Part shown: positions 1 to 64,000 of the stretch, piece by piece | Layout of the letters: the number at the start of each line of letters is the position of its first letter | How positions within the stretch are numbered: position 1 is the first letter of the stretch | Assembly (NCBI GenBank): GCA_944376605.1 | Contig: CALWDE010000006.1 | Coordinates: forward strand, 1-64,000 | Length of the DNA: 64,000 bases | Direction of reading: 5' to 3' | From: an uncultured Bacilli bacterium | GTDB taxonomy: Bacteria > Bacillota_I > Bacilli_A > RFN20 > CAG-826 | Program-made: the position numbers and the translations under genes | Notes under the pieces: generated by a model | Database searches by the model: none | What the model was told of the DNA's origin: nothing | The model's input: the letters and a program-made list of their open reading frames with translations, nothing else

Positions 1-71
1 GAATTGTTAAAAAATTCCATATGAGTCCAGTTATGTACAAAAATAAATTATTGGAAAATCAAATGTTGTAG
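1..71 (+). CDS. Possible C-terminal tail of an IS3-type transposase (cut by window edge)
   Basis: The frame beginning at position 3 is open to a TAG at 69-71 and reads IVKKFHMSPVMYKNKLLENQ at its end. The MSPVxY pattern followed by a short tail resembles the last residues of IS3-family OrfB integrases (SPVxYR). Only about 22 codons are visible, so this is a weak call; it could be the tail of an unrelated gene. No terminal inverted repeat could be assigned between it and the terminator at 143-168. Confidence 0.3.
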   Translation, partial: IVKKFHMSPVMYKNKLLENQML

Positions 72-142
72 TATTAAATAAAGTAAGAGTTAAAAACCCA
101 CGGTCAAAAGAAATGGGGAAAGTTCATTCAATAAGTAACATT

Positions 143-168
143 AACGAGCCAATTGGTTCGTTTTTTTC
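143..168 (+). terminator. Rho-independent terminator
   Basis: The sequence AACGAGCC-AATT-GGTTCGTT forms an eight-pair stem (one G-T pair) and is followed by a run of seven T. It ends whatever transcript enters from the left edge and separates it from the GNAT gene. Confidence 0.75.
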
Positions 169-206
169 TTTTATCTTCCTAATATAATCGCAAAGGAAGG
201 ATTCAC

Positions 207-665
207 ATGGACCAAGAAATTGTCATAAGAAGATATCAAAAAGACGATTTAAACACTTTGCTTTCTATCTTTGAAAAGGCAATTCGTCAGACTTGTCAAA
301 ACGATTATACAATCGAACAAATAAACGCTTGGACAGCTGGGAAAAATGCAAAAAACTGGGATGAAATTCTGCAAAAGCATTTTTCTTATGTTGCTACAAT
401 AGGTAAGAACATAGCCGGTTTTGGCGACGTAAATGAATGTGGATATATTAATTTTTTGCATGTAGATCCTATCTATCAAAAAAGAGGAGTAGCAACTTCA
501 TTACTAAAGGAATTAGAAAGACGATTTGATAATTTAGAGGTAGATGCATCAAAAACTGCGCTTCCTTTCTTTTTAAACCGAGGTTATCAAATAGAAAAAG
601 CACAAGTTGTATATCGGCAAAATATCGGAATAGAAAATTACCGTTTGCACAAAAAGAAATCATAA
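207..665 (+). CDS. GNAT-family N-acetyltransferase
   Basis: This 152-aa protein has the size and motif order of a single-domain GNAT acetyltransferase, which moves an acetyl group from acetyl-CoA to an amine. The acetyl-CoA-binding motif A is visible around residues 87-100 as HVDPIYQKRGVATSLL, matching the Q/R-x-x-G-x-G/A signature. The N-terminal part (IRRYQKDDLNTLLSIFEKAI) is the usual strand-helix opening of the family. The start is supported by the AAAGGAAGGA Shine-Dalgarno sequence just upstream. It appears to be transcribed alone. The substrate cannot be told from sequence; relatives of this compact type act on small molecules or on proteins. Confidence 0.85.
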   Translation: MDQEIVIRRYQKDDLNTLLSIFEKAIRQTCQNDYTIEQINAWTAGKNAKNWDEILQKHFSYVATIGKNIAGFGDVNECGYINFLHVDPIYQKRGVATSLLKELERRFDNLEVDASKTALPFFLNRGYQIEKAQVVYRQNIGIENYRLHKKKS

Positions 666-779
666 ATCTCTGCAAAAACTAATTATTTTTATTTATTTTG
701 ATTTCAGATGAACTATTAACCACCCAAACTAAGTTTTTGCTATGATTAAAAATATCTTTATAAGAAGAAGGAGGCATTT

Positions 780-1319
780 ATGGGACTTATACAAAAACGG
801 TTTAATATCTTATCTTGTCTTGGTGCTCTTATCGCTTTGCTTGTGGGAGTTATTGGCATTATTGTTTTGTTTACAGGGCAAGGATTTGGTTTTGTAGAAA
901 ATTGGCAAAACGCGGAAGGAGCAGCAGACTTTTCTTGGCTAGAAATGGCAGCTTCAGACATCATTTTTGGAACCAATGAAGTTTCAATGGATACTTTTAA
1001 TATTAATGGAGTGCCTCTTTTACCAATTGCATTTTATCTTTTTGTCGGTGCAGCAGTGCTTGCATTACTTCTGTTAATTTTAGAAATTGCGAAAAAGAGA
1101 GGTTTCTTCTCTCGTATTATTTCTTTAGTAATGATGTTAGCTTTTGTAGGGGCAGCCATTATCTTCTTTGTTGCAAAAATCACCATTCCAAATAATGGAG
1201 ATACAACAGAAATTGATTTTATTGCCTCTTACGTAACTTTAGGAGGAGGATTCATGACCGCTGCGGCATGCGGTTTAGTTGGTGGGGTTGCTTCTTTTGT
1301 TCCTCTAGCTCTTTCTTAA
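780..1319 (+). CDS. Small four-helix membrane protein of unknown function
   Basis: This 179-aa protein has four strongly hydrophobic segments, at about residues 13-37, 78-103, 112-133 and 147-178. A polar loop of about 40 residues follows the first one. No catalytic motif is visible. A strong AAGAAGGAGG Shine-Dalgarno supports the start. The polar loop after helix 1 and the closely spaced C-terminal helices resemble the two-helix protein at 16755-17132, and both may be lineage-specific envelope proteins. Its function is unknown. A terminator shared with the convergent yitT-like gene follows. Confidence 0.75.
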   Translation: MGLIQKRFNILSCLGALIALLVGVIGIIVLFTGQGFGFVENWQNAEGAADFSWLEMAASDIIFGTNEVSMDTFNINGVPLLPIAFYLFVGAAVLALLLLILEIAKKRGFFSRIISLVMMLAFVGAAIIFFVAKITIPNNGDTTEIDFIASYVTLGGGFMTAAACGLVGGVASFVPLALS

Positions 1320-1329
1320 TCAAGAAAGC

Positions 1330-1360
1330 AAAAAAGCGGCGCTCTAAGGAGCGCTTTTTT
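1330..1360. terminator. Bidirectional terminator between convergent genes
   Basis: GCGCTC-TAAG-GAGCGC (1339-1354) is flanked by an A run on the left and six T on the right, so it can stop transcription from both sides. The right T-run touches the stop codon of the minus-strand YitT gene. Confidence 0.85.
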
Positions 1361-2390
1361 ATTCCACAGGTTTCATATAGAAACGTCCATAAACTTGATT
1401 TAGCGTTTCTGTTTGAATAAAAGCGTGCTCATCGATTGCCTTAATTGCACGAATAGTGGATTTTTCTTCATAAGCAGATACCACCATCGTAACAATATAA
1501 CGGACTTGTCCAGTGTAGGCGCCCTGTGCTTCAATCACGGTGACACCATGATGATTATTTTTAACTAATTCGCTCCCCAAACTGCGTAAAGAAGTGATCG
1601 CTTCGATACGGATTTTACGGTTGCGAACATTAATGGAATCCACCACAAAGGCAGAAGCAAATAAATAAAGAATGGAAAATAAACAACGTACAAACGGACT
1701 AGCAATGGCTTCATCAAAAGTTTGCGCAGCGTTTGGGTTACCATAAATCAAAATATCTAGCATGGAAAAAAGCGTAAATAAGGTTACGCTTAAGGCATTA
1801 CATGACGCGCTATATTTTCCAACATTCGTTCTCTTTTTTAGAGAGATGTAATAAGCAATAATATCGATTCCGCCAGTAGAAACTTCAACTTTAAAGCATA
1901 AAGCGCTCGATAAACCTGTACACACTCCACCAAACAACGCACGCGATAAGAAACCGCCATTATTAGTCATTGCTTCCGCAATTTCTGCGATAAGAGGAAT
2001 GTAGGTAGGAGTGATAAAACGCATAAAAATAGACGTTTCTACAACGTTAATTAACGTATATGTCGCAAAACGCTTTCCAATGCCAAAAAAGGCTAAAAGC
2101 ATTAAAGGAACGTTTAGTAAAAAGTACAAAATTGCATGGGCAGCATTCTCATCAATGTCTCTCCAACCGCATAAACGGCAAATCGACGTAATAACCTGAG
2201 AAACGCCTGACATCCCGCCCGAGGCAATAGAATCGACATTTAATCCGGGCGCCATAAAGGTGTTAAAGCCAAAAGCAAAAATTAAAGCGGAAAGGGTTGA
2301 AACGAAAAAAATAATTAAGTTAAATACAACTAGCCTAGCTTTTTTGTGCGTGCGAATATATTCCTTCGACTCACGAATCCAATCTTTCAT
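1359..2390 (-). CDS. YitT family membrane protein (DUF161 plus DUF2179)
   Basis: This 343-aa protein has the YitT architecture. The N-terminal DUF161 region has about five membrane helices (roughly residues 20-45, 92-112, 115-140, 150-175, 195-220) and a glycine-rich SGGMSG stretch. A cytoplasmic DUF2179 domain of about 80 residues follows (HHGVTVIEAQGAYTGQ through YEEKSTIRAIKAIDEHAF). Length and domain order match the family. Function is not established; relatives are often described as membrane transporter or regulator-like proteins. There is no clear Shine-Dalgarno upstream. A TATAAT lies about 35 nt before the start, giving a short leader. Confidence 0.9.
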   Translation of the reverse strand: MKDWIRESKEYIRTHKKARLVVFNLIIFFVSTLSALIFAFGFNTFMAPGLNVDSIASGGMSGVSQVITSICRLCGWRDIDENAAHAILYFLLNVPLMLLAFFGIGKRFATYTLINVVETSIFMRFITPTYIPLIAEIAEAMTNNGGFLSRALFGGVCTGLSSALCFKVEVSTGGIDIIAYYISLKKRTNVGKYSASCNALSVTLFTLFSMLDILIYGNPNAAQTFDEAIASPFVRCLFSILYLFASAFVVDSINVRNRKIRIEAITSLRSLGSELVKNNHHGVTVIEAQGAYTGQVRYIVTMVVSAYEEKSTIRAIKAIDEHAFIQTETLNQVYGRFYMKPVE

Positions 2391-2478
2391 GCGTTTTTAC
2401 CCGTAGGCAAAATGATTATAATAGGAACTAGAAGTGCTGCAACGAAACTTGAATGCACTTTTATAACTTTATGTCCCG

Positions 2479-2507
2479 TTGTCACCTATGGTGACGAGTG
2501 GTATTAT
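2479..2507 (+). promoter_or_regulatory. Sigma-A-type promoter with a 15-bp palindrome over the -35 box
   Basis: TTGTCA (2479-2484) and TATTAT (2502-2507) are 17 nt apart, with an extended -10 TGG just before. The perfect palindrome GTCACC-TAT-GGTGAC (2481-2495) overlaps the -35 and the spacer, which is the usual position for a repressor site. A second short palindrome, GTCTTT-T-AAAGAC, sits in the leader at 2518-2530. It drives the 2555-3415 gene. Confidence 0.65.
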
Positions 2508-2554
2508 ACGCGCGCTGTCTTTTAAAGACGGCCTCCTATGGGGGAAATAGTTAG

Positions 2555-3415
2555 ATGATTATTCTGAAAAGTATTGGTGCCTTCTTTGTTAAGATTTGGC
2601 GTTGGATTAAAGAAACTGCATGGGTTCAGCCTTTGCTTATTGTCGGAGCAATTTTTGCCGTTATTTTTTCCATTCCATATATCACTGCTTGGGCAAATGA
2701 ATGGAGCGGAAATAGTGAAGGAGCTTTCTTTGCTGATTCGCGTCGTTCTTTAGAAGGTGAAACTGATCAACCAACTTCTAATTCCGAAGCTGATCAAATC
2801 ACAAACCTTATCTACGAAAATATGTACGTTGCAGAAACTTACGAAGAAGTAGACACGGACACATACGGAGAAAAATTCTTCCTTGTTTATAACGTGGCTA
2901 ATAACACTACTTCGACCACTGCAGAAGAAGCCTTCCGTGAACTTAGCGCCAACTGGAATACCGCTTCTTTCCGTCCTTCCGATCGAAGAGCTTTCTCCAT
3001 TAATACCATTTATGCATCCGAAGAATCTTCTAACGATGCTGATTATGAAATTACCACAAATGGTGCTAGCGCCTTTAAGCGTTATCTTATGAATCATGCG
3101 GATTTATTCAATCGTGCTGGTCCATCTCTTATGGAAGCACCTTATAAAGACCGTGCTAGTTTAGATGATGCCAATTATTTATCCTTCGCGTTAAATGACG
3201 ATGGAGATGGGCTCGCTGTTGACAGTTTCCCTCTTCCCACCATTCTTCTTGTTGATTTCTCTGAGGAAGCTTGGGAGGCTGGACGCTTTGGTATTAGCGA
3301 AGTGCTTTGGACTTTATCCGGAACAACTTCAAGAGAAAATGCTTCCACATTAATTGATATGTGGAATCATCTTGACCCTTATAGCGAAGATAATCTCTTC
3401 ACTTTAGTAGAGTAG
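2555..3415 (+). CDS. Membrane-anchored extracytoplasmic protein of unknown function
   Basis: This 286-aa protein has one membrane helix near the N-terminus (about residues 26-46) preceded by basic and aromatic residues. The rest, about 235 residues, is acidic and presumably outside the cell. The outer part is rich in Asn, Ser and Thr and contains no known catalytic motif that I recognise. The end of the helix lacks a lipobox. A GGGGGAAA sequence upstream may act as ribosome-binding site. Its promoter carries a palindrome across the -35 box, so regulated expression is likely. It is a single-gene unit closed by a strong terminator. The family was not recognised. Confidence 0.7.
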   Translation: MIILKSIGAFFVKIWRWIKETAWVQPLLIVGAIFAVIFSIPYITAWANEWSGNSEGAFFADSRRSLEGETDQPTSNSEADQITNLIYENMYVAETYEEVDTDTYGEKFFLVYNVANNTTSTTAEEAFRELSANWNTASFRPSDRRAFSINTIYASEESSNDADYEITTNGASAFKRYLMNHADLFNRAGPSLMEAPYKDRASLDDANYLSFALNDDGDGLAVDSFPLPTILLVDFSEEAWEAGRFGISEVLWTLSGTTSRENASTLIDMWNHLDPYSEDNLFTLVE

Positions 3416-3435
3416 AATTTCCTTATGATTTATTT

Positions 3436-3457
3436 GGAGGCTTAGGCCTCCTTTTTT
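3436..3457 (+). terminator. Rho-independent terminator
   Basis: GGAGGC-TTAG-GCCTCC followed by six T closes the 2555-3415 unit, 20 nt after its stop codon. Confidence 0.9.
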
Positions 3458-3483
3458 GTTCGAGAAAGCCTTAAAATAAGCTT

Positions 3484-4056
3484 ATGAAAATTCAAAATAC
3501 ATTTCTTGATGAAAAAGTCCGTTACGGCTTTATTGGAAAAGAGGGCGAAGTAGTGGCAGGAAAGGAAGTCACAGGTTTTGGCGCTACCGCTAAAAAAGGG
3601 CAAGTGCTAACTATGTTTGTCGCTGATGAGTTACCTCTTGTAATTTATGAATCAGATGGCAGAGCATGCGCATTAGCTTCCTATAAAAAAGAAGAACTTC
3701 TTTCAAATAAACTCATAAAAGATATAAAAGCATTCGCCATTGCATATGGAGTGCCTCTCCCCTCTTTGAAAGTTTATATTGGTCCAACTTTAACTTTCTC
3801 CCATGTTTTAGTAACTAGAGAAGAGCTTTTACATGCAATTGAAATGGGCTACCGCGCCGCAGCCAAAAGAACTTCTGGCGTGGATTTCTTAGATTTACCT
3901 GTCATGGCTATTTTAGAGCTACGTTCGTTAGGAATTCCTTTCCAAAACATTACTCCATCCGGTTATGACACCTTTGAAGGAGAAGAGATCTTCTATAGCG
4001 AATTACGCGGTGATGAAGAGAAAAACGAAATCTACGTTGAACTATTAGAAGAATAA
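3484..4056 (+). CDS. Degenerate PgeF/YfiH-like protein lacking catalytic Cys and His
   Basis: The C-terminal half follows the PgeF/YfiH (Cu-oxidase_4) family. A YIGPTLTF segment at about residues 98-105 corresponds to the family GPSI-x-x-x-x-Y motif. DLPVMAILELRSLGIPFQNI (138-157) corresponds to the DLxxxNxxQLxxxGV segment. Near the end, FYSELR corresponds to FFSYRR. The family ADC-x-P segment reads VADELPLVIY here, so the zinc-binding or catalytic Cys is Glu, and the following HAGWRG segment reads ASYKKE, so the His is gone. At 190 aa it is about 60 residues shorter than active members. A TAAAAT hexamer ends 6 nt before the ATG and there is no Shine-Dalgarno, so a leaderless mRNA is likely. 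Homology is inferred by eye. Confidence 0.55.
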   Translation: MKIQNTFLDEKVRYGFIGKEGEVVAGKEVTGFGATAKKGQVLTMFVADELPLVIYESDGRACALASYKKEELLSNKLIKDIKAFAIAYGVPLPSLKVYIGPTLTFSHVLVTREELLHAIEMGYRAAAKRTSGVDFLDLPVMAILELRSLGIPFQNITPSGYDTFEGEEIFYSELRGDEEKNEIYVELLEE

Positions 4057-4058
4057 AT

Positions 4059-4544
4059 TTACTTTAAGGGATAACGTAACTGCAGTAACTCAAGCACTTT
4101 AGTAGGGACTAAAGTAGAGACATCTACTCCATTTAAATAAAGTTCTTGCACAGTAGAAGAGGAGATGAAAGTCTCCTCTTTTCTGGCCATAAAAAACACC
4201 ATGTCAACTTCAGGGTTAGCGAATTCATTTGCCGCAGCAAGTTGAAATTCATATTCATAATCAGTAACCGCACGAAGTCCACGTATAAGATGCTTTGCTC
4301 CAACCTTTTTACAATAATCTACCGTTAGGCCATCGAAAAAATCCACACGAACGTTAGCAATAGCAGCAGAAGCTTCTTTCATCATATTAAGACGGTCTTC
4401 CACCGAAAACCTTCCTGGTTTATTGGGATTAACTGCAAGAAGAAAAACTACTTCATCAAACAGATGGCTCGCTCTTTCTAATACGCCAAGATGTCCATTT
4501 GTTAAAGGATCAAATGATCCAGGATATACTGCAATACGTTTCAT
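4059..4544 (-). CDS. coaD: Phosphopantetheine adenylyltransferase
   Basis: CoaD transfers AMP from ATP to 4'-phosphopantetheine, giving dephospho-CoA, the penultimate step of CoA synthesis in the cytosol. The nucleotidyltransferase signature is clear: AVYPGSFDPLTNGHL near the N-terminus (with the GHL motif), GLRAVTDYEYE in the middle and the family ISSSTVQEL (ISSS/TxVRE motif) near the C-terminus. The start at 4544 gives 161 aa, the normal length, and overlaps the rsmD stop as ATGA; an in-frame ATG nine bases upstream is less likely. The order ylbF-rsmD-coaD matches Bacillus subtilis ylbF-ylbG-ylbH-ylbI with ylbG missing. Confidence 0.97.
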   Translation of the reverse strand: MKRIAVYPGSFDPLTNGHLGVLERASHLFDEVVFLLAVNPNKPGRFSVEDRLNMMKEASAAIANVRVDFFDGLTVDYCKKVGAKHLIRGLRAVTDYEYEFQLAAANEFANPEVDMVFFMARKEETFISSSTVQELYLNGVDVSTLVPTKVLELLQLRYPLK

Positions 4545-5074
4545 AGCTTCCATATTATGCCAAATCGCGAACGTCCATGACGATAACTCTTTCCTTTTCC
4601 TTCTGCGATTTTTAAGGGGCTTTCTCCTTCATATTCAAAAATGAAAGCTCCACCATCAATAAGAATTCCCCTCTCTTCAATAAGAGAAAAAACTTCAGAA
4701 TAAAGCTCTCTATCTGAGTAAGGAGGATCAAAAAAGATTAGATGAAATTTACTTGTTGTTTCCTTTAAATAGGTAAGTGCATCATTTTCTTCCACTTTTA
4801 CTTTCATAAAGGAAAGAGAAGAAAGATTTCTCTCAATTGTTTTCACTCCTTCAGGATTTTTTTCCACAAAAGTAGCGGAACTTGCTCCTCGAGATAAAGC
4901 TTCGATGCCAAGCGCTCCAGAACCTGCACATAAATCAAGTACATCCGCATTAAAAAGATGACTTTGAACAGCGTTCATCATCGCTAAGCGAACCACTTCT
5001 TTTGTAGGAACTTCTAAATAAGAAGGAACCTCTAGTTTCTTCCCGCGGTATTTCCCTCCCCCAATTCGTATCAT
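4541..5074 (-). CDS. rsmD: 16S rRNA (guanine966-N2)-methyltransferase
   Basis: RsmD methylates G966 of 16S rRNA during small-subunit assembly using S-adenosylmethionine. The 177-aa protein begins with the family opening RIGGGKYRGKKL. It carries the SAM-binding motif VLDLCAGSGALGIEALSRGA at about residues 44-63 and the catalytic FFDPPYSD motif at about 114-121. The length is typical. It overlaps ylbF upstream and coaD downstream by ATGA junctions, so the three genes are translated in a coupled way from one mRNA. Confidence 0.96.
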   Translation of the reverse strand: MIRIGGGKYRGKKLEVPSYLEVPTKEVVRLAMMNAVQSHLFNADVLDLCAGSGALGIEALSRGASSATFVEKNPEGVKTIERNLSSLSFMKVKVEENDALTYLKETTSKFHLIFFDPPYSDRELYSEVFSLIEERGILIDGGAFIFEYEGESPLKIAEGKGKSYRHGRSRFGIIWKL

Positions 5075-5400
5075 AAGCGGTAGGGAGAAAGAAGAATTTT
5101 ATCTATCTTTTTATAAAGAGATTCCACTTTCTTATAAGCCTCCTCATAAAGGACAACACTAGGCAAGGCATCTAACTGCTTTGCTACCTCTTTTAAGCGC
5201 TGTCTAGCTTCTTCTAAACCTTGCTTTGTTTTATTAGCAAGTATAAAAGTTTCCTCTGCCTCCTTCTTCTTTTGCATCAAAATAGAAAAAGCAGGATCAG
5301 ACTCCATTTCTTTTTCTCTCTGGTTACACATTTTGATAAGAGGAGAGTTATCGAGGGCCTCTTTTAGGCTTTCTAAAGCGAGTAATGTACTTTCTTGCAT
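5071..5400 (-). CDS. ylbF: YlbF/YmcA family protein
   Basis: This small (109-aa), mostly helical, charged protein matches the Com_YlbF family in length, composition and gene position next to rsmD and coaD. In B. subtilis, YlbF forms the Y-complex with YmcA and YaaT, which acts on RNase Y-dependent mRNA maturation; neither partner is in this window. Heptad-like repeats run through residues 25-75. The ATG at 5400 is preferred over a TTG one codon earlier. A TAAAAT hexamer with an extended TG ends 7 nt before the ATG and there is no Shine-Dalgarno, so the transcript may be leaderless. Confidence 0.8.
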   Translation of the reverse strand: MQESTLLALESLKEALDNSPLIKMCNQREKEMESDPAFSILMQKKKEAEETFILANKTKQGLEEARQRLKEVAKQLDALPSVVLYEEAYKKVESLYKKIDKILLSPYRL

Positions 5401-5409
5401 CAACTATAT

Positions 5410-5438
5410 TTTAGCAAAAGCAAAGCATAAGATATAAT
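5410..5438 (+). promoter_or_regulatory. Promoter of def
   Basis: TTTAGC (5410-5415) and TATAAT (5433-5438) are separated by 17 nt. The predicted transcription start is only about five bases before the def ATG, so the leader is too short for a ribosome-binding site. It overlaps head to head with the ylbF promoter. Confidence 0.6.
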
Positions 5439-5449
5439 CCATACTAGAT

Positions 5450-6001
5450 ATGTTAAAAATAGTTAAAGATACAGTATCTTCCTTAAGAGCACCTTCTAAG
5501 GAAGTGGAACTTCCTCTTTCTCAAAAAGATGAAGATCTTCTTTTGCAAATGTGGGAGCATTTAAAAGAAAGCCAAGATCCCTCTTTTCGAGAAAAACATC
5601 CATCCTTGAGGGAGGGAATTGGGTTAGCCGCTCCGCAAGTCGGAGTGAATAAACGCCTTATTGTGATTCACTATCCTGTTGATGAAGAAAAGAAGGAATA
5701 CATAACCTATTTATTGGCAAACCCTAAAATTGTTTCTCAGTCTGTCAAAGAGTGTTATTTAGAAGCTGGAGAAGGCTGCTTATCTGTGGATAAGGAGCAT
5801 CCTGGATATGCTTATCGTTCATACCGCATTCGTGTAGAAGCTTATGACGCTTTAAAAAAAGAAAACGTTCTTATTAAAGCGATGGGTTTTGATGCAATTG
5901 CCTTACAGCACGAAATTGATCATCTCTCTGGTATTCTTTTTTATGATCGTATTGATAAAAAGAATCCTTTTTACAAAAAAGATGGAGCAATTGCCTTGTG
6001 A
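5450..6001 (+). CDS. def: Peptide deformylase
   Basis: Peptide deformylase removes the formyl group from the N-terminal methionine of new proteins, using a metal ion. All three signature motifs are present in the 183-aa protein: GIGLAAPQVG (about residues 57-66), EGCLSV (about 108-113, metal-binding Cys) and HEIDHL (about 154-159, two metal-binding His and the catalytic Glu). The insertion between motifs 1 and 2 and the longer N-terminus point to the type 2 form of Gram-positive bacteria. The stop overlaps the GTG start of the next gene. No ribosome-binding site is seen; the leader is predicted to be very short. Confidence 0.97.
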   Translation: MLKIVKDTVSSLRAPSKEVELPLSQKDEDLLLQMWEHLKESQDPSFREKHPSLREGIGLAAPQVGVNKRLIVIHYPVDEEKKEYITYLLANPKIVSQSVKECYLEAGEGCLSVDKEHPGYAYRSYRIRVEAYDALKKENVLIKAMGFDAIALQHEIDHLSGILFYDRIDKKNPFYKKDGAIAL

Positions 6002-6993
6002 AAAGAAAACATTTTTTATCCTTTTGCTTGTTAGTCCCTTTATTAGCTTCTTGCGGAGGGGGTGGCAATATCCCCATTACTACAGAAGATTATGGTCATA
6101 CCCTTTCAATGTCAGGAGATGAATTTAAGATTCTTCAACTAACTGATATCCATTGGTGCTTATCTACAAATATCCCAAGGCAAAAAGAATACATGGATCT
6201 TCTTGTAGAAAAAACAAATCCAGATTTTATTGTCATTACGGGTGATTCTTTGTTCACCGCAACAAAGAATATTGCCAGCGCACTTTATGACTATATTGAT
6301 TCACTCGATATTCCCTATGCAGTGGTTTATGGAAATCATGACATGCAAGGGATGTGGTCTAACGCTTGGATGAATGAAAACGTAGTAAGGGAAAACGCTG
6401 CACTTTCCATCTTAAATGATGAAATTCCAGGTTTTACAAACTGGTATATCGACATCGAAAAAGACGGAGAAACCATTTGGCAATTATTTGGAATTGATTC
6501 CAATTCCTATCAGCAAGATGGCGTTTCTTATGACTATGGCTATATTCATGAAGAACAAGTAGATTGGTACGAATCCTGTGTGAAAGAAGGAGTACCTTCT
6601 CTTGGTTTTATTCACATACCTTTACAAGAATGGAAGAAGGCACACGAGGAAGATCCTGACGGCATTATTGGAGAAATGACCGAAGGTAATTCTCCATCTT
6701 CCACCCCTTCTGCCTTCTTTGAATCTGCTAAAAACCATAATATGAAAGGCATTTTTTGTGGGCATGACCACGCTAATGACTGGAACGGGCTTTATGAAGG
6801 AGTAGTGCTCGGATATGGGGTAAAATGCGGAAAAGAACTTTACTATGGTGTAAGCGAAGATGGTTATGACATTACTGGCGCAGCCTTATATACCATAAGA
6901 AGTGATAAATCCTTTCAAATCCGCCATATTTATTTGGATAATGATACTTTTGAATTCACGGGAGACGTTTCTTGGGAGGATAGCGCGCTATGA
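5998..6993 (+). CDS. Metallophosphoesterase lipoprotein
   Basis: This 331-aa protein starts with a lipoprotein signal peptide (KRKHFLSFCLLVPLLASC; lipobox Cys at about residue 19), so it should be anchored outside the cytoplasmic membrane. Calcineurin-like metallophosphoesterase motifs follow in order: LTDIHW (D-x-H), VITGDSLF (G-D), VYGNHDM (GNHD), then FIHIP and FCGHDHAND (GHxH type). Together these bind two metal ions and hydrolyse phosphodiesters or phosphomonoesters. The family is close to PhoD/Icc-like surface phosphatases; the substrate is not predictable. The GTG start overlaps the def stop and the 3' end overlaps the next gene by ATGA, so the three form an operon. Confidence 0.88.
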   Translation: MKRKHFLSFCLLVPLLASCGGGGNIPITTEDYGHTLSMSGDEFKILQLTDIHWCLSTNIPRQKEYMDLLVEKTNPDFIVITGDSLFTATKNIASALYDYIDSLDIPYAVVYGNHDMQGMWSNAWMNENVVRENAALSILNDEIPGFTNWYIDIEKDGETIWQLFGIDSNSYQQDGVSYDYGYIHEEQVDWYESCVKEGVPSLGFIHIPLQEWKKAHEEDPDGIIGEMTEGNSPSSTPSAFFESAKNHNMKGIFCGHDHANDWNGLYEGVVLGYGVKCGKELYYGVSEDGYDITGAALYTIRSDKSFQIRHIYLDNDTFEFTGDVSWEDSAL

Positions 6994-7910
6994 AATGGTT
7001 TCATGAACATGAACAAAAAGTATACACATATCTTCTTTCGCTTTTCTTCATCCCGCTTAGTTTGATGGTTTTTACAGGTGCTTATCACTTTATTGGTGAT
7101 TTGCTTGATTTCAGCCACTTTGTTTATTTTTTGCCTGTCTATATTGGCTACATTCTTTTACCCATGATTTTAGAAGTAGGGCTTTATTATTTAGCTCGAC
7201 CTCATCAGGAAAAAGGTTTTAGGACTTCTTCTCTTGTTTTAGGAATATTACTTTCCTTTTTTGGTCTTTTGCTCGTTGCTTTGACAAGCGGGTATATTGC
7301 TTCTTCCTACTACTATAGCCCTGTAATGGCGACAGTGAATGCTATTTTCCCCATTGATTTGATTATCTATGGCATTCTGGCTATTTGTCTTGGTATACCA
7401 CTTATACTACGTTCTCTTTTAGATAAAAAACCCTTAGAAAACTGGAAATTCTATCCAAGAAGCAAAAAGAGTTGGGCCATCTTCCCTTTTGCACTTTTTT
7501 ATCTCCTAATCGCTTTTTATATGTTGGGTGGTTTTTTACTTGGCTTTGACTATGCAAACTGGGAAGAAGCTTCTTTTGGTCTAATGATTCCAACTTACCT
7601 TATTATGCTCTTTATCCCTGGATTGCTGGGTGCGTTTGTTATTATCTATCAAAACATATCCATATCCTCACTATCTGGCTGGAAAAAGTTCTATGTCCTT
7701 TGGTCACCATTAGGCTTTGCAATCATCTTAAATCTCCTCTTACTTGTTACCAATTTGATTGATCCAAATGTTTATGTGCATTGTGGAAAACCCTACTTCC
7801 CTATCGATTTTGAAGGAAGTTTAAACGTTGCTCCGCTCGTTCTAAGTGCATTCTCTTTTATTGGCGCAATCGCCGTTCCTCTTTTGACCTTAAAAAAGAA
7901 AGAAGCGTAA
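6990..7910 (+). CDS. Polytopic membrane protein of unknown function
   Basis: This 306-aa protein has about eight hydrophobic segments spread over its length (about residues 12-32, 44-64, 75-97, 110-135, 160-182, 190-215, 238-258 and 278-298) with short loops and a basic C-terminus. No transporter or enzyme motif is visible. The start overlaps the metallophosphoesterase stop (ATGA), so the pair may work together at the membrane, but this is inference. The family was not recognised. Confidence 0.7.
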   Translation: MKWFHEHEQKVYTYLLSLFFIPLSLMVFTGAYHFIGDLLDFSHFVYFLPVYIGYILLPMILEVGLYYLARPHQEKGFRTSSLVLGILLSFFGLLLVALTSGYIASSYYYSPVMATVNAIFPIDLIIYGILAICLGIPLILRSLLDKKPLENWKFYPRSKKSWAIFPFALFYLLIAFYMLGGFLLGFDYANWEEASFGLMIPTYLIMLFIPGLLGAFVIIYQNISISSLSGWKKFYVLWSPLGFAIILNLLLLVTNLIDPNVYVHCGKPYFPIDFEGSLNVAPLVLSAFSFIGAIAVPLLTLKKKEA

Positions 7911-7931
7911 ACGCTTACTTATTTCCCTTTG

Positions 7932-7960
7932 TTGAACCTTTGTTTTTCTTTTGTCATAAT
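7932..7960 (+). promoter_or_regulatory. Promoter of the RNase J gene
   Basis: TTGAAC (7932-7937) and CATAAT (7955-7960) are 17 nt apart, with a TG one base before the -10. The leader then carries a small hairpin, ACCGA-TGTTTT-TCGGT (7974-7989), followed by TTTT, and ends in an AAAGGAA ribosome-binding site before the ATG at 8018. The hairpin could be a weak attenuator or a self-regulatory RNase J target; this is inference. Confidence 0.6.
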
Positions 7961-8017
7961 CTAGGTAACAAATACCGATGTTTTTCGGTTTTACACACAT
8001 AGAAAAGGAAATCCTGC

Positions 8018-9691
8018 ATGCCGGAAATGGATAATTCAATTAATATCTTCGCCTTGGGTGGCCTTGGTGAAGTAGGAAAAAATACATATTGTTTTGAAAG
8101 CGCGCGCTCTCTTATTTTAGTAGATGCTGGCGTACGCTTCCCTGAAGCAAATTTACCTGGTGTTGACTACGTAATACCTGATTATTCCTACTTAAGAGAC
8201 AACCGTGTGAAGGTAAAAGCGCTTTTTATTACTCACGGGCATGAAGATCATATTGGTGGCATTCCTTTTCTTTTAAGAATGATAGATGTTCCTGTTATTT
8301 ATGCGCCTCGCCTTGCTGCAGCCCTAATTCGCCATAAATTAGAAGACCATCGTATTAAAGATAAAATTGAAATTAAAGAGGTAGAAGATGGCGATGTAAT
8401 TCATATTGGCGCCGATTTTACTGTGACTTATTTCCGCGTAACTCACTCCATTCCTGATTCTTTTGGTTTATGCATCGACACCCCGCAAGGACGAATAATC
8501 GAAACAGGTGATTTTAAAATCGACTTAACGCCTGTTGGGCCTAATTTTGATTTAGCAACCTTGGCAAGATTTGGATCAGAAGGCGTGGATTTACTAATGG
8601 CAGATTCTACCAATGCAGAAATTGAAGGGTATACCCCATCAGAAACTGCTGTACGCTCTGGTTTAAAAGAGGTTTTTGAAAAAGCACCAGGAAGAATTAT
8701 TGTTTCAACCTTCTCTTCTAACATCAACCGTATTCAGCAAGTTGTACAAGAAGCTGTCGAAAATAAGCGAAAAATCTGCATTTTGGGCCGTTCTATGGAA
8801 AATGTTGTATCTATCGCTAGAGAGTACGGAATTATAAAAATTCCTGATCAATCCATTGTAGAAGATGCCGATATTAAACATTATCGTCCCAATGAAATTT
8901 GCATTTTATGCACGGGAAGTCAAGGGGAAGAGATGGCTGCTTTATCACGGATTGCGCGTGGCGAGCATAAGCACGTTCGTATCATGCCGCTTGATACAGT
9001 CGTGTTTTCTTCAAATCCTATTCCTGGAAATGGCGCTCTAGTCGATCGACTTGTAAACTCAATTGTAAAACAGGGTGCAGATGTGAAGCAAAACGGCTTA
9101 GCCTTCTCTTTGCATAGTTCTGGCCATCCAAGCAAACAAGAACTTCGCTTAATGTTACGCTTAGCAAGTCCGCGTTACTTTATGCCAGTACACGGAGAAT
9201 ATCGTATGCTTAAGTTGCATGGGGAGATTGGTGAAGAAGTTGGTATCCCTCATGACCACATCTTTATTTGCGCTAATGGCGATATTCTTCAGCTTAAAAA
9301 TCACAAAATCACCCGTGGAGGACATATTCCAGAGGAAGATGTTTATATCGACGGAAATGATATTGAAGGATTATCTGGACAAGTTATGCGTGATCGAGAA
9401 GAGATGAAAAGTGACGGAATTGTGTCCATCATTCTCACGCTCAATCGCAGCAACAAAATCATCGCTTCTCCTATTGTTTATACGAGAGGATTTGCTGCCG
9501 GTGTAGACACACATGTCGTGCGCCACGCGCAAATTCATGCGCGAGAAGCGCTGGATAAATGTTTAGCACGAAGAGCATCCCCTGAAGATATTAAAGCGGC
9601 TTTAAAACTAGAGGTTGAACGTTATATTTTCCGTAAAACATCACGGAACCCAGTTGTGATTCCTCTTCTTATGATGGAAGGAAATCATTAA
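8018..9691 (+). CDS. rnj: Ribonuclease J
   Basis: RNase J is a 5'-to-3' exonuclease and endonuclease of mRNA and rRNA processing in Gram-positive bacteria. The 557-aa length is typical. The metallo-beta-lactamase motif THGHEDHIGG sits at about residues 74-83, followed by VTHSIPDS, ETGDFKID and ADSTNAE. The beta-CASP part includes STFSSNINR, GRSMENV and the HSSGHPS motif; MPVHGEYRML is the distal zinc-ligand segment. The C-terminal domain (about 450-557) is intact. Start codon support comes from an AAAGGAA site. The maf gene overlaps the stop codon by one base. Confidence 0.97.
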   Translation: MPEMDNSINIFALGGLGEVGKNTYCFESARSLILVDAGVRFPEANLPGVDYVIPDYSYLRDNRVKVKALFITHGHEDHIGGIPFLLRMIDVPVIYAPRLAAALIRHKLEDHRIKDKIEIKEVEDGDVIHIGADFTVTYFRVTHSIPDSFGLCIDTPQGRIIETGDFKIDLTPVGPNFDLATLARFGSEGVDLLMADSTNAEIEGYTPSETAVRSGLKEVFEKAPGRIIVSTFSSNINRIQQVVQEAVENKRKICILGRSMENVVSIAREYGIIKIPDQSIVEDADIKHYRPNEICILCTGSQGEEMAALSRIARGEHKHVRIMPLDTVVFSSNPIPGNGALVDRLVNSIVKQGADVKQNGLAFSLHSSGHPSKQELRLMLRLASPRYFMPVHGEYRMLKLHGEIGEEVGIPHDHIFICANGDILQLKNHKITRGGHIPEEDVYIDGNDIEGLSGQVMRDREEMKSDGIVSIILTLNRSNKIIASPIVYTRGFAAGVDTHVVRHAQIHAREALDKCLARRASPEDIKAALKLEVERYIFRKTSRNPVVIPLLMMEGNH

Positions 9692-10269
9692 TGTTTATAT
9701 TGGCAAGCAGTTCCCCAAGGAGAAAAGGACTACTACGCCTTCTTTTGCCTGATTTTGCCGTTGTTGTTCCGATGGTGGAAGAAAATATTTATCTCTCTTC
9801 TTTGCCTTTAAAAGACCTTCCTCTCGAAGAAAGCAGATTAAAAGCTTATAAAGTCAAATCCATTTATCCACACGATGAAATACTCGCCTGTGACACAATG
9901 GTCATGCTCAACGGCAAAGCCTTAGGAAAGCCAAAAAATGAAGAAGAAGCTTTTCAAATGCTTAAGGAAGAAAGCGGAAAGAAACAAATTGTTTTATCAG
10001 GCTACACATATCTAGGGCCGAAAAGAGAAATATCTAGAACTATAAAAACTGAAGTGTATTTCGCACAATTAAGCGATGAAGAGATACTCTCTTATATTCA
10101 AAAATTTCATCCCTTAGATAAAGCGGGAGCGTATGGAATTCAAGATAACGCTTCCCTTATCGACCATATTGAAGGTTCTTATGCAAACGTTATGGGTTTA
10201 CCCATTGAAGATATTTCTTTGCACGTTTTTCGAAAAAGAATCGAAACTTATTCCCCAAATAAACGTTGA
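9691..10269 (+). CDS. maf: Maf-like nucleoside triphosphate pyrophosphatase
   Basis: Maf proteins hydrolyse non-canonical or canonical nucleoside triphosphates to monophosphates. The 192-aa protein shows the family motifs ILASSSPRRKGLLRLL at the N-terminus, ILACDTMVMLNGKALGKP around residues 63-80 (catalytic Asp in ACDT) and DKAGAYGIQD at about 142-151. The ATG shares its A with the RNase J stop, so it is co-translated. The 3' end overlaps the convergent EIIB-like gene by 22 bases. Confidence 0.93.
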   Translation: MFILASSSPRRKGLLRLLLPDFAVVVPMVEENIYLSSLPLKDLPLEESRLKAYKVKSIYPHDEILACDTMVMLNGKALGKPKNEEEAFQMLKEESGKKQIVLSGYTYLGPKREISRTIKTEVYFAQLSDEEILSYIQKFHPLDKAGAYGIQDNASLIDHIEGSYANVMGLPIEDISLHVFRKRIETYSPNKR

Positions 10270-10625
10270 TATATTTCTTTAGCGTTCTCTTTAAAAACTA
10301 AAGTAATTTGATCTGTTTTACGAATAAATCCCGTAACGCCTAACGCGCGTAAATTACTTTCATCTATTTTTGAATAATCTTTTAAGGAAATCATAATGCG
10401 GCTTCCCTCTACGCGGTGAGAAATAACATTTTCTTTCCCTCCAAGTAATTTTCCGAGTTCTTGAAGGTGGCTTTCATCTTTTTCTTTTCGTGTTTTTTTA
10501 GAGTGAAGTGAAATAAAAAGGTAGATTACACCAAGAACAATAATGACCGCTACAACAGAAACTAAAACAATCCACCAGAGGTTTTGGAGGAAATAGTCAC
10601 TCAATACATTAATCTCTTTTCCCAT
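10248..10625 (-). CDS. Membrane-tethered PTS EIIB-like domain without the phospho-cysteine
   Basis: A single membrane helix (about residues 14-40) is followed by a 70-residue domain that follows the glucose-type PTS EIIB fold: LGGKENVISHRVEGSRIMIS, then KIDESNLRALGVTGFI and AKEIYQRL. In active EIIB the segment reads N-x-x-x-x-x-x-C-x-T-R-L and the Cys carries phosphate; here the Cys position is Glu (RVEGSRI). It is therefore not a phosphotransfer protein and may be a sensor or scaffold. The ATG at 10625 is preferred; TATTAT ends 6 nt before it and no Shine-Dalgarno is present, so the mRNA may be leaderless. Family by eye only. Confidence 0.7.
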   Translation of the reverse strand: MGKEINVLSDYFLQNLWWIVLVSVVAVIIVLGVIYLFISLHSKKTRKEKDESHLQELGKLLGGKENVISHRVEGSRIMISLKDYSKIDESNLRALGVTGFIRKTDQITLVFKENAKEIYQRLFGE

Positions 10626-10657
10626 AAGGGTATAATAACACACATAAGGAGAGAATC

Positions 10658-11242
10658 ATGTCCAACGCAATTGAAATTGAATCGAAAGTTCTCTTAGAAG
10701 AAGATGGTTATCGCCGCTTACGCAAACTCTATCATCTCTATCCTAGTTACTGCCAAATCAACTATTACATCGACACAGAAGATGGACTGTTAAGAAAAGA
10801 AGGCTTTGGTTTACGTGTCCGCGAGAAAAATGGTAATTATGAAATGACATTAAAAGCGCCACTTTCGCAGGGATTTTTAGAAAAGAACTGCACATGGAAT
10901 GCAGAAATGTTTCATGATTTTGAGAAAAATGGAACCTTTCCAGAAGGTGATATTAAACGCTTTTTAACCATGTGTGATATTCCAGTTGAACAGTTAAAAA
11001 TTCGCACTAGTTTAATGACAACACGTGTCGACGTCCCTTATCAAGGTGGAAAGCTATCCATCGATGAAAATCACTACTCTGGAATAACTGACTATGAGGT
11101 TGAGTTAGAGTACGCGAATGAAAAAGATGCGGAACGCCTCTTGCATGAATTACTAGAACAAACAGGCATTCCTTATACTCCAAGCAATAAAACAAAAGTA
11201 ACCCGCGCCTTAAACGCTTACGAAGCAAGCAAAAACAAATAA
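10658..11242 (+). CDS. CYTH domain protein (YjbK-like)
   Basis: This 194-aa protein is a CYTH triphosphate-tunnel protein. The signature EIESKVLL (E-x-E-x-K) opens the protein, and the tunnel strands carry alternating charged residues such as GFGLRVREKNGNYEMTLK (about 48-65) and DYEVELEYA (about 145-153). The family hydrolyses triphosphate groups (thiamine triphosphate, polyphosphate or adenylate cyclase activity in distant members). The start has an AAGGAGAG site, and TATAAT at 10631-10636 is the likely -10. It stands alone, ending at a bidirectional terminator. Confidence 0.88.
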   Translation: MSNAIEIESKVLLEEDGYRRLRKLYHLYPSYCQINYYIDTEDGLLRKEGFGLRVREKNGNYEMTLKAPLSQGFLEKNCTWNAEMFHDFEKNGTFPEGDIKRFLTMCDIPVEQLKIRTSLMTTRVDVPYQGGKLSIDENHYSGITDYEVELEYANEKDAERLLHELLEQTGIPYTPSNKTKVTRALNAYEASKNK

Positions 11243-11244
11243 GA

Positions 11245-11280
11245 AAAAGGCTTCTAGCTTATGCTAAGAAGCCTTTTCTT
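11245..11280. terminator. Bidirectional terminator
   Basis: AAAAGGCTTCTAGC and GCTAAGAAGCCTTTTC form a long stem around TTAT. It lies between the CYTH gene and the convergent spx gene and overlaps the last spx codons. Confidence 0.88.
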
Positions 11281-11734
11281 TATCTTGCAATGATTTCAGT
11301 GCTTTTAAGATACGATCTTGTGAAGAAGCGCAACTCCCCCAATCAGGGCAGGAGTCATCGCACCATAATTCCGCCATTCTCCTGGCACGAGGAATAAAAG
11401 TCCGAATTTCTTCAGGGTCGTAACCGACCTGAACACGCCTATCGTCCACAATAATTGGTCTTCTTAATACAGATGGATTTTTAATGATAAACTGCACAAG
11501 TTCAGATACCTTCATAGAGTCAAAATCGATATGATTCTCAGAAACAATCTTACTGCGAGGAGAAATGATATCGTCAGAGCCGTTTTCTGCTTTAGAAATA
11601 ATCTCGCGGATATCTTCGTCCTTTAAAGTAGAACTAAAAATATCTTTTCCAATGTAAGGAATACCTTGGTCATCAAACCATTTCCGAACTTTTCGGCAAG
11701 AAGAACAACTTGAAGAATAGTAAATTTTAATCAC
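11264..11734 (-). CDS. spx: Spx-type regulator with a cysteine-rich C-terminal extension
   Basis: Spx is an ArsC-fold protein that binds the RNA polymerase alpha C-terminal domain and controls the thiol-stress response. The CxxC redox switch is present (SSCSSCRK, residues 8-15). The body aligns with Spx through ENGSDDIISPRSK and VLRRPIIVDDRRVQVGYDPEE. At 156 aa it is about 25 residues longer than the usual 131; the extra tail contains CDDSCPDWGSC, three more cysteines. The start is GTG at 11734; TATAAT (11741-11746) ends 6 nt before it and no Shine-Dalgarno exists, which predicts a leaderless mRNA. ArsC itself is unlikely given the close match to Spx. Confidence 0.88.
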   Translation of the reverse strand: MIKIYYSSSCSSCRKVRKWFDDQGIPYIGKDIFSSTLKDEDIREIISKAENGSDDIISPRSKIVSENHIDFDSMKVSELVQFIIKNPSVLRRPIIVDDRRVQVGYDPEEIRTFIPRARRMAELWCDDSCPDWGSCASSQDRILKALKSLQDKEKAS

Positions 11735-11828
11735 ATATTTATTATACTCTGCTTATTAAGAAATAGATAAGCATGACTAACTCTTTGAAGAATGAGTGAT
11801 AAAGACTAGAATGCTACGGGGGTTAATT

Positions 11829-12812
11829 ATGGACAGAATACTTTCAGGAATTAAACCTACAGGTTCTTTAACCTTGGGAAACTATATTGGTGCATTAAAA
11901 CACTTTAAAGACTTTCAAGATCAGGGTGAAGTTTTTATTTTTATTGCGGATTTACATGCTTTGACCTTACCTATTGACCCAGAAGTTTTAAGAGAAAACT
12001 CCCGCGATATAGCCTGTTTTTATCTTGCTTCTGGCTTAGATCCTAAAAAGACCACTATCTTTTTACAAAGCCAAGTGCCACAACACGCTGAATTAAATGC
12101 GATTTTGCAAAATTATCTTTATATGGGTGAGTTAAAAAGAATGACTCAGTTCAAAGATAAATGCTCGAAAATGAATGATTCTGCAATTGGGCTTGGAATT
12201 TTTGCTTATCCCTCCCTTATGGCTTCTGATATTTTACTTTATGACGCAAATAAAGTGCCTGTCGGAGAGGATCAAGTTCAACATGTAGAATTAGCAAGAG
12301 ACTTAGTAAATCGCTTTAATCATCGTTATGGAGATATTCTTACTTTACCAAAGGCAGAAGTGACAAAAATCGGAAAACGGATTATGTCTTTAAGCGACCC
12401 TTCTAAGAAAATGAGTAAGTCCGACCCAAAAGGAGATATCTTCTTAAAAGATGATCCTGCTGTGATTCGGAAAAAGATTATGTCTGCAAAAACAGATTCT
12501 GGATCCGAAGTAAGCTATGATGTCGAGAATAAGCCTGGCATTTCTAACCTATTAACCATCTATGGTGCTATGAAAGATATCAGCCCAGAAGAAGCCGCTA
12601 AACTGTTTACTAATTCGAGATATGGTGACTTTAAAAAAGAAGTTGCTAACGCAGTACTCGAAGAGCTAATCCCCTTCCAAGAACGCTATCAAAAAATTAA
12701 AGAATCTGGCGAATATTTATCAGTTTTAAAAGAAGGCGCACAAAAAGCACGGGATGTTGCCTCTGTTATTTTAAAGAAAGTCCAGCATGCGGTAGGCCTA
12801 TTAGATGAATGA
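11829..12812 (+). CDS. trpS: Tryptophan-tRNA ligase
   Basis: TrpS charges tRNA-Trp. The protein is a class I synthetase with the HIGH-type motif in SLTLGNYIGAL near the N-terminus and the KMSKS motif in KKMSKSDP at about residues 194-201. GEDQVQHVELARDL is a conserved family segment. The ATG at 11829 gives 327 aa, the normal length, and is preceded by GGGGG seven nt upstream; an in-frame start 33 nt earlier is rejected. A TAGAAT hexamer 18-23 nt before this ATG would give a leader of only about ten bases. The last codons overlap the next gene by eight bases. The stop is TGA. Confidence 0.97.
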   Translation: MDRILSGIKPTGSLTLGNYIGALKHFKDFQDQGEVFIFIADLHALTLPIDPEVLRENSRDIACFYLASGLDPKKTTIFLQSQVPQHAELNAILQNYLYMGELKRMTQFKDKCSKMNDSAIGLGIFAYPSLMASDILLYDANKVPVGEDQVQHVELARDLVNRFNHRYGDILTLPKAEVTKIGKRIMSLSDPSKKMSKSDPKGDIFLKDDPAVIRKKIMSAKTDSGSEVSYDVENKPGISNLLTIYGAMKDISPEEAAKLFTNSRYGDFKKEVANAVLEELIPFQERYQKIKESGEYLSVLKEGAQKARDVASVILKKVQHAVGLLDE

Positions 12813-13605
12813 AAGAAAGCTAATTGCTATTGACATAGACGGTACTCTTCTAGATTCAAATTACAATATTTCGGATGGACTTTTGCAGGTTTTTTCAAAA
12901 ATAAAAGAGCAAAACCTTATCGTTTTGACAACTGGTCGGCCTTTACGGAGCACTTTGCCCATTTATCAGAAAATTGGGCTAACTTCTCCCATGATTTTAT
13001 ATAATGGCCAATCCATTTATTGGCCTTCTCATCCTGAAATTAGATGGAAAATTCGTTTTCCTATTTCCCTTGTAGAAGGGCTATATGAAGCACTTTTACC
13101 TTGTGCCTTCTCCTTTATGGCAGAAGATGGAGATACTTTGCTATTAAACGGCAATGACACGAACCTTTTGCACTACTTCCCATTAATAAACGGAAAATAT
13201 GTAGAAGGGAAACCAAAAGAAATCTTACACCATGATGCTTGGACTTGCTTATTTCGTAGCGATCCACAAACAGATGCAGCTGCTGAAAAATTTCTCTGCA
13301 ACAGCCATCAACAAACAATAAAAATCCGGGCTTGGACTGGGGAACCTTATAAAGAGCTATATGATATTCGTGCGAATAAAGGAGCAGCCCTTTCCTATCT
13401 TGCTAGCAAATTAGGTTTTGCTAGAAATGATATTCTTGCCGTTGGAGATTCCCTTAATGATAAAGAAATGCTCGAACTAGCAGGTTCCTCCTTTTTGATG
13501 AAAAACTGCAAAAATGAGGATTTACGAAAAAAATTCCCTCTCACAAAGAAAGGGAATAATGAAGATGGTTTAAGGATATTACTCGAAGAATATTTTTCTC
13601 TTTAA
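12805..13605 (+). CDS. Cof-type HAD-superfamily hydrolase
   Basis: This 266-aa protein is a Cof/YidA-type HAD phosphatase. Motif I is DIDGTLLDSN (residues 9-18; nucleophile Asp and acid Asp), motif II is the Thr in TTGRPLRST, the Lys is in IRANKGAAL, and motif IV is VGDSLNDKEML with the metal-binding Asp. The C2 cap lies between about 85 and 185. These enzymes dephosphorylate sugar phosphates and cofactors such as flavin or pyridoxal phosphate; the substrate is not known. The start overlaps the trpS stop, so the two are co-transcribed. The 3' end overlaps pgcA by four bases tail to tail. Confidence 0.92.
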   Translation: MNERKLIAIDIDGTLLDSNYNISDGLLQVFSKIKEQNLIVLTTGRPLRSTLPIYQKIGLTSPMILYNGQSIYWPSHPEIRWKIRFPISLVEGLYEALLPCAFSFMAEDGDTLLLNGNDTNLLHYFPLINGKYVEGKPKEILHHDAWTCLFRSDPQTDAAAEKFLCNSHQQTIKIRAWTGEPYKELYDIRANKGAALSYLASKLGFARNDILAVGDSLNDKEMLELAGSSFLMKNCKNEDLRKKFPLTKKGNNEDGLRILLEEYFSL

Positions 13606-15317
13606 GCTTTTACGCCTAGTAGACGCTTGATCTCTTTCACGAGTTCTTTAGCACGTTCATCTAAATGCGCATCGCTTTTTCCAACCGCTTCGACATAAAA
13701 TTTGCATTTAGGTTCTGTTCCGGAGGGGCGAACAGCAATCCAAGAGGTATCTTCCAAAGTAAGTTTTACAACATCACTTTTATCCATGTTAGTAGGGACA
13801 GTTTCGCCTTTCACCAAATCACGAATTTCACCCTTTTGGTAATCCTCTACCTTGATAACTTTTTGGCCAAGAATTTCTTCTGGAACTCTCTGATGAAGTT
13901 CATCCATAATCTTCTTCATCGCCAAAGATCCTTCGGAACCCTCAAAATAAACGCTTTCGCTTAAAGAAGAAACAAAGCCAACTCTTTCTTCTAAAGCATG
14001 ATAAGCCGTATCAAGAGGAATTCCTTTTCGATAATAAGAAAGGGCCATTTCAGTATAAAGAAGAATCGCTTGAATTCCGTCCTTATCACGGACAAAAGGT
14101 GAGATGAGGCAACCGTAGCTTTCTTCATAGCCAAAGACGAAAGTTGGACCCACACCAAGTGATTCATAATGGTGAATTCTTTCACCAATATATTTAAATC
14201 CGGTAAGGAAACTTTCTACCTTCACCTTATAACTTTCCGCCACCTTTTTGGCGAGAGAAGAAGAAACAATGGTGTCATAAACAACACCATTTTTTGGCAA
14301 ACGTCCTTGTTTTTGATAACCATCTAAAAGGTAATCTAATAAAAGGGCGGCAGATTCATTTCCCGTAAATCTTTCGTAAGTGCCTTTGCTGGAGAGATAG
14401 GCAACTCCGCATCGATCGCCATCTGGATCTGTCATGACTACAAAGGGAGCGCCAACTTCCTTTGCAAGTTTTAACGGCTCAATAAAAGCTTCTGCCATTT
14501 CAGGATTAGGCGACAAGGTAGCACCAAAATCAGGATCATGAACACACTGAGAAGCGACAGGAATTACTTCATAGCCAAGTTCTTGGAAAACACGCATCGC
14601 ATTTTCGTAAGAAGTACCATGTTGCGGAGTATAAACAATCTTAAAGCCTTTTTTATCAAGGGAAGGCCATACCTGAATCTTTTTTACAAGCGCAACATAA
14701 TCATCATCGATCTTTTGATCAAAAATCGTTGTTTTGCCTTTATGAGCATCTTCTTTTACTTCCACAGATAGTTCGTCTGGTAGCTCCGCAATAATTTCGA
14801 GAAGTCGCTTGATTTTGGTAGGTACAAGCTGACATCCAGTTTCGTCATAAACTTTGTAACCATTGTATTGTTTGGGATTATGAGAAGCGGTAATCATAAT
14901 GCCGCCCACGCAGTGTGCATATCGCACGGCAAAGGATAGTTCAGGAGTTGGGCGTAAAGAATCAAAAATATAGGCATTAATTCCCATCTGATTTAAAATT
15001 TCCGCCGATTCTAAGGTGAATTCTCTTGATAAATGACGGTTATCGTGGCTGATAGCAACCCCAGCTTGACGAGCGTTGGGGTATTTTTCGAGTAAATACA
15101 AAGCAAAAGCAATTGTGGCCTTTTTAACCGTGTGTTCGTTCATGCGGTTTGTTCCAGGACCAATTACTCCCCTCATCCCTGCAGTGCCAAATTCAATGTC
15201 TTGGAAAAAGGCATCATCGCGTTCTTTTAAAGACATCGCATTTAACGTTTTTTTGTCTTCTTCAGACACCTTTGGTGAGTTTAGCCAGCGCTGGAAACTG
15301 CTTTCTACTTGATTCAT
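13602..15317 (-). CDS. pgcA: Phosphoglucomutase/phosphomannomutase, alpha-D-phosphohexomutase family
   Basis: This enzyme interconverts glucose 1-phosphate and glucose 6-phosphate (or the mannose forms), linking glycolysis to glycan precursors. Motifs of the family are intact: TAGMRGV near the N-terminus (sugar-ring segment), TASHNPKQYNGYK with the phosphoserine at about residue 145, DPDGDRCG (metal-binding loop, about 300), GYEESYG (sugar specificity) and RPSGTEPK (phosphate-binding, about 535). It has 571 aa from the ATG at 15317, which has a GAAGGAG site; an upstream TTG in frame is not used. The length fits the PgcA/PGM2-like subfamily. With pgi at 32.6 kb it completes basic hexose phosphate interconversion. 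Confidence 0.95.
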   Translation of the reverse strand: MNQVESSFQRWLNSPKVSEEDKKTLNAMSLKERDDAFFQDIEFGTAGMRGVIGPGTNRMNEHTVKKATIAFALYLLEKYPNARQAGVAISHDNRHLSREFTLESAEILNQMGINAYIFDSLRPTPELSFAVRYAHCVGGIMITASHNPKQYNGYKVYDETGCQLVPTKIKRLLEIIAELPDELSVEVKEDAHKGKTTIFDQKIDDDYVALVKKIQVWPSLDKKGFKIVYTPQHGTSYENAMRVFQELGYEVIPVASQCVHDPDFGATLSPNPEMAEAFIEPLKLAKEVGAPFVVMTDPDGDRCGVAYLSSKGTYERFTGNESAALLLDYLLDGYQKQGRLPKNGVVYDTIVSSSLAKKVAESYKVKVESFLTGFKYIGERIHHYESLGVGPTFVFGYEESYGCLISPFVRDKDGIQAILLYTEMALSYYRKGIPLDTAYHALEERVGFVSSLSESVYFEGSEGSLAMKKIMDELHQRVPEEILGQKVIKVEDYQKGEIRDLVKGETVPTNMDKSDVVKLTLEDTSWIAVRPSGTEPKCKFYVEAVGKSDAHLDERAKELVKEIKRLLGVKA

Positions 15318-15343
15318 AAAACACTCCTTCAACTATTTTTATT

Positions 15344-16333
15344 TTACTCTTCTTCTTTTTGACTACGGAGAAGGAAAAGAACCTTCTCTTCTTCCTCACT
15401 AAATCGGGAGAAAAGAGTTTTTCCTTTTAGGGGAGAAAGTACTCCATCCACATTTTTGAAGACCAGACTTCGTGCTCTTAAAAATTGACGAGAAGAAGGC
15501 CAATGGTACAGCCTTTCCACTTCTCTATTTAAGGCATAATCCCCATATTTTGCATCGCCAATTATAGGATGATGAATATAAGAAAGATGAACACGAAGTT
15601 GATGAGTTCTTCCTGTACGAAGAAGACAGTCTATTAAAGAAAAACCACTGAATTTCTCAATAGTGCGATATTCTGTGATCGCTTCTTGTCCGCCTTTTTG
15701 GATTGGTGTTACTTCAACAAATTTACGTTTTTCATCTTTTTTTAACGGGGCACGAATTTCTCCTATTAAAGGATTTGCTACACCTTTTACTAATGCGTAG
15801 TAATGCTTCTCAATTTCTTTTCTTTCCTTAAATAGAGAAGTTAATGCTTTTAAACCTGCATCAGTTTTACCATAGCAAACTAATCCTGCTGTATTTCGAT
15901 CAAGTCGATGAGCAGGAGAAGGCTGAAAAAGAGAAGAGGTATCATATTCCCCTTTATAGGATAAATAGGAACGGACTTCTCTCGTTAAGGTGTTAGGATT
16001 CCCTTCTTCATCTTCCATTACCAAAACACCAGCAGGCTTATCCACAACGAGAATATTGTTATCCTCATAGACAATAGCGTAAGGAAGAGGTGAGGGAATA
16101 ATAGTTGTTCTTTTTAAACGAAACTCTTCTAGTTGCTGATCAGTGATATAAATCCTTACAAGATCATTGGTATGCAAAATAAAGTCTTCTTTTTCCCAGT
16201 GCCCATTCACTTTGATGTCTTTTTTCCGAAAAGCTTTATAGATATAAGAAAGAGGAGCCTCTTTCAAAAAGGACTTTACAAACTTTAAAAGTTTCACGCC
16301 ATCAGAGTTATAAGGAACCTTCACTTCCACCAT
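15344..16333 (-). CDS. RluA-family pseudouridine synthase
   Basis: The 329-aa protein has an N-terminal S4 RNA-binding domain (about residues 12-70, LLKFVKSFLK through KVNGHWEKEDF) followed by the RluA catalytic domain. The catalytic motif HRLDRNTAGLVCYGKT is at about 142-157, with the active Asp in RLDR; RTGRTHQLRVHL and HPIIGDAKYG are the later family motifs. The arrangement resembles RluC (positions 955, 2504 and 2580 of 23S rRNA), but the site cannot be fixed from sequence. TATAAT (16341-16346) ends 7 nt before the ATG and no Shine-Dalgarno is seen, so the mRNA may be leaderless. Confidence 0.93.
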   Translation of the reverse strand: MVEVKVPYNSDGVKLLKFVKSFLKEAPLSYIYKAFRKKDIKVNGHWEKEDFILHTNDLVRIYITDQQLEEFRLKRTTIIPSPLPYAIVYEDNNILVVDKPAGVLVMEDEEGNPNTLTREVRSYLSYKGEYDTSSLFQPSPAHRLDRNTAGLVCYGKTDAGLKALTSLFKERKEIEKHYYALVKGVANPLIGEIRAPLKKDEKRKFVEVTPIQKGGQEAITEYRTIEKFSGFSLIDCLLRTGRTHQLRVHLSYIHHPIIGDAKYGDYALNREVERLYHWPSSRQFLRARSLVFKNVDGVLSPLKGKTLFSRFSEEEEKVLFLLRSQKEEE

Positions 16334-16381
16334 AACTTAGATTATATAAGAAGGAGATTAGCCTCCCTAGCGTTTTTCTTG

Positions 16382-16410
16382 TTGATTAAGAAATGAGTTC
16401 GCCCTATTAT
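16382..16410 (+). promoter_or_regulatory. Promoter of tRNA-Ser
   Basis: TTGATT (16382-16387) and TATTAT (16405-16410) have a 17-nt spacer. The mature tRNA begins 13 nt after the -10. Confidence 0.75.
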
Positions 16411-16422
16411 TACCCCTGCCGC

Positions 16423-16513
16423 GGAGGAATACCCAAGTGGCTGAAGGGGCGGGCTTGGAAAGCTCGTAGGCTCTTAACCGGGCGCAAGGGTTCGACTCCC
16501 TTTTCCTCCGCCA
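16423..16513 (+). tRNA. tRNA-Ser (GGA)
   Basis: A full class II cloverleaf can be folded. The acceptor GGAGGAA pairs with TTCCTCC, the discriminator is G and CCA is encoded. The anticodon loop TTGGAAA carries GGA, reading UCC and UCU. A long variable arm (GGCTCTTAACCGGGC region) is typical of serine tRNA. It is a single-tRNA unit with its own promoter and terminator. Confidence 0.97.
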
Positions 16514-16527
16514 TATTAAAATGATAG

Positions 16528-16551
16528 ATGCCCAGTAGTAGGCATTTTTTA
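16528..16551 (+). terminator. Terminator after tRNA-Ser
   Basis: ATGCC-CAGTAGTA-GGCAT followed by six T, 15 nt after the tRNA. The rest of the gap up to 16710 is AT-rich and I see no gene or structured RNA in it. Confidence 0.75.
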
Positions 16552-16710
16552 TTTTTCAACGAGTTATATTTGAATATCCCTGCAAAACACGCTTTTTTAA
16601 ACAAAATTTTAAATAATCGTTTGTAAGAAAAAACTATCGATATATTCTGCTATATTCTTAATCTATTATTAATTGCGATGAATTGGTTGCTAATTTGCAA
16701 AGTTATTTTC

Positions 16711-16738
16711 ACAAAAAAACGGGACACGAAGTCCCGTT
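16711..16738 (-). terminator. Terminator of the 18960-16755 minus-strand genes
   Basis: The minus strand reads AACGGGAC-TTCGT-GTCCCGTT followed by seven T. It lies 17 nt after the stop of the 16755-17132 gene. Confidence 0.9.
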
Positions 16739-16754
16739 CTTTTATGTGGGATAA

Positions 16755-17132
16755 CTAAGAAGGATTGCTAGAAGAAGTAACAGACTCACCACTTGTAACT
16801 TCAACAGCAGGAGTTTCTTCTTCTAATAAACGTTGACGTTGGGCGCGACGGATATCTCTTTCCTTGTCCTTATCCGCTTTATTTGCGTAGTAACAGAGGA
16901 ATATTGCAGATACTAAAGCAGCAACAATCACTAATATGGTACCCGCCCAAATAAAGGGAACCCCAAAAATGCCTTCAAAATAAGCATCAGAACCAGCTAA
17001 AAAGTTTTCTGAGGCTCGAACAGGAAGAAAATCCGCAATCACACCAAGTAAAGCAAGGACTATGCCAACAAGTCCAATCACGGAAGCAACAATAATCCAG
17101 AAAATTTCAAGATGGGAGATTTTTGTCTTCAT
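16755..17132 (-). CDS. Small two-helix membrane protein, Ser/Thr-rich tail
   Basis: This 125-aa protein has two hydrophobic segments (about residues 10-34 and 57-83), a short positively charged cytoplasmic stretch (NKADKDKERDIRRAQRQR) and an acidic, serine-rich C-terminus. A strong AAAGGAG site precedes the ATG. It is 20 nt downstream of the 303-aa gene 17153-18064 and probably in the same operon. No family was recognised. Confidence 0.65.
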   Translation of the reverse strand: MKTKISHLEIFWIIVASVIGLVGIVLALLGVIADFLPVRASENFLAGSDAYFEGIFGVPFIWAGTILVIVAALVSAIFLCYYANKADKDKERDIRRAQRQRLLEEETPAVEVTSGESVTSSSNPS

Positions 17133-17152
17133 GAGATACTCCTTTTAGAAGA

Positions 17153-18064
17153 TTAGGCTTTTGGTAAACCTGTGGCAGGATCAATCTCACTTGGCTCTTC
17201 GGAAACTTGCTGTGGTTCGCTTGCTTTTTTGGCAGCTTCTTGTTGTTTATGAACATGATCCACATATTCTTTCCAAACAGGAGCAAAAGTTTCACCAAAA
17301 GCTTTTTGTGATTCCGCAACAAGTGCATTAAGAGAATCAGTAAGTTGCTGCATGATATTTTTCCAGTTGCCACCAACAGGGAAATCCCGTTTTCCAGTCA
17401 TATAGTCAAGAACACGGAGAGCATTATCTTCCACTGCTTTATAGCGATCATCTGTAACACGTCCTAAATCACGGATGCTGCGGAGATTACGCGCAACGTG
17501 AGCAATATCAGAACTAATGAAGTTCGCGGAAGGATTTGGTGCACCTTTCGACTCATTCATAGCAGCGTTGTAATCGTTGAATAAACTCATTAAACGATTG
17601 GAAAGAGTAATAAGAGCAACCGAGCGATAAAAACGTTCTTCTGCCTTATCTAATGTAATGCCTTCGTTAACATCAATATTCTTCGAACGGCAATCACGAA
17701 TAAGGGATTGAATCATAGTTTCAATGTTTTCGTGAACTGGAATTACTAAATCAAACAAAGTGACAGCTTGCGCGTCATCAACACGAAGTCCGTCGTCAGC
17801 AACTTTCACAATAGTGCTGGTATCGCTATAGATGGCGTCAATTAACTTTTGAATCATTTCCTTTAATCTTTCGCCAGCTTCACCAGAATTTTCAATGGTC
17901 CCGTGTAAAACAGTTCTTCCAGTAAATTCTGTAAGAATAATTTTCTTTTTATTCTCGTAAGCACTTGTAGAAAATTCATTTTTCTTCAAGGCATACTCCA
18001 AAGTATCGCGAATCGCACTTTTAAAGTTTACAAGATTCACAATGGCAACAGTCTCTGCATTCAT
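17153..18064 (-). CDS. Hypothetical helical cytoplasmic protein
   Basis: This 303-aa protein is mostly helical, without signal peptide or membrane segment. It has a charged, Pro- and Gln-rich tail (about residues 265-303, with KASEPQQVSEEPSEIDP). No catalytic motif is visible. A GAAGGA site supports the ATG. It sits directly upstream of a two-helix membrane protein and downstream of a HAD phosphatase in a minus-strand run. The family was not recognised and no function is proposed. Confidence 0.6.
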   Translation of the reverse strand: MNAETVAIVNLVNFKSAIRDTLEYALKKNEFSTSAYENKKKIILTEFTGRTVLHGTIENSGEAGERLKEMIQKLIDAIYSDTSTIVKVADDGLRVDDAQAVTLFDLVIPVHENIETMIQSLIRDCRSKNIDVNEGITLDKAEERFYRSVALITLSNRLMSLFNDYNAAMNESKGAPNPSANFISSDIAHVARNLRSIRDLGRVTDDRYKAVEDNALRVLDYMTGKRDFPVGGNWKNIMQQLTDSLNALVAESQKAFGETFAPVWKEYVDHVHKQQEAAKKASEPQQVSEEPSEIDPATGLPKA

Positions 18065-18093
18065 AATTTATTTTTTCCTTCTTTCTTCGACAG

Positions 18094-18960
18094 TTATTTT
18101 AACTCTTTCGTCTCCGCCGAGGGGTAGACATAAGCTTCTAAATCGGAAACGCGGGAAATAATATACCGCGCATGTTTCTGAACTGCACTACGCGCGTGTG
18201 CCATACAGAAACTTTGTTCTTTATACGCCTCAAACATCGAGATGTCATTCCCTGAATCACCAACAACAAAAATATCGTCAGGTGAAATACCATTCTTTTT
18301 GAGATAAAGATCAATTCCGTTGCTTTTACTCACCCCTGCAGCGGTCACCTCGATTGCTTGATCGCTCCAAGAAAATTCAAATTCAGGATAACGCTCCCTT
18401 AAAATTTTATTCACATTCTTCGCGATTTCTGCCGCCTTACCAAAAGCACCAAAAATCAGCATTGCTTTATACACATCGGAATTAAGAATTTCTTCATCAA
18501 AAACTTCGTTGCTCCATATTACAGGCTCGCGATAAGTTCCGTTTGTATACGTATAAATATCATAAACCGCGCGATGAAGAGCTTTTACAGATGATTTCGG
18601 AATAACCATGTTCCTGTGTCTACAAAAAAGCATTGGTATCTTAATAGGAAATTCTGCGCGGGCCTCTTTTAGCATTTTAGCAAGAGCAGCACCAGGCATC
18701 GTCTTTTCAAAAATCATCTCCCCGCCTGACATGATAAAGGCACCATTACAGCCAACAACATCCATATCGCGGCCAAGCTTTCTACCAAGCTTTTCTCCGT
18801 AAAGTTTTGTCCTGCCTGTAACAAGTAAAAACCGACCACCATCCGAAAGATAACGTTCCACAAAGGCTAAATTATCTTTGGGAATCATACTAATTCGCTT
18901 CTTTGGGTAGAAGAGGGTGCCATCTAGGTCACATGCTATGACACTTTTCATTGGTTTCAC
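18094..18960 (-). CDS. Cof-type HAD-superfamily hydrolase
   Basis: The 288-aa protein has the four HAD motifs: CDLDGTLFYPKK (motif I), LLVTGRTK (motif II Thr), the Lys in GVSKSNGIDLYLKK, and VVGDSGNDISMFEAY (motif IV). A C2 cap lies between about residues 85 and 195. It is a phosphatase of small phosphorylated metabolites; the substrate is unknown. The GTG start at 18960 is chosen because TATCAT (18967-18972) ends exactly 6 nt before it; an internal ATG at 18951 would need a long spacer to any Shine-Dalgarno. This predicts a leaderless GTG-initiated mRNA. Confidence 0.87.
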   Translation of the reverse strand: MKPMKSVIACDLDGTLFYPKKRISMIPKDNLAFVERYLSDGGRFLLVTGRTKLYGEKLGRKLGRDMDVVGCNGAFIMSGGEMIFEKTMPGAALAKMLKEARAEFPIKIPMLFCRHRNMVIPKSSVKALHRAVYDIYTYTNGTYREPVIWSNEVFDEEILNSDVYKAMLIFGAFGKAAEIAKNVNKILRERYPEFEFSWSDQAIEVTAAGVSKSNGIDLYLKKNGISPDDIFVVGDSGNDISMFEAYKEQSFCMAHARSAVQKHARYIISRVSDLEAYVYPSAETKELK

Positions 18961-18996
18961 GGCCTTATGATAACAAAATTTTGAATTAATGGGGCT

Positions 18997-19494
18997 TTAT
19001 TCCCCTTCTGCCTCTCGCTTTAGGGCAAGAATTGTTCTTGCAAGAACCTCTTCCTCTGTTTTTTGTGGTTCATAAGCAGAAATAAACTCAAGCTCCTTGT
19101 AGTTTTTTAAAAAGAAAACAAGATCAAAATAAGGAAGTGATTTCGCTAAGCCCTTGTAAGTGAAAGAGTAAGAGGAAAGAACGTTCGTTTTCGAGAAAAC
19201 TTTCTTTTCAATAATCGAGCGAGAATGAGCTCGGTATAAAGCAAGCGTTGAGCCAGTAAAAAGATAATATAAAGTAAGACGATAACCAGAAGTTGCGGCT
19301 TGTTTAAGCAAATCAATTTCTTCGTTATTAAGGGAGACAATGGTGACAAAAGACTCTTTTTTCTTTAAACCTTCTTCTAAAGAACGCAAAGAGAAATCTA
19401 GAGCAAATGAGTGACGAAAATTTCTTAAAAAAGAATGACGTCCGGAAGCCTCCCCACCAGCAATTACAATTAACTGCATGCCCTCTTTACTCAT
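18997..19494 (-). CDS. Degenerate P-loop kinase-like (zeta-toxin-like) protein
   Basis: The protein opens with IVIAGGEASGRHSFLRNF, which occupies the place of a Walker A loop (GxxxxGKS/T) but has Arg-His-Ser instead of Gly-Lys-Ser/Thr. The later segment SGYRLTLYYLFTGSTLALYR, followed by an Arg-rich helix and a Ser-Tyr-Ser-phe stretch, resembles the zeta-toxin and UDP-N-acetylglucosamine kinase layout in order. Length is 165 aa, shorter than zeta (about 250+). Without the Lys it may be inactive or an unusual kinase. It overlaps the preceding 97-aa gene by eight bases and has an AAGGAG site, so the two form one operon. Family by eye only. Confidence 0.5.
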   Translation of the reverse strand: MSKEGMQLIVIAGGEASGRHSFLRNFRHSFALDFSLRSLEEGLKKKESFVTIVSLNNEEIDLLKQAATSGYRLTLYYLFTGSTLALYRAHSRSIIEKKVFSKTNVLSSYSFTYKGLAKSLPYFDLVFFLKNYKELEFISAYEPQKTEEEVLARTILALKREAEGE

Positions 19495-19780
19495 GTTCTG
19501 TCTCCTTTAATGGGTAAAACTTTTTATACCCATTTCGATAAAGAAAAACAATTTTGTCTCCTTCACGTGTAATAACAGGTGCTCCGGCATCAAAAGCATT
19601 TTTTACTGCCTCATCAAACAAAAAGGGTTTGCCTTCACCAGTCAAAGAAACCAAATACTTTTTATAAGCATCCGATCCAGCAACACCAAGATAACGAGTA
19701 ATAAGTTTCCCGTTCTCGCGATGCATAAGGTAGTAATAGTCTCTACCATTAATTCTTTTTAAAGATAATGTTTCTTTCAT
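19487..19780 (-). CDS. Small basic protein paired with the degenerate P-loop protein
   Basis: This 97-aa protein has a beta-rich N-terminus (SLKRINGRDYYYLMHRENGK) and a mixed C-terminal part. The opening resembles small DNA-associated proteins in which a YYYLxH-x-x-x-G pattern precedes LITRYLG; I did not recognise a named family. It lies upstream of and overlaps 18997-19494, in the arrangement of a two-gene toxin-antitoxin pair, with the small gene first. An antitoxin role is speculation. Confidence 0.5.
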   Translation of the reverse strand: MKETLSLKRINGRDYYYLMHRENGKLITRYLGVAGSDAYKKYLVSLTGEGKPFLFDEAVKNAFDAGAPVITREGDKIVFLYRNGYKKFYPLKETEHE

Positions 19781-19913
19781 ATTAACTACGTTTCTTTTTT
19801 GTTGTTATGGCTAATTGTCTACACTTTTTTTGTTTTAACCAGGGTTATTATGGTTGATTTAAATGAGATTACAAGAATGAAAACACTTTCTCACTTGTAG
19901 TTAAATTATTCTA

Positions 19914-19939
19914 TAAAAAAGCCTCGGGAAACCCGAGGC
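19914..19939 (-). terminator. Terminator of hpf
   Basis: The minus strand reads GCCTCGGGT-TT-CCCGAGGC followed by a run of T. It sits 17 nt after the hpf stop. The next gene starts at 19780; the gap 19781-19913 holds nothing else that I can support. Confidence 0.9.
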
Positions 19940-19956
19940 ATAGTTGGCGCATTAAT

Positions 19957-20520
19957 TTAATAGTTGTCAGCAAGTTTGTTCTCTACTTGAATGACGCCAT
20001 AACCGCCATCAAATCTCTTATAGACAACTGAAATTTCATTATCTTCGGAATCAAGATAAATAAAGAAAGTGTGTCCCAATGCATCCATTTGATTAATTGC
20101 ATCATCTAAAGACATTGGTTCAACATAAATGCTCTTGGTACGAACAACTTCTTCTTCACCTGCTTCCTCGATTTCTTCCTCGATATTTTGTAAGGCAAGA
20201 AGTTCACCAAGGCCAAACTTACCATTATGACCGCGTGTCATTCTGGTTTTTAAGCGGCGCATTTGGTCTTCTAATTTATCTACTGCAAGATCTACGGCAG
20301 CATAGAGGTCGTTATTCCTCACTTCGGTGCGGAAATCCATTTCTTTTGTGAAGATGGTAATTTCCACCTTTGCCCCAACCTTATAAGATTGGACAACTGC
20401 GCGGCAGAGAACATCGTCATTAATTACGAAATATTTCTCCATCCGCTTCATTTTGTTTTGAATGTAAGCCGAAATGGAATCGGTTACTTCAATGTTTTTA
20501 CCGATGATGGTGTATTTCAT
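19957..20520 (-). CDS. hpf: Ribosome hibernation promoting factor, long form
   Basis: Long HPF binds the 30S decoding centre in stationary phase and drives 100S ribosome dimers. The N-terminal S30AE domain (about residues 1-105, KYTIIGKNIEVTDSI and then basic residues near MRRLKTRM) is followed by a linker and the C-terminal dimerisation domain (about 128-185, MSLDDAINQMDALGHTFFIY through KRFDGGYGVIQ). The ATG at 20520 is preferred because AGGAG lies seven nt upstream; an ATG two codons earlier would be too close. Upstream, GAGGA-GAAA-TCCTC forms a hairpin that abuts this site. It ends at a strong terminator. Confidence 0.95.
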   Translation of the reverse strand: MKYTIIGKNIEVTDSISAYIQNKMKRMEKYFVINDDVLCRAVVQSYKVGAKVEITIFTKEMDFRTEVRNNDLYAAVDLAVDKLEDQMRRLKTRMTRGHNGKFGLGELLALQNIEEEIEEAGEEEVVRTKSIYVEPMSLDDAINQMDALGHTFFIYLDSEDNEISVVYKRFDGGYGVIQVENKLADNY

Positions 20521-20534
20521 TTGCATTCTCCTAA

Positions 20535-20555
20535 GAGGATTTCTCCTCTATCTAC
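20535..20555 (-). promoter_or_regulatory. Hairpin in the hpf leader next to the ribosome-binding site
   Basis: On the minus strand AGAGGA-GAAA-TCCTCT forms a GNRA-loop hairpin immediately upstream of the TTAGGAG ribosome-binding site. TCCT of the hairpin could instead pair with AGGA of the site, so two mutually exclusive states are possible. TATAAA farther upstream is the likely -10. Confidence 0.4.
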
Positions 20556-20625
20556 ATCTTTATTTTATAGTCTCTAGGCAAAAATGAAAGTGCGACAAGG
20601 AAGCGCTTTCAAATTTTCCTTATAT

Positions 20626-21792
20626 TTAGTGATTTTTCTCTAAAAAATCTTTGATTTCTTCGACCTTATCAAGGCGTTCCCAAGGAAGAGCTAAATCAGG
20701 TCTACCAAAAGCACCATATGTGGATGTTGGACGATATTTGATTCCATTTCTTAAACCTAATTCTTGAATAATCATGCCGGGACGTGCATCAAAGAAACGC
20801 TCAATTGCCTCTAAAATAATTACGTCCGAGTAGTGGCTTGTGCCATAGGTGGAAATCCCAATCGACATAGGATCAGGTTTCCCAATCGCATAAGAGAGTT
20901 GAACCTCTAAACGGTCCGCCACTCCTGCCGCAACTAAATTTTTAGCAATATAGCGCGCATAGTAGGATCCACTACGGTCTACCTTGCTAGGATCTTTTCC
21001 AGAAAAGGATCCGCCGCCATGCCGAGATGCCCCACCATAAGTATCTACAATAAGTTTTCTTCCTGTTAAGCCAGTATCACCTGCTGGTCCACCAATCACA
21101 AATCTCCCAGTAGGATTCACAAGAACCTCAAAATCATCATTGAGATGAAAACTTCGAGCAACTGGAATCATAATTCTTTGTTGGACAAAAGAACAAAATT
21201 CATCGAAATTAATGTCAGGATCGTGTTGGCAAGACATTAACACTTTATAAAGTCTTGGGTGGAGAGGGTCATCATAGTCGATAGTAACTTGGCTCTTCAT
21301 ATCTGGTCTACTATGTGGGAATTCCCCTCTTTTACGCATGTCACTTGCAACACGAACTAGTTTTTGAGCAATCGAAATCGGAAGCGGCATATACCCTTCA
21401 GTTTCTTTGGTGGCATAACCAAACATAATGCCTTGGTCACCTGCACCCATTTCCTCAGGCAATAACCGTTCAACGCCTCTTGCAATATCTGGAGATTGTT
21501 CTTGAACGCGTACATCAATTTTTGCTGATTCCGCGCCAATACCAACTTCAGCGGAGCTATAGCCAATATCTCTTAAGACGTCACGCGTAATTTTTTCATA
21601 ATCGATGACAGCTTTTGCCGTCACCTCGCCGCCAATAAGAACATATTCTTTTGTGGCAAAAACTTCAAAAGCAGTATGAGCATCTTTATCTTGTTCTAAA
21701 ACAGCGTCAAGCAAGGCGTCCGCAATTTGATCGCAAACTTTATCAGGGTGTCCTTCTGCGACAGCTTCACTCGTTAATAAATTACTTTTCAC
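20626..21792 (-). CDS. metK: S-adenosylmethionine synthase
   Basis: MetK makes S-adenosylmethionine from methionine and ATP. The family signatures are clear: TSEAVAEGHPDKVCDQIADALLDA at the N-terminus, GAGDQGIMFGYA (about residue 110) and GGGSFSGKDPSKVDRS (about 255), plus FVIGGPAGDTGLTGRK. From the GTG at 21792, supported by AAGGAG nine bases upstream, it is 388 aa, the usual length; a longer frame to 21885 runs through the leader RNA and is not real. Expression should be controlled by the SAM-I-like aptamer and terminator in the leader. It is a single-gene unit. Confidence 0.97.
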   Translation of the reverse strand: MKSNLLTSEAVAEGHPDKVCDQIADALLDAVLEQDKDAHTAFEVFATKEYVLIGGEVTAKAVIDYEKITRDVLRDIGYSSAEVGIGAESAKIDVRVQEQSPDIARGVERLLPEEMGAGDQGIMFGYATKETEGYMPLPISIAQKLVRVASDMRKRGEFPHSRPDMKSQVTIDYDDPLHPRLYKVLMSCQHDPDINFDEFCSFVQQRIMIPVARSFHLNDDFEVLVNPTGRFVIGGPAGDTGLTGRKLIVDTYGGASRHGGGSFSGKDPSKVDRSGSYYARYIAKNLVAAGVADRLEVQLSYAIGKPDPMSIGISTYGTSHYSDVIILEAIERFFDARPGMIIQELGLRNGIKYRPTSTYGAFGRPDLALPWERLDKVEEIKDFLEKNH

Positions 21793-21808
21793 ATCTCTCT
21801 CCTTAGGT

Positions 21809-21840
21809 AAAAAATCCTCCCCGAGGAGGGAATGCCCTCC
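21809..21840 (-). terminator. Attenuator of metK: terminator with overlapping antiterminator
   Basis: On the minus strand CCTCC-TCGG-GGAGG followed by six T (21809-21828) is a Rho-independent terminator inside the metK leader. The sequence just before it, GGAGGG-CATT-CCCTCC (21825-21840), pairs with the same C-rich arm and so excludes the terminator. GGCATT in that segment can also pair with GATGCC, which is the 3' strand of the aptamer P1 helix, linking ligand binding to the choice. Confidence 0.75.
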
Positions 21841-21842
21841 AA

Positions 21843-21934
21843 GGCATCGTTCTGGCGGGGACCAGCTGAGCAGAGCACTTACCACGATGGGAGTTGCTAG
21901 TGCGGCAATTGCTCAATCCGCACTTCTTAATGCC
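21843..21934 (-). promoter_or_regulatory. SAM-I-superfamily riboswitch aptamer (variant) upstream of metK
   Basis: On the minus strand the RNA folds as a four-helix junction. P1 pairs GGCATT (21934-21929) with GATGCC (21848-21843). P2 is GTGCGG-ATTGAGCAATTG-CCGCAC. The segment TAGCAAC follows, then a short P3 (CCA-TCG-TGG), then GTAAGTGCTCTGC and P4 (CTGG-TCCCCG-CCAG), then AACGATGCC. The pieces GCAAC, TAAGT and GAA(A/C)GAT fall where S-box aptamers have GCAACC, UAAwUC and GAAAGAU. The S-box P2 kink-turn sequence is missing, so this is closer to the SAM-I/IV variant type. The gene context and attenuator support the call; I could not run a covariance model. Confidence 0.62.
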
Positions 21935-21946
21935 GAATGTGAAGGG

Positions 21947-21974
21947 ATTATATCCACTCCCTATATAAGTTAAA
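21947..21974 (-). promoter_or_regulatory. Promoter of metK
   Basis: TTTAAC (21974-21969) and TATAAT (21952-21947) are 16 nt apart on the minus strand. The predicted transcription start is about six bases before the P1 helix of the aptamer. Confidence 0.7.
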
Positions 21975-21995
21975 GAAATATCTTCTCTAACAAAG

Positions 21996-22021
21996 AAAAA
22001 ACCTCTAGCGAACTAGAGGTT
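21996..22021 (-). terminator. Terminator of the pduL-TSCPD operon
   Basis: Minus strand ACCTCTAG-TTCG-CTAGAGGT followed by T residues. It is 5 nt after the TSCPD gene stop and separates it from the metK promoter. Confidence 0.9.
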
Positions 22022-22026
22022 ATCTC

Positions 22027-22287
22027 TTATTCTAAAGAAGAAAGAAATTGAGCGAGTTGGTCAGGACAAGAAGTTACTTTTGTCCTTGACCCGCGGCAAG
22101 CTATTCCTTTTAAAAGAGAAGCTACCTCTTCTATTTTTCTTCCTTTGATAAGCTGGGCAATGCCTTGAAGATTACCATGGCAGCCCCCTATCACCTCGAG
22201 AGATTCAATTGTGTGATCATCATTAACCTTCAGAATCATTTCTCGAGAGCACACATTTTGCGGTTGAAAACGATATTCTCGCGTCAT
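22027..22287 (-). CDS. TSCPD domain-containing protein
   Basis: The 86-aa protein matches the small TSCPD family (TIGR03905-like): the signature TSCPDQLAQFL is near the C-terminus and four Cys (in NVCSREM, GGCHGN, IACRGS and SCPDQ) are placed to bind a metal or an iron-sulfur centre. The TSCPD domain is also found at the end of some ribonucleotide reductases. Free-standing forms have no assigned function. The start overlaps the pduL stop, so it is co-expressed with pduL. Confidence 0.87.
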   Translation of the reverse strand: MTREYRFQPQNVCSREMILKVNDDHTIESLEVIGGCHGNLQGIAQLIKGRKIEEVASLLKGIACRGSRTKVTSCPDQLAQFLSSLE

Positions 22288-22886
22288 TATTTCACAATTT
22301 CTCCATAAATGAGACCAGCGGCATTGGCTGCATTGCTCTCATCAGTATCAATATGCATGGCAAGAGAGAATTTGTCTGACACACGAATCACAACATCATC
22401 AAATATTGTTTTTCTTCCTTCTCCAGGAACAAGAACCTTCACAATTTCTCCATTCGAAACACCAAACTCTTCCGCATCGGCAGGAGTCATATGAATATGG
22501 CGCTTTGCAACAATGCATCCTTCTTTTAAATCAACACGAATTCCTGTTTCTGGATTCACAATAGCAATCGCAGCACTTCCAGCAGTATCTCCGCTTTCTC
22601 TAACTGGAGCAGAAACTCCTAAGGTACGTGCATCAGTTGCGGATACTTCTACTTGGTTCGCCTTTCTTACTGGCCCAAGGATTGAAACACCTTTAATTAC
22701 TCTCTCTTTTCCTGTTTTTGGATTGATTGGTCCAACCAAATCAAGTCTTGTATTACTTACAAATTGTCCAGGTTGGCTTAAAGGTTTACGAACTTCAAGT
22801 TCATAATGTTTTCCCATTAATTCGTCTAAGGTTTCTTGCGTTAAATGAATATGTCTTGCACTTGTTTCAACGAGAATCTTCTTCAT
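22287..22886 (-). CDS. pduL: Phosphate propanoyltransferase (PduL family)
   Basis: PduL enzymes interconvert acyl-CoA and acyl-phosphate using phosphate; single PduL proteins outside microcompartments commonly work on acetyl-CoA in fermentation to acetate. The 199-aa protein has the two PTAC repeats with paired His motifs: SARHIHLTQETLDELMG near the N-terminus and AKRHIHMTPADAEEFGV at about residue 126, which bind zinc in the family. The ATG has a GGGAG site. No acetate kinase, alcohol dehydrogenase or microcompartment shell gene is in the window. The TSCPD gene follows with a one-base overlap. Confidence 0.92.
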   Translation of the reverse strand: MKKILVETSARHIHLTQETLDELMGKHYELEVRKPLSQPGQFVSNTRLDLVGPINPKTGKERVIKGVSILGPVRKANQVEVSATDARTLGVSAPVRESGDTAGSAAIAIVNPETGIRVDLKEGCIVAKRHIHMTPADAEEFGVSNGEIVKVLVPGEGRKTIFDDVVIRVSDKFSLAMHIDTDESNAANAAGLIYGEIVK

Positions 22887-23007
22887 TTTTTATCTCCCAT
22901 CTTTCACAACTTTGTATTATACCGCTTTCTTCTTAAAGAAAGTGTAAGAGAAGGTTTACAAGCGTAAAAACAAGTCTCAAACTAGGCGGAGAGGGGAGGG
23001 AGAAAAG

Positions 23008-24516
23008 ATGGAAAAGGAAGAATTAGAAAAAGAAGAGCGTCCTGAAAATGATGAAGAAAACGCCTATTTAGAAGAAGGCGTTCACGTGACGTTAGTCACT
23101 GCGGAAGAGTTAGAAAACGCGATACGTTCTAAGGACAAAAAATACTTAGAAGAAATGACTGAAAAGGTTTCAGACGTTGATATAGCTGAGGCAATTGATA
23201 AGTTAGATCCTAGTTTAACCATTCAGTTATTCCGCTTGCTTAAAAACGAGGACGCGGCCACTCTTTTTGATGACCTCTCACAAGATGCACAAGAAGCTCT
23301 TATTAAAGCGATGACTGGCAACGAACTGGCAATCATTTTAAAAGAGCAATCTGCAGACGATGTAGCTGACGCCTTAGACGGTATGCCTGCTAATTTAGTC
23401 AAGAAAGCACTTACTGCTGCTCCAGTTGATATGCGAAACGACGTCAATCGTCTACTTGGTTATAAAGATGACACCGCTGGCGCGTTAATGACAACTGAAT
23501 ATTTAGAGTTCCGGGGTGACGTGTTAGTAAGTGACTGTATTAAAACAATTCGAGAAAAAGGAAAACACGCAGAAACTGTCTATACCTTATTTATTCGTGA
23601 TAACAAAAGAAAGTTTATTGGCACAGTCGACCTTGATGACCTTATCTTTGCCGATCCAAGTGCAAAGTTAGAAGACATCATGAACCGCGATGCCCCAAGC
23701 TGCACCACCGATACAGACCAAGAAGATGTTGGTAATTTATTCCGCCGCTATAAACTCAACGCTATGGCTGTGGTTAACCAAGACGGATGTCTTATCGGTA
23801 TTGTCACTGGAGACGACGCTGTTGACGTCATGACAGAAGAATCTAGTGAAGATATCGAGCACATGAATCAAGTTGCTCACTTGGAGGACAGTTACCTTGA
23901 AACGCATCCCTGGAAGATGGCAAGAAAGTGCACTCCATGGATTATCATGCTCTTGATTCTAGGTACATTCTCTTCAATGGTTCTTTCTGGTTTCCAAAAC
24001 TCCATAGCAGTTTTGCCTGTCTTAGCAGCCTTTGTCCCAGTTATTACCGATACAGGAGGCAACGCTGGCGGACAAACAATCGCGCTTATGATTCGCGGTC
24101 TTGCTTTAAAAGAATTTCGGCCACGTGATTATCTAAAGCTTATTTGGCAAGAGTTAAGAAGCGCTATTATCATTGCTGCTGTTGTTGCGGTATTTGGTTT
24201 TATTTGGTTCAGCATAGAACAGTATTTTGGAATCGTTTATGTTGACCCAGAAACACAAGCAAGCATTTGGAACGGCTTATGCTGGACGTGGGAGTTTGCA
24301 GATAATGCTTTCCGCGTATCTGGAGTTTTATCCTTAACCTTATTTATCGTCATCATTTTAAGTAAACTAATTGCGGTAACCTTAACGATGATACCAGCCG
24401 CTTTGAAAAAAGATCCTGCCATTGTAGGACAACCTCTTCTTACAACAATTATTGATATTACTGGACTGCTTGTTTACTTTGGTATTGCAGAAGCTCTCAT
24501 CCTTGCCTTTCTTTAA
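23008..24516 (+). CDS. mgtE: Magnesium transporter MgtE
   Basis: MgtE is a Mg2+-gated channel. The 502-aa protein has the MgtE N-terminal domain (about residues 35-155, with LFDDLSQDAQEALIKAM), a pair of CBS domains (about 155-280), the linker helix and five C-terminal membrane helices (about 308-502). The pore region contains PVITDTGGNAGGQT, whose Asp and the small residues line the ion path. A GGAGGGAG site precedes the ATG. The 120-nt upstream gap is too short for an M-box riboswitch. It is a single-gene unit. Confidence 0.97.
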   Translation: MEKEELEKEERPENDEENAYLEEGVHVTLVTAEELENAIRSKDKKYLEEMTEKVSDVDIAEAIDKLDPSLTIQLFRLLKNEDAATLFDDLSQDAQEALIKAMTGNELAIILKEQSADDVADALDGMPANLVKKALTAAPVDMRNDVNRLLGYKDDTAGALMTTEYLEFRGDVLVSDCIKTIREKGKHAETVYTLFIRDNKRKFIGTVDLDDLIFADPSAKLEDIMNRDAPSCTTDTDQEDVGNLFRRYKLNAMAVVNQDGCLIGIVTGDDAVDVMTEESSEDIEHMNQVAHLEDSYLETHPWKMARKCTPWIIMLLILGTFSSMVLSGFQNSIAVLPVLAAFVPVITDTGGNAGGQTIALMIRGLALKEFRPRDYLKLIWQELRSAIIIAAVVAVFGFIWFSIEQYFGIVYVDPETQASIWNGLCWTWEFADNAFRVSGVLSLTLFIVIILSKLIAVTLTMIPAALKKDPAIVGQPLLTTIIDITGLLVYFGIAEALILAFL

Positions 24517-24652
24517 TAATTAGAAAAAAGAGAGGGCTTTTGCAGCGTTTCTAAAATATCAAGCAAAAAACGGTTAGCAAGTGACCTTAAGATCAATTGC
24601 GCAAATCTCTTCTTAAAAAGAAGAAAGGTGCTTCGAATAAAGAAGAAAAACA

Positions 24653-24681
24653 TTGCACGAACCGTCTTAAAGTCCTAATAT
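24653..24681 (+). promoter_or_regulatory. Promoter of tRNA-Leu(GAG)
   Basis: TTGCAC (24653-24658) and TAATAT (24676-24681) are 17 nt apart. The tRNA starts 11 nt after the -10. Confidence 0.7.
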
Positions 24682-24691
24682 GGCAACCGCC

Positions 24692-24776
24692 GCGGGAATG
24701 GCGGAATTGGTAGACGCGTACGTTTGAGGGGCGTATGGAGCAATCCATGCCAGTTCGATTCTGGTTTCCCGCACCA
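24692..24776 (+). tRNA. tRNA-Leu (GAG)
   Basis: Class II cloverleaf: GCGGGAA pairs with TTCCCGC, the discriminator is A and CCA is encoded. The anticodon loop TTGAGGG gives GAG, which reads CUC and CUU. The variable arm TATGGAGCAATCCATG is long, as in leucine tRNAs. It forms its own unit; a second tRNA-Leu (TAA) is at 34354-34439. Confidence 0.96.
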
Positions 24777-24788
24777 AAAGGCAAAGAG

Positions 24789-24820
24789 AAGGAGCGGATT
24801 TCCCGCTCCTTTTATTTTTT
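24789..24820. terminator. Bidirectional terminator between tRNA-Leu and the dtxR-type gene
   Basis: GGAGCGG-ATTTC-CCGCTCC (24791-24809) with T-rich sequence on the right. It serves the tRNA and, by the A-rich left side, the minus-strand regulator gene, whose stop codon at 24812 lies in the T tract. Confidence 0.8.
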
Positions 24821-25201
24821 GAATTTTTCGATATGGTTTTTAATAATTTGGAATGTTTCTTCTGACAAATCGTGCTCAATCTTACAAGCATCTTTTCTAG
24901 CTAATTCAGGAGTAACACCTAAATGAATTAAAGCGTCAGTTAAAACCAAATGGCGTTCATAAACTTTTTCGGCAATCGCCTCGCCTTTTTCTGTTAATGA
25001 GATATTCCCTTCTTCATCTACCAACACATAGCCATTTTCGCGGAACTTTTTTAAAGCGATAGATACACTAGGTTTAGAAAAACCAAGGCTATTTGCTAAA
25101 TCAATAGATCGCACATGACCGTGCTCATTTCTCAGCATGAGAATTCTTTCAAGATAATCTTCTTGAGACTCATGAATATTTAAAACGTGTTCTTCTTGCA
25201 T
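24812..25201 (-). CDS. DtxR/MntR-family metal-dependent transcriptional regulator
   Basis: The 129-aa protein has the iron-dependent repressor layout. A winged helix-turn-helix DNA-binding domain comes first (about residues 8-75, with EDYLERILML, RSIDLANSLGFSKPSVS and GNISLTEKGEAIA). The dimerisation and metal-binding domain follows (about 75-129, with ERHLVLTDALIHLGV and CKIEHDLSEET, in which Cys and His/Glu sit in the metal site). No SH3 domain is present, so it is MntR-like in size. It is divergent from feoA-feoA-feoB and probably represses it when iron is plentiful. TATATA ends 6 nt before the ATG; no Shine-Dalgarno. Confidence 0.9.
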   Translation of the reverse strand: MQEEHVLNIHESQEDYLERILMLRNEHGHVRSIDLANSLGFSKPSVSIALKKFRENGYVLVDEEGNISLTEKGEAIAEKVYERHLVLTDALIHLGVTPELARKDACKIEHDLSEETFQIIKNHIEKFKK

Positions 25202-25239
25202 GCTCTATATATAAAACAAATTAATAGGTTTTATCAATT

Positions 25240-25255
25240 GTTAGTTGCTGCTAAC
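25240..25255. promoter_or_regulatory. Inverted repeat in the dtxR-feo intergenic region
   Basis: GTTAG-TTGCTG-CTAAC is a 16-bp inverted repeat, the same size and ends as the operator-like palindrome at 25298-25313. TTAGxTxxxxCTAA resembles the DtxR/IdeR box. Confidence 0.5.
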
Positions 25256-25262
25256 TTTCCTC

Positions 25263-25313
25263 TTGCAAGTTAGAAATAGGAAGGTATATTTCTGTTGGTT
25301 AGATATATCTAAC
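25263..25313 (+). promoter_or_regulatory. Promoter of feoA-feoA-feoB with palindromic operator
   Basis: TTGCAA (25263-25268) and TATATT (25285-25290) are 16 nt apart. Right after the predicted start lies GTTAGATA-TATCTAAC (25298-25313), a perfect 16-bp palindrome that would overlap the +1 region and block transcription when bound by the neighbouring DtxR-type regulator. Confidence 0.68.
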
Positions 25314-25331
25314 TAGAAGGAGGAGCGTTGC

Positions 25332-25553
25332 ATGCCGCTACTCATTGCACCATACGGAGTGGAACTTCGTGTTGTTCGTGTTCATTTAGACGAAAAAACG
25401 AAGAAGAGACTCGAATCCTTAGGATTAACCATTGATACCCGCTTGACCATTCTAAGCCAAGGCGGAGAAGGCACTATTGTTCTATTAAAAGGAGCAAGAG
25501 TTGCCATAGATCGTGACTTAGCATCACGAATTTTCGTAGCGCAAGCTGCATAG
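25332..25553 (+). CDS. feoA: FeoA domain protein, first copy
   Basis: The 73-aa protein has the FeoA SH3-like fold: ERL-type segment EKTKKRLESLGLTIDTRLTILSQ then a run of strands ending ARVAIDRDLASRIFV. FeoA is a cytoplasmic partner needed for ferrous iron uptake by FeoB. A strong AAGGAGGA site precedes the ATG. It is first in the operon; a second feoA follows 11 nt after its stop. Confidence 0.87.
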   Translation: MPLLIAPYGVELRVVRVHLDEKTKKRLESLGLTIDTRLTILSQGGEGTIVLLKGARVAIDRDLASRIFVAQAA

Positions 25554-25564
25554 AAAGGAACAAC

Positions 25565-25813
25565 ATGGAAAAAGTAAAGCTGAGTGAATTATCACCAGGC
25601 GATTCCTGCCGAGTTACTTATGTAAATGGCGAAGATAAAAGAATTAGGCGCCGCCTATTTGATATGGGCGTCACCCCTGGAGCAGAAATCTATATTCGCA
25701 AAAAAGCGCCTCTTGGTGATCCAATCGAAATTACCATTAGAAACTATGAACTCACACTTAGAAAAAATGAATCAGAAGAGGTAGAAGTGCTTCTTCTAGA
25801 GAAAGGAAGCTAA
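25565..25813 (+). CDS. feoA: FeoA domain protein, second copy
   Basis: The 82-aa protein follows the FeoA pattern more closely than the first copy: KLSELSPGDSCRVTYV, then RIRRRLFDMGVTPGAEIYI and the closing GDPIEITIRNYELTLRKNES. It regulates or supports the GTPase domain of FeoB. AAAGGAA lies upstream of the ATG and feoB starts one base after its stop. Confidence 0.93.
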   Translation: MEKVKLSELSPGDSCRVTYVNGEDKRIRRRLFDMGVTPGAEIYIRKKAPLGDPIEITIRNYELTLRKNESEEVEVLLLEKGS

Positions 25814-25814
25814 T

Positions 25815-28121
25815 ATGGCAGGCGAAAAGAAGATAACTTTTGCTTTAGCAGGCAATCCTAACTGTGGAAAAACTACCCTTTTTAACAATCTAACAGGCTC
25901 TACGGCACACGTGGGCAATTGGCCAGGAGTTACAGTAGAAAAAAGAGAAGGAACCTATCGCAATAAAAAGTTTGGAATACAGGCCGATATTGTTGACTTA
26001 CCTGGTATTTATTCTTTAAGTCCTTATACCTCAGAAGAAGTTATTTCAAGAAACTATATTCTTGAGGAGCATCCCGACGCAGTCATTAATGTTGTAGACG
26101 CAACCAATTTAGAGAGAAATCTTTATCTTACTACGCAAATTTTAGAAATGGATGTGCCTGTCATTGTGGCTCTCAACATGAGTGACTTGGTCAAAAAACA
26201 AGGTGATTATGTTGATGCAAAATTACTCAGTAAAAAACTAGGAGTTCCTGTTGTTGAAATTTCAGCTCTTCGTGGAGAAAACCTAGATTCTTTAATGGAA
26301 CAAGCCATGAGCACAGCCAAAAATCCCCGCAAATGCTCAACCGTTTTAGAAGGAACCAAAGTCGATAAGCTGATCAAGACACTTGAAATTGCCTTAAGAA
26401 ATAAAGAAGTAGAAAACTCTTTATTCCATGCAATTAAACTTGTGGAAGGTGATGAAATTGAATGCAAAATGCACGCAGATCTCTTACCAATGGTGGAGGA
26501 GTTCCGCCAAACCTTCCAAGATGAACTATTTGGTAACGATTTTGAAGCATTAATTGCGGATTGCCGTTATAAAGCAATTGCCAAAGATTACTCCCCTGCC
26601 TATCACCATAAAGAGGGAGAAAAAGTATCGGGAAAAGAGAAACTTTCTATCAGCGATAAAATTGACAAAGTATTAACGAATCGCTGGCTTGGTATTCCTA
26701 TTTTCGTGGTTATCCTCTTCCTTATTTTCCATCTCGTCTTTAGTGATGACTTACTTTATTTAGGAGCAATGGGCGCCTTTGGTGAAGGGCTAGCTGATCC
26801 TTTTGCAGGAAGCGCATGGGAAGGGCTATTTGTTGGGGCAGGTATTAATTCGCCTGGTGTTATTCTCCATAATTTAGTTGATATCATCTTAAATAATCTC
26901 ATCTTAGGAAATATATCTGCAGGACTTGAATCCATTGGAACAGAACCATGGGCACTCAGCTTGATATGCGACGGCATTTTAAGCGGTATCTTTGCAGTCA
27001 TTGGTTTCTTACCAGAAATTCTTTGTTTATTCCTCTTCTTCTCTATTTTGGAAGATTCAGGATATATGGCGAGAGTTGCCTTTATTCTAGATAGAATTTT
27101 CCGCAGGTTTGGCATATCAGGACGAGCGTTTATGCCAATGATTATGGGTTTTGGTTGTTCGGTGCCGGCGATGATTAATACTAGAACTTTGGCCGATGAT
27201 AGAGAAAAAACTGCAACAATCCGTGTTATTCCATTTTTCTCTTGCGGGGCTAAACTTCCTATTTTGACAGGATGCGCTGGCGCAATCGTACAAATATTCG
27301 GTTTCCCTTACGCTGATATTATTACACTGAGCATGTATTTACTGGGTGTTGTTGCAGCAATTGCTATGCTTTTACTAATGCGCCATACCACAATGCGCGG
27401 AGAAGCGGCTCCCTTCATTATGGAATTACCTGCATACCACTTACCGCAATTTAAATCCTTAATGGTGCATTTATGGGACAAGACCAAGCACTATATTAAG
27501 AAAGCGTTCACTATTATCTTTGCTTCTACTGTGTTAATTTGGTTCCTTCAAAGCTTTACCTGGAACTGGACATATATCAGCGTAGAACTTACTGGTCAAT
27601 CTATCTTAGCTTCTCTTGGACAACTCATTCAGCCCTTGTTCACCCCGCTTGGCTTTGGAAGCCAATTAACAGCAGTAGGCTGGGTGTTTGCAGTAGGTGC
27701 AATTACAGGACTTATTGCAAAGGAAAATGTAACTGGAACATTTGCGGTATTAGCAGCTATGCTAATCGCCGGGACTTCCTCTGGTGATTACGATGAAGTG
27801 TCTTCTGTTGTAGCTATGATTAATCAAACAGGCATTACATGGCAGGGTGTGATTGCTTTTGTAGCCTTCAATATGCTCACGATTCCCTGCTTTGCTGCTT
27901 GCGCCACTGCAAAAGCAGAATTACCGAAGGGGAAATTCCGCTGGACGGTTCTTTTCTGGCTTGGATCAAGCTATGTCATCTCATCTATGGTGTATATTGT
28001 CTTATCTTGGTGGTGGACATTGTTCATCTTCCTTGCCGCAATACTTATCATGATGGCTACTATTTGGTACATAAATCAAATTCGTGATGGCAAAAGAAGT
28101 CTCCCGTGGAGGCATTCTTAA
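25815..28121 (+). CDS. feoB: Ferrous iron transport protein B
   Basis: FeoB (768 aa) imports Fe2+. The N-terminal G domain shows G1 GNPNCGKTTLFNNLTG (about residues 13-28), G2/G3 VTVEKREGTY and DLPGIYSLSPY, G4 NMSD and G5-like SALRGEN. A helical GDI-like linker follows, then two membrane Gate regions (from about residue 290) with the Cys in MPMIMGFGCSVPAM and in FFSCGAKLPI. The length is full and no frameshift is present. An AAAGGAAG site precedes the ATG. The C-terminus overlaps the next small gene by one base. Confidence 0.97.
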   Translation: MAGEKKITFALAGNPNCGKTTLFNNLTGSTAHVGNWPGVTVEKREGTYRNKKFGIQADIVDLPGIYSLSPYTSEEVISRNYILEEHPDAVINVVDATNLERNLYLTTQILEMDVPVIVALNMSDLVKKQGDYVDAKLLSKKLGVPVVEISALRGENLDSLMEQAMSTAKNPRKCSTVLEGTKVDKLIKTLEIALRNKEVENSLFHAIKLVEGDEIECKMHADLLPMVEEFRQTFQDELFGNDFEALIADCRYKAIAKDYSPAYHHKEGEKVSGKEKLSISDKIDKVLTNRWLGIPIFVVILFLIFHLVFSDDLLYLGAMGAFGEGLADPFAGSAWEGLFVGAGINSPGVILHNLVDIILNNLILGNISAGLESIGTEPWALSLICDGILSGIFAVIGFLPEILCLFLFFSILEDSGYMARVAFILDRIFRRFGISGRAFMPMIMGFGCSVPAMINTRTLADDREKTATIRVIPFFSCGAKLPILTGCAGAIVQIFGFPYADIITLSMYLLGVVAAIAMLLLMRHTTMRGEAAPFIMELPAYHLPQFKSLMVHLWDKTKHYIKKAFTIIFASTVLIWFLQSFTWNWTYISVELTGQSILASLGQLIQPLFTPLGFGSQLTAVGWVFAVGAITGLIAKENVTGTFAVLAAMLIAGTSSGDYDEVSSVVAMINQTGITWQGVIAFVAFNMLTIPCFAACATAKAELPKGKFRWTVLFWLGSSYVISSMVYIVLSWWWTLFIFLAAILIMMATIWYINQIRDGKRSLPWRHS

Positions 28122-28315
28122 TGGGAACTGCTCTTGGTATCATCGTAGCTATCCTTGTCCTGCTTTATCTTCTTTATTTGCTTATTTGTTATATAAAGAG
28201 GAAAAAGAAAGGATACCCTTCCTTTGCTTGCGAAGAATGCGCTAATAAAAAAGGATGGCTCTTGAAGCAGTATCACAAAAAATATGGCTGTTCTTGCCAG
28301 AAAAAGAAAGAATAA
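28121..28315 (+). CDS. FeoB-associated Cys-rich membrane protein
   Basis: The 64-aa protein has one membrane helix (about residues 4-25) and a short basic tail with four Cys (FACEECANKKGWL and YGCSCQKKKE), the layout of FeoB-associated Cys-rich proteins. The cysteines could bind iron on the cytoplasmic face. The ATG at 28121 overlaps the feoB stop (TAATG) and has GGAGG eight nt upstream; a GTG 15 nt earlier is not preferred. It is the last gene of the feo operon. Confidence 0.82.
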   Translation: MGTALGIIVAILVLLYLLYLLICYIKRKKKGYPSFACEECANKKGWLLKQYHKKYGCSCQKKKE

Positions 28316-28322
28316 GAAGAGT

Positions 28323-28353
28323 GAGGCTATTTCGAAAGAGATAGCCTTTTTTT
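28323..28353 (+). terminator. Terminator of the feo operon
   Basis: GGCTAT-TTC-GAAA-GAG-ATAGCC with a T run of eight, 8 nt after the last stop codon. Confidence 0.92.
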
Positions 28354-28395
28354 GTCTTTCTTTTCTTTTTTCTTCTCCCTTGTTACACTAACCTT

Positions 28396-29928
28396 ATGGC
28401 GCTTATTGAAGGAAAAGACATTGAATTTAACTATCAAGACAAAGAACTATACCAAAAAGTTTCTTTTAAAATTAATCCTGGCGAACATGTTGTTTTAATT
28501 GGCGCAAATGGTACTGGAAAAACAACTTTATTGAAACTTATCATGGGTGAACTTAGCCCAGATAAAGGAAGCATAAGTTGGGAAAAAGGCGTGACTTATT
28601 CTTATCTAAATCAAAACTTAGAAGTTCCGGAAAAGACAAAAGTTCTGGATTATTTATATGGTGTTTATGCACCTTTATATGAAAAAGAAAAACGGATGGA
28701 GGAGTATTACCAAGAGGCAGCAACATCCGACCAATATGAGTTACTTTTAAATAAGGCAGAACGTTTGCAAGAAGAGTTAAATGATGCCAATTTTTATGCT
28801 TTACAAGAAGAGGTAGGCAAACTTGTTGATGGTCTTCAAATTCCGAAAGATATCTTAGAAAAGGAAATGAGTATTCTCTCTGGTGGGCAAAAAGAAAAAG
28901 TGATGCTCGCGAGAATGCTTTTAGAGAAGAAAGACGTTCTTTTACTCGATGAGCCGACAAATTTTTTGGACGCTACTCAAGTAGACTGGCTTGCTAATTA
29001 TCTAATCGCTTATCCTAAATGTTTTATTGTTATTTCCCATGATCAAACCTTTTTAAAAAAGATTGCTGATGTAGTTCTTCTTCTCGAGAATCAAAAATTA
29101 ACACGTTATAAGGGTGATTATGATCACTATGTTTTGCAGCATGAACTTGATCAAGAACAATACGCGAAAAACTATGCCGCTCAACAGCGATATATCAAAA
29201 AAGAAGAAACCTTTATTGCCAAGCACATTGTGCGCGCAACCTCTGCCCGTGCAGCAAAATCGCATCGCGCCCGTTTAGCGCATTTACAAAGAATGGAGCC
29301 GCCAGGAAAGGGAGAGCCAAACGTTTATTTTAATTTTCCTTTTACTCATGACGTTGGTGAAAAACCATTAATTGTGGAAGAGTTACAATTTGGTTATAAC
29401 AATGTGCCTTTATTAGACCCTGTTTCTTTTTTGCTGAAAAAGGGAGAAAAGATAGCTATCTTAGGAAGAAATGGCGTTGGTAAAACAACATTTTTAAGAA
29501 CGATTCTTGGTGAAATCCCTCCTATTTCTGGTGCCTTTTATTGGCTAGAAGGAATTCATTATTCCTCTTATGAGCAAGAAGAACATTTAGATTTGAATTT
29601 ATCTCCTTTTGAATATTTAAAAAGTCAATTCCCTGATAAAACCAATACGGAATTAAGAACGGCATTAGGAAGCGTAGGAGTTAGAAAAGAACTTGCTTTA
29701 CGACCTATGAAGGAGCTTTCTGGTGGAGAAAGAACCAAAACACGTTTTGCTTTAATGACGATGCAAAAGAGTAATTTTTTAATCTTTGATGAACCAACCA
29801 ATCATTTAGATCAAAAAGCAAAAGACTCTTTATACGAAGCAATAGGAAGATATCCTGGTTCTGTCATCATTGTTTCGCATGAACGTGATTTTTATGATGG
29901 TCTAGTGGACTATGAGTTGTACTTCTAG
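28396..29928 (+). CDS. ABC-F family ATP-binding protein
   Basis: The 510-aa protein has two ABC ATPase domains without membrane segments, as in ABC-F translation factors and antibiotic-resistance proteins (EttA/Uup/YfmR type). Domain 1: Walker A GANGTGKTTLLKL (about 37-49), signature LSGGQKEKVMLAR, Walker B DVLLLDEPTNFLD. Domain 2: Walker A GRNGVGKTTFLRT, signature LSGGERTKTRFAL, Walker B FLIFDEPTNHLD. The inter-domain linker is about 75 aa. It acts on the ribosome rather than as a transporter. TACACT with TG upstream ends 6 nt before the ATG and there is no Shine-Dalgarno, so the mRNA may be leaderless. Confidence 0.95.
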   Translation: MALIEGKDIEFNYQDKELYQKVSFKINPGEHVVLIGANGTGKTTLLKLIMGELSPDKGSISWEKGVTYSYLNQNLEVPEKTKVLDYLYGVYAPLYEKEKRMEEYYQEAATSDQYELLLNKAERLQEELNDANFYALQEEVGKLVDGLQIPKDILEKEMSILSGGQKEKVMLARMLLEKKDVLLLDEPTNFLDATQVDWLANYLIAYPKCFIVISHDQTFLKKIADVVLLLENQKLTRYKGDYDHYVLQHELDQEQYAKNYAAQQRYIKKEETFIAKHIVRATSARAAKSHRARLAHLQRMEPPGKGEPNVYFNFPFTHDVGEKPLIVEELQFGYNNVPLLDPVSFLLKKGEKIAILGRNGVGKTTFLRTILGEIPPISGAFYWLEGIHYSSYEQEEHLDLNLSPFEYLKSQFPDKTNTELRTALGSVGVRKELALRPMKELSGGERTKTRFALMTMQKSNFLIFDEPTNHLDQKAKDSLYEAIGRYPGSVIIVSHERDFYDGLVDYELYF

Positions 29929-30452
29929 GCTAAGCGATCTCTTTTCCGAAAACCAAAAAGAAAAGTAAACGGACGATAAAAGAAAGAAGTCCTCCAATAT
30001 TCATATCCTGCTTGATCAGAATTATAAAGAGCAATCAAACGCCGATAACTAGCTTCTAAATCTCCTAGAGAAGCACTATAGGCTAAATAGTCATTGTCTT
30101 TTAATACAGAAGGGAAAAGACGTGACAAACGTTTTAACTCTTTCTCATAGGAAGAGAGCAGCTCAAAAGTTAAAAGTGATTCGTGTTCACTTTTTAACTC
30201 CGTACGTAAAGAAGCAATCTGCGCACCAGAATTGGTCATCTTTTCATCCCATCTGCATCCTGCTTTCTCCAATAACTCTTTCCAAGAAAGAAGAAGTTCT
30301 TTCATCTCACTATACAAAACACTCATAGCAGCAATACGTCTCTCTAAACGGTCACGAAAAGCGAATAAGCAAGCAATGCACACAATAAGTCCTACCACAT
30401 AGATGAAGGCAATGCACACTAAGCAAATGAGAAATATATCAAGTCCTGACAT
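29925..30452 (-). CDS. LemA-like membrane protein
   Basis: From the ATG at 30452 this is a 175-aa protein with an N-terminal membrane helix (about residues 3-27), a charged coiled-coil-like middle (ELKSEHESLLTFELLSSYEKELKRL) and a C-terminal segment (RLIALYNSDQAGYEYWRTS, then FTFLFGFRKRD) that resembles the LemA family tail (YNxxVxxYNxxI). LemA proteins are small membrane proteins of unknown function. TAATAT ends 7 nt before this ATG, so the mRNA may be leaderless. An in-frame start 93 nt upstream (to 30545) is possible but has no Shine-Dalgarno. The 3' end overlaps the ABC-F gene by four bases. Confidence 0.55.
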   Translation of the reverse strand: MSGLDIFLICLVCIAFIYVVGLIVCIACLFAFRDRLERRIAAMSVLYSEMKELLLSWKELLEKAGCRWDEKMTNSGAQIASLRTELKSEHESLLTFELLSSYEKELKRLSRLFPSVLKDNDYLAYSASLGDLEASYRRLIALYNSDQAGYEYWRTSFFYRPFTFLFGFRKRDRLA

Positions 30453-30701
30453 CGCCCATATATTAGCGGAACTAAAAGTTAGTATAAATGGTAAATCAAA
30501 AGAAGTAATGGAACAAAAAACAGCAAAATAATTAGAGTTTTGCAAGGTTATTTAAAGTTTCTTATCAGAAATCGATTGATTTTCTTCTTATATACTATTT
30601 TTTAAAACACACATCTATAAAAGACACCTTACAAAAAATAGGAAAATTGAGGCCGTTTTTACGCGCTTTTAAGTAGAATTAGAGTGTTTTATAATAAGAG
30701 C

Positions 30702-31526
30702 ATGAAAAGACCAATTGTTGCTTTACTCTACGATTTCGACAGCACTTTAGCCAAAAGCGACATGCAGAATTTTGGTTTTATTCCGGCATTAGGAATGACT
30801 CCAGCAGAGTTTTGGGCATCGACTACTGAGTTTTCCAATAAAACGGGTGTGGAACGCACTCTCTGCTACCTTTATATGATGATTAAGAAGTGTAAGGAAA
30901 AAGGAATTCCTCTCACGAAAGATTGGCTTAAAAGCATGGGAAAAGATATTGAGTTTTTCCCTGGTGTCCTTACATGGTTTGAAAGGATTAATAACTTTGG
31001 AAAAGAACAGGGAGTCAAAGTAGAGCATTATCTAGTTTCTTCAGGAAATGCAGAAATTGTAGAAGGAACAAAAATTGCTCATGAATTTAAAGAAGTTTAT
31101 GCTTGCGAATTCCTCTTTGATCCCGAAACAAAAGAAGCAATTTGGCCTAAACTTGTGATTAACTTTACGCAGAAAACACAATATTTCTTCCGAATCTCAA
31201 AAGGTGTTTATGACGCAAATGACGATGTAGGTGTGAACGAAAAGCGTTTAACTCGCCGTATTCCTTATTCCAATATTATTTATATTGGGGATGGAATGAC
31301 GGATATTCCAGCGATGATTTTGGCAAAAAATAATGGTGGAAAGTCTATTGCCGTTTATCCTGCAGGACGCGAAGATAAAGTTGCTGATTTAGTACACGAT
31401 GGCCGAGTAAATTACGCCTTTGTGGCAGATTATTCTAAAGGCAGCAAGATGGAAAAAGCTGTTCAACTAATTATTCAAGGAATCGCAATTGCTCAACGCT
31501 TAGGAGATGGGCAAGGAACTATATAA
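30702..31526 (+). CDS. HAD-family hydrolase (phosphoserine phosphatase-like)
   Basis: The protein of 274 aa starts PIVALLYDFDSTLAKSDMQN, with the HAD nucleophile motif DFDSTL. SSGNAEIVEG lies in the motif II position and IYIGDGMTDIPAM is motif IV with the metal-binding Asp. A helical cap separates motifs I and II, as in C1-capped HAD phosphatases. The substrate is unknown. TATAAT (30690-30695) ends 6 nt before the ATG at 30702 and no Shine-Dalgarno is present; an upstream GTG would lie inside the promoter, so leaderless initiation at 30702 is favoured. Confidence 0.88.
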   Translation: MKRPIVALLYDFDSTLAKSDMQNFGFIPALGMTPAEFWASTTEFSNKTGVERTLCYLYMMIKKCKEKGIPLTKDWLKSMGKDIEFFPGVLTWFERINNFGKEQGVKVEHYLVSSGNAEIVEGTKIAHEFKEVYACEFLFDPETKEAIWPKLVINFTQKTQYFFRISKGVYDANDDVGVNEKRLTRRIPYSNIIYIGDGMTDIPAMILAKNNGGKSIAVYPAGREDKVADLVHDGRVNYAFVADYSKGSKMEKAVQLIIQGIAIAQRLGDGQGTI

Positions 31527-31555
31527 AGTATTGAAAAAACGCTATAATCCCAGCC

Positions 31556-32221
31556 ATGAAAAAAGAAAACTTTGCCTTTCTTTTACTTATGGGAGGAGAC
31601 GGGAAACGCTTTGGAGGAAAAAAGCAATTTCTTCCCTATGGCAATGTCCCTCTTTACCTTCATAATCTCATCTTCGCTTCTAAACTTGATATTTTTGATT
31701 CATACATTCTTTGTGTACAAGAAATAGATAAAGACAAAGTAGAAAAAGAAGTAGAACCTCTTTCCCTTTCTTCTGTTCATTTTGCTCTTGCAGGTAAAAC
31801 GCGTGCTGAAAGCGCGTATCACGCCTTGCTTGCTGCAAATGAGGCCACCTACGTTTTTATCCATGATGCTGCTAGACCGCTTCATGAAAAAAGAGTTCTT
31901 TTTGATTTAAAAGGAAAAGTTCAAGAAATTGGAGGAGTAGTGCCAACTCTTCCTTGTTCTGATTCTCTCTTACTAGAAGAGAAAGAAAATAAAAGTATTG
32001 TTACCTATCTTCCAAGAGAAAGAGTAAAACTAGTGCAGACGCCTCAAGCTTTTCGAAGAGATATTCTTTTAGAAGCAGAAGAGGAGGCAGGAATGACTAG
32101 AAATTCCTACAAAGATGAAGGCGCTCTTTACTTATCCTACGCTCATAAATTAGGAGAAGTAGAAGGTTCTCCCCTGCATCATAAAATTACGAGAAAGGAG
32201 GATCTACATGGCTTGGACTGA
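31556..32221 (+). CDS. ispD: 2-C-methyl-D-erythritol 4-phosphate cytidylyltransferase
   Basis: IspD transfers CMP onto methylerythritol phosphate in the MEP route to isoprenoids. The 221-aa protein has the nucleotidyltransferase opening LLMGGDGKRFGGKKQFLPY, GKTRAESAYHAL, the FIHDAARPL motif (about residues 100-108) and LVQTPQAFR, and a closing DEGALYLSYAH. The family also contains ribitol-phosphate cytidylyltransferase (TarI), so the choice is by motif pattern only; no other MEP gene is in the window. TATAAT (31543-31548) ends 7 nt before the ATG and there is no Shine-Dalgarno. The stop region overlaps the next gene by 14 bases. Confidence 0.87.
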   Translation: MKKENFAFLLLMGGDGKRFGGKKQFLPYGNVPLYLHNLIFASKLDIFDSYILCVQEIDKDKVEKEVEPLSLSSVHFALAGKTRAESAYHALLAANEATYVFIHDAARPLHEKRVLFDLKGKVQEIGGVVPTLPCSDSLLLEEKENKSIVTYLPRERVKLVQTPQAFRRDILLEAEEEAGMTRNSYKDEGALYLSYAHKLGEVEGSPLHHKITRKEDLHGLD

Positions 32222-32567
32222 TATCAAAGTTGGAGATATCTTACTTGGAACTCCTATTAAAATAAAAGAAGCCTATGCCATTTTTCTTTTCGATGACGGT
32301 ATTACAGGATTACTTCATCGTAAGGAGATGCCTCGTTATGAAAGAAGACCCTTTCAAGAGTGTTTAGAAGTAGGTGTTTTTTATAAAGTAAAAGTAATCG
32401 AAAAAGATGAAGTCAAAGGAGAAATGCGTATTTCTTTAAAGGCAATGACAAGTGAAGAGAGAAGGCATCCTCTTCCCCGCAGTTTGCCTCGCGAAGAAAA
32501 CATTTCTTTTAAAGGATTAGAAAATGCACTTTCAATTTGGTGCAAACAAGAATTAGAAGCGCGATAA
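32208..32567 (+). CDS. S1 RNA-binding domain protein (CvfD/YugI-like)
   Basis: The 119-aa protein is an S1 domain plus a short tail. The OB-fold strands are visible: KVGDILLGTPIKIKEAYAIFLFDDGITGLLHRKEM, then VGVFYKVKVIEKDEVKGEMRISLKA, with the hydrophobic and aromatic pattern of S1. The basic tail follows. Relatives bind ribosomes or RNA and are linked to stress responses in Bacilli. A strong GAAAGGAGG site lies before the ATG, which overlaps the 3' end of ispD, so translation is likely coupled. Confidence 0.87.
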   Translation: MAWTDIKVGDILLGTPIKIKEAYAIFLFDDGITGLLHRKEMPRYERRPFQECLEVGVFYKVKVIEKDEVKGEMRISLKAMTSEERRHPLPRSLPREENISFKGLENALSIWCKQELEAR

Positions 32568-32597
32568 TTTCACCGCTTCCAAGAAAGGATGTTGCCT

Positions 32598-33884
32598 ATG
32601 GTAATTAAGACAAATTTAGAACATATTGGAGAAAAAATTGATTTTGCTTCTTATGAAGAAAAAGTGAAGGAAATCGATGCTTCCATTAAAAATAAATCAG
32701 GAGCAGGAGCAGATTTCCTTGGCTGGGTAAATCAGGCGGAGGAGTATTTAAAGGGAGAAGAACTTCCTCGCGTATTAAAAGCCGCGAAAACCATTCAAGA
32801 ACACTATGACATTTTGGTTGTATGTGGAATTGGCGGATCTTACCTTGGTGCTCGTGCTGCCATTGAAGCACTAAAAGGAACAATTCCCCATTCAGGAATT
32901 CAAATTATATGGCTTGGTGAAACCTTCGATCCTGCTTATATTTGTCAGGCACTTCATTATCTAAAAGATAAAAAATTCGCTGTTAATGTTATCTCAAAAT
33001 CAGGTACAACAACCGAAACTGCTTTATCTTTCCGTCTTCTTAGAGAACTTTTGGAAAAGCGTGATGGTAAAGAAGCCGCAAGAAAAGCAATTTTTGCTAC
33101 CACAGATGGTGAAAAAGGTGCGCTTCTTACCTTAGCAAAGAAAGAAGGTTATGAAACCTTCCGTTTACCAAGCGACATCGGAGGAAGATATTCGGTTCAA
33201 ACAGCTGTTGGTCTCTTGCCAATGGCTGCAAGCGGAATTGATGTTACTCGACTTCTAGAAGGAAGTAGAGACGCCGCAAAAGAATATAGCAATCCTTCTT
33301 TAAAGGAAAACGCCGCTTATCAATATGCTGTTGCAAGACACCACTTCTATGAAAAAGGAAAATCTGTTGAACTTTTTGCAACTTATCTTCCTTCTTTAGT
33401 TCAACTTACTGAGTGGTGGAAACAGTTATATGGGGAAAGCGAAGGAAAAGAAGGAAAATCTCTTTTCCCTGCTGCAGCAACCTTTACTACTGACTTACAT
33501 TCGTTAGGGCAGTTTATTCAAGAAGGCTCCCCAATCTTCTTTGAAACGATTTTGCATCTTGGAGAAAATGCAGAAGATATTTCTATTCCTTTAGATGAGG
33601 AAAATCTCGATGGCCTCAATTATTTAGCAGGTAAGCCATTATCGTTTGTGCAAGAGAAAGCATTCCAAGGTGTTTTAGAAGCACATAGTAATATTGGCAA
33701 GACTCCTAATATTGTTCTAGAGCTTGAAAAAATGGACGATTACCATCTTGGTTATCTCTTCTATTTCTTTGAAAAAGCATGTGCGATGTCTGCTTATTTA
33801 AATGGACTTAATCCATTTAATCAGCCAGGAGTTGAAGTATATAAGAAAAATATGTTTCACCTTTTAGGGAAACCAGGTTATTGA
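32598..33884 (+). CDS. pgi: Glucose-6-phosphate isomerase
   Basis: Pgi interconverts glucose 6-phosphate and fructose 6-phosphate in glycolysis. The protein (428 aa from the ATG at 32598) shows VVCGIGGSYLGARAAIEAL, the phosphate-binding ISKSGTTTETALSFRLL (about residues 135-151), SDIGGRYSVQT and GESEGKEGKSLFPAA. The length fits the short bacterial form. AAAGG lies 9 nt upstream of this ATG; the ATG three codons earlier is too near the site. It is co-transcribed with ispD and the S1 gene. Confidence 0.97.
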   Translation: MVIKTNLEHIGEKIDFASYEEKVKEIDASIKNKSGAGADFLGWVNQAEEYLKGEELPRVLKAAKTIQEHYDILVVCGIGGSYLGARAAIEALKGTIPHSGIQIIWLGETFDPAYICQALHYLKDKKFAVNVISKSGTTTETALSFRLLRELLEKRDGKEAARKAIFATTDGEKGALLTLAKKEGYETFRLPSDIGGRYSVQTAVGLLPMAASGIDVTRLLEGSRDAAKEYSNPSLKENAAYQYAVARHHFYEKGKSVELFATYLPSLVQLTEWWKQLYGESEGKEGKSLFPAAATFTTDLHSLGQFIQEGSPIFFETILHLGENAEDISIPLDEENLDGLNYLAGKPLSFVQEKAFQGVLEAHSNIGKTPNIVLELEKMDDYHLGYLFYFFEKACAMSAYLNGLNPFNQPGVEVYKKNMFHLLGKPGY

Positions 33885-33926
33885 TAAGGAAAAGAAGCAA
33901 AATTTGTCCTTTCAAGAAGTCCGCCG

Positions 33927-33955
33927 TTGACCAAGATATGGCAGAGTGCTATATT
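33927..33955 (+). promoter_or_regulatory. Promoter of the five-tRNA operon
   Basis: TTGACC (33927-33932) and TATATT (33950-33955) are 17 nt apart, a near-consensus pair. The first tRNA starts 29 nt after the -10. Confidence 0.85.
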
Positions 33956-33984
33956 CTGCAAGCACGTTTGGCGGGCTCTTCTAT

Positions 33985-34059
33985 GGATGCTTAGCTCAGC
34001 GGGAGAGCATCGCCCTTACAAGGCGGGGGTCGGGGGTTCGAAACCCTCAGCATCCACCA
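33985..34059 (+). tRNA. tRNA-Val (TAC)
   Basis: Acceptor GGATGCT pairs with AGCATCC, the discriminator is A and CCA is encoded. The anticodon loop CTTACAA gives TAC, reading GUA and the other valine codons by wobble. First of five tRNAs in one transcript. Confidence 0.97.
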
Positions 34060-34082
34060 CCATTAACGTGCATCCAATTGAT

Positions 34083-34166
34083 GGGCGAATAGCGAAGTGG
34101 CCAAACGCGGCTGACTGTAAATCAGCTCCTTCGGGTTCGGTGGTTCAAATCCATCTTCGCCCACCA
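34083..34166 (+). tRNA. tRNA-Tyr (GTA)
   Basis: Acceptor GGGCGAA pairs with TTCGCCC, discriminator A, encoded CCA. The anticodon loop CTGTAAA gives GTA. A long variable arm (CTCCTTCGGGTTCGG region) matches the class II form of bacterial tyrosine tRNA. Confidence 0.95.
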
Positions 34167-34169
34167 CTT

Positions 34170-34244
34170 TGGGGTGTAGCCAAGTGGTAAGGCAAGAGAC
34201 TTTGACTCTCTGATGCGCTGGTCCAATTCCAGCCACCCCAGCCA
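34170..34244 (+). tRNA. tRNA-Gln (TTG)
   Basis: Acceptor TGGGGTG pairs with CACCCCA, discriminator G, encoded CCA. The anticodon loop CTTTGAC gives TTG, reading CAA and CAG. Confidence 0.96.
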
Positions 34245-34247
34245 GAT

Positions 34248-34322
34248 CCTCCGTTAGCTCAGTGGTAGAGCACTTGACTTTTAATCAAGGGGTCGACGGT
34301 TCGAGCCCGTCACGGGGGACCA
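34248..34322 (+). tRNA. tRNA-Lys (TTT)
   Basis: Acceptor CCTCCGT pairs with ACGGGGG with one T-G pair, discriminator A, encoded CCA. The anticodon loop CTTTTAA gives TTT, reading AAA and AAG. Confidence 0.95.
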
Positions 34323-34353
34323 GGACCTTGAAACCTCTTCCCTTATATAACTC

Positions 34354-34439
34354 GCCTAGGTGGCGGAATGGTAGACGCAAGGGACTTAAAATCCCTCGGG
34401 GGCAACTCCATGTCGGTTCGAGTCCGATCCTGGGCACCA
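34354..34439 (+). tRNA. tRNA-Leu (TAA)
   Basis: Acceptor GCCTAGG pairs with CCTGGGC, discriminator A, encoded CCA. The anticodon loop CTTAAAA gives TAA, reading UUA and UUG. The long variable arm (CGGGGGCAACTCCATG region) fits leucine. It closes the tRNA operon, 31 nt after tRNA-Lys. Confidence 0.97.
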
Positions 34440-34449
34440 AATGCATAGA

Positions 34450-34486
34450 AATGCTTACTCATCAAATGATGAAGTAAGCATTTTTT
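34450..34486 (+). terminator. Terminator of the tRNA operon
   Basis: AATGCTTACT pairs with AGTAAGCATT, with CATCA and TGATG continuing the stem, followed by six T and a second T run. It lies 10 nt after tRNA-Leu(TAA). Confidence 0.9.
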
Positions 34487-34841
34487 GTTTTTCTGCAAAG
34501 AAAAGTAATCGAAACGTAGAGAAAAAGAACCTCATTTTGTTTTATAAATGAGGTTGTGCGTTGATAAAAATCAAACACATAAAGTGATTTAAAATGAAAG
34601 TTTTTATGAAAATATAAATTTTTTGTAAAAACTTTATGAAAAAGTTACTTACGTTTGAAGTTTGAAATGTTAGAAAGATAACATCTTTTTTCCATATTAA
34701 AAAAGATATACCTAGTTTTTGTTATGATACGTGTTTAATTATAAAGATTGCGAACATATGAAAATGTTTAAACTTTTACATTCATTTTCTTTTGTGAAAA
34801 TTGTTAAAGACTTTTTTTATGACTTCTGTTAAAACCTCTAC
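34487..34841 (+). other. AT-rich intergenic region with an inverted repeat and a possible small ORF
   Basis: This 355-nt stretch is very AT-rich. AACCTCATTT and AAATGAGGTT (34529-34555) form a 10-bp inverted repeat. TATGAT near 34718-34727 is a possible -10. The short frame at 34758-34832 (25 codons) starts MKMFKLLHSFSFVKIVKDFF and ends in FYDFC; it has no Shine-Dalgarno. No DnaA-box cluster, tmRNA, SRP RNA or tRNA is visible. Confidence 0.5.
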
Positions 34842-35561
34842 ATGCACATTTTAAAAACCGCCCTCTCTGGGCTCATTCGCCACTATCTTCTCCTCTATCC
34901 CTCACATGTTTATTTTCCTTTGGTGAGAGATGATCCCTTCTTTTCATTTTTAAAAGAGAAGTTGCTTCCTTCTCTTGAAGAGATGTTCCCTTCTTCTTAT
35001 CAGGTAGATATTTTTTGTGGAGAAAACTCTTACAATGAATATCCTCTCATTATGGCTAGGGATAAGAATGTTTTCCCCTCTTTTTCGGAGGGGATTTTTC
35101 TTTCTCTTCTTTTAGATACCAAGAAAGGACATCTATATTTTGGCTTACAGCAAAGCGAAACAAATATTGTGAATCAATATGGTAAGGAAGATGGAGCATT
35201 ACTTCTTCTCATTCTAAAAGAAACGATGAAACGACTTTTAGAAGAGGAAAATGTTTTTATGCCTCCACTAGATGTGTCTTTAGAAACAAAGTATAAGACT
35301 TTAGAGAATTCTTTCCTTTTTGCCCTTCGTTATGACTATTTTTCTTTGCAAAATGATTTACTCTTAAAAGGAAGTAAAATCCTATTTACTGCCTATCGTG
35401 CCTTAATGAATGCAATTGGGAATGATTATAAAGAACTGTTAGATTCCGTATTAAGCGAAATTCTTTTATCTAGTGAAGAATGCATTTCTTCCTTAAAGGG
35501 GCAAATTTTAGGGGCTAGAAGAGACTCTATCTCTGCCTTGAACGAGAAGCAGTCTCTTTAA
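34842..35561 (+). CDS. Hypothetical protein with possible MrcB-N-like fold
   Basis: The 239-aa protein is cytoplasmic by composition. The stretch NEYPLIMARDKNVFPSFSEG followed by IFLSLLLDTKKGHLYFGLQQ follows the MrcB_N pattern (PWIAIxD...GYYVVYLF...VYLSLxQG), a DNA-binding domain of McrBC-type and HNH restriction enzymes. No nuclease or ATPase domain follows; the rest is helical. The similarity is weak and found by eye, so the call is tentative. It has no Shine-Dalgarno, and its 3' end overlaps the convergent mutT gene by 35 bases. Confidence 0.4.
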   Translation: MHILKTALSGLIRHYLLLYPSHVYFPLVRDDPFFSFLKEKLLPSLEEMFPSSYQVDIFCGENSYNEYPLIMARDKNVFPSFSEGIFLSLLLDTKKGHLYFGLQQSETNIVNQYGKEDGALLLLILKETMKRLLEEENVFMPPLDVSLETKYKTLENSFLFALRYDYFSLQNDLLLKGSKILFTAYRALMNAIGNDYKELLDSVLSEILLSSEECISSLKGQILGARRDSISALNEKQSL

Positions 35562-35940
35562 GAGCCTCCTCAATTTTAGGAAATAAAGAAATATCCGCTG
35601 GAAGAAAAAGATAAGAAAGATATTCCGATAAGAAGATCCATTTTGCATCTTCTGCTTCTTTTAAGACGTAATCACTTGAAAAAGTGGCAAGGTAGCAGCG
35701 CATCTGTAAATGAAAGGATGGATAATCATATTCGAGATATCCTAAATCTTTCTCCAAAACAATTTCTGCCCCTAACTCTTCTTTTATTTCTCTTTTTAAA
35801 GCTTCCTCTTCACTTTCTCCTTCTTCCACCTTTCCGCCTGGAAACTCCCAATAATTTTTCCACTCGCCATAACCTCTTTGGGTAATAAAGATTTTGTTAT
35901 TTTGGTGAAGAACAGCAGCAACAACTTTTACAATTTTCAT
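35527..35940 (-). CDS. mutT: MutT-type NUDIX hydrolase
   Basis: The 137-aa protein has the complete Nudix box GGKVEEGESEEEALKREIKE followed by ELGAEI (about residues 37-62), the metal-binding helix that cleaves nucleoside diphosphate derivatives. The KVVAAVLHQNNKIFITQR start and the WEFPGGK segment match MutT/8-oxo-dGTP diphosphatase, which sanitises oxidised nucleotides. From the ATG at 35940 it has the normal length. TATAGT (35952-35947 on the minus strand) ends 6 nt before the start with no Shine-Dalgarno, so leaderless initiation is likely. Confidence 0.9.
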   Translation of the reverse strand: MKIVKVVAAVLHQNNKIFITQRGYGEWKNYWEFPGGKVEEGESEEEALKREIKEELGAEIVLEKDLGYLEYDYPSFHLQMRCYLATFSSDYVLKEAEDAKWIFLSEYLSYLFLPADISLFPKIEEALKETASRSRQR

Positions 35941-35978
35941 GTCACCACTATAAGGAAAATTCACTATCATTAAAGAGT

Positions 35979-36791
35979 ATGAGAAATAAATTTTTTATGC
36001 TTATCCCCTCTCTTCTTCTCTTAGCCTCCTGCCAGACAGGCGCTCTTTCCTCTTCCCTTTCTTCCTCCTCTATTTCTTCTTCGGAGTCTTCTAGCAGTAT
36101 GAGTAGTTCTTCTAGTGAAGAAACTCCCACAGACTGGACAGAGGAAGAAAAAGAAGCCATTCATTCTTTACTCGGGAATCATCTTTTACCCTTTTATCCA
36201 GGATGTAACGAAATAGAAACTTGGGAAGACGAATATGGCTATCCTGTCTTATCGCTTTATTTTCCTGATGTGAGTTATAACACTGTTAGTGAATATACCT
36301 CTCTTCTTTTAAAGGAAGGTTATGAAGATGTAACTTCTTATGTTTCTGGTGGAGTAGCGCCAGGCGAAAAAGTTCTTTTGCTTGAATTCCTAGGAGGCGA
36401 AATACAAGCTCAACTTGGTCTTTATGATGAAAATGAGAATGCTATCACAGAAGGAAATGGTACCTTCATTTTAGACTGCTACCCCGATATTCCTTATAGC
36501 AGTTTCCCTGAGGAAGAAGTGTCTTCTTTCATAGAAAGTATGGGCTCTACTGCAAGTTTACCTGTCTTAGAAGGCGCAGAATCTTACGATTTCTTATCAC
36601 TTGGTACCTCTGTCTGGATTCAGTGTTTTATAGAAACTGATCCTAGTTCAGCTTACTTTAACTTATTAGAAGAAGAGGGTTGGATAAAAGATGGAGACGC
36701 TTATCTTTCAAGCGACAATAAAATCTCTTGCACTGGAACCTATTATGCCTCTACTTCTTGCTTTACGATTGTTTTAGAAGGTGCGGCTTAA
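35979..36791 (+). CDS. Secreted lipoprotein with Ser-rich linker
   Basis: The 270-aa protein begins with a lipoprotein signal peptide (MRNKFFMLIPSLLLLASC, lipobox Cys at about residue 18) and a serine-rich linker up to about residue 52, then an acidic globular domain of about 215 residues. The globular part shows two similar halves (residues about 60-150 and 160-270), each with aromatic and acidic positions, but no motif I can name. The surface location and linker match other lipoproteins in this window. TATCAT ends 8 nt before the ATG. It ends base to base with the convergent CNNM gene. Confidence 0.75.
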   Translation: MRNKFFMLIPSLLLLASCQTGALSSSLSSSSISSSESSSSMSSSSSEETPTDWTEEEKEAIHSLLGNHLLPFYPGCNEIETWEDEYGYPVLSLYFPDVSYNTVSEYTSLLLKEGYEDVTSYVSGGVAPGEKVLLLEFLGGEIQAQLGLYDENENAITEGNGTFILDCYPDIPYSSFPEEEVSSFIESMGSTASLPVLEGAESYDFLSLGTSVWIQCFIETDPSSAYFNLLEEEGWIKDGDAYLSSDNKISCTGTYYASTSCFTIVLEGAA

Positions 36792-38111
36792 TTAATCTTT
36801 CTCTTCGTTATCATCATCACCCTTCGAAAGAGGGGTGATTTTTACTCTGCGGATTGCTCTTCTTGCCCCTAAGGCAACAATGCGGAAGAGATAACCGCCA
36901 TATTCCATTTCTGCACCCATACGAACATTTTTCAAAGTAAGAATTTCGGTAAGGAAACCTCCTAAAGTTTCAGACTCGCTTCCTGACTCCTCAACATCTA
37001 AATCAAGCGCATCAAAAGCTTCTTCTAAAGGTAAAGCACCATCTGCGATAAACTCTCCATTTTCTAGTTCTAAAAGAGGTTCCTCAGCATGATCAGTTTC
37101 ATCCCAAATTTCTCCAACAACTTCTTCTACAATATCTTCTTTGGTAATCACGCCTTCAAAGCCGCCATACTCATCTAGTACTGCCGCAATTTCTTCTCTT
37201 CCTTTGCGGAAAGAAGCATAAATATCACTCGCTTCTTCACTACGAGAAAAGAACAAAATAGGACGAAGAACCGAATGAATATCTTCATCTTTTTCCACCA
37301 AATACAAACGAATAATATCCTTTAGAGTAATATAACCAATCACATCGTCAATCCGCTTATGATAGACAGGAATTCTTGTGTGAGTAAAAGCAGTCTCGTC
37401 TTCTAAAATTTCTGAAGCAGTAGTGGACTCTTCCACCGCATAAACTTTAACTCTAGGCGTCATGATTTCATAAGCTTTCGCACTAGCGTAAGAAAAGGTT
37501 CCTCTTAAGAATTCTGCTTCTTCTTCGCGCAAAGTTCCTTTCTCTTCGCTTTCTTCAATCATTGCCTCAATCCCTTCTTCAGAAGGCTTTACTTCAGGAA
37601 GGAATTTCAAGAAAGGATAAGAAACAGCTTGTCCAAGCCCTCCTACCAAGAAAGTGACAGGATAGGTAAGATAAGAACAGACAGTTAAAGGATACGCATA
37701 AAGTTTCGCTAGAGATAAATTTCGTAATTTTCCCATGGATTTTGCAATGATTTCGCCAATGATAATTTTAATCACAAGAATCGACATGGAGAAAATAAGA
37801 CCATAGTTTTCCAAAATATCCGGGTCTTTTACAGAAAGATAATAGGAGGCTACTGCCATGCCAAGAAGTGTACTAACACTGTCTAAGCCCGCGTTAATTG
37901 CGTCATTCCAAAGTAAGATTGTCGAAATGGTTCGATCATAATGCCCCGCTAATGCTAAAGCGCGTTTGCCCTTTTTAGATGGATATGTTTCTACATCTCG
38001 AGTTAAACGAGACATAGATAAAGAACCATAGGCCATATCTGCACTGGAGAAAAGAAGGGAGCCAAAAAGAAGGATAACAAGTGCTAAAGAATAACCAATT
38101 ACAAAATCCAT
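36792..38111 (-). CDS. CNNM/CBS transmembrane protein (HlyC/CorC family)
   Basis: From the ATG at 38111, with AAGGAGGGG nine nt upstream, the protein has 439 aa. A CNNM-type membrane domain (about residues 1-190, four helices), a CBS pair (about 205-330; ITLKDIIRLYL and DEYGGFEGVITKEDIVEEVVG) and the CorC-HlyC domain (about 345-430; GGFLTEIL and RVKITPL) are in order. The family carries out Mg2+ or Co2+ efflux or transport-linked functions. A second member is directly upstream and overlaps or abuts it; the two probably form a heteromer. Confidence 0.9.
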   Translation of the reverse strand: MDFVIGYSLALVILLFGSLLFSSADMAYGSLSMSRLTRDVETYPSKKGKRALALAGHYDRTISTILLWNDAINAGLDSVSTLLGMAVASYYLSVKDPDILENYGLIFSMSILVIKIIIGEIIAKSMGKLRNLSLAKLYAYPLTVCSYLTYPVTFLVGGLGQAVSYPFLKFLPEVKPSEEGIEAMIEESEEKGTLREEEAEFLRGTFSYASAKAYEIMTPRVKVYAVEESTTASEILEDETAFTHTRIPVYHKRIDDVIGYITLKDIIRLYLVEKDEDIHSVLRPILFFSRSEEASDIYASFRKGREEIAAVLDEYGGFEGVITKEDIVEEVVGEIWDETDHAEEPLLELENGEFIADGALPLEEAFDALDLDVEESGSESETLGGFLTEILTLKNVRMGAEMEYGGYLFRIVALGARRAIRRVKITPLSKGDDDNEEKD

Positions 38112-38115
38112 AGCG

Positions 38116-39228
38116 TTATTCCCCTCCTTTCTCAACTGGAATTAGTTCGTCTAAAACATCATCTAGTGTTAATAAACCAGTTAACATTCCTTCTTCGTTT
38201 CTAACTAAAGCTAAATGGATTTTTTCTTCTGTTAGAGAGGTAAAAGCGGTGAGTAAATCATCTCCTTCTTTTAACTCCAAAGAATCAAGTAACACACTGC
38301 GAGGATCTAAGTGCTCATCTTGGAAATATTCTCTAAAGAAGGTTTTTGTAGATAAAACACCAAGGCACTCTTTATCTTTGTCAAAAACAGGAATTCTCGT
38401 ATAAGGAATATTTAAAAGTTTCTGAGGCAAGGTCAAAGGAGAAAGTTCTTCTTCTTTTAAATACACTGCTTTGGAAGCGGGAGTCATTACATCTTTCACC
38501 TTCTTATGAGAAAGCGCTAATGCTTTTCGAAGCATACCGACTTCTTCTGGTTCCAGAACTTCTTCCTCTTCTTTTGTCAGTTCATTTTCTGTTACTGCTT
38601 CATCAGCCTTTTCTACAATATCCTCTTTGGACAAAAGATTTTCTTCGCCAATATGGAACATTTTGTGAACGAGTTTTAAAAGTTGACGGAAACACCAAGA
38701 AATAGGGAAAAGCGCAATATAAATAATGAAATCAGGCCACGCTAAGAAGGTTGCCATTCGATTGGGCATCGATTTAGAAAGAATTTTTGGCACAGTGTCG
38801 GAAACAACATAAACAAGAAAGGCCATTACTACTGTTGAAAGAACAGCTTCCACTGCTCCACCAAGTCCGTAAGCCTCACAAATGTGATAGAAAATAATCG
38901 CCGAAATCGAAGACATTAAAGTCTGGACGATGTTATTAGCAACAAGAACAGACACCAAAGTTCCTTCAAAGTGCTCTGCTAAAAAGGTAACAATTTTGGC
39001 AGTCTTCTTTCCTTTTTCTGCTTCTGCTTTAAAGAAAAATCTATCGCAGTTAGAAAAAGCATTCTCACTTGCTGAAAAAAGAGCGCTAACAAGCAACAAA
39101 AGCGCTATGAGGAGCCAAGCTCCCCACATTGGCATTCCAAGGATTAAAGTTGATTCTAAAGTCGGTGTTTCTTGGGGTAATACAGTTTGAATTAGAGTAA
39201 ACAGTCGTTCAGGGCCAGAGTCATCCAT
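38116..39228 (-). CDS. CNNM/CBS transmembrane protein, second copy
   Basis: From ATG 39228 the protein has 370 aa. The CNNM membrane domain shows LLLLVSALFSASENAFSNCD with the family Ser-Ala-x-Glu-Asn/Met and later NNIVQTLMSSIS; a CBS pair follows (LSTKTFFREYF and LALVRNEEGMLTGLLTLDDVLDELI). The C-terminal CorC domain is missing, unlike the downstream partner. A TTG 39 nt upstream could extend it; neither start has a Shine-Dalgarno. It is the first gene of a two-gene unit with 36792-38111 four nt downstream. Confidence 0.88.
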   Translation of the reverse strand: MDDSGPERLFTLIQTVLPQETPTLESTLILGMPMWGAWLLIALLLLVSALFSASENAFSNCDRFFFKAEAEKGKKTAKIVTFLAEHFEGTLVSVLVANNIVQTLMSSISAIIFYHICEAYGLGGAVEAVLSTVVMAFLVYVVSDTVPKILSKSMPNRMATFLAWPDFIIYIALFPISWCFRQLLKLVHKMFHIGEENLLSKEDIVEKADEAVTENELTKEEEEVLEPEEVGMLRKALALSHKKVKDVMTPASKAVYLKEEELSPLTLPQKLLNIPYTRIPVFDKDKECLGVLSTKTFFREYFQDEHLDPRSVLLDSLELKEGDDLLTAFTSLTEEKIHLALVRNEEGMLTGLLTLDDVLDELIPVEKGGE

Positions 39229-39368
39229 TGCGGCTAATAACTTAAACGAAATTACAGTTTTCTTCAATAGTAACTATGTAAAGGCCGCAAAAGAGACATT
39301 TATTTTTATGATGATTTTCTTGTAAAAATCCTGCAAAACTTAACTTAATTTCTAAAATTTATGCAAAA

Positions 39369-40316
39369 CTAGTCTAAAATAACGCAAGTGGCGGAAGTTT
39401 CATATTCCTTATTCAGTTTAGTAAAAGAATAGGACGAATAAGCGTCTTCCTCTTCTCTTTTCAATGAATAAACTCCATTTTCTAGTTGCATGACACTTTG
39501 ATATAAAGTGACCTCTTCTCTTCCTTCATCATCGAGCACTGCCCCGCGAATAAATTTAACTGAATCTAAAATTTGACTTAAAATTTTAGGGTTATCTTCT
39601 ATCTTTTTTGCTTTGGCATGAAGATTCAAATAGGCACATTTTTGAAAGCGAGAAGGTGCACTAAAGTCGCCCGGTAGACCAATGGTTCCAGAACCGACAT
39701 AACTGGGAGATAAAGAAGTTAAGAAATTATCTTTTGCTGTATTAGGACCTACTCCGCGAAGTTTTCTTAGTCCTTCTATTTGAAAAGGAAAAGGCGGGTT
39801 ATTTGTAAGCACGCCATACGGATTATCATATACATGCAAACCATCTTTCTCTTGTTCAACCACCAGCGATTCTTTTTGATCTGCAAAAAAGTAATGAAGC
39901 GGGGCAAGAGGTAAATTTGCGGCAAAGGATTCATTTGTCAAAATGGCTTCTTTAAGAAAGCACTTCACTTCTTCTACCAACGCGCATTTCCGTAAAAGAT
40001 AAGTAAATAGCTCATAAGGTGCTAAAGCATAATGATATTTCCCTTCTTCATAAGAAGCATAAAAAGCATTCGAAGGAAAATTAAGTCCTGCTAAAGCAAG
40101 ACCCTTTTCATTCATGGCATCAAAATACAAAGGATAGTCGTCCATTAAAATACCCGCGCCAAGAAGAGAATAACCTTCTTCAATAGGCGGCAAATGATGA
40201 AAAGTAAATCTCTTCTTTCTGGGAGTAAATATCATTTTTTCACCAAAAGAGGTAGAAACATCCAAATTACGCCCAAAACATGAGTTAGGCCCTTTACGAA
40301 AAATTCCTGTACACAT
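39369..40316 (-). CDS. Choloylglycine hydrolase-family (bile salt hydrolase-type) enzyme
   Basis: This Ntn hydrolase cleaves amide bonds of conjugated bile salts or penicillin V. Starting at ATG 40316 it begins MCTGIFRKG, so Cys2 becomes the N-terminal nucleophile after Met removal. Key positions of bile salt hydrolases are present: Arg in GRNLD (about 17), Asp in the same segment (about 20), Asn in LAGLNFPSNAF, Asn in VLTNNPPF (about 170), and Arg in IGLPGDFSAPSRF. Length (315 aa) is normal and there is no signal peptide, so it is cytoplasmic. TACAAT (40328-40323) ends 6 nt before the ATG with no Shine-Dalgarno. Penicillin V acylase activity is the alternative. Confidence 0.9.
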   Translation of the reverse strand: MCTGIFRKGPNSCFGRNLDVSTSFGEKMIFTPRKKRFTFHHLPPIEEGYSLLGAGILMDDYPLYFDAMNEKGLALAGLNFPSNAFYASYEEGKYHYALAPYELFTYLLRKCALVEEVKCFLKEAILTNESFAANLPLAPLHYFFADQKESLVVEQEKDGLHVYDNPYGVLTNNPPFPFQIEGLRKLRGVGPNTAKDNFLTSLSPSYVGSGTIGLPGDFSAPSRFQKCAYLNLHAKAKKIEDNPKILSQILDSVKFIRGAVLDDEGREEVTLYQSVMQLENGVYSLKREEEDAYSSYSFTKLNKEYETSATCVILD

Positions 40317-40353
40317 ACTCAAATTGTAGGCATAAAAAGAAAAAATCACTAGA

Positions 40354-40731
40354 TTAAATAGAATGCCCTAGTTTCAATAAATGTTGATATATTCTTTTAT
40401 CATAACGAAATTCTCTCTCTAAGAGGATAGCACCCCTATCAATATGAGCCTTAAAATAAGTCGAGAACAAACAATCTTCTGATATGTTCTTTTTTTCAAA
40501 TTCACAAATTAAAAATGAATATAACGCATCGTAAGGCCCACATACTGTCTCTCTAGACAATTCTAGTCCATTACTATCGGTCATCAAGTCATCTTTAGAA
40601 AGAGGAATATCGAGTCGAATGGACAATGCAATTGCAATTTTTGAAAGTGCAAATGGTTGAAGCCCATTTGAACTTTTTATCTCACTAAAAATTCGCTTAG
40701 TGTTTGCTGACGTTTTAAGCCTATTCCCCAT
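40354..40731 (-). CDS. dndE: DNA phosphorothioation protein DndE-like
   Basis: DndE is a small tetrameric protein that binds nicked DNA in the DndCDE phosphorothioation complex. The 125-aa protein matches in length and pattern: RLKTSANTKRIFSEIKSSNG at the start (DndE R-x-x-x-x-x-x-x-x-x-L), IAIALSIRLDIP in the middle, and the closing HIDRGAILLEREF, which follows the family H-x-x-R-G-x-x-x-L. It is the last gene of the operon and overlaps dndD by 11 bases. The match is at pattern level; gene order gives most of the confidence. Confidence 0.78.
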   Translation of the reverse strand: MGNRLKTSANTKRIFSEIKSSNGLQPFALSKIAIALSIRLDIPLSKDDLMTDSNGLELSRETVCGPYDALYSFLICEFEKKNISEDCLFSTYFKAHIDRGAILLEREFRYDKRIYQHLLKLGHSI

Positions 40732-42820
40732 AACGAACTACCTCACCAAAGTATTCATTCTCTCTCAAAGTTGTACCATTAACACCGTTATTTACTAAAG
40801 TGTAAGTTCTAGCTAGATATGGCTTTAGAATGTTTAAGGTTAGTTGGTTAATTTCTTCATCAGTTGATAAAACTATTACTTGCCCATGCAGCTTTATCAA
40901 TAAATTTTCAATTAAACTTTTTCTGTGTTGTGTATCTATGCGCCCAAAGGGGGTATCAATAACAAACGGCATTGGCCTTTCTCCAAGCGAGCTTAATGCT
41001 CCATATAAACACATTAAATAAACTTGCCACTCTCCTTTCGAAAACAGATTTTCATCCATTTTTAAAGAGAGCTCAGTTTTCTCTTCCAACCCTTCATCTT
41101 GTAGTTCATCAAATGCCAATTGTCCATACACTCTTATAAATTCATTCTCGCCAAGCTCGTCCAAAATATGCCGCATAGATTTCGTTGAACAAGTAGTTTT
41201 TCGATATGGATACACTTGAAGTTCGTTGTCTATTTCCAAGCCAGAAATTAGGTTCTTTTTGTTAATTATCGAATTAAATAATTTTAAAAACGCGTCTCTT
41301 AAATAATGTACCTGTTCTCGAAACAAATGAATTTCATACTCGGAAAAACTATTGTACATTCTAAAGAACAATTCTTTTGAGGATTTCTCACGTAGCTCAC
41401 GGGAGCACTCTTCTTCGGCTGATAAAAAATCTTTTTGTATTTTTTCATACTCACTACTAATGAGTGAGTAACGTTCTTGTTCCGCTAACAATTTTTGATG
41501 AATAGAAGCTTGTTCTTTATTTAATTTATGCATATTTTTTTCGAACATTATCGTTCTGTCTTTTGATGCGCTAGATAAAGTGTTTCTTAACTCTTTTTGT
41601 GTCTTACTTGAACTTGTTATTTCTTCTTCTAAAGCAATATAACGACCAGTATCTAAAGAAAAAGCATGACTAGTTTGCTCTCTTATCTTTTCCTTATCTA
41701 AAGATGAGAGACTATAAAAAATTGGTTCTGGCCCTTCTTTTGAATAATCATGAAAATATGAAAGAAGTAAATCATACGTTTGCCCTCCAATTATCTTAAT
41801 AAGATCTTCTTTAACACTTGATTTTTCAAAATAAGAAAATATCGTTTCTTTCGCAAAATTGTCCGCACTATAGTCAAGTTTGCTCAAAGCTTTTTTAATT
41901 TGATTTTTCATCAATAATATTGGCAGTGAACTATTAGCAAACTCTTTCAATTCTAAACGCTTTTTCTCACGCCTTTGTGTCTCTTTTACTATAACATCTT
42001 GAAGATATTTCTCCTCTTTCTCAGAAATGCCTCCCGAACGGAAAAATGACTTAGTGTCACTCTCAATTTTGGCAGTAATAGATTCATATTTTTCTTTATA
42101 TAAACTAACTTTAGCGGCAACCTCTTCTTGCTGTTTTTTGATATTGAAGTACCGTTCTTTTAGTAATTTATATTTTGCTGAAGCATTCCTTTTTACTACC
42201 TTTTCAAGAGATAATTCCCGCAAAACCCTTACCAAAATATCAAAATTTTCCAATCCAGTTAATGACAAGAGAGTGTCTTTAAATCCTTTTCCATCCTTAA
42301 AAAAATCAGTAAGATTTTCTCCGTCAAAAAAATAGAAATTAAACAAAGAAATAGGAAGGTATTTATGTATCGACGCTTCAAATTCATCTTGTTCAGCAGT
42401 ATTTAACTGCCGTTCATTCATATGGTATCCATCAGGCAAAAATTTATATGAAATCACTTCTTCAATTTTAGGTTCATTTAATATCCAACGGCGTTCTATG
42501 CTATAGATGCCCATCGGATGTCGGCCATCGTCTAACCGTAGAGATAAACGAACTGAAGCGTTACCACTAACTTTATGCTGTTCTTTCTGATTAATTAGGT
42601 TTCTTAAATGAGCTGTATATTTTCTTCCCCTAGAAGACAACCCGTATGCTTGAGGCCCGTATAATGCTAATCGAATCGCCTGAAATAATGTAGTTTTCCC
42701 AGCTCCGTTCTTCCCACCAAGAAGCACTATTTTCCTAATTGAAGAGGAGGGGGATAATTCAAAAACATGTATTCCTTCATAAGACGCTAAATTTTCTATT
42801 TGAAGACGAGTAAAAATCAT
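40721..42820 (-). CDS. dndD: DNA phosphorothioation protein DndD (SMC-like ATPase)
   Basis: The 699-aa protein has a RecN/SMC-like ATPase head and coiled coil. The Walker A motif is GGKNGAGKTTLFQAIRLALYG (about residues 35-55). The family hallmark FYFFDGENLTDFF is at about 160-172. Long coiled coils with Lys/Glu repeats fill 200-560. The C-terminal LSKGEWQVYLMCLYGALSSL is the signature region and MPFVIDTPFGRID is the Walker B-D-loop. DndD drives phosphorothioate addition with DndC and DndE. The start overlaps the dndC stop (ATGA). No zinc-hook Cys pair is visible, unlike the second ATPase in the same operon. Confidence 0.88.
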   Translation of the reverse strand: MIFTRLQIENLASYEGIHVFELSPSSSIRKIVLLGGKNGAGKTTLFQAIRLALYGPQAYGLSSRGRKYTAHLRNLINQKEQHKVSGNASVRLSLRLDDGRHPMGIYSIERRWILNEPKIEEVISYKFLPDGYHMNERQLNTAEQDEFEASIHKYLPISLFNFYFFDGENLTDFFKDGKGFKDTLLSLTGLENFDILVRVLRELSLEKVVKRNASAKYKLLKERYFNIKKQQEEVAAKVSLYKEKYESITAKIESDTKSFFRSGGISEKEEKYLQDVIVKETQRREKKRLELKEFANSSLPILLMKNQIKKALSKLDYSADNFAKETIFSYFEKSSVKEDLIKIIGGQTYDLLLSYFHDYSKEGPEPIFYSLSSLDKEKIREQTSHAFSLDTGRYIALEEEITSSSKTQKELRNTLSSASKDRTIMFEKNMHKLNKEQASIHQKLLAEQERYSLISSEYEKIQKDFLSAEEECSRELREKSSKELFFRMYNSFSEYEIHLFREQVHYLRDAFLKLFNSIINKKNLISGLEIDNELQVYPYRKTTCSTKSMRHILDELGENEFIRVYGQLAFDELQDEGLEEKTELSLKMDENLFSKGEWQVYLMCLYGALSSLGERPMPFVIDTPFGRIDTQHRKSLIENLLIKLHGQVIVLSTDEEINQLTLNILKPYLARTYTLVNNGVNGTTLRENEYFGEVVRYGE

Positions 42821-44187
42821 TTGTTGTCCCCCTTATTTAGGTGGAGATATTCTTTGGAAAGAATTTGTTTTATCTTATTTCGAATGTTTTCTCCGCGTCT
42901 AACAGTTTTGTTTTTATCAATATAGTCAAGACACTGCATAATTTCAGGAAACGGCAAGGAATCCTTTGAACATAGATTTTTAATTTCCTTTGCGGTTTCT
43001 TGACTTAATAAAGCTGTTTTTGATTCATCCCACGGCAACTTTTTCCCAGTAATCTGAGCATATAAATCAACTAGTCTTCTACGGCTAAAATCGCCTTCTG
43101 CTTCCCAATATTTTTCAATTAGTTGTAACTCCTCTATCGACACTAACGAAAAACCAGTTCTCTTCTCTAACAGAAGAAGGCGCCGCAAAATCTCTTCTCT
43201 AGCTTCTAATTTGAATGGGCCAAGGCCTAGTGACCCATCACTTTTTTGATAGACCTTCCCATTAGCTCTATGTGATTCCCTATAGGAGGGATCTTGTCGA
43301 ATGGAAACTAACCAGTTTCGAAAATCCCTTAAAGGAATTAACTCGTTAGAACCCTTATGAATAAAGTTTTGTAATGATTTATCTTCTTTTACGATTGTGC
43401 AACACCAACACCCAAATCTGCTATTCCCTGTTACTGGAATTTTGGAATAATCAAGTTGTCCAAGGACAGAAGCTTCTTCTGTTAAGCTTTCGCCTTGATA
43501 CATTGCATATAATTGATTAACACTTGTTCCCCAGGGAGTTTTTCCATTGTTTTTAAGTAGATAGAACCAAACTTCAGAATTTGGAATTTCTGTTAATGGA
43601 TTAAAAACCCACGCTTCAGGTATATCCTCATGATGCTGGAGCAATTTTCCTTCTATTTCACGCGATTCAATATTTCTTTTTCTTGTGCCAGATTCTCCTT
43701 TTCTTACTCCCAGTAAGATAATAACTTCACCATACTTTTGAATAATTTCATTTACGAAACGATTCATCGGGTGAATTTTTAACCGTTCTGTACACCATCG
43801 AAAACCTGGCGGTTCTGGAGTAGGATACCCTTTCCCAATAACAAGTGTCCAAAAAGATTCTTCTGGCTTTGGATAAATAATTTCTGAATAAATATTTAGA
43901 TGATGTTCCTTTGAATATGCGCCAATCGCTTTATTAGAAGAATGCATATAATTCGCAACAACTGGATTTTCTAGCCCAGTGTCACTCGAAACGACAAAGA
44001 TGGGTTTCCATCTTCTTTCTTCTGGTATTCTTTGCATCATTTCAAAGCAAAGCGTAACCAGTAATGTTGAATCCTTTCCGCCTGAGTAACCTATCATCCA
44101 TGGACGCTTGTCATGAAGATAGACAAGTTTCATTTCTTCAAGGACATTATGAAATAAATTTATATTAAAAGAACACATGTTACTCAT
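42817..44187 (-). CDS. dndC: DNA phosphorothioation protein DndC (PP-loop ATPase/reductase-like)
   Basis: DndC activates sulfur for insertion into the DNA backbone. The 456-aa protein has the PP-loop MIGYSGGKDSTLLVTL at about residues 31-46 and iron-sulfur ligand candidates FRWCTERLKIHP (about 130) and RFGCWCCTIVKED (about 257), in the DndC order of PAPS-reductase-like core and 4Fe-4S cysteines. GVRKGESGTRKRN is a conserved nucleic-acid-proximal loop. The gene overlaps its neighbours at both ends (8 and 4 bases). No cysteine desulfurase (DndA) is in the window; a housekeeping IscS would have to supply sulfur. Confidence 0.92.
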   Translation of the reverse strand: MSNMCSFNINLFHNVLEEMKLVYLHDKRPWMIGYSGGKDSTLLVTLCFEMMQRIPEERRWKPIFVVSSDTGLENPVVANYMHSSNKAIGAYSKEHHLNIYSEIIYPKPEESFWTLVIGKGYPTPEPPGFRWCTERLKIHPMNRFVNEIIQKYGEVIILLGVRKGESGTRKRNIESREIEGKLLQHHEDIPEAWVFNPLTEIPNSEVWFYLLKNNGKTPWGTSVNQLYAMYQGESLTEEASVLGQLDYSKIPVTGNSRFGCWCCTIVKEDKSLQNFIHKGSNELIPLRDFRNWLVSIRQDPSYRESHRANGKVYQKSDGSLGLGPFKLEAREEILRRLLLLEKRTGFSLVSIEELQLIEKYWEAEGDFSRRRLVDLYAQITGKKLPWDESKTALLSQETAKEIKNLCSKDSLPFPEIMQCLDYIDKNKTVRRGENIRNKIKQILSKEYLHLNKGDNK

Positions 44188-44701
44188 TGCTAGAATTCTT
44201 TAGGTTAGGATCCTTCACCAATTTTGTAATCTCATCAAAGATGGCAATACTAATCACGTCTGGCTGAGAAGAATGCTTATAATTTTGAAGTTTAGCTAGC
44301 AAAAACATCACTCCTGTTCTGGCAAATGGTTCCAAAAGTTTATGACGATCGCTAGGAGCACCTTCATAAAAGAAAAGATTAAGTCGTTCAATATCTGTCA
44401 TGTCTGGATTTACGATTTTATTAAAAAGCATGACGGCATATAAATCGTTTATTAATTCTTCAATAGACTTATTTAGAAGTACTGAGTAAGGAATTTCTAT
44501 AGGGGTCTGCGCATCATCATTTATAAATTCCGGTGTTTGTTTATTTATAAAAAGTCCAATGCTCGCACAAAAAAGATACATCTCCGCAGCTGTTTTAAAG
44601 AAATGTCCCCCTTCTTTTTCTACCAGAAGACGACGACACTCTTGCCAAGGTTCGCCATAGAGTCTCAAAGAAGTAGTAATTCTATTATCGCTAGTACTCA
44701 T
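44180..44701 (-). CDS. 173-aa protein of the Dnd-linked operon, unknown
   Basis: The 173-aa protein has no signal or membrane segment. The N-terminal part (ITTSLRLYGEPWQECRRLLV, then FFKTAAEMYLFCASIGLFIN) has the charged-helix-hydrophobic-helix pattern of DndE-type small proteins, followed by a helical C-terminal half with LLEPFARTGVMFLLAKL. Length is greater than DndE (about 125) and I do not recognise a named family. The gene overlaps dndC by eight bases and the DndD-like ATPase upstream by four, so it is translated with them. A DndE-like structural role is a guess. Confidence 0.6.
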   Translation of the reverse strand: MSTSDNRITTSLRLYGEPWQECRRLLVEKEGGHFFKTAAEMYLFCASIGLFINKQTPEFINDDAQTPIEIPYSVLLNKSIEELINDLYAVMLFNKIVNPDMTDIERLNLFFYEGAPSDRHKLLEPFARTGVMFLLAKLQNYKHSSQPDVISIAIFDEITKLVKDPNLKNSSNE

Positions 44702-46749
44702 TTTTCTCCCCCTTCTGCAAAAAATGCATCAGCATCTGAAAAACTGATTTCTTCAAGTCGAGCTTTTTGGGACTCACCTTTAATTGCATAAACTTTGCCA
44801 ATATTGATACCCTCAAGTGCTGAATTTAAATTACGATTGGAAAGAATAATGACTTGTTTAGGAATGCTTTGGAAATGTTGCAAAGCACGTTCTTCCTGCT
44901 CAGCATCAGTTTCGGAAAATGGAGCATCTATGACCAGAGGATATTCGCTAATAACCTTTATATCGTCCTCGGTTTCGTCGCTAGAACATTCCGTTAACAC
45001 CTTTAATAAGCCAAGAACATAACTATATGAGGCAACAGCTGCCTGCCCTCTAGTGGTATAAGTGATACCTTGTTCTCTTACAGTTAAATGAAAATCGCTA
45101 TCCAGTCTCACTTCCTTACGAGAACCTGTAAGCATGCTGTTTAATAATCTCTCAATTTCATGTTCAATATTTCTTCGAACATTTTCAATACGAGAATCTG
45201 CAAATCGTTCCAAATTCTCAGCAACATTTTCAGCAATTTCTGCCGCAATACGCGATTGTTCCGCTATTTTTTGTTGCTTTAATTGTTCCAACCATTTTGT
45301 TTCTATGTCTCTTAATTTTTTCTCATAGAAGTTAATAAGTTTTTCACATTGAGATATTTTTCTAATAACATCGTCTCTGGCACGAATTTTCTCTGTTTTT
45401 TCTTCATAAAGATTATCAACGTTTTTCCCACCAAATTTTCTAATTTGACTTTCTTGATCTTGAATTTTTATATTTAAGTCACTAATTTCGTCCAAATCTT
45501 GATATAGAATTTTTGCTTGGTCTAATAAATTAGGTATAAGTTGTGATCTAGTTATATTAAGCGACCCTTGGGCATTAGATAAAAACGATTCGTATGCTGT
45601 ACGATAAGAATTGGGTGGCAATGCACGAATATATTCGCTAAACAACTCTTCTTCCCTTTTCCCAATTTCATGCCCACATATACATTTATGCCTAGAAATT
45701 AATTCTCTTAATATCGGTCCACTTAAGCCTTCAGGTAAATCAAACTTTTCTACCGAATCTGGCTTTAGTCGATTTGCCTGCACAACATCCAACTTTACCA
45801 TATAGGTAAGTAGCGCTTGTCCAAACGAAATAGAAAGATTTATTGTACTGCTTTCATGTTGTTTTTCTTTCTTTTCCTTTTCGCTTTCCAAATTCTTTAA
45901 TATGATATTCAGTTCTTTAAGATTTGGCATATCACCAATTTCTTTTTCAAGCTCTGCAATTTCATGATTTAAAATCTCTAACTTTTCTTGGTAATTTTTG
46001 AAATATGATTTTTGAATGGACAAACTCCATGTAAGGTTGTTCTTCTCAGACTTTATTTCATCGTCTTTTTCAAAATTGTATCCTTCTAAATCATGATTTA
46101 TTTGTCCTAAAACTGTCCACTTAGTAGTTTTAGTTCCTAATATATCAATAGCGGTTTTATATACATTAGTTCTAAAAAGAACACTGACAGCAACACTAAG
46201 GCCTTCAGCGTTTAAATCCTTTTTGGTATTTACCCAATTATCTGCAAATTTTTCCCCATCAAAGAAAAAATATGCAGCCAAAGATTTAGGCAAAATTTCA
46301 GTAATTGCTCTTTCAAGACCTCTTACATCATAAGGTAGCGGTTTTTCTCCTTTATCATCATCGTTTTGCCTATATATCCTAAGTTCATCATCTGCTGAAA
46401 GATGTCTAACTCCTCCATCGTTTTTCTTAAGATAATGCCAACGACGAATTACACGATACTGTTTATCATCGTGAGTAAAACTAATGCATCCCTCTACGCA
46501 TATTTGATTTCCTTCAGTTGTTGCATTAATCTCATCGATATTTGGCAAAGAGTTATCATCAAAACCAATATTTAATGGCAATGAACCATATAAAATCCAG
46601 CGAAAAAGTTGTAAGAGTGTCGTCTTCCCAAATCCGGAGCGTCCATAAATAACATTAATAGAGTCGGTAGAAAATGAAATTGGGTTATCTTGGCTGCCTA
46701 ACTTTCGGTAGTTCCGAAAGTTTTTTGCCCAAATACTTTTAATTAGCAT
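44698..46749 (-). CDS. Second SMC/DndD-like ATPase of the Dnd-linked operon
   Basis: Starting at ATG 46749 (GAGGAGGAAG just upstream) the protein has 683 aa. It shows the Walker A YGRSGFGKTTLLQLFRWILY (about residues 36-55), the DndD-type hallmark AAYFFFDGEKFADNW (about 158-172), coiled coils (about 235-300 and 420-540), a CICGHEIG cysteine pair at about 356-359 in the middle, like a zinc hook, and PLVIDAPFSETDAEQ near the C-terminus (Walker B). The same operon also encodes the canonical DndD, so this is a second ATPase. It may power the helicase-nuclease rather than sulfur insertion. Confidence 0.85.
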   Translation of the reverse strand: MLIKSIWAKNFRNYRKLGSQDNPISFSTDSINVIYGRSGFGKTTLLQLFRWILYGSLPLNIGFDDNSLPNIDEINATTEGNQICVEGCISFTHDDKQYRVIRRWHYLKKNDGGVRHLSADDELRIYRQNDDDKGEKPLPYDVRGLERAITEILPKSLAAYFFFDGEKFADNWVNTKKDLNAEGLSVAVSVLFRTNVYKTAIDILGTKTTKWTVLGQINHDLEGYNFEKDDEIKSEKNNLTWSLSIQKSYFKNYQEKLEILNHEIAELEKEIGDMPNLKELNIILKNLESEKEKKEKQHESSTINLSISFGQALLTYMVKLDVVQANRLKPDSVEKFDLPEGLSGPILRELISRHKCICGHEIGKREEELFSEYIRALPPNSYRTAYESFLSNAQGSLNITRSQLIPNLLDQAKILYQDLDEISDLNIKIQDQESQIRKFGGKNVDNLYEEKTEKIRARDDVIRKISQCEKLINFYEKKLRDIETKWLEQLKQQKIAEQSRIAAEIAENVAENLERFADSRIENVRRNIEHEIERLLNSMLTGSRKEVRLDSDFHLTVREQGITYTTRGQAAVASYSYVLGLLKVLTECSSDETEDDIKVISEYPLVIDAPFSETDAEQEERALQHFQSIPKQVIILSNRNLNSALEGINIGKVYAIKGESQKARLEEISFSDADAFFAEGGEK

Positions 46750-46936
46750 TTTCTTCCTCCTCTTTGATTTTTTCTTTAACTTTTTCAATTAACATGCTGT
46801 ATAAACTTGCAGCAGCAGCCTTTTTTGCAGAAGAAGTTACTACGATTCCGTCTTGATCATTTGTTGCTTTTGCAGCTGCATGTATCGCTTCTTTTAATAA
46901 CAGTTCTTCTATTTGAGCTTTATTCAAATCAGTCAT
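46739..46936 (-). CDS. 65-aa small protein of the Dnd-linked operon
   Basis: This 65-aa protein is helical and rich in Ala, Lys and Glu (AIHAAAKATNDQDGIVVTSS then KVKEKIKEEEENAN). It overlaps the helicase stop by eight bases and the ATPase start by 11, which supports its being translated. It has no recognisable motif. It may be a small subunit of the helicase-ATPase module. Confidence rests on the overlaps rather than on homology. Confidence 0.6.
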   Translation of the reverse strand: MTDLNKAQIEELLLKEAIHAAAKATNDQDGIVVTSSAKKAAAASLYSMLIEKVKEKIKEEEENAN

Positions 46937-49100
46937 CGCAAACTTCCATCCTTTCTGTAGCTTCTTCCATACATGTTTCGTTTAAGTTTTCTGCCATAAA
47001 CGTTTCCTCGATACCACCTAAGCCATATTGTTGAAGTAAATTAGAAAGGATTTTGTGTAACCCGTTTTCTCCTTCCCAGTTTCTAGCAAGTTTTCCAAAT
47101 TCATAAAATCTGCGAAATTCATATTTAGCTAAGGATTGTGTACCATTAGTTGGTAAACAAATGACATCAAAAATGGTTGCGTGGTCTTTGTGACCACTCT
47201 TTGCCTTTCTCAGAATACGGCCTCTACGCTGAATGAATTCGCGAATAGATGAACCACTGGCTAAAATTAATGCACCTTCAATTGAAGGCAAATCAATGCC
47301 TTCGTCTAAGCAACGTATTGCAGTAATAATGTCTATTTCGCCGTTCTCAAATCCATTTAAAATTAATTCACGTTCTTTTCGGTTTTCTCTACTTGTAAAT
47401 GGTGATGTGTGAAGAGAGTGATTACATTCGTCTATATGATTGTTTACAAAATTTATATATCGAAGTTCTTCCGTTTCCTTTCCGTGAATATCTCCCGCTC
47501 CACAATAAATAATTAGGTGATGCTGTAAATGACAAAAAACTTTTTTCAAGATTTCATTTATTGCATTCATCTTTTCTGAACATGTTGCAGGAATTAAGGA
47601 TCTTTTTCTTATGGCTGCACCTAACAAAGAATAATCCTTATCTTCGCTTTCAAGGATTGTAGCAATTTTTTGTGTGTACGCCTTAAATTCCTCTTCCTCC
47701 TCTGCCGTTGAATAACAAAAGATTGGTATGTAATCATAGGGTACTAAAACTCCAATTTTTAATGCTTCTTCTAAAGGAAGGCGAATGGCGTATCCGCCAA
47801 AAAAACGAACCAATTCATCTCCTGATTTATCAAATGGTAAACCTGTTCCTGGTGTTGCACTAAGCCCCAACTTATAAGTAAAGATTTCGTTTGCTCTTTC
47901 GTAATTTTTAAAGTGATGTGCTTCATCGGCCACTAGTAGTTTTTTTATTGTTTTATTCATTCCTAAAATATCAAATAACTTATTAATAGACCGATAAGTA
48001 ACGAGCAAAATTGAAGGCTTAGACAAGCTACTTAATCGCATTTGATTGATCAAGCGCTGCACTTGATTTTCCCATTCAAAGCCTTGAGAACTACAAATGA
48101 TTACATTCGTATCTATATATTTTCTAAGTTCTTCTTCCCATTGGTCTGCTAAAGCCAGTAAAGGAACGGCGGCAACCACCAAACAATTTGGTTCTTGCTC
48201 CCACAAAGTTTTTATTGATTCAATGGCGGTAATTGTTTTGCCTGTACCAGTTGCCATTTCATAAAAACCATTGAATCCCAACTCCGTCCATTTCTGAATT
48301 GCATCTTTTTGATATTGCCTTAGTTGAATTTCAGGAATTTTCTTTATAGAAGTTATTTCTACATAATTTTGAACTTCTTCTACTAAATTACTTTTTCGCT
48401 GAAAAGAAACTAATTTGGACAGCACAGCATCACTAAAATTTCGTCGAACAAGCCACTTATCATTTCCAGAAAGAATATTGGACAACTTTTGAGTAACATC
48501 TTCTACATATTTTTCTTCACCAAATTCCCAAGAGCGCATAACTTGGAAATATTCATGATTCCAAAACCCCTCTTTTCCTGTTAGAGCTGATAAAGTAAAA
48601 TTTCCACTCCCATTGAAAGTGACAATATTGCCGTAATCATCTAAAAAATATCCACACTTTTCATGAGAGATTCCCGAAGAACGAAAAGGGCCAACACACA
48701 AGATATCTAATCGTTTCGAAGCAATTAATTCCTTTAATAATTTGCTAGCAGTTTCATCTTTTTGATTAATCTCATCTATTACACTTAATAAATACTCAAG
48801 CGATTCATCAAAAGCCCAATTCACACGCTTTTGATAACCTTCAGTGATAGCATCTTTATCTTCGTCTTTGATTAGACAACAAGTAATGAAGGTGATTTTT
48901 CCATTATTAATTAGTAATTCCTTAATTCCAGGAAGAAGTGATAAAAGAGTATTACTAGTGAAAAAACCGAATAGAGCACAAAATTCACTGGATTGGCGCA
49001 AACACGGGATGAAAAAATCATCCGCTATAGGAGTTTCTGGGGTGTTTGTATAGCGATAGGTTAAATTGAATATTTTTCTCAAATTTCCATCTCTAAACAT
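46929..49100 (-). CDS. PLD-like nuclease fused to DEAD/DEAH helicase, Dnd-linked effector
   Basis: The protein of about 723 aa has two parts. The N-terminal domain (to about residue 240) contains ISHEKCGYFLDDYG followed by FNGSGNFT, an H-x-K and G-S-x-N pair typical of phospholipase D-type nucleases. The C-terminal helicase domains carry Walker A MATGTGKTITAIES (about 285-298), LLVADEAHHFKN (DEAH box), KLGLSATPGTG and motif VI DEGIDLPSIEGA ... REFIQRRGRIL. It resembles proteins annotated as restriction enzymes of phosphorothioation systems. It leads the operon; the ATG at 49100 is preferred over a TTG two codons earlier. The run of nine G lies 33-41 nt upstream. Confidence 0.88.
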   Translation of the reverse strand: MFRDGNLRKIFNLTYRYTNTPETPIADDFFIPCLRQSSEFCALFGFFTSNTLLSLLPGIKELLINNGKITFITCCLIKDEDKDAITEGYQKRVNWAFDESLEYLLSVIDEINQKDETASKLLKELIASKRLDILCVGPFRSSGISHEKCGYFLDDYGNIVTFNGSGNFTLSALTGKEGFWNHEYFQVMRSWEFGEEKYVEDVTQKLSNILSGNDKWLVRRNFSDAVLSKLVSFQRKSNLVEEVQNYVEITSIKKIPEIQLRQYQKDAIQKWTELGFNGFYEMATGTGKTITAIESIKTLWEQEPNCLVVAAVPLLALADQWEEELRKYIDTNVIICSSQGFEWENQVQRLINQMRLSSLSKPSILLVTYRSINKLFDILGMNKTIKKLLVADEAHHFKNYERANEIFTYKLGLSATPGTGLPFDKSGDELVRFFGGYAIRLPLEEALKIGVLVPYDYIPIFCYSTAEEEEEFKAYTQKIATILESEDKDYSLLGAAIRKRSLIPATCSEKMNAINEILKKVFCHLQHHLIIYCGAGDIHGKETEELRYINFVNNHIDECNHSLHTSPFTSRENRKERELILNGFENGEIDIITAIRCLDEGIDLPSIEGALILASGSSIREFIQRRGRILRKAKSGHKDHATIFDVICLPTNGTQSLAKYEFRRFYEFGKLARNWEGENGLHKILSNLLQQYGLGGIEETFMAENLNETCMEEATERMEVCDD

Positions 49101-49106
49101 ATGCAA

Positions 49107-49311
49107 AAACCAAGGAGTTCTTCGATAGGATACCCCCCCCCTGAAATTGTATTGACAAGTGCTATTTACAATTTATTTTCTGCAAATTGAAAAGTGATTT
49201 TAGATACCCAAGTGAAAAAATACGCGATAAATTATCAAGAAATAGAAGTTAATTGCACAATGTAACCATATTAATGCTTTGTTAGGGTCTACGTTGTCTT
49301 GATAAACAAAC
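49107..49311 (-). promoter_or_regulatory. Upstream region of the Dnd-linked operon
   Basis: This 205-nt gap lies between the HNH gene stop (49312) and the helicase start (49100). It holds the G tract and candidate promoter boxes (minus strand TTGTCA, TACAAT, TATCCT). No ATG-initiated frame runs through the tract into the helicase; the frame is open but has no normal start. No terminator for the HNH gene is evident, so read-through is possible. Confidence 0.5.
49133..49141. repeat. Homopolymer of nine C (G on the minus strand) in the promoter region
   Basis: Nine consecutive C on the plus strand, equal to nine G on the coding strand, sit 33-41 nt before the helicase ATG. On the minus strand they lie between TTGTCA and TATCCT with a 20-nt spacer, or just after a TACAAT. 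Such tracts change length by slipped-strand mispairing. Confidence 0.85.
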
Positions 49312-50343
49312 TTAAAAACTCTCTAAATCGCTTTCATGAGAAAGAATAAAATTTTGGTAAAAGCGATCTACATAATTGTGTTGGTTTGCAAAGGATAATT
49401 CTTGGTAAAATTGGCTCTTCTTTGGCAGTCTTTCTAGGAGATAAGCATTTCTCTTTTTTAACTTTTCAATAACATTTTTTGAGGGATATAAATCGCCCTT
49501 TTGAGAATTAAAAGATTTTGAAGTGAGCACTAAATTCCATATATCATCGCTATAAAGATACGTCCAAGGAATAACGTGATCTACAGATATATTGTCTAAA
49601 GCAATAATGGTGTCGGTATAAAAATCATAAATAGAAATGTTGTAATAGGCATCACATAGCGCCTTTTTATATCTCCCCAAATTATTTCTGTGAATTTCCT
49701 CTTTTGAAGCAGCAATCACCTTTTGTGCTATTCGAGGACAATCATTAAATCTTTCTAAAATACTAACCCATTTTAAATTATCAATATCCACTAAAATATC
49801 GTAGTATTGCTGCAATAATTTCACTTGATCGTCTGAAAAATAAATAGCACGTTCCCCTTTTTGATATTCATAGAGTTGTACGATTTTAGAGTCGATATTT
49901 TTAAAACGGAAAGCAACGTTCTGAGGAAAAACATTTGTTATGTCTTTAATTGTTTTTTCATAGACACTTTTCTTTTCGACATTTTCTTCAAAAAAACACA
50001 AAGCATCAGAAAACCATATGGGTTTCTTCAAATTAATTATATAAAAATAGGAATCTATAAGTTTTTTAACATGTTGCACAATAACAGGAGCCTCTTTTCT
50101 TTTAGATGGTGTGCTCTGTTTTAAATCAAAAAAACAAATTTGATTCCAGTAATAGCGAATAACCCTTCTTGCAATGCTATCAAAAGTAACTTGAACACGA
50201 TTTTGAAAAATAAAAAAGTCATTTTGGTGGAGACAGTCAAGAATCGCTCTTGCCCATGCAGGTTTATAAGTATTGTCAAAATGCATATTTTCCAACACTC
50301 TAATCCATTCACGAATATAAAAAGGGAGCGAATAGGTTTCCAT
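49312..50343 (-). CDS. HNH endonuclease-domain protein next to the Dnd-linked operon
   Basis: The 343-aa protein has a C-terminal HNH-type motif at about residues 252-288: SVDHVIPWTYLYSDDIW followed by NLVLTSKSFNSQKGD, with the D-H and N...N...K spacing of the HNH fold. The N-terminal 240 residues (FYIREWIRVLENMHF, TYKPAWARAILDCLH) resemble helper domains of HNH restriction proteins, but no sulfur-binding domain could be recognised by eye. It is on the same strand, 205 nt upstream of the Dnd-linked operon. TATGAT (50355-50350) ends 6 nt before the ATG, so leaderless initiation is likely. A link with phosphorothioation is inferred from location. Confidence 0.75.
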   Translation of the reverse strand: METYSLPFYIREWIRVLENMHFDNTYKPAWARAILDCLHQNDFFIFQNRVQVTFDSIARRVIRYYWNQICFFDLKQSTPSKRKEAPVIVQHVKKLIDSYFYIINLKKPIWFSDALCFFEENVEKKSVYEKTIKDITNVFPQNVAFRFKNIDSKIVQLYEYQKGERAIYFSDDQVKLLQQYYDILVDIDNLKWVSILERFNDCPRIAQKVIAASKEEIHRNNLGRYKKALCDAYYNISIYDFYTDTIIALDNISVDHVIPWTYLYSDDIWNLVLTSKSFNSQKGDLYPSKNVIEKLKKRNAYLLERLPKKSQFYQELSFANQHNYVDRFYQNFILSHESDLESF

Positions 50344-50375
50344 GATTGAATCATAAAAGAGAAAGAGCTTCCGTT

Positions 50376-50939
50376 CTAGTCTTCTCTTCTTAGAATCGCA
50401 TTGACCCAGTTTATGTTTCTTTCCCCTAATTGGTCCTTAGTTAAGAAAAGCTTCTCCGCAACAAAGGGGGTATGCGAAAGAAATTCTTCGAAAGAAGATA
50501 AGGTGAAATCATGGTAATAACGCCCATCTCTTTCTCCAGTAAAGTTGCCTTCTTTGAAGCTACAGTAAAGCACTCCACCCTTTTTTAAGGCACAATATAA
50601 GCGAAAGAAAACATCACTAAGATTTTGGCAATGAAGTAAAGACGCAGAAGCCCATATCGCGTCATATTTTTCTTTTTCTTCCAAATCTTCTACCTTCTTA
50701 AAAAAGACAAGAAATCCCTCTAAAGAAGCCTCTTTTACAAAGGTTTTGCAAGAATCAATTCCTTCTACCTCATAGCCAAGAGAGGAAAAATAAGCCATAT
50801 CACGGCAGGAGGCAAAACCAACGTCCAAAATTTTTGCCTTTTTCGGCAAATAAGATAAAAAGATTGCGTAAAGAGAAGACATATCTACTTTTCTCGCTTG
50901 AGAGAGATATTCTTCTGCATGCTCCTCATAATAATTCAT
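50376..50939 (-). CDS. Class I SAM-dependent methyltransferase
   Basis: The 187-aa protein begins YYEEHAEEYLSQARKV and carries motif I ILDVGFASCRDMAYF (about residues 37-51; DVGxxxCRD type), motif II VEGIDSCKTFV, and IWASASLLHC (about 92-101). The length and lack of other domains place it with TehB/UbiE-like small-molecule methyltransferases. The substrate is unknown. It is 32 nt downstream of the convergent-direction HNH gene but on the same strand upstream of it, so it could be co-transcribed; its own promoter was not clear. Confidence 0.8.
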   Translation of the reverse strand: MNYYEEHAEEYLSQARKVDMSSLYAIFLSYLPKKAKILDVGFASCRDMAYFSSLGYEVEGIDSCKTFVKEASLEGFLVFFKKVEDLEEKEKYDAIWASASLLHCQNLSDVFFRLYCALKKGGVLYCSFKEGNFTGERDGRYYHDFTLSSFEEFLSHTPFVAEKLFLTKDQLGERNINWVNAILRRED

Positions 50940-50971
50940 CGACTTTATTCTGCCTTTGGGGCTTATTAAGG

Positions 50972-50999
50972 TAAAGAAAAAGGCAGGTTTCCCTGCCTC
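50972..50999 (-). terminator. Terminator of the glycan-use operon
   Basis: Minus strand GGCAGG-GAAA-CCTGCC followed by TTTTTCTTT. It is 20 nt after the stop of the first CE2 esterase gene (51019). Confidence 0.88.
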
Positions 51000-51018
51000 T
51001 TTCGTAGTGGGTTACCAG

Positions 51019-54000
51019 TTATTTTCTCTTTATAAGATAAATCGTAACACCTGCAATTAAAGCCAAAGCAGCAACTCCACCAATTGTTCCGCCAACAATA
51101 GCAGGAACGTTCATACCGCCTTCAGCAGGAGCATCGCCCCCTTCGCTACTAGAAGAACTATTTCCATCGCTAGAAGAAGATGGCTCGCTCGAGCTTATCG
51201 TCGAACTGCTTGAAGAAGAATCAGAGGGCAAAGAAGAGCTAACCTCTTCCCAAGTGGCGTAAACATGAATATCGCCATTTGGCATTTGTTCAAAAGGAAT
51301 ATCCCACCCTGTGAAAATATATCCTTCCTTTGTCGGATCAATAGCAGGAAGAGAGATAGGAGCTCCCACTTCTACTTCCATCTCTTCATAAGCTTCGCTA
51401 TCGCCTTCATTTAAGTAGAAAGAGACGGTCCACTTATTTAGTTCCACTCCGCTTACAGTAAGTACAATATTTTCTTCTACATTTTCAAGAAGATAACTGC
51501 CGTCAGCTAAAGCAGAAAGCACTTTTCCGTTCGCTTCTACGGTAATAGAACTCTTTGAGTAGTAATCCTCTAAAGTAATACCAAAGGCAAGATCATCACC
51601 TTTTAAGACTACTTCAGGAAGACTAGTAAACTGATAACCAGTGCCATTTTCTCCAGTGATAGTGCACTCTTCTAAAGCATTTTCTTCTACAAGCTGTAAA
51701 TAATCGTAATTAATCCAACCACCAGAATTTAAGGCGCTCGTAATAGTGATGGTGTGATTACCACGTGCCAAATCGACACCCACAGAGGCATATTGCCCGT
51801 GTCCTCCACACCAGTCATTTGTATTTAAATTATTGAGTTCCAACCACTCCCCATCATCAATGCGATAGGCAATATTTGTGCTTGTACTTGTAGCATAACC
51901 AAGACGCATTTCGTAATGGGCAGAAGAAGGTGCATTCACATCAAAACGTAGATAGCTAATGTTAGATAAATCCTCAGCAATCTCGTCGGTCGAATTAGGA
52001 TAATTTGGATTACTTGTGTCGTATCCCATCGAACCAACATATGCACCATTAGACCAGAACTGCTCACCTTCAGCGCTTGAAACACTTCCTCCCTGCCGAT
52101 AAGCATCTTCTGCTTCATAAGTTTCATACTGGTAGCGGCGGACATAAGGATCATCTCTCCCAAGCATTTCCGCTACCTTTTTAGAAAGAATAGAAGCCAT
52201 TTCGTCATGATTTAAAGCATTTGGATGGCCACTATCTCCGTGCATTAGTTGAGGGAATTCCACAAAAGCAATATTCTCATCTCCAATTCCTTCAATAGCG
52301 CTGCGATACTCTTCGATGTAGTCACGATTAAAGAAAGAGCCGTAGCAAAAGATAATCTTTGCTTTGGGATAAGCTTCTCTTAAAGTGGCAGCAAAGCTTG
52401 TTGCTTCCCTTGTAAAATCATCAATACTCGTACCAAAGGTCGACATAATTGCCTGCCCAAGGTCATTGGAACCAAGCCCTACCACCATTACATCCGGGGC
52501 ATCGTTTTCTCTTAAAGTGTTGGAGTCACGGAAATAAGACTGATACTTCCAAATATCTTTCATTTGGTTTTCTTGGGAAGCAGCCCAGCCATTTTCTGAG
52601 TTATACCCCTCCATTAAACCTCTTCCCGATGTAGCGAGAATATCAAAGGAAGCTCCATAGGCTTTTGAGAGAAGAACAGCATACCCTTCGTACACATTTT
52701 CGTCCCCTAAAGAGATTTGATTTGCCGCAGTAATAGAGTCCCCTAAAAATTCAAATTTAAGGGAGTCCTCTTGCTGAGAAGGCTTCGTGATACTTGCCTC
52801 TTCATCAATTGATAAACTTGTAATGGAGGCAAGATTACCAGCAGCTTCACTAGTCTTATAAAGAGAAATGGTTCTTTCTCCCTCAGGTAAATCAGTGAAA
52901 AGAGTCATCGAAGAGGAAAGAGAAACGTAATGAGAAAATTCCCCGTCTACTTCCACGGCATAACGGCTATTCTGATTGTTTCCAAGCACAGAAGCATTTA
53001 ACAAAATATCACCGCTTCCGTGATGAACAAAAGAAATGCCACTTCCAGACCAGTCGGTAGTAATCTCTCCTGTTATCTCTAAACTTCTTCCGTGAATCGT
53101 AACGAGGTTTTTAAGCTCCTCGGCAGAAATTACTTTTAGTCCTGAAGCAGGATCTTCATCCACTTCACTTGACTCTCTTACTTCATGAATTTGAATGGAA
53201 GCACCAGAAGTATCGCCGCTTAAGCGCATATAATTTTCTTCTTCAGGCAAAAAACCAATACGATCTAACTGATAAGAAGGAAGGTGAACTGTTACTTTTT
53301 CCCCAACAGGATAAGAAGATAAATCCACATTAAATCCTGCCTCAATTCCTCCTATTTCTACACGAAGCGTGGCATTAGAGCCAGAAAGTACTGTTAAATC
53401 AACATCGAGAGAATGCGTCGAACTAGCAGGAGTTAAAAACAAGATTGCCGCGCCTTCATAGTCAGCGCTTGTATCGTAAGGGAGTCCTCCGTAGCTAATA
53501 TCCGCTTCCGCGTCAAAAAGAAGAGAGAAATCGGAAAGATGAGTAGCTTGGAAAAGCATGTCTTCTTGTTGATAAGTGCCTTCTTCTATTGAGGAGGGGA
53601 AAGAAACATTCAGTTCGTTAGGTAAATCAAATGTCTCTACTCTCCCCCACTGATTCACTTGGAAGACAACAACGTTTTTCCCTTCTTCTAAATTTAAAGT
53701 GATTTCACTAGATCCTCCTGCCCAGTTATTGCTTGGCAAGGTCATACTTTGAACGTTATCCTGAGAGTTTGTATAAACATTCATCGCATAATCGCCAGAA
53801 GCGTAATGAATGACAGCTTGATAAGCACCAGCACTAGGAGCTTCAATCACCCAGCGAGAATAAGAGGCTTCATTAGAAGATAAATTTGGCATCAAATTTT
53901 GTTGCCAATTGGTCCCAAAACCTACTCTTTCCTGGCCGTAATTTCCTCCGTCTGTAGCCGGATAACGGACGTGAGCAAGATAGGAATATTCAATAAACGA

Positions 54001-54102
54001 ATAAGAAGTAGCATTTTCTGCTGCTAAAGCAGGGAGCTCTCCTCCGATAGAGGAGGCTCCTAGTGCAGCAGCAAGAAGTAACAAAGAAAAATGAATACTC
54101 AT
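51019..54102 (-). CDS. Large membrane-anchored CE2-type SGNH esterase with CBM and InlB-like repeat
   Basis: The 1027-aa protein has a signal peptide (about residues 1-28), an N-terminal beta domain, a CE2-type jelly roll and SGNH hydrolase core: FEFLGDSITAAN (Ser about 455), VVGLGSNDLG (Asn about 546) and GDSGHPNALNHDE (His about 627). A CBM35-like domain follows (about 660-810, TYEAEDAYRQGGSV and GGWINYDYLQL), then an InlB B-repeat (about 890-950), a Ser-rich linker, and a C-terminal membrane helix with IKRK. It should be exposed on the cell surface and deacetylate glycans such as acetyl-xylan. The start overlaps the paralogue upstream (ATGA). Confidence 0.87.
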   Translation of the reverse strand: MSIHFSLLLLAAALGASSIGGELPALAAENATSYSFIEYSYLAHVRYPATDGGNYGQERVGFGTNWQQNLMPNLSSNEASYSRWVIEAPSAGAYQAVIHYASGDYAMNVYTNSQDNVQSMTLPSNNWAGGSSEITLNLEEGKNVVVFQVNQWGRVETFDLPNELNVSFPSSIEEGTYQQEDMLFQATHLSDFSLLFDAEADISYGGLPYDTSADYEGAAILFLTPASSTHSLDVDLTVLSGSNATLRVEIGGIEAGFNVDLSSYPVGEKVTVHLPSYQLDRIGFLPEEENYMRLSGDTSGASIQIHEVRESSEVDEDPASGLKVISAEELKNLVTIHGRSLEITGEITTDWSGSGISFVHHGSGDILLNASVLGNNQNSRYAVEVDGEFSHYVSLSSSMTLFTDLPEGERTISLYKTSEAAGNLASITSLSIDEEASITKPSQQEDSLKFEFLGDSITAANQISLGDENVYEGYAVLLSKAYGASFDILATSGRGLMEGYNSENGWAASQENQMKDIWKYQSYFRDSNTLRENDAPDVMVVGLGSNDLGQAIMSTFGTSIDDFTREATSFAATLREAYPKAKIIFCYGSFFNRDYIEEYRSAIEGIGDENIAFVEFPQLMHGDSGHPNALNHDEMASILSKKVAEMLGRDDPYVRRYQYETYEAEDAYRQGGSVSSAEGEQFWSNGAYVGSMGYDTSNPNYPNSTDEIAEDLSNISYLRFDVNAPSSAHYEMRLGYATSTSTNIAYRIDDGEWLELNNLNTNDWCGGHGQYASVGVDLARGNHTITITSALNSGGWINYDYLQLVEENALEECTITGENGTGYQFTSLPEVVLKGDDLAFGITLEDYYSKSSITVEANGKVLSALADGSYLLENVEENIVLTVSGVELNKWTVSFYLNEGDSEAYEEMEVEVGAPISLPAIDPTKEGYIFTGWDIPFEQMPNGDIHVYATWEEVSSSLPSDSSSSSSTISSSEPSSSSDGNSSSSSEGGDAPAEGGMNVPAIVGGTIGGVAALALIAGVTIYLIKRK

Positions 54103-56990
54103 AACGCTTTCCTCTTCTTGCGATAGACAAGATACCCAGTTGCAAGTAAGGCAATACCTGCACTAATGGAAATACCTAAAATAAGAGGTAAATAATCATT
54201 TCCATTATTAAAATCTGCAGAATCAGAATGCATAGGAACATTAATCTTCTCAGCTACTCTGCCCTGCGAAGAAACTAAGAAATCACGGTAATCATACTTT
54301 GCTTGAATATAGGAATATCTCTCCCGTAAAGCAAAATATTTAGGAGAAGAAACTAGAAGACTCTTTGCTTCATCGCTTAACGCTTCAAAAGAAGTAGCAA
54401 GTTCTTCCCATGTATCAGAAGGGAAAATAGCCTCTCCAGAAGGATCGCAGCTTTCTCCCGTAATAGAAAGGAAGCTCTCACTATAAGAATCAGCTTCTAG
54501 AACGGAAGTGGAAGAAGATAAATATAAGGTATTCACGTAATCGTAGTTCAGCCAGCCAGAACCAATTGGACCAGTCATAATAAGAGTATGGGTTCCTGCG
54601 GTTAGAGAAACTTGAGAGACAGCATAATGGCCATGCCCACCGCACCAGTCATCGGTATTAAGATTTTCTACTAATGTGTAGTCTCCACCATCAACATTAT
54701 AGGCAATGTCTGTGTCAACCTCTGTGGCGTAGCCGATTTGTAATTCATACACGCCATCTTTTTCTACTTCAATTTGAAGCTTGATATGGCTGACATTGCT
54801 TCCATCTGAAGCAATTTCGTCAAGAGAAAAAGAATTAGATGAGAAGCTACCCACATAAGCACTTCCAGACCAGTTTTGTCCTGCACCAGGCGCTTCTGTA
54901 GAGATAGAAGCACCTTCTAACTCTCCCTTTTCTGCCTCATAACTCTTCCAGTCGAAGCGGCGTGTATAAGGATCTTCTTCTCCAGTCATCTCACTATAAA
55001 GACGAGAAATTTCTTGTGCAATGTAGTCATGTTGATAATAAGAAGGATGTCCGCCTTGTCCTTGAAGTTGAGGAGGGAAATCTAAGAAAGCAACATCAGG
55101 ATTATTCATCCCTTCAATAGCAGCGCGGAAAGTCTCTGCTGCTGTAGCTGTATGAACGGTTCCAAGACCCCAAGTGAAGATAATTTTGGTAGAAGGATAT
55201 TGTTCCTTTAGCGTTTCTAAGTAACTAACTGCCGCGGCAGCAACATCTTCTTCTGTATTACCAAAAGTGTCACAAACACCAAGGTCATTATTTCCTAAAT
55301 TCGTAACAATTAAATCAGGGACATAAGAATCTAAATCATATTCTGCACTTTCATCACGGAAATAAGAGGTTTTTGTCCAAATATCAGAGATTTGCTTGGT
55401 ATTATCGGCAGCCCAACTGCTTTCTCCTAGCGTTCCTTGAATAACGCCTCTACCAGAAACGGAAACAAACTCGCTATCCGCATTCCAGGCTTTCGCAAGT
55501 AAAGTTGCAAACGCTTGATATTGATCTTCGTCGCCATCCGCGTTCATCTGATTGCCGCAGATAATCGAAGCTCCAAGGAAAAGCATCTTCTTTGTAGTGG
55601 TAGACTCTGCTTTACTTAAAACTCCCTCTCCCTCCGTAAGAGGAACATGTGTTAGAGAATTTAAGGTTACTAAGTTCCCATTCGCTTCGCTTGTTTTATA
55701 TAACCGAATCCTAGTAAGTTCTTCAGGTAAATTCGAGACAATAAGGGAATCGCTTCCTGGAGCAAAATAATGAGAGAATTCCCCATTAATCTCTACTGCA
55801 AAGCGGGTATTAGAAGAGTTAGAGATAACATCAAAATTGCCGCGAACCTCTCCCCCTCCTTCGACATTAAATTCAATTCCTGCTCCAGACCAGTCTAAAG
55901 CAATCCCTTGCTCTAAAGGAAGAGAACGTCCATGAACAAGAAGAGCGTTTTTTAGCGCCTCTCCTTCATATACGATTCCTTCCACTACGACAGGTTCTTC
56001 ATCAATAACATTAGACTCTCTCATTTCAAGTACTCGAATTTCTTGAGAAGAAACTGGGTTTGTAATACGTAATTTTGTCTCTTCTCCTGCTACAAAACCT
56101 AAATCCTCGAGGAAGTAGGAAGGAAGATGAAGCGTTTCTTCTCCGCCTTGGTTTTGGGAAACGAAAGTGTAATCACCTTCAACACCATCTAAAGAAAAGC
56201 GTAGAGTATTTTCTAATCCTGTTGTTTCATCTACTTGAATAACAAAATCTAAAGATTTAGTGTCGTTTTGCGGGATAAATGAAAGCGTTGCAGCGCCTTC
56301 ATATTCGGAAGACCCATCTTGCTTAAGATAAGTAAATTCAGGAAAAATATCGGGGTTCCACAGGGATTCTTCAGGATTTTCAACCCAGGTACAATTCCAA
56401 GTAAAATCTGCCTGATTATAAACACCCTCTTCTTGCGAGGAGAAATCAACAAGGGTCAATGTATCATCCAAAGATAAAGTGACAAGATTTCCCCAACTGT
56501 TAAACTGAATAACAATCGCATTTTTTCCTTCTTCAAGATTGAGAGAGATTGTCGAATATTGCAATTCAGTTTTGTTCCACCAACTCGTTTCACCTAAAGT
56601 AGTGCTTAAAGCATTTTCATATGAATTGGTATAAACAATAACCGGCAGATCCGCTGTAGCATCATACGTGCTAAGAGCAATGTTATATGTTCCTGCTGTA
56701 GGAGCTTCTACCACAAAACGAATGTACGAAGCTGTAGATGCGTATAAAGAAGGAATTGAGTTTTGTTGATAGTTTGTTGCAATAGTATTAACAAATTCAG
56801 AAGAAATAGTAGTAGGTACTTTCTCTTCTAACGCCTTAGCGTGAATATTTTGTACACTCGAATACAGAGAGTACTCCGTCATTCCTTCAGGAGCAGCGGC
56901 TTTCCCAATGATTAATGGGGGGGTGAAATTCTGTATCGCTATTGGTAACGTTAACATTGCACCAATAGCGAAAAGCGTTAATCGTTTCAT
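54099..56990 (-). CDS. Large membrane-anchored CE2-like esterase, second paralogue
   Basis: The 963-aa protein shares the CE2 and CBM35-like domain order of 51019-54102 but lacks the InlB repeat and Ser linker. Its SGNH core is altered: the GDS motif reads FLGASIICGN (Asp to Ala, Ser at about 475 kept), the Asn segment NLGNNDLG is intact, and the His segment reads GQGGHPSYYQHD, with Gln where the first copy has Asp. A C-terminal helix and KKRKAL anchor it. A signal peptide with seven C in its coding strand sits at the start. AAGGAGG lies 8 nt before the ATG. Activity is less certain than in the first copy. Confidence 0.82.
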   Translation of the reverse strand: MKRLTLFAIGAMLTLPIAIQNFTPPLIIGKAAAPEGMTEYSLYSSVQNIHAKALEEKVPTTISSEFVNTIATNYQQNSIPSLYASTASYIRFVVEAPTAGTYNIALSTYDATADLPVIVYTNSYENALSTTLGETSWWNKTELQYSTISLNLEEGKNAIVIQFNSWGNLVTLSLDDTLTLVDFSSQEEGVYNQADFTWNCTWVENPEESLWNPDIFPEFTYLKQDGSSEYEGAATLSFIPQNDTKSLDFVIQVDETTGLENTLRFSLDGVEGDYTFVSQNQGGEETLHLPSYFLEDLGFVAGEETKLRITNPVSSQEIRVLEMRESNVIDEEPVVVEGIVYEGEALKNALLVHGRSLPLEQGIALDWSGAGIEFNVEGGGEVRGNFDVISNSSNTRFAVEINGEFSHYFAPGSDSLIVSNLPEELTRIRLYKTSEANGNLVTLNSLTHVPLTEGEGVLSKAESTTTKKMLFLGASIICGNQMNADGDEDQYQAFATLLAKAWNADSEFVSVSGRGVIQGTLGESSWAADNTKQISDIWTKTSYFRDESAEYDLDSYVPDLIVTNLGNNDLGVCDTFGNTEEDVAAAAVSYLETLKEQYPSTKIIFTWGLGTVHTATAAETFRAAIEGMNNPDVAFLDFPPQLQGQGGHPSYYQHDYIAQEISRLYSEMTGEEDPYTRRFDWKSYEAEKGELEGASISTEAPGAGQNWSGSAYVGSFSSNSFSLDEIASDGSNVSHIKLQIEVEKDGVYELQIGYATEVDTDIAYNVDGGDYTLVENLNTDDWCGGHGHYAVSQVSLTAGTHTLIMTGPIGSGWLNYDYVNTLYLSSSTSVLEADSYSESFLSITGESCDPSGEAIFPSDTWEELATSFEALSDEAKSLLVSSPKYFALRERYSYIQAKYDYRDFLVSSQGRVAEKINVPMHSDSADFNNGNDYLPLILGISISAGIALLATGYLVYRKKRKAL

Positions 56991-57003
56991 CGTAATTACC
57001 TCC

Positions 57004-58356
57004 TTATCTGTCGATGATAAACGTTGTTAATGAGTGGGAAGGTAGGGATATTTTTGCTCTTTGACCGTCGACAAGCAAAACTGCGTTTTGATTCCAACCG
57101 GTGTTGAGAACAAATAGAAGAATTTCTCCATTCGGATTTTCAAAGGCTAAAGTTTCGACATCTTTGCCAAAATCTGAAGAAGAATATAGAGCGGTCGCAC
57201 CACGCTTCAAAAAGCGTGAAAATTGACCAATATAATAAAAGGAAGGATTATAAATCACTTTCTTATTTCCTCTATGGTACATCACAGGTGCTTCACAATA
57301 ATTTTCCACCCATGTGGGGCCACCCTCTTCGTCTAAAACGATGTTCCAATCGAAAAAGGCTTCTGTATATCGATTAAAACCTTCCATAATGTTATGGGCA
57401 TATCTTTCTGCATGTTCCCATAAATCTGAAGTCGCTCTGCTTTCATCTTGATAGGCAATATTTGCAATTTCAACACATCCTTCGGTAAAAATAATGTGTT
57501 TATCCGGATGAAGTTCATGAGTCAAATTAATGTTATGGAAGGCGTCAGAAACGTACCAGTGATAACCAATACCCCATACTGCTTTATCCACCTCAGGATC
57601 AGATAGGGTAACGTTACTTCTACGCACCATTTCGTCTTTGTTGTGGTCCCAAATAAGCAGTTTTACAGAAATATTGTCTTCCTTAAACACGGGGAGAATA
57701 CCGTTTTTAATAATATCTCTTTCTTCTTCGGCGCTTACCTCCATACTCTCCCAAAGCTGATTCGCTTCAGGTTCATTTTGGATTGTAATTGCATCAATTT
57801 TAACTCCCCTATCCGCCATACCTTTGATGTAGAGAGCTAAATATTTAGCGTAGTCCAAGTAACACTCTTTTCTTAAATGTCCACCATAACAACGCTCCCC
57901 GTTCTCTTTCATATAGGAAGGTGGACACCAAGAAGAAGCTAAAATCTTCCAATCATTCCGATAAGGAAGTATTTCTCCTAAAAGAGGAAGAAGAAGTGAA
58001 TCTTCCTCCTTTAAGGAAAAGGAAGTTAAATCGTTTTGACCGTCTAAATAATCATATAGGTAGGTACCAAAATCCGTAGAAGAAATAGTCAAACGGAGCA
58101 AGGAATAATTCAGGCCATTTTCCGAGAAATATGCATCAAGAACTTCTTTTTTCTTTTCTTCTCCCATCAAAGAGAGATTTTCTTGACTTGCGCGTGTTAA
58201 AGCGCCTCCAAAACCAAGAAACTTTTGTCTCTTTTTCTTGGGATCAACATAAATAAGGCGGTTATTAAGAGAAACACCTTCTTCAAAATAGATAGGGCTT
58301 AACTCTGTAATCCTCTCTTGGCTGCGCCTGGTTGTTCTAAAGCGTCTAATTCTCAT
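57004..58356 (-). CDS. GH30-family glycoside hydrolase, cytoplasmic form
   Basis: The 450-aa protein has a GH30 barrel: FLGFGGALTRAS near residue 47, the acid/base Glu in ITIQNEPEANQ (about 195) and the nucleophile Glu in IIFTEGCVEIAN (about 292). A beta-side domain closes the protein. There is no signal peptide, so it acts inside the cell on imported oligosaccharides, likely beta-glucosides or xylo-oligosaccharides (beta-1,6-glucanase and beta-xylosidase types occur in the family). AAAGGA precedes the ATG. It sits between the esterases and the second GH30 in one run of genes. Confidence 0.9.
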   Translation of the reverse strand: MRIRRFRTTRRSQERITELSPIYFEEGVSLNNRLIYVDPKKKRQKFLGFGGALTRASQENLSLMGEEKKKEVLDAYFSENGLNYSLLRLTISSTDFGTYLYDYLDGQNDLTSFSLKEEDSLLLPLLGEILPYRNDWKILASSWCPPSYMKENGERCYGGHLRKECYLDYAKYLALYIKGMADRGVKIDAITIQNEPEANQLWESMEVSAEEERDIIKNGILPVFKEDNISVKLLIWDHNKDEMVRRSNVTLSDPEVDKAVWGIGYHWYVSDAFHNINLTHELHPDKHIIFTEGCVEIANIAYQDESRATSDLWEHAERYAHNIMEGFNRYTEAFFDWNIVLDEEGGPTWVENYCEAPVMYHRGNKKVIYNPSFYYIGQFSRFLKRGATALYSSSDFGKDVETLAFENPNGEILLFVLNTGWNQNAVLLVDGQRAKISLPSHSLTTFIIDR

Positions 58357-58370
58357 AAAAATCCTTTCTT

Positions 58371-60899
58371 TTATAGAGATATTGCATTTATTTTAATAAC
58401 ACCTTCCCAATTTTCGAATCGGTATTGTACATGATTATGTTCAATCACTTCAGAATAAGAAGGGGTATCATCGGTTGTGAATTCAAAAGATGATGCTCCC
58501 CCTCCATCTATCAAGAAGAGGCCATACCAAACACCTCTTTTTTCTAAAAGCGTTAAATCAAAAGCAATGCGAATAGAATTTTCTTCACTGACGCTGGCAG
58601 GAGCAGAAGCGTGTTCTTCTCCATTAATATCTTTAAGATAAAGAAGGGAAGACTTTGCAGATTCACTAAGCGCAACTCCCTCATAGATGAGATAAGGATG
58701 ATCCTCTTCTATCGCTAGAGTTAAAGCATCAGAAGAAGTATCAAATAAAGAAGTTTGGAAAGTTACAGCGGCAGAAGTATAAGTAACTAAACCGTCTTTC
58801 CCAATAAGCTGGAAGAAATAGTATGGTTCTTCTTCTTTTGAATTACGGTCTACATATTCGTCTGTAGTGATATAAATTTCATCCGTTTCTCCCTCACTAT
58901 TTACATTCGCCTGCACGGCATTTTCATCAAAGATAGCAGAAGAAGAACGGTAAAGCATTTTTCCATAAGGATCGCAGAAAGAAGACCAAGACATTCCTGT
59001 GTCTAAACCAAACTTTGCCTCAATAAAATAGTTATCCCCTTCTAGTAAAGAAATAGAGGGATTTAAACGAGGAATAGTAAGAGATAATTCTCCTTCTCTA
59101 TCATCTTTTTGCATTAGAAGACCATAGTCTCCAGGGAGAGCAGATAGTTCTCCTTCATAAACACCATCGCGATATGTTAGAGAAAGAAGTCCTTCTTCTT
59201 TTGGCGCATTAGATGAGAAATAAAAGCGAACCCCATCCTCTTTTTCCTCTAAAGTGAAGGCAATATGAAATTTGCCATAAGCGATTTGTTCAATCTCGAT
59301 GGAGGCTAATTCAATCGACTCAAAGTTCTCTCCTTCCCCGTTTTTAAAAAGTAAAGTAGTAACAGACTGAGGTTTGATAGTAACTGTTACCATCTTCTCA
59401 TCGATAATAACGTCTACCATTTCTTCCACGCGGTCAGATGTATTAACTAGAGCAACCGTTGTCGTACCATCTTGATTTTTTAACGCTGCCGTTACTATCG
59501 TACCAAAATTGGTAGAATCACTGCTGACTCTTTGCGGCATCTCTCCATCTTGAATATGGGAGAAATGCGACAAATGCTTCATCGCATAATAGGAAGAAGA
59601 ATAGGAATAACTGCCATCCTCTTCTAAAGTGACAAGGCCATAGCAAGTGCTGCTATTTCCTTTCACAGGTTGGCCGTTTGGATCAAGAACTAAGTTCCAA
59701 TAAATGGCGCCGTTATATCCTTGCCCAACTGGACCAATCGCGACATTATCCGCTGACCAAGATAAATTTTGGGCAAAGTCTACCGAGGAAGAAGATTCTG
59801 TTACCTCAGTAATGAACAAAGGATAATCGCCATATAATTCCATACTTTGATAGTTATAGGCAAAATCTCCGTAAATATTAGGCCAGTTACCATCGTAGCA
59901 GTGCACGGCAAATCCACCTAAGCGTCCACTTAAAGCGTCTTGGGAAGCTAAGGTAGAAGCATAACCATCAAAAGTAATATCAATTGCGCTGCCTACATTA
60001 TGGTCATACCCCATAATTTTTGTTTCATAACTTGATTCTGCTAATTTCTCACCTAATAAAGAAGCAACTCGATACTCTTGAGCACTATCCATTCGCATAT
60101 AAGGATAATTAACTGCTTGCACCAAAGGTTCATTCACAATGGATACGTAATCCACCATAATTCCATCTTCTGCGTAAGCTTCTACGGCACGATATAAATA
60201 AGAAGCATAAGCAGTTTCCTCAGGAGAGGGGTTTTCTAAAGACTGGTTATCATAACCAAGAAGTTGCCCTCCTACTAAATTATTCGAGGTTTTCATCCAA
60301 GCAGGAGCACTCCATGGAGCGGCAAAAATAATGACACCAGGATTAATCTCAATAATTTCTTTTAAGACTGGAATTAAGAAACGCTCATCTTTTTCGATAC
60401 TGAAGTGTTCAAGCGTGTAATCCATTGCGCCTTCTACATCATCAAAAGTATAAAAATCTTCTTCTGGTAAAGTGTAGTCACTTGTTCCCCAAGGGATACG
60501 GACAAGTGATAAATGCGCCCCGTCATCGCCAAATAAATCTTCAAGAAGAGCAGTTCGTTTTTCTTGATCTAACTGGGAAAGAAGATAGGCGCTAGAGTGG
60601 GTTAAAGCCGCCCCGTGCCCATAAAATGTTCCCAAAGGTTCTTCTCCTACATAAACTTCACTATGCCCTTGATAGGAATAAGAAGTTAAAGATAAATCAT
60701 TTGTTCTAGTAAAAAGTTTACTTCTACTTCCTGTTGTTTCATAAACTTCCGCGACGTTATATTCCACCTCTTCCGAAAGAGAAGAAGAGTTATTTGTAAG
60801 AGAAGAACTGTTGCTTATCGAAGAAGTATCTCCTCCATGACAAGAAGCAAAAAGCAAGGGAAAGCCTAAAAAACAAAGCAAAAGTGGCGTCTTTTTCAT
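58371..60899 (-). CDS. GH30-family glycoside hydrolase lipoprotein with C-terminal extension
   Basis: Starting at ATG 60899 (AAGGAG upstream) the protein has 842 aa. A lipoprotein signal ends in LLFASC, followed by a short Ser/Asn linker and the GH30 catalytic domain with GTFYGHGAALTHSSAY, the acid/base Glu in VDYVSIVNEPLVQAV and the nucleophile Glu in LFITEVTESSSS. After about residue 460 come beta-rich domains of unknown kind, probably carbohydrate-binding. It is anchored outside the membrane and could cut polymers whose products are imported by the ABC system encoded next to it. A longer start to 60971 lacks a Shine-Dalgarno. Confidence 0.9.
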   Translation of the reverse strand: MKKTPLLLCFLGFPLLFASCHGGDTSSISNSSSLTNNSSSLSEEVEYNVAEVYETTGSRSKLFTRTNDLSLTSYSYQGHSEVYVGEEPLGTFYGHGAALTHSSAYLLSQLDQEKRTALLEDLFGDDGAHLSLVRIPWGTSDYTLPEEDFYTFDDVEGAMDYTLEHFSIEKDERFLIPVLKEIIEINPGVIIFAAPWSAPAWMKTSNNLVGGQLLGYDNQSLENPSPEETAYASYLYRAVEAYAEDGIMVDYVSIVNEPLVQAVNYPYMRMDSAQEYRVASLLGEKLAESSYETKIMGYDHNVGSAIDITFDGYASTLASQDALSGRLGGFAVHCYDGNWPNIYGDFAYNYQSMELYGDYPLFITEVTESSSSVDFAQNLSWSADNVAIGPVGQGYNGAIYWNLVLDPNGQPVKGNSSTCYGLVTLEEDGSYSYSSSYYAMKHLSHFSHIQDGEMPQRVSSDSTNFGTIVTAALKNQDGTTTVALVNTSDRVEEMVDVIIDEKMVTVTIKPQSVTTLLFKNGEGENFESIELASIEIEQIAYGKFHIAFTLEEKEDGVRFYFSSNAPKEEGLLSLTYRDGVYEGELSALPGDYGLLMQKDDREGELSLTIPRLNPSISLLEGDNYFIEAKFGLDTGMSWSSFCDPYGKMLYRSSSAIFDENAVQANVNSEGETDEIYITTDEYVDRNSKEEEPYYFFQLIGKDGLVTYTSAAVTFQTSLFDTSSDALTLAIEEDHPYLIYEGVALSESAKSSLLYLKDINGEEHASAPASVSEENSIRIAFDLTLLEKRGVWYGLFLIDGGGASSFEFTTDDTPSYSEVIEHNHVQYRFENWEGVIKINAISL

Positions 60900-60903
60900 A
60901 ATT

Positions 60904-61806
60904 TCACTCCTTAACTCCCCCAAGTGAGACTCCTTGAAGGATATATTTTTGTAATACAAAGAAGACAACAATTAAGGGAAGAGAAGTAATCACAGAGCCC
61001 GCTAACATTTGGGGATAACGATTCGGATCGCTGCTACCAGCAGAGACAAGTTCCCCTAACGAACGCGCTAAAGTCCACACATCTCTATTTGTAGGTAAAG
61101 CTAATAAGGTCCACATAAAATTGTTGTAGTTCCACATGAACGTTGTTATGCCAAGAACAACTAACATGGGAGAGACAAGAGGTAAGCAAATGGTGAAGAA
61201 TATTTTTAATGTTGATGCACCATCCATTGTTGCAGCTTCCTCTAATTCCTTGGATAAACCGACAAACTGCTGACGCATCAAGAAGACGTTATAAATAGAC
61301 ATCGTAAAAGGAAGAATCAGCGCCCATAAGGTATCAATAACGCCTAAATACTGACAGATTACTAAGTTTGGAATGGTCATGATAGCGCCAGGAATCATCA
61401 TTGCAGCAAGAACAAAAGGAAATAACCATTTTCTCCCCGTAAAGTCGATCCTAGCAAAAGCATATCCTGCCATAGCATTTAAAATAAGATTGAGAGCCGT
61501 ATTGACCACACAGACAACCATGGTATTGAGGAATGTTCTTCCAAGTTGCAGAGATTCTAAGGCATTGAAATAGTTGACAAAAACAAACTGCAAGTTGCCG
61601 TTTTCGTCTTTTGGCAAAAGTTCAAAACCAGGACGGAAAATCGCTTCTGGCGTTTTAAAGGAAGCAAAGATAAGCCAAATATAGGGAAAGATAAATAAGA
61701 AAGCCAATATGCCAAGAATCACATAGGTAGCTACTCTTGCTGCTACTCTTTTTGGATTAGTTTTTCTCCGCTTGAAGCTCGAGCATGAGGCGTAACGTGT
61801 CACCAT
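60904..61806 (-). CDS. Carbohydrate ABC transporter permease (MalG type)
   Basis: The protein of about 300 aa is a MalG/CUT1-type inner-membrane permease with six helices and the EAA loop ELEEAATMDGASTLKIFFTICLP (about residues 187-209), which contacts the ATPase. AAAGGAGG lies before the ATG at 61806, inside the last codons of the MalF-type gene; the two frames overlap by 50 bases. No MsmX/MalK-type ATPase gene is in the window, so a shared ATPase encoded elsewhere is needed. Confidence 0.93.
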   Translation of the reverse strand: MVTRYASCSSFKRRKTNPKRVAARVATYVILGILAFLFIFPYIWLIFASFKTPEAIFRPGFELLPKDENGNLQFVFVNYFNALESLQLGRTFLNTMVVCVVNTALNLILNAMAGYAFARIDFTGRKWLFPFVLAAMMIPGAIMTIPNLVICQYLGVIDTLWALILPFTMSIYNVFLMRQQFVGLSKELEEAATMDGASTLKIFFTICLPLVSPMLVVLGITTFMWNYNNFMWTLLALPTNRDVWTLARSLGELVSAGSSDPNRYPQMLAGSVITSLPLIVVFFVLQKYILQGVSLGGVKE

Positions 61807-62725
61807 GAGCTTTCCTCCTTTTATTTTTCTTTGTCTGGTCACCTTGCGGGAAGGCGGTGTACTGAATGCCAACAAAAACCATAATGAATAAGAAGAGTAT
61901 GTAGCTCATCGCACTCGCCATACCTACTTGAGAATGGTCTGCATAAAGGCTATAAATCTCGAGCATTACAGTCGTTGTTCCATACGCTCCATCTGTCATT
62001 AAATACATTTGATCAAATGCCTGTAGACTGCCGATTGTGGAAGTAATTAACAAGAAGAATAACGTCGGTAAAACGCCAGGTATTGTCACATGGAAAAACT
62101 TTCTTATCGCTCCCCCGCCATCAATTTCGCAGGCCTCATAAAGCTGGGGATTAATGTTCTTCATGGCGCTTAAAACAATCAAAACGTTATAGCCAAGTCC
62201 GCCCCACACCGACATTAAGGCAAGCGTAAATAGAGCAGTACTTCGAGAATTCAGTAAATTAATAGAAGTGCCAAAAGCCTGATTAATCGCTCCAACAATG
62301 CCATAAGTTGGATCTAGCATATAAATCCACATCGCGGAAACGGCAACGGAAGCAGTGACAGAAGGAATATAGAAACAGGTTTTGAAAAACCTTTCTCCTT
62401 TGATCTTACTATTTAACAAAGCAGCAACTACCAAAGCTAAAATCAAAGACAAAGGAACCGTATAGATAACATAAAGGAAGGTAGTGCCTACAGAAGGCCA
62501 AAAATCTGGATAAAGTATAACGTTTGTAATCGCTTGATAATAGTTCTCAAGCCCTACAAAAGTATAACTATCCGAATACCCATTCCAGTTTGTTAAAGAA
62601 TAGAAGAAGGATAAAACTATAGGGGCAAGTTGAAATAGCAAGAAATAGACCACAAGAGGCAAGATGAAAAGCCAACCATTAATGTTGTTTCTCGCTTTAC
62701 GTGATAATTCTAAATGCGATTTCAT
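61757..62725 (-). CDS. Carbohydrate ABC transporter permease (MalF type)
   Basis: The protein of 322 aa has six or more membrane helices and the EAA loop LYEACEIDGGGAIRKFFHVTIP (about residues 200-221). The start at 62725 overlaps the stop of the binding-protein gene as ATGA; the longer frame to 62764 lies inside that gene. It pairs with the MalG-type permease to import oligosaccharides. Substrate is suggested by the neighbouring GH30 and CE2 genes to be a beta-glycan or acetylated xylan fragment. Confidence 0.93.
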   Translation of the reverse strand: MKSHLELSRKARNNINGWLFILPLVVYFLLFQLAPIVLSFFYSLTNWNGYSDSYTFVGLENYYQAITNVILYPDFWPSVGTTFLYVIYTVPLSLILALVVAALLNSKIKGERFFKTCFYIPSVTASVAVSAMWIYMLDPTYGIVGAINQAFGTSINLLNSRSTALFTLALMSVWGGLGYNVLIVLSAMKNINPQLYEACEIDGGGAIRKFFHVTIPGVLPTLFFLLITSTIGSLQAFDQMYLMTDGAYGTTTVMLEIYSLYADHSQVGMASAMSYILFLFIMVFVGIQYTAFPQGDQTKKNKRRKAHGDTLRLMLELQAEKN

Positions 62726-64000
62726 GCTGCTTGTAACACTTGATTGGCAGCAGCTTCCGCCCACGATAAAGCCTCAGAAATATCGCGAGGTTCTTCGTGG
62801 TCCAAAATGTCACCAATCGCTGCTCCTAAATAAAGATCATTTACATCCATCCAGCCTGGTACAATCGGACGGAGAAGTAATTCATCAAACTGATCAAGAA
62901 CTACTTGTTTAATGGGATCATCAGTTTCTTGATATTCGGTAATAGAAGGGAAATTTCCTGTGAAAGAAGCAAGGAGCTTCATGTTTTCTTCTTCTAGTAA
63001 GAATTCCATTAACTGCATCGCTGCTTCGTGATTTTCTCCGCAGCTTGGTATTACTAAATTCTCACCGCCCATAACCGAATAATGGTGCTCACCAGTTTTT
63101 GAAGGCATTAATACTGCACCTAAATCCAAATTTGGATTTTGAGCGCGCATATTATCGATATCAAAAGAAGAACCGATTTTATAAACAATGTCGCCATTAA
63201 TGAATGCATTTGTACTGGAACGAATCGTAAAATCTAGTTCATTTCGATATAAGTCTTTTAAAAATTGCGCAGCTTCTTTTCCCTCGGAAGAGTTAAAGGC
63301 AACCTTTCCAGTTGCTTCGTTATAAAGTGAGCCACCACAATTTTCGATAAAAGCTTGGAAATACCAGCCTGCATATCCTCCTGAGCCTACACCTTCAAAT
63401 AAAGCAGTATCGGCAGGAACAGATGTGTTTAACCATTCTGACCAAGTACTAGGAGCCGCTTCATCGCTTAGTAAAGCTTTATTATAGAAGAGAACTGTAG
63501 CGGTCATATTTAGAGGAAGACCATATGTGTCCCCTTCATAAACATTAGTGGCAAGAGCGGCCTCATTGAATATAGCAGTATCGATGCCTGCCTCTTCGAT
63601 ATAATTGTCAATTGCAATAATCGATCCATCCGAAGCATAGGTTGCAATTAATGGTTGGTCCATATAGGCCAAATCAGGTTTAAACATTCCGCGGAATGAA
63701 GCGCGGAAGGTGGCATCATAAGAATCTTTTGGAACCGCATTAAGACGAACAGAAATACCTGTTTCACTTACAAATTCACTAATGAGTGTTTGTAAAGCTC
63801 TCTGGTCATCTTGGTTAGATGGCTGATATACCATAAAGTTGATAGTATCACCTGTAAGAGAAACCGAGCTATCTCCTCCTATGATGACACCTCCTGAGCC
63901 ACCGCTCGAAGTAGTATATCGATAGCCAAAATCACAAGAAGATAAACCAGCGGTAGCTACAAGGGCTAACATAATTGCAGCAGGTAAGATAACTTTTTTC
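62722..64000 (-). CDS. Sugar ABC transporter substrate-binding lipoprotein (5' end cut by window)
   Basis: This is a CUT1-type binding lipoprotein. The frame stays open to the right edge and reads KKVILPAAIMLALVATAGLSS then Cys, so the Met at 63972 lies inside the signal peptide and the true start is beyond 64000. The lipobox is followed by a Gly/Ser linker, then the family I binding-protein body (VYQPSNQDDQRALQTLI, FYNKALLSD, WSEWLNTS, GGENLVIPS). Its stop overlaps the MalF-type start (ATGA). It brings sugars to the permeases and is first of the visible genes in this operon. Confidence 0.93.
   Translation of the reverse strand, partial: KKVILPAAIMLALVATAGLSSCDFGYRYTTSSGGSGGVIIGGDSSVSLTGDTINFMVYQPSNQDDQRALQTLISEFVSETGISVRLNAVPKDSYDATFRASFRGMFKPDLAYMDQPLIATYASDGSIIAIDNYIEEAGIDTAIFNEAALATNVYEGDTYGLPLNMTATVLFYNKALLSDEAAPSTWSEWLNTSVPADTALFEGVGSGGYAGWYFQAFIENCGGSLYNEATGKVAFNSSEGKEAAQFLKDLYRNELDFTIRSSTNAFINGDIVYKIGSSFDIDNMRAQNPNLDLGAVLMPSKTGEHHYSVMGGENLVIPSCGENHEAAMQLMEFLLEEENMKLLASFTGNFPSITEYQETDDPIKQVVLDQFDELLLRPIVPGWMDVNDLYLGAAIGDILDHEEPRDISEALSWAEAAANQVLQAA

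What the first reader, a model, noticed from the sequence alone, without database searches (positions are those of the whole stretch)
40354..49106. DNA phosphorothioation operon with a non-canonical effector module
Seven genes overlap head to tail: a PLD-like-nuclease/DEAH-helicase fusion, a 65-aa protein, a DndD-like ATPase, a 173-aa protein, DndC, DndD and DndE. dndA and dndB are missing and no DptF/DptG/DptH-type genes are present. The modification core (DndC PP-loop with Cys cluster, DndD FFDGE hallmark, DndE) is thus translationally coupled to a different, helicase-nuclease-led module. A restriction or replication-blocking role for this module is inference. PT-coupled alternatives to DndFGH (for example PbeABCD in archaea) are known, and I cannot tell whether this set equals one of them.
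Basis: partly seen in the sequence, partly recalled or inferred. Interest (0 to 1): 0.85.

Follow-up and report, generated by a model that had tools for sequence, protein, structure and literature searches.

The report
Known sulfur-DNA defence operon, G-tract promoter
Seven overlapping genes in a small-genome bacterium form a known antiviral system that marks the cell's own DNA with sulfur and blocks unmarked DNA; the new point is a run of nine Gs in its likely promoter that could switch the whole system on and off.

Summary
The set is an already named system: DndCDE phosphorothioate (PT) modification coupled to PbeABCD. The four leading genes match PbeA, PbeB, PbeC and PbeD by profile hits for PbeA and PbeC, order and size, an invariant CICG Zn-hook in PbeC, HKD residues in PbeA and a weakly supported DndE-like fold for the 173-aa protein. 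dndB and DndH were not found in the genome, with working controls. dndA is absent from the cluster, but SufS- and NifS/IscS-like genes lie elsewhere. Operon, HNH gene and methyltransferase gene form a low-GC island; two same-genus genomes carry it at other sites.

Three additions. (1) A G9 tract, the assembly's only run of nine or more Gs, lies between promoter-like hexamers 32 nt before pbeA. G9 and G8 tracts stand before the two related operons. Phase variation is plausible but not shown. (2) In 9 of 27 loci classified, PbeABCD follows Ssp-type PT genes instead of DndCDE. (3) Clostridial counterparts carry a dndB-like gene.

The parts
46929..49100 (-). pbeA: HKD/PLD-like nuclease half fused to SF2 helicase (ORF listed to TTG 49106; ATG 49100 more likely)
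   Evidence: PADLOC PbeA E 5.3e-158; Pfam ResIII, DEAD, Helicase_C; TIGR04095 318 bits, below its cut-off of 600; H148, K150, D156, G166, S167, N169 invariant in 9 sequences. No Pfam PLD hit.
46739..46936 (-). pbeB: 65-aa small protein
   Evidence: No family hit. Assigned by size (66 aa in Xiong 2019) and position; 69-aa ORFs at the same place in G018 and G032; a 51-69-aa ORF between PbeA and PbeC in 20 of 24 named PbeA/DndC loci, none found in 2, and 2 not examined.
44698..46749 (-). pbeC: Rad50/SMC-like ABC ATPase with CICG Zn-hook (CxC clade)
   Evidence: PADLOC PbeC E 1e-60; CICG invariant in 9 of 9; profile matches Rad50 structures.
44180..44701 (-). pbeD: 173-aa DndE-like protein (dnd_assoc_4 type)
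   Evidence: TIGR04062 E 0.0082, below cut-off; 45% identical over 136 aa to G018/G032 PbeD; AlphaFold pLDDT 64; DndE 7x4e Z 6.3, 4lrv 5.6, 5wtu 4.9.
42817..44187 (-). dndC: PP-loop sulfurtransferase
   Evidence: TIGR03183 372 bits, cut-off 290.4; SGGKDST; C132, C260, C263 invariant in 4 sequences.
40721..42820 (-). dndD: ABC ATPase without C-x-C
   Evidence: TIGR03185 260.9 bits, cut-off 245.85; PADLOC DndD E 2.7e-93; no C-x-C.
40354..40731 (-). dndE: tandem RHH DNA-binding protein (RHH from the literature)
   Evidence: PF08870 64.4 bits, cut-off 25; TIGR03184 46.8, below cut-off; PDB 7x4e DndE E 1.8e-5.
49133..49141 (-). G9 tract (reads C9 on + strand) in the pbeA leader
   Evidence: Only run of nine or more Gs in the 1.18-Mb assembly; G9 and G8 before pbeA in G032 and G018.
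49153..49158 (-). candidate -35 hexamer TTGTCA
   Evidence: 5 of 6 to TTGACA; 20-nt spacer containing the tract.
49127..49132 (-). candidate -10 hexamer TATCCT directly after the tract
   Evidence: 4 of 6 to TATAAT; TATTCT directly after the tract in G018 and G032.
49312..50343 (-). accessory HNH (HNH_4, Cas9-like HNH) protein, island companion
   Evidence: PF13395 E 5.6e-10; close to pbeA in G018 and G032 too, but also found without pbe/dnd (L080-L083).
50376..50939 (-). accessory class I SAM methyltransferase, neighbour of HNH
   Evidence: PF08241 E 9.6e-8; HNH-MT neighbours in 7 of 8 strong HNH relatives, own genome counted, the eighth cut at a contig end.

Best explanation
It is a DndCDE-PbeABCD phosphorothioate defence operon of a known kind. 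DndC, fed with sulfur by a housekeeping NifS/IscS- or SufS-like desulfurase in place of DndA, and the DndD-DndE DNA-scanning pair put sulfur into the backbone at a short motif of the cell's own DNA. PbeC (Rad50-like) with PbeD (DndE-like) form a second scanning pair. With the small PbeB they direct PbeA, a helicase joined to an HKD nuclease half, against DNA lacking the mark, so that the invader does not replicate. Gene identity and order are shown here by computation. That PbeABCD blocks replication of unmarked virus DNA, and needs PT to act, is published for an archaeal system and carried over by homology. Whether PbeA cuts DNA or only blocks replication is open; I lean to local processing by PbeA that leads to replication arrest (inference, about 0.5).
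For: Profile hits for PbeA, PbeC, DndC, DndD and DndE; sizes and order as in the archaeal system; Zn-hook, HKD and cysteine residues conserved; DndE-like PbeD fold. Co-linear operons in G018 and G032. Of 80 named DndC loci, nine have pbeA-pbeC-pbeD upstream of dndC in one direction; the seven nearest, all from clostridial or Bacilli genomes including Eubacterium brachy, have pbeA-C-D-[349-372-aa ORF]-dndC, with dndD and dndE next in six and a contig end in L093. Two desulfurases in the genome. Named plasmid example: Ruegeria THAF33, dndCDE and a desulfurase, then genes annotated as PT restriction enzyme, small protein, AAA ATPase and dnd-associated protein 4.
Against: The PbeA hit to TIGR04095, the DndE hit to TIGR03184 and the PbeD hit to TIGR04062 are below their curated cut-offs. 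PbeB has no family hit. The PLD domain is not found by Pfam. The PbeD model is of low confidence (pLDDT 64) and Foldseek's E-values are above 1. In the archaeal system deletion of pbeA left a low level of resistance, while pbeB, C and D were strictly needed, which weakens PbeA as the sole effector. Rakesh et al. 2024 question both the no-cleavage claim and the role of Pbe as a DndFGH substitute. Expression and PT in this organism are unknown.
Confidence: 0.88

Rival explanations
1. The same operon is phase-variable: the G9 tract in the promoter spacer changes length by slipped-strand mispairing, so that only some cells transcribe pbe-dnd at a time. This adds to the main explanation rather than replacing it.
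For: The tract is the only run of nine or more Gs in the assembly. Tracts of G9 and G8, directly followed by TATTCT, lie upstream of pbeA in G032 and G018, whose PbeA is only about 47% identical and whose loci lie elsewhere. Hexamer score 9 of 12 around all three tracts, against 2.7% of 1960 virtual G9 insertions upstream of 50 ORF starts. Of 13 other tracts of nine or more Gs in the 8 genus genomes searched (6 had any), 4 also score at least 9.
Against: No reads, so no length variation has been seen within one strain. Spacers are 20, 15 and 14 nt, none the usual 17; tract-to-ATG distance is 32 nt here and 46 nt in both relatives (the 32 from its coordinates). One such tract per genome is about what chance gives (0.05 per 64 kb by a Markov model), so only its place is telling. 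G018 and G032 operons are 85% identical in DNA and count as about one case. The scoring was set after seeing the sequences. Of 13 other tracts 9 score below 9, and several lie inside ORFs. Among 24 PbeA entries (23 loci) outside the genus none has a G/C run above 5 upstream, nor have 6 Ssp-Pbe loci upstream of their first gene.
Confidence: 0.45
2. PbeABCD here does not depend on the adjacent dnd genes; the two are neighbours in a defence island and act separately.
For: Pbe occurs without recognised Dnd- or Ssp-type genes in some loci, e.g. L032, L208, L209, L211-L214 (DNA methylases were not searched there). Rakesh et al. 2024 report independent occurrence.
Against: All six gene junctions overlap. 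Order is kept in nine named loci and 2 same-genus loci. The archaeal system needs PT.
Confidence: 0.08
3. Suicide model: PbeA is held back by PbeB and attacks host DNA when a virus disturbs the complex (Rakesh et al.'s alternative).
For: PbeB is small and its sequences differ much between loci; proposed in PMC10853773 section 16.
Against: In the archaeal system pbeABCD without PT was not toxic and virus DNA stayed intact.
Confidence: 0.2

Closest known systems
DndCDEA-PbeABCD of Haloterrigena jeotgali A29 (PMC6459918)
   Same: Four pbe genes in the same order with matching small-protein sizes and domains; dndC, D, E; no dndB.
   Different: Here pbe precedes dnd in one overlapping run of seven genes, dndA is missing, and a G9 tract lies in the leader.
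CxC ABC ATPase-DndE systems (Rakesh, Aravind and Krishnan 2024, PMC10853773)
   Same: HKD-SF2 helicase, small protein, CxC ATPase and DndE cognate next to a DndD-DndE pair.
   Different: No difference found in the gene set.
pbe-dnd clusters of clostridial and Bacilli genomes (L088, L089, L090, L092, L093, L094, L096)
   Same: Same order of pbeA, C, D and dndC; DndC 53-59% identical, among the closest found.
   Different: All seven carry an extra 349-372-aa ORF between pbeD and dndC, identified as DndB in the two of them scanned, L088 and L096, and in L210, which appears to be L090's record. The window, G018 and G032 lack it.
DndBCDE-DndFGH
   Same: Modification core.
   Different: DndH not found in the genome, with a working control.

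Membership tests
PbeABCD | PbeA: PLD/HKD part, res subunit, helicase C | tested here: met
   PADLOC E 5e-158, ResIII and Helicase_C, HKD residues aligned; Pfam PLD itself not hit.
PbeABCD | PbeB: about 66-aa protein between pbeA and pbeC | tested here: met
   65 aa, by size and position only.
PbeABCD | PbeC: ATPase with CxC Zn-hook | tested here: met
PbeABCD | PbeD: DndE cognate of about 150 aa after pbeC | tested here: met
   Position and size; 45% identity to genus PbeD; DndE entries are the only ones listed by pdb_via, Z 4.9-6.3 at 3.8-4.4 A. Weak on its own: profile hit below cut-off, Foldseek E above 1.
PbeABCD | PT-dependent block of virus replication | not testable with these tools
   Needs expression and infection.
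DndCDE PT modification | DndC PP-loop and cysteines, DndD, DndE | tested here: met
   DndC and DndD over NCBIfam cut-offs; DndE over Pfam's, not NCBIfam's.
DndCDE PT modification | Cysteine desulfurase supply | tested here: met
   No dndA in cluster; SufS-like and NifS/IscS-like genes elsewhere, scoring below the DndA equivalog cut-off. Use by DndC is inferred.
DndFGH systems | DndH present | tested here: not met
   No hit in own genome; hits in 3 of 6 other genomes.
Phase-variable promoter | Simple repeat between -35 and -10 | tested here: inconclusive
   Consensus hexamers flank the tract, but at spacers of 20, 15 and 14 nt.
Phase-variable promoter | Reversible length change alters expression | not tested
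   No reads or expression data.

The most novel reading that the evidence does not exclude
In this genus a whole PT modification-plus-effector operon is a contingency locus: a G8-G9 tract in the promoter spacer switches marking and attack on and off together, so that one clone holds both PT-marked, defended cells and unmarked cells. Because writer and effector share one promoter, switching off need not leave an unrestrained effector.
Probability: 0.45. Interest if true: 0.6.

Novelty: new member of a known kind. Interest (0 to 1): 0.35.

Why it matters
It places a complete PT-Pbe defence in a 1.18-Mb bacterial genome and settles that the 'different module' is PbeABCD. If the G tract switches, PT marking would be heterogeneous between cells by genetic means. 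That bears on the open question of why PT sites in populations are only partly marked, and it is testable from long reads. The Ssp-Pbe loci suggest that PbeABCD works with more than one PT writer.

Tried and rejected
A novel unnamed effector module: rejected, it corresponds to PbeABCD.

HNH plus methyltransferase as core parts: rejected as core. The pair flanks pbe in 3 of 8 strong HNH genomes (G018 and G032 close relatives; own in swapped order) but stands without pbe/dnd in 4 others (L080-L083), and G025 is cut at a contig end. Kept as island companions.

PbeA query in named genome contigs found nothing, so a DndC alignment was used instead. A scan of viral contigs for tract-length alleles of this leader found nothing. 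A pattern for 14 or more Gs with a break of up to two bases found none. PDB sequence search with DndC found nothing. No phage record matched the HNH protein. DndF search uninformative, no control rang.

Literature: searches, with passages in PMC10853773, PMC12839542, PMC8092258, PMC12707154 and PMC9239217, showed no Ssp-Pbe operon. Other papers naming both systems (such as PMC9646914, PMC8053081, PMC11662687, PMC11676413, PMC7461809) were seen in the listing only. PMC7464106 (passages) counts strains holding dnd or ssp genes together with pbeA-D, and the passages seen do not tell which are adjacent, so a near mention exists. Searches, with passages in PMC12707154, PMC9239217 and PMC9239176, showed no phase-variable PT system. 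The library is open-access only, supplements were not read, and Krishnan et al. 2020 (PMC7544218) is not held.

Full report
What is there. Seven minus-strand ORFs fill 40354-49106, none with internal stops, with overlaps of 8, 11, 4, 8, 4 and 11 bp in the order pbeA-pbeB-pbeC-pbeD-dndC-dndD-dndE. Profile scans give PbeA (E 5.3e-158), PbeC (E 1e-60), DndC, DndD and DndE, and nothing for the 65- and 173-aa proteins. NCBIfam puts DndC (372 against 290.4 bits) and DndD (260.9 against 245.85) over their cut-offs. DndE (46.8 against 71.85), PbeA as TIGR04095 (318 against 600) and PbeD as TIGR04062 (16.3 against 74.25) fall below theirs. Pfam DndE is over its cut-off.

Identity of the first four genes. 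The archaeal PbeABCD cassette encodes, in order, a PLD-res-helicase protein, a 66-aa protein, an AAA (pfam13476) ATPase and a 152-aa protein (PMC6459918 section 8). Rakesh et al. 2024 redefine these as HKD-SF2 helicase, a disordered small protein, a CxC-hook ABC ATPase and a DndE cognate (PMC10853773 section 16). In the window the ATPase has CICG, invariant in 9 of 9 aligned PbeC proteins; the window's DndD has no C-x-C. PbeA keeps H148, K150, D156, G166, S167 and N169 in 9 of 9. For PbeD an AlphaFold model from 11 sequences (pLDDT 64.3, pTM 0.63) shows, as I read it, two strand-helix-helix repeats and C-terminal helices. Foldseek ranks a DndE chain second but with E 1.5, and the second-look alignment lists only DndE entries (7x4e Z 6.3, 3.8 A over 99 residues; 4lrv 5.6; 5wtu 4.9). 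This is modest support. PbeB rests on size and position.

What is missing, tested. DndB: none by profile or by a clostridial DndB that found its match in both control genomes, one of them its own. DndH: none in G000, G018 and G032, present in 3 of 6 others. DndF: none, but no control rang. DndG was not searched. DndA: not in the cluster; a SufS-like and a NifS/IscS-like gene lie elsewhere. IscS can stand in for DndA according to the papers read.

Relatives. Of 97 genomes searched with PbeA (own included), 38 had some match, many of them short helicase stretches; 8 had a match above 200 bits (G000, G032, G018, G094, G016, G012, G067, G049). G018 and G032 (same genus) have HNH-MT-pbeABCD-dndCDE. 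Among 80 named DndC loci (the best 80 of 573), 24 hold PbeA above 100 bits. Nine of the 80 have pbeA-pbeC-pbeD upstream of dndC in one direction: L088, L089, L090, L092, L093, L094, L096, L138 and L162; in L102 dndD precedes dndC, and L114 is a short piece. In the first seven no dndA-like ORF was found, and dndD and dndE follow in six, L093 ending at a contig end. All seven have a 349-372-aa ORF between pbeD and dndC (L089 also a 642-aa one). The two scanned, L088 and L096, and also L138, are DndB over cut-off. So the window's genus has a dndB-less form of a wider clostridial/Bacilli arrangement.

Island. The operon has GC 0.344, lower than all 146 windows of equal length outside the island in the 64 kb (0.373-0.402); the HNH gene has 0.308. 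In G011 the left-flank genes are in order up to the 61%-identical hydrolase. Then come an ORF with an HTH_38 domain (IS30-like by recall) and a 44%-identical match, over 219 of 1027 aa, to the gene at 51019-54102; no pbe, dnd, HNH or MT match was found in those 20 kb. The flanks of the G018 and G032 operons do not match the window's neighbours of the operon, and their copies of the neighbouring hydrolase lie elsewhere, so the unit seems to move as a block.

The G tract. Nine Gs (49141-49133, minus strand) end 32 nt before the ATG at 49100. It is the only run of nine or more Gs in the 1.18-Mb assembly, which is 96.6% complete. Upstream of pbeA, G032 has G9 and G018 has G8, each followed at once by TATTCT and ending 46 nt before the ATG; the window has TATCCT. 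TTGTCA (window) or TTGAAA (relatives) stands 20, 15 or 14 nt before. Best hexamer score is 9 of 12 in all three; virtual G9 insertions 30-90 nt upstream of 50 ORF starts reach 9 in 2.7% of 1960 trials. Of 13 other distinct tracts of nine or more Gs (8 genus genomes searched, 6 with any), 4 reach 9: L220, L225, L226 and L228. L228, L215, L221, L222 and L224 lie inside ORFs of 120 aa or more, and G032's pbe tract lies in a mechanical ORF on the other strand. Against this reading: the count of such tracts is about what chance gives, the spacers are not 17, the score was designed after looking, G018 and G032 operons are 85% identical, and 24 PbeA entries (23 loci) outside the genus have no G/C run above 5 in 160 nt upstream plus 90 nt of gene, nor have 6 Ssp-Pbe loci at their first gene. 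I hold phase variation at 0.45.

A side result with bearing on mechanism. In 9 loci (L031, L033, L034, L200-L204, L207) PbeA follows head to tail on BrxP/SspD-like PAPS reductase, SspB, SspC and SspA/DndA-like genes. In a tenth (L205) SspB and SspC follow PbeD. PADLOC E-values in L031, L033 and L034 are 4e-77 to 8e-85 for BrxP, 3e-42 to 2e-45 for SspB and 3e-72 to 7e-87 for SspC; the other six were called with models built from these three. Eight neighbouring ORFs other than SspB/C scanned, and two, gave no PglZ or BrxL, which speaks against Type 4 BREX but does not exclude it in unscanned ORFs. The denominator is 27 loci classified: 15 fetched from the 395-genome sample (28 matches, of which 5 were already held and 8 weak or partial ones were not followed), 7 and 5 plasmid loci. 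Since Dnd and Ssp writers differ, PbeABCD probably senses PT or its own motif rather than DndCDE proteins. This agrees with the published DndA C344S result; it is inference.

Mechanism and open points. Modification by DndCDE and PT-dependent block of replication by PbeABCD are carried over from the archaeal work. There, loss of any pbe gene impaired protection (pbeA only partly needed), PT-marked virus escaped and no cleavage was seen. Rakesh et al. argue that an HKD nuclease implies cleavage. The sequence cannot decide.

Papers: PMC6459918 (abstract, passages, section 8); PMC10853773 (abstract, passages, sections 14, 16, 17, 24); PMC12839542, PMC8092258, PMC12707154, PMC7464106, PMC11931770, PMC9239217 and PMC9239176 (passages only).

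Noticed in passing
L031, L033, L034, L200-L204, L207 (and L205): PbeABCD coupled head to tail to an Ssp-type PT modification set (BrxP/SspD-like, SspB, SspC, SspA/DndA-like) instead of DndCDE; not found described as an operon in searches.
   Followed up: partly
window 49312-50939; L080-L083, L029, L030: An HNH (Cas9-like HNH_4) gene and a small class I methyltransferase gene are recurrent neighbours (7 of 8 strong HNH relatives, own included), with or without pbe/dnd: a possible two-gene module of its own.
   Followed up: partly
L218 (G032) and L226 (G025): G10 tract behind TTGAAA in the likely promoter of a similar short ORF, followed after one stop by a similar 255-aa open stretch that in L218 has a LEM-3-like GIY-YIG domain.
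   Followed up: partly
L215 (G025:C10): G9 tract inside a 399-aa ORF that begins like a C5 DNA methyltransferase (by recall of motif), possibly switched by frameshift.
   Followed up: no
L029 5845-6939: The HNH gene is split by a stop codon in G032 but is one ORF in G018.
   Followed up: no
L168 10145-11293 (G011): At the place where the window has the island, G011 has an ORF with an HTH_38 domain, IS30-transposase-like by recall.
   Followed up: no
window 33985-34439: Cluster of five tRNA genes (Val, Tyr, Gln, Lys, Leu) about 6 kb from the island edge.
   Followed up: no

Follow-up and report, generated by a model that had tools for sequence, protein, structure and literature searches.

The closest described counterparts of the element analyzed here are promoters that carry a G tract between their −35 and −10 boxes. 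In Neisseria meningitidis porA, the length of a G tract in this spacer sets transcription (as summarized in PMC7864442). In Treponema pallidum, the poly-G of tp0126, which encodes an OmpW homolog, also lies between the −35 and −10 boxes; expression is best at 17-nt spacing, and single isolates of this species can hold a mixture of 7 to 11 Gs at a poly-G promoter tract (PMC7864442). Slippage likewise switches DNA modification and restriction, and hence phage resistance, in phase-variable restriction-modification genes and phasevarions. These systems usually rely on a coding tract that switches one reading frame. One phase-variable restriction-modification example is the Campylobacter jejuni type IIG system (cited in PMC8713573). 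As for defense based on DNA phosphorothioation (PT), the archaeal prototype of DndCDEA-PbeABCD encodes a PbeB of 66 aa and a PbeD of 152 aa, and its PbeABCD half is active only with phosphorothioation and has no toxic effect once the modification is lost (PMC6459918). No phase-variable promoter is described in the DndCDEA-PbeABCD literature that we found, and our literature search for a phase-variable Dnd/Pbe promoter returned no report, nor did one for phase variation in RF39, the presumed order.

Within the window, by which we mean the whole 64-kb stretch of DNA analyzed, a tract of nine Gs (G9) adjoins a seven-gene Dnd-Pbe phosphorothioation-defense operon, just upstream of its first gene. 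From comparison with related genomes, we consider it probable that this tract is the slippage-variable spacer of a SigA-type promoter that would switch the whole operon. Like the tracts of porA and tp0126, it would separate a −35 from a −10 box, here two candidate hexamers. The targets differ: porA encodes a surface porin of a Gram-negative pathogen, with no defense operon, and tp0126 a single outer-membrane protein, whereas the genes here form an intracellular DNA-modification and defense operon in a Firmicutes lineage. The proposed outcome, slippage that switches DNA modification and restriction, is shared with phasevarions. However, in phasevarions a coding tract affects one frame, whereas here a promoter tract would act on all seven genes of a phosphorothioation system together.

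The operon genes were identified using PADLOC, Pfam, and NCBIfam (Table 1). As in DndCDEA-PbeABCD (PMC6459918), dndC, dndD, and dndE are present, pbeA and pbeC adjoin them, and small ORFs of 65 and 173 aa, which are without confident family matches, occupy the pbeB and pbeD positions; a search of NCBIfam with the 65-aa ORF gave no family match. Unlike in the archaeal prototype, the pbe genes come first, followed by the dnd genes, and dndA is not part of the cluster: a cysteine desulfurase (DndA/IscS) is absent from it, and aminotransferase class V (PF00266) genes occur elsewhere in the genome. Since neighboring genes overlap end to start, pbeA to dndE are probably transcribed as one unit. We take ATG 49100 as the start of pbeA; the mechanical ORF list begins at TTG 49106.

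Table 1. Features of the candidate promoter, the Dnd-Pbe operon, and the genes upstream (window coordinates)
Feature	Position	Strand	Basis or remark
Candidate −35 hexamer TTGTCA	49153..49158	-	Spacer 20 with G9; assignment uncertain
Alternative degenerate −35 TACAAT	49146..49151	-	Suggested by alignment with G032/G018
G9 homopolymer tract in putative promoter spacer	49133..49141	-	Conserved as G9/G8 in G032/G018
Candidate −10 hexamer TATCCT	49127..49132	-	Directly after tract; TATTCT in relatives
pbeA, DEAD/ResIII helicase, first gene	46929..49100	-	PADLOC PbeA E=5e-158; NCBIfam TIGR04095; N terminus compared with relatives
65-aa ORF, positional PbeB, overlaps pbeA end	46739..46936	-	Position and size
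pbeC, SMC/DndD-like ATPase	44698..46788	-	PADLOC PbeC E=1e-60
173-aa ORF, positional PbeD	44180..44701	-	Weak TIGR04062 dnd_assoc_4 match E=0.008; syntenic in G032/G018
dndC, phosphorothioation sulfurtransferase	42817..44187	-	PADLOC; TIGR03183 above cut-off
dndD	40721..42820	-	PADLOC; TIGR03185 above cut-off
dndE	40354..40731	-	PADLOC; PF08870
HNH endonuclease-like gene, upstream of putative promoter	49312..50343	-	PF13395; upstream in all three species
187-aa SAM methyltransferase-like gene	50376..50939	-	PF08241; order relative to HNH swapped in G032/G018

The original prediction had placed a nine-base G run at 49133-49141, and these coordinates are exact: the run is on the minus (coding) strand and appears as nine Cs on the + strand, which reads ATACCCCCCCCCTGAAATTGTATTGACAAG from 49130. 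The minus strand at the putative promoter reads TTGTCA-ATACAATTTCA-GGGGGGGGG-TATCCT, so the arithmetic of the proposed 20-nt spacer (11 nt plus G9) is also correct, as is the distance of 33-41 nt from the tract to the helicase start, taken as ATG 49100. The further remark that no comparable tract was noticed in other intergenic DNA of the window holds as well, since the only other G/C run of at least 6 is a 7-base run at 56917-56923, inside coding sequence. That run is C7 on the coding strand and falls in the part of a secreted GDSL/CE2-type esterase ORF (54099-56990, minus strand) that encodes the signal peptide. It may be a short coding contingency tract; many relatives carry G8-G11 tracts within signal-peptide codons.

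How unusual is the G9 run? The G+C content of the window is 38%, and the run is the longest G run of the 1.18-Mb genome (15 contigs), which has only one other G8+ run and no A or T run of 9 (A9/T9). Dinucleotide shuffles give an expectation of 0.32 G8+ matches per 64 kb, and Markov models predict 0.02-0.08 G9/C9 runs per window and 0.4-1.5 per genome. Because 0.4-1.5 such runs are expected given the size and composition of the genome, the existence of G9 alone is no evidence of function. By itself the run is only mildly unusual; what rises above chance is its position and its conservation. We also rejected a poly-G sequencing artifact as the source of the run: the tract is interior, it is bounded by unique sequence on each side, and it turns up again in genomes that were assembled independently.

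The same operon is present in two other species of the genus, represented by the uncultured Firmicutes MAGs CASEPN010000001.1 (G032) and CASFDV010000003.1 (G018), with one genome sampled per species. Their PbeA proteins are 47-48% identical to that of the window, and the gene neighborhood is fully syntenic for the operon in all three. Upstream of pbeA, G032 carries CTTGAAAAATCCT-G9-TATTCTTC and G018 carries CTTGAAAAATCAA-G8-TATTCTTC, in both cases with TTGAAA and TATTCT flanking the tract at spacers of 15 and 14, respectively. The window (49312-50939) and the relatives (L163/L164) carry the HNH and methyltransferase genes in opposite orders, and the tract stays with pbeA. Two scans of genome contigs were made; the first, with PbeA, gave no match and the second, with an alignment, found only G032 and G018. 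For more distant PbeA homologs of the order (pbe loci L124-L132), the DNA just upstream lacks a G tract, and no second isolate of the locus was found in viral contigs (two pattern scans) or plasmids (distant blastn).

These comparisons bear on the simplest alternative, which is that the run arose by chance, has no regulatory role, and is flanked by coincidental boxes. The genome-wide expectation given above, the imperfect −35 box of the window, and the finding that promoter-like matches in the tract region are not in excess over shuffles are all compatible with a chance run. Against this, the tract occupies the same site before pbeA in two other species even though the intergenic DNA is otherwise barely alignable between them and the window; the probability that either of the two genomic G8+ tracts would land in the ~100 nt preceding pbeA is about 2e-4; and, as described below, the architecture is strongly enriched in the genus and order. 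We therefore regard a chance run as unlikely.

It could also be proposed that the tract belongs to a 5′ extension of pbeA, with its length setting the frame of an upstream start. The pbeA frame of the window is open through the tract, and upstream TTG codons would be in frame at G8 in both the window and G018. However, in G032 a TAA lies in the frame of the ATG between the tract and the ATG; therefore no tract length can join the two, and a coding role is excluded there. In addition, homology with the relatives begins at the downstream ATG, and the extended peptide is not conserved. We give such a translational switch very little credence, and a coding-frame switch of the frameshift contingency type was rejected, as the in-frame stop in G032 places the tract outside the translated frame.

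If the tract is instead a promoter spacer, which boxes does it separate? Measured against promoters of the porA/tp0126 type, the run is of sufficient length (G9, with at least about 8 G/C as the standard) and its length differs among related genomes (G9/G9/G8 in the window, G032, and G018); the boxes are TTGTCA-20-TATCCT in the window, with a weak −35, and TTGAAA-15/14-TATTCT in the relatives, and the statistics for the promoter class are strong. The −35 box of the window is the weakest link, and its exact identity in this species is uncertain. TTGTCA lies 11 nt from G9, versus 6 nt for the corresponding −35-like hexamer in G032 and G018, and the degenerate TACAAT is near the distance at which the relatives carry TTGAAA. 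TTGTCA is also part of a near-palindrome, TTGTCAA/TTGACAA. A consensus promoter scanner (spacer 16-18) detected no promoter on the tract's strand at the tract. On the + strand, a promoter-like TTGACA-16-TATTTT (49152-49179) overlaps the putative pbe −35 and points away from the operon; it could be an antisense promoter or a chance match.

None of the three pbe copies has a spacer of 16-18, as the values are 20 in the window and 15 and 14 in the relatives. If 17 is optimal, all three assemblies would therefore be in weak states, and the assembled G9 state, with a spacer of 20 from TTGTCA, is predicted to be weak or off. Either the majority state may thus be an inactive or weakly active one, or this lineage may have a different optimum.

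Further evidence for the spacer reading comes from the wider genus and order. Among all G8+ tracts of 37 genus genomes, 83 distinct tracts had enough flank to be analyzed, and 17 of these have a −35-like hexamer of the TTG type upstream and a −10-like hexamer, TAnnnT, downstream. By the same criteria, the opposite strand gave 1, seven shifted positions gave 0-3, and 500 shuffles of the flanks averaged 0.67 (maximum 4). Other G8+ tracts of the genus fall within apparent signal-peptide codons, which is how phase variation usually works when the tract is coding. In a scan of 279 genomes of the order, the pattern TTGA-N3-8-G8+-N0-3-TAT occurs in 25 genomes of 17 genera (1 match for the reversed pattern), and TTGAC-N3-10-G6+-N0-9-TAnnnT occurs in 67 genomes (about 10 matches for the reversed-pattern control).

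For the second pattern, site statistics rest on 129 distinct sites among the matches listed. Tract lengths at these listed sites peak at 8-10 (30, 39, and 32 sites), with few of 6-7 (10 and 9), the opposite of the decay expected by chance. The tract lies 0-1 nt from the −10 box in 95 of the 129, and spacers are mostly 13-20 and most frequent at 15 and 18-19 instead of 17. Many sites have perfect boxes, such as TTGACAAAAATC-G9-TATAAT. By inspection, the downstream genes that were retrieved appear mainly to encode lipoproteins, secreted or anchored proteins, pilin-like proteins, acyl- and sugar-transferases, and membrane proteins; in the genus, G-tract promoters also precede GIY-YIG nuclease-like and DUF2971-like genes. 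Order-wide, at least 120 G-tract-spacer promoters (for example, L167-L206) are found, mostly ahead of genes for surface-protein-like products. At L050, L088, and L075, a near-identical inverted repeat, CTTCCCG...CGGGAACTT, lies about 110 nt upstream of the tract and is followed by a TTGAAATTCTT-Gn promoter. This element precedes different genes (GIY-YIG in two species and DUF2971-like in the third), a pattern suggestive of a promoter cassette that was duplicated or relocated.

Could the tract be a fixed recognition site for a regulator, or a DNA-structure element, rather than a slippage device? A recurrent flank motif, TTGAAATTC-nn-Gn-TATTCT, is seen in several loci of the genus and would fit a fixed site. 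However, the flanks vary, and tract lengths range from 7 to 16 across the promoter class (mostly G7-G12). Copies with about 77-95% identical flanks, whether orthologous or paralogous, differ by one G (L196/L197, L187/L188, L068/L076, L055/L079, L078/L099, and L065/L084). Nor does structure favor this explanation: the single-strand DNA fold of the tract region is unremarkable (z=0.41), and an intramolecular quadruplex requires more than a single G run. A fixed element is, in our view, extremely improbable.

The mismatch repair background of the genus is relevant to how often the tract might slip. Neither MutS1 nor MutL was found above cut-off in any of the 37 genus genomes, and the window's genome encodes a single MutS-like protein, MutS2. 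The missing MutS1 and MutL should raise slippage rates in the genus. Elsewhere in the order, MutS1 is present in 72 of 279 genomes, including several rich in G-tract promoters, and no correlation between these promoters and MutS1 loss is evident across the order. Because site-rich genomes such as G045, G048, and G082 keep MutS1, the architecture can exist without mismatch repair having been lost.

A final alternative accepts the tract as a true promoter spacer that varies between species, but holds that its main effect, on an evolutionary time scale, is to adjust how strong the promoter is, without frequent switching in populations. The length differences we observed are only between species and between copies, which fits this model, and slippage is rarer in G8-G9 tracts than in longer ones. 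Both the missing MutS1 and MutL and the documented mixtures of 7 to 11 Gs within T. pallidum isolates (PMC7864442) argue against it, and we consider evolutionary tuning alone highly unlikely.

Taken as a phase switch, as the original prediction suggested, the tract gains support from the conserved site, the enriched architecture, the one-G differences between copies, and the missing MutS1 and MutL of the genus. In the mechanism that we propose, G9 would be the variable spacer of a housekeeping-sigma (SigA-type) promoter, predicted to be active, that drives pbeA-pbeB-pbeC-pbeD(like)-dndC-dndD-dndE. Slipped-strand mispairing during replication would add or remove single Gs, such that tract length would vary within one population. 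Each gain or loss would shift the −35 and −10 boxes around an optimal spacing of about 17, raising or lowering transcription of the modification-plus-restriction operon in individual cells. One promoter could plausibly switch both halves without killing the cells that turn the system on, since PbeABCD acts only with phosphorothioation and is non-toxic without it (as described in archaea; PMC6459918).

We also envision, more tentatively and with somewhat less than even confidence, that populations of the order contain both PT-modified cells, which resist viruses, and unmodified cells capable of DNA uptake. Such a "PT phasevarion" would be part of an order-wide set of G-tract-spacer promoters that otherwise diversifies the cell surface. 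Although the mechanism is already known from porA and tp0126, the target and lineage appear to be new.

If this reading is correct, phosphorothioation defense would be a bet-hedged trait, and members of one clone would not all share the same DNA backbone chemistry or resistance to viruses and might also differ in gene expression. Restriction and modification would be switched together by one promoter, an arrangement that the PT dependence of Pbe would make survivable. More broadly, this uncultured Firmicutes order holds a large and apparently undescribed repertoire of G-tract-spacer promoters, found also in a genus without MutS1 and MutL.
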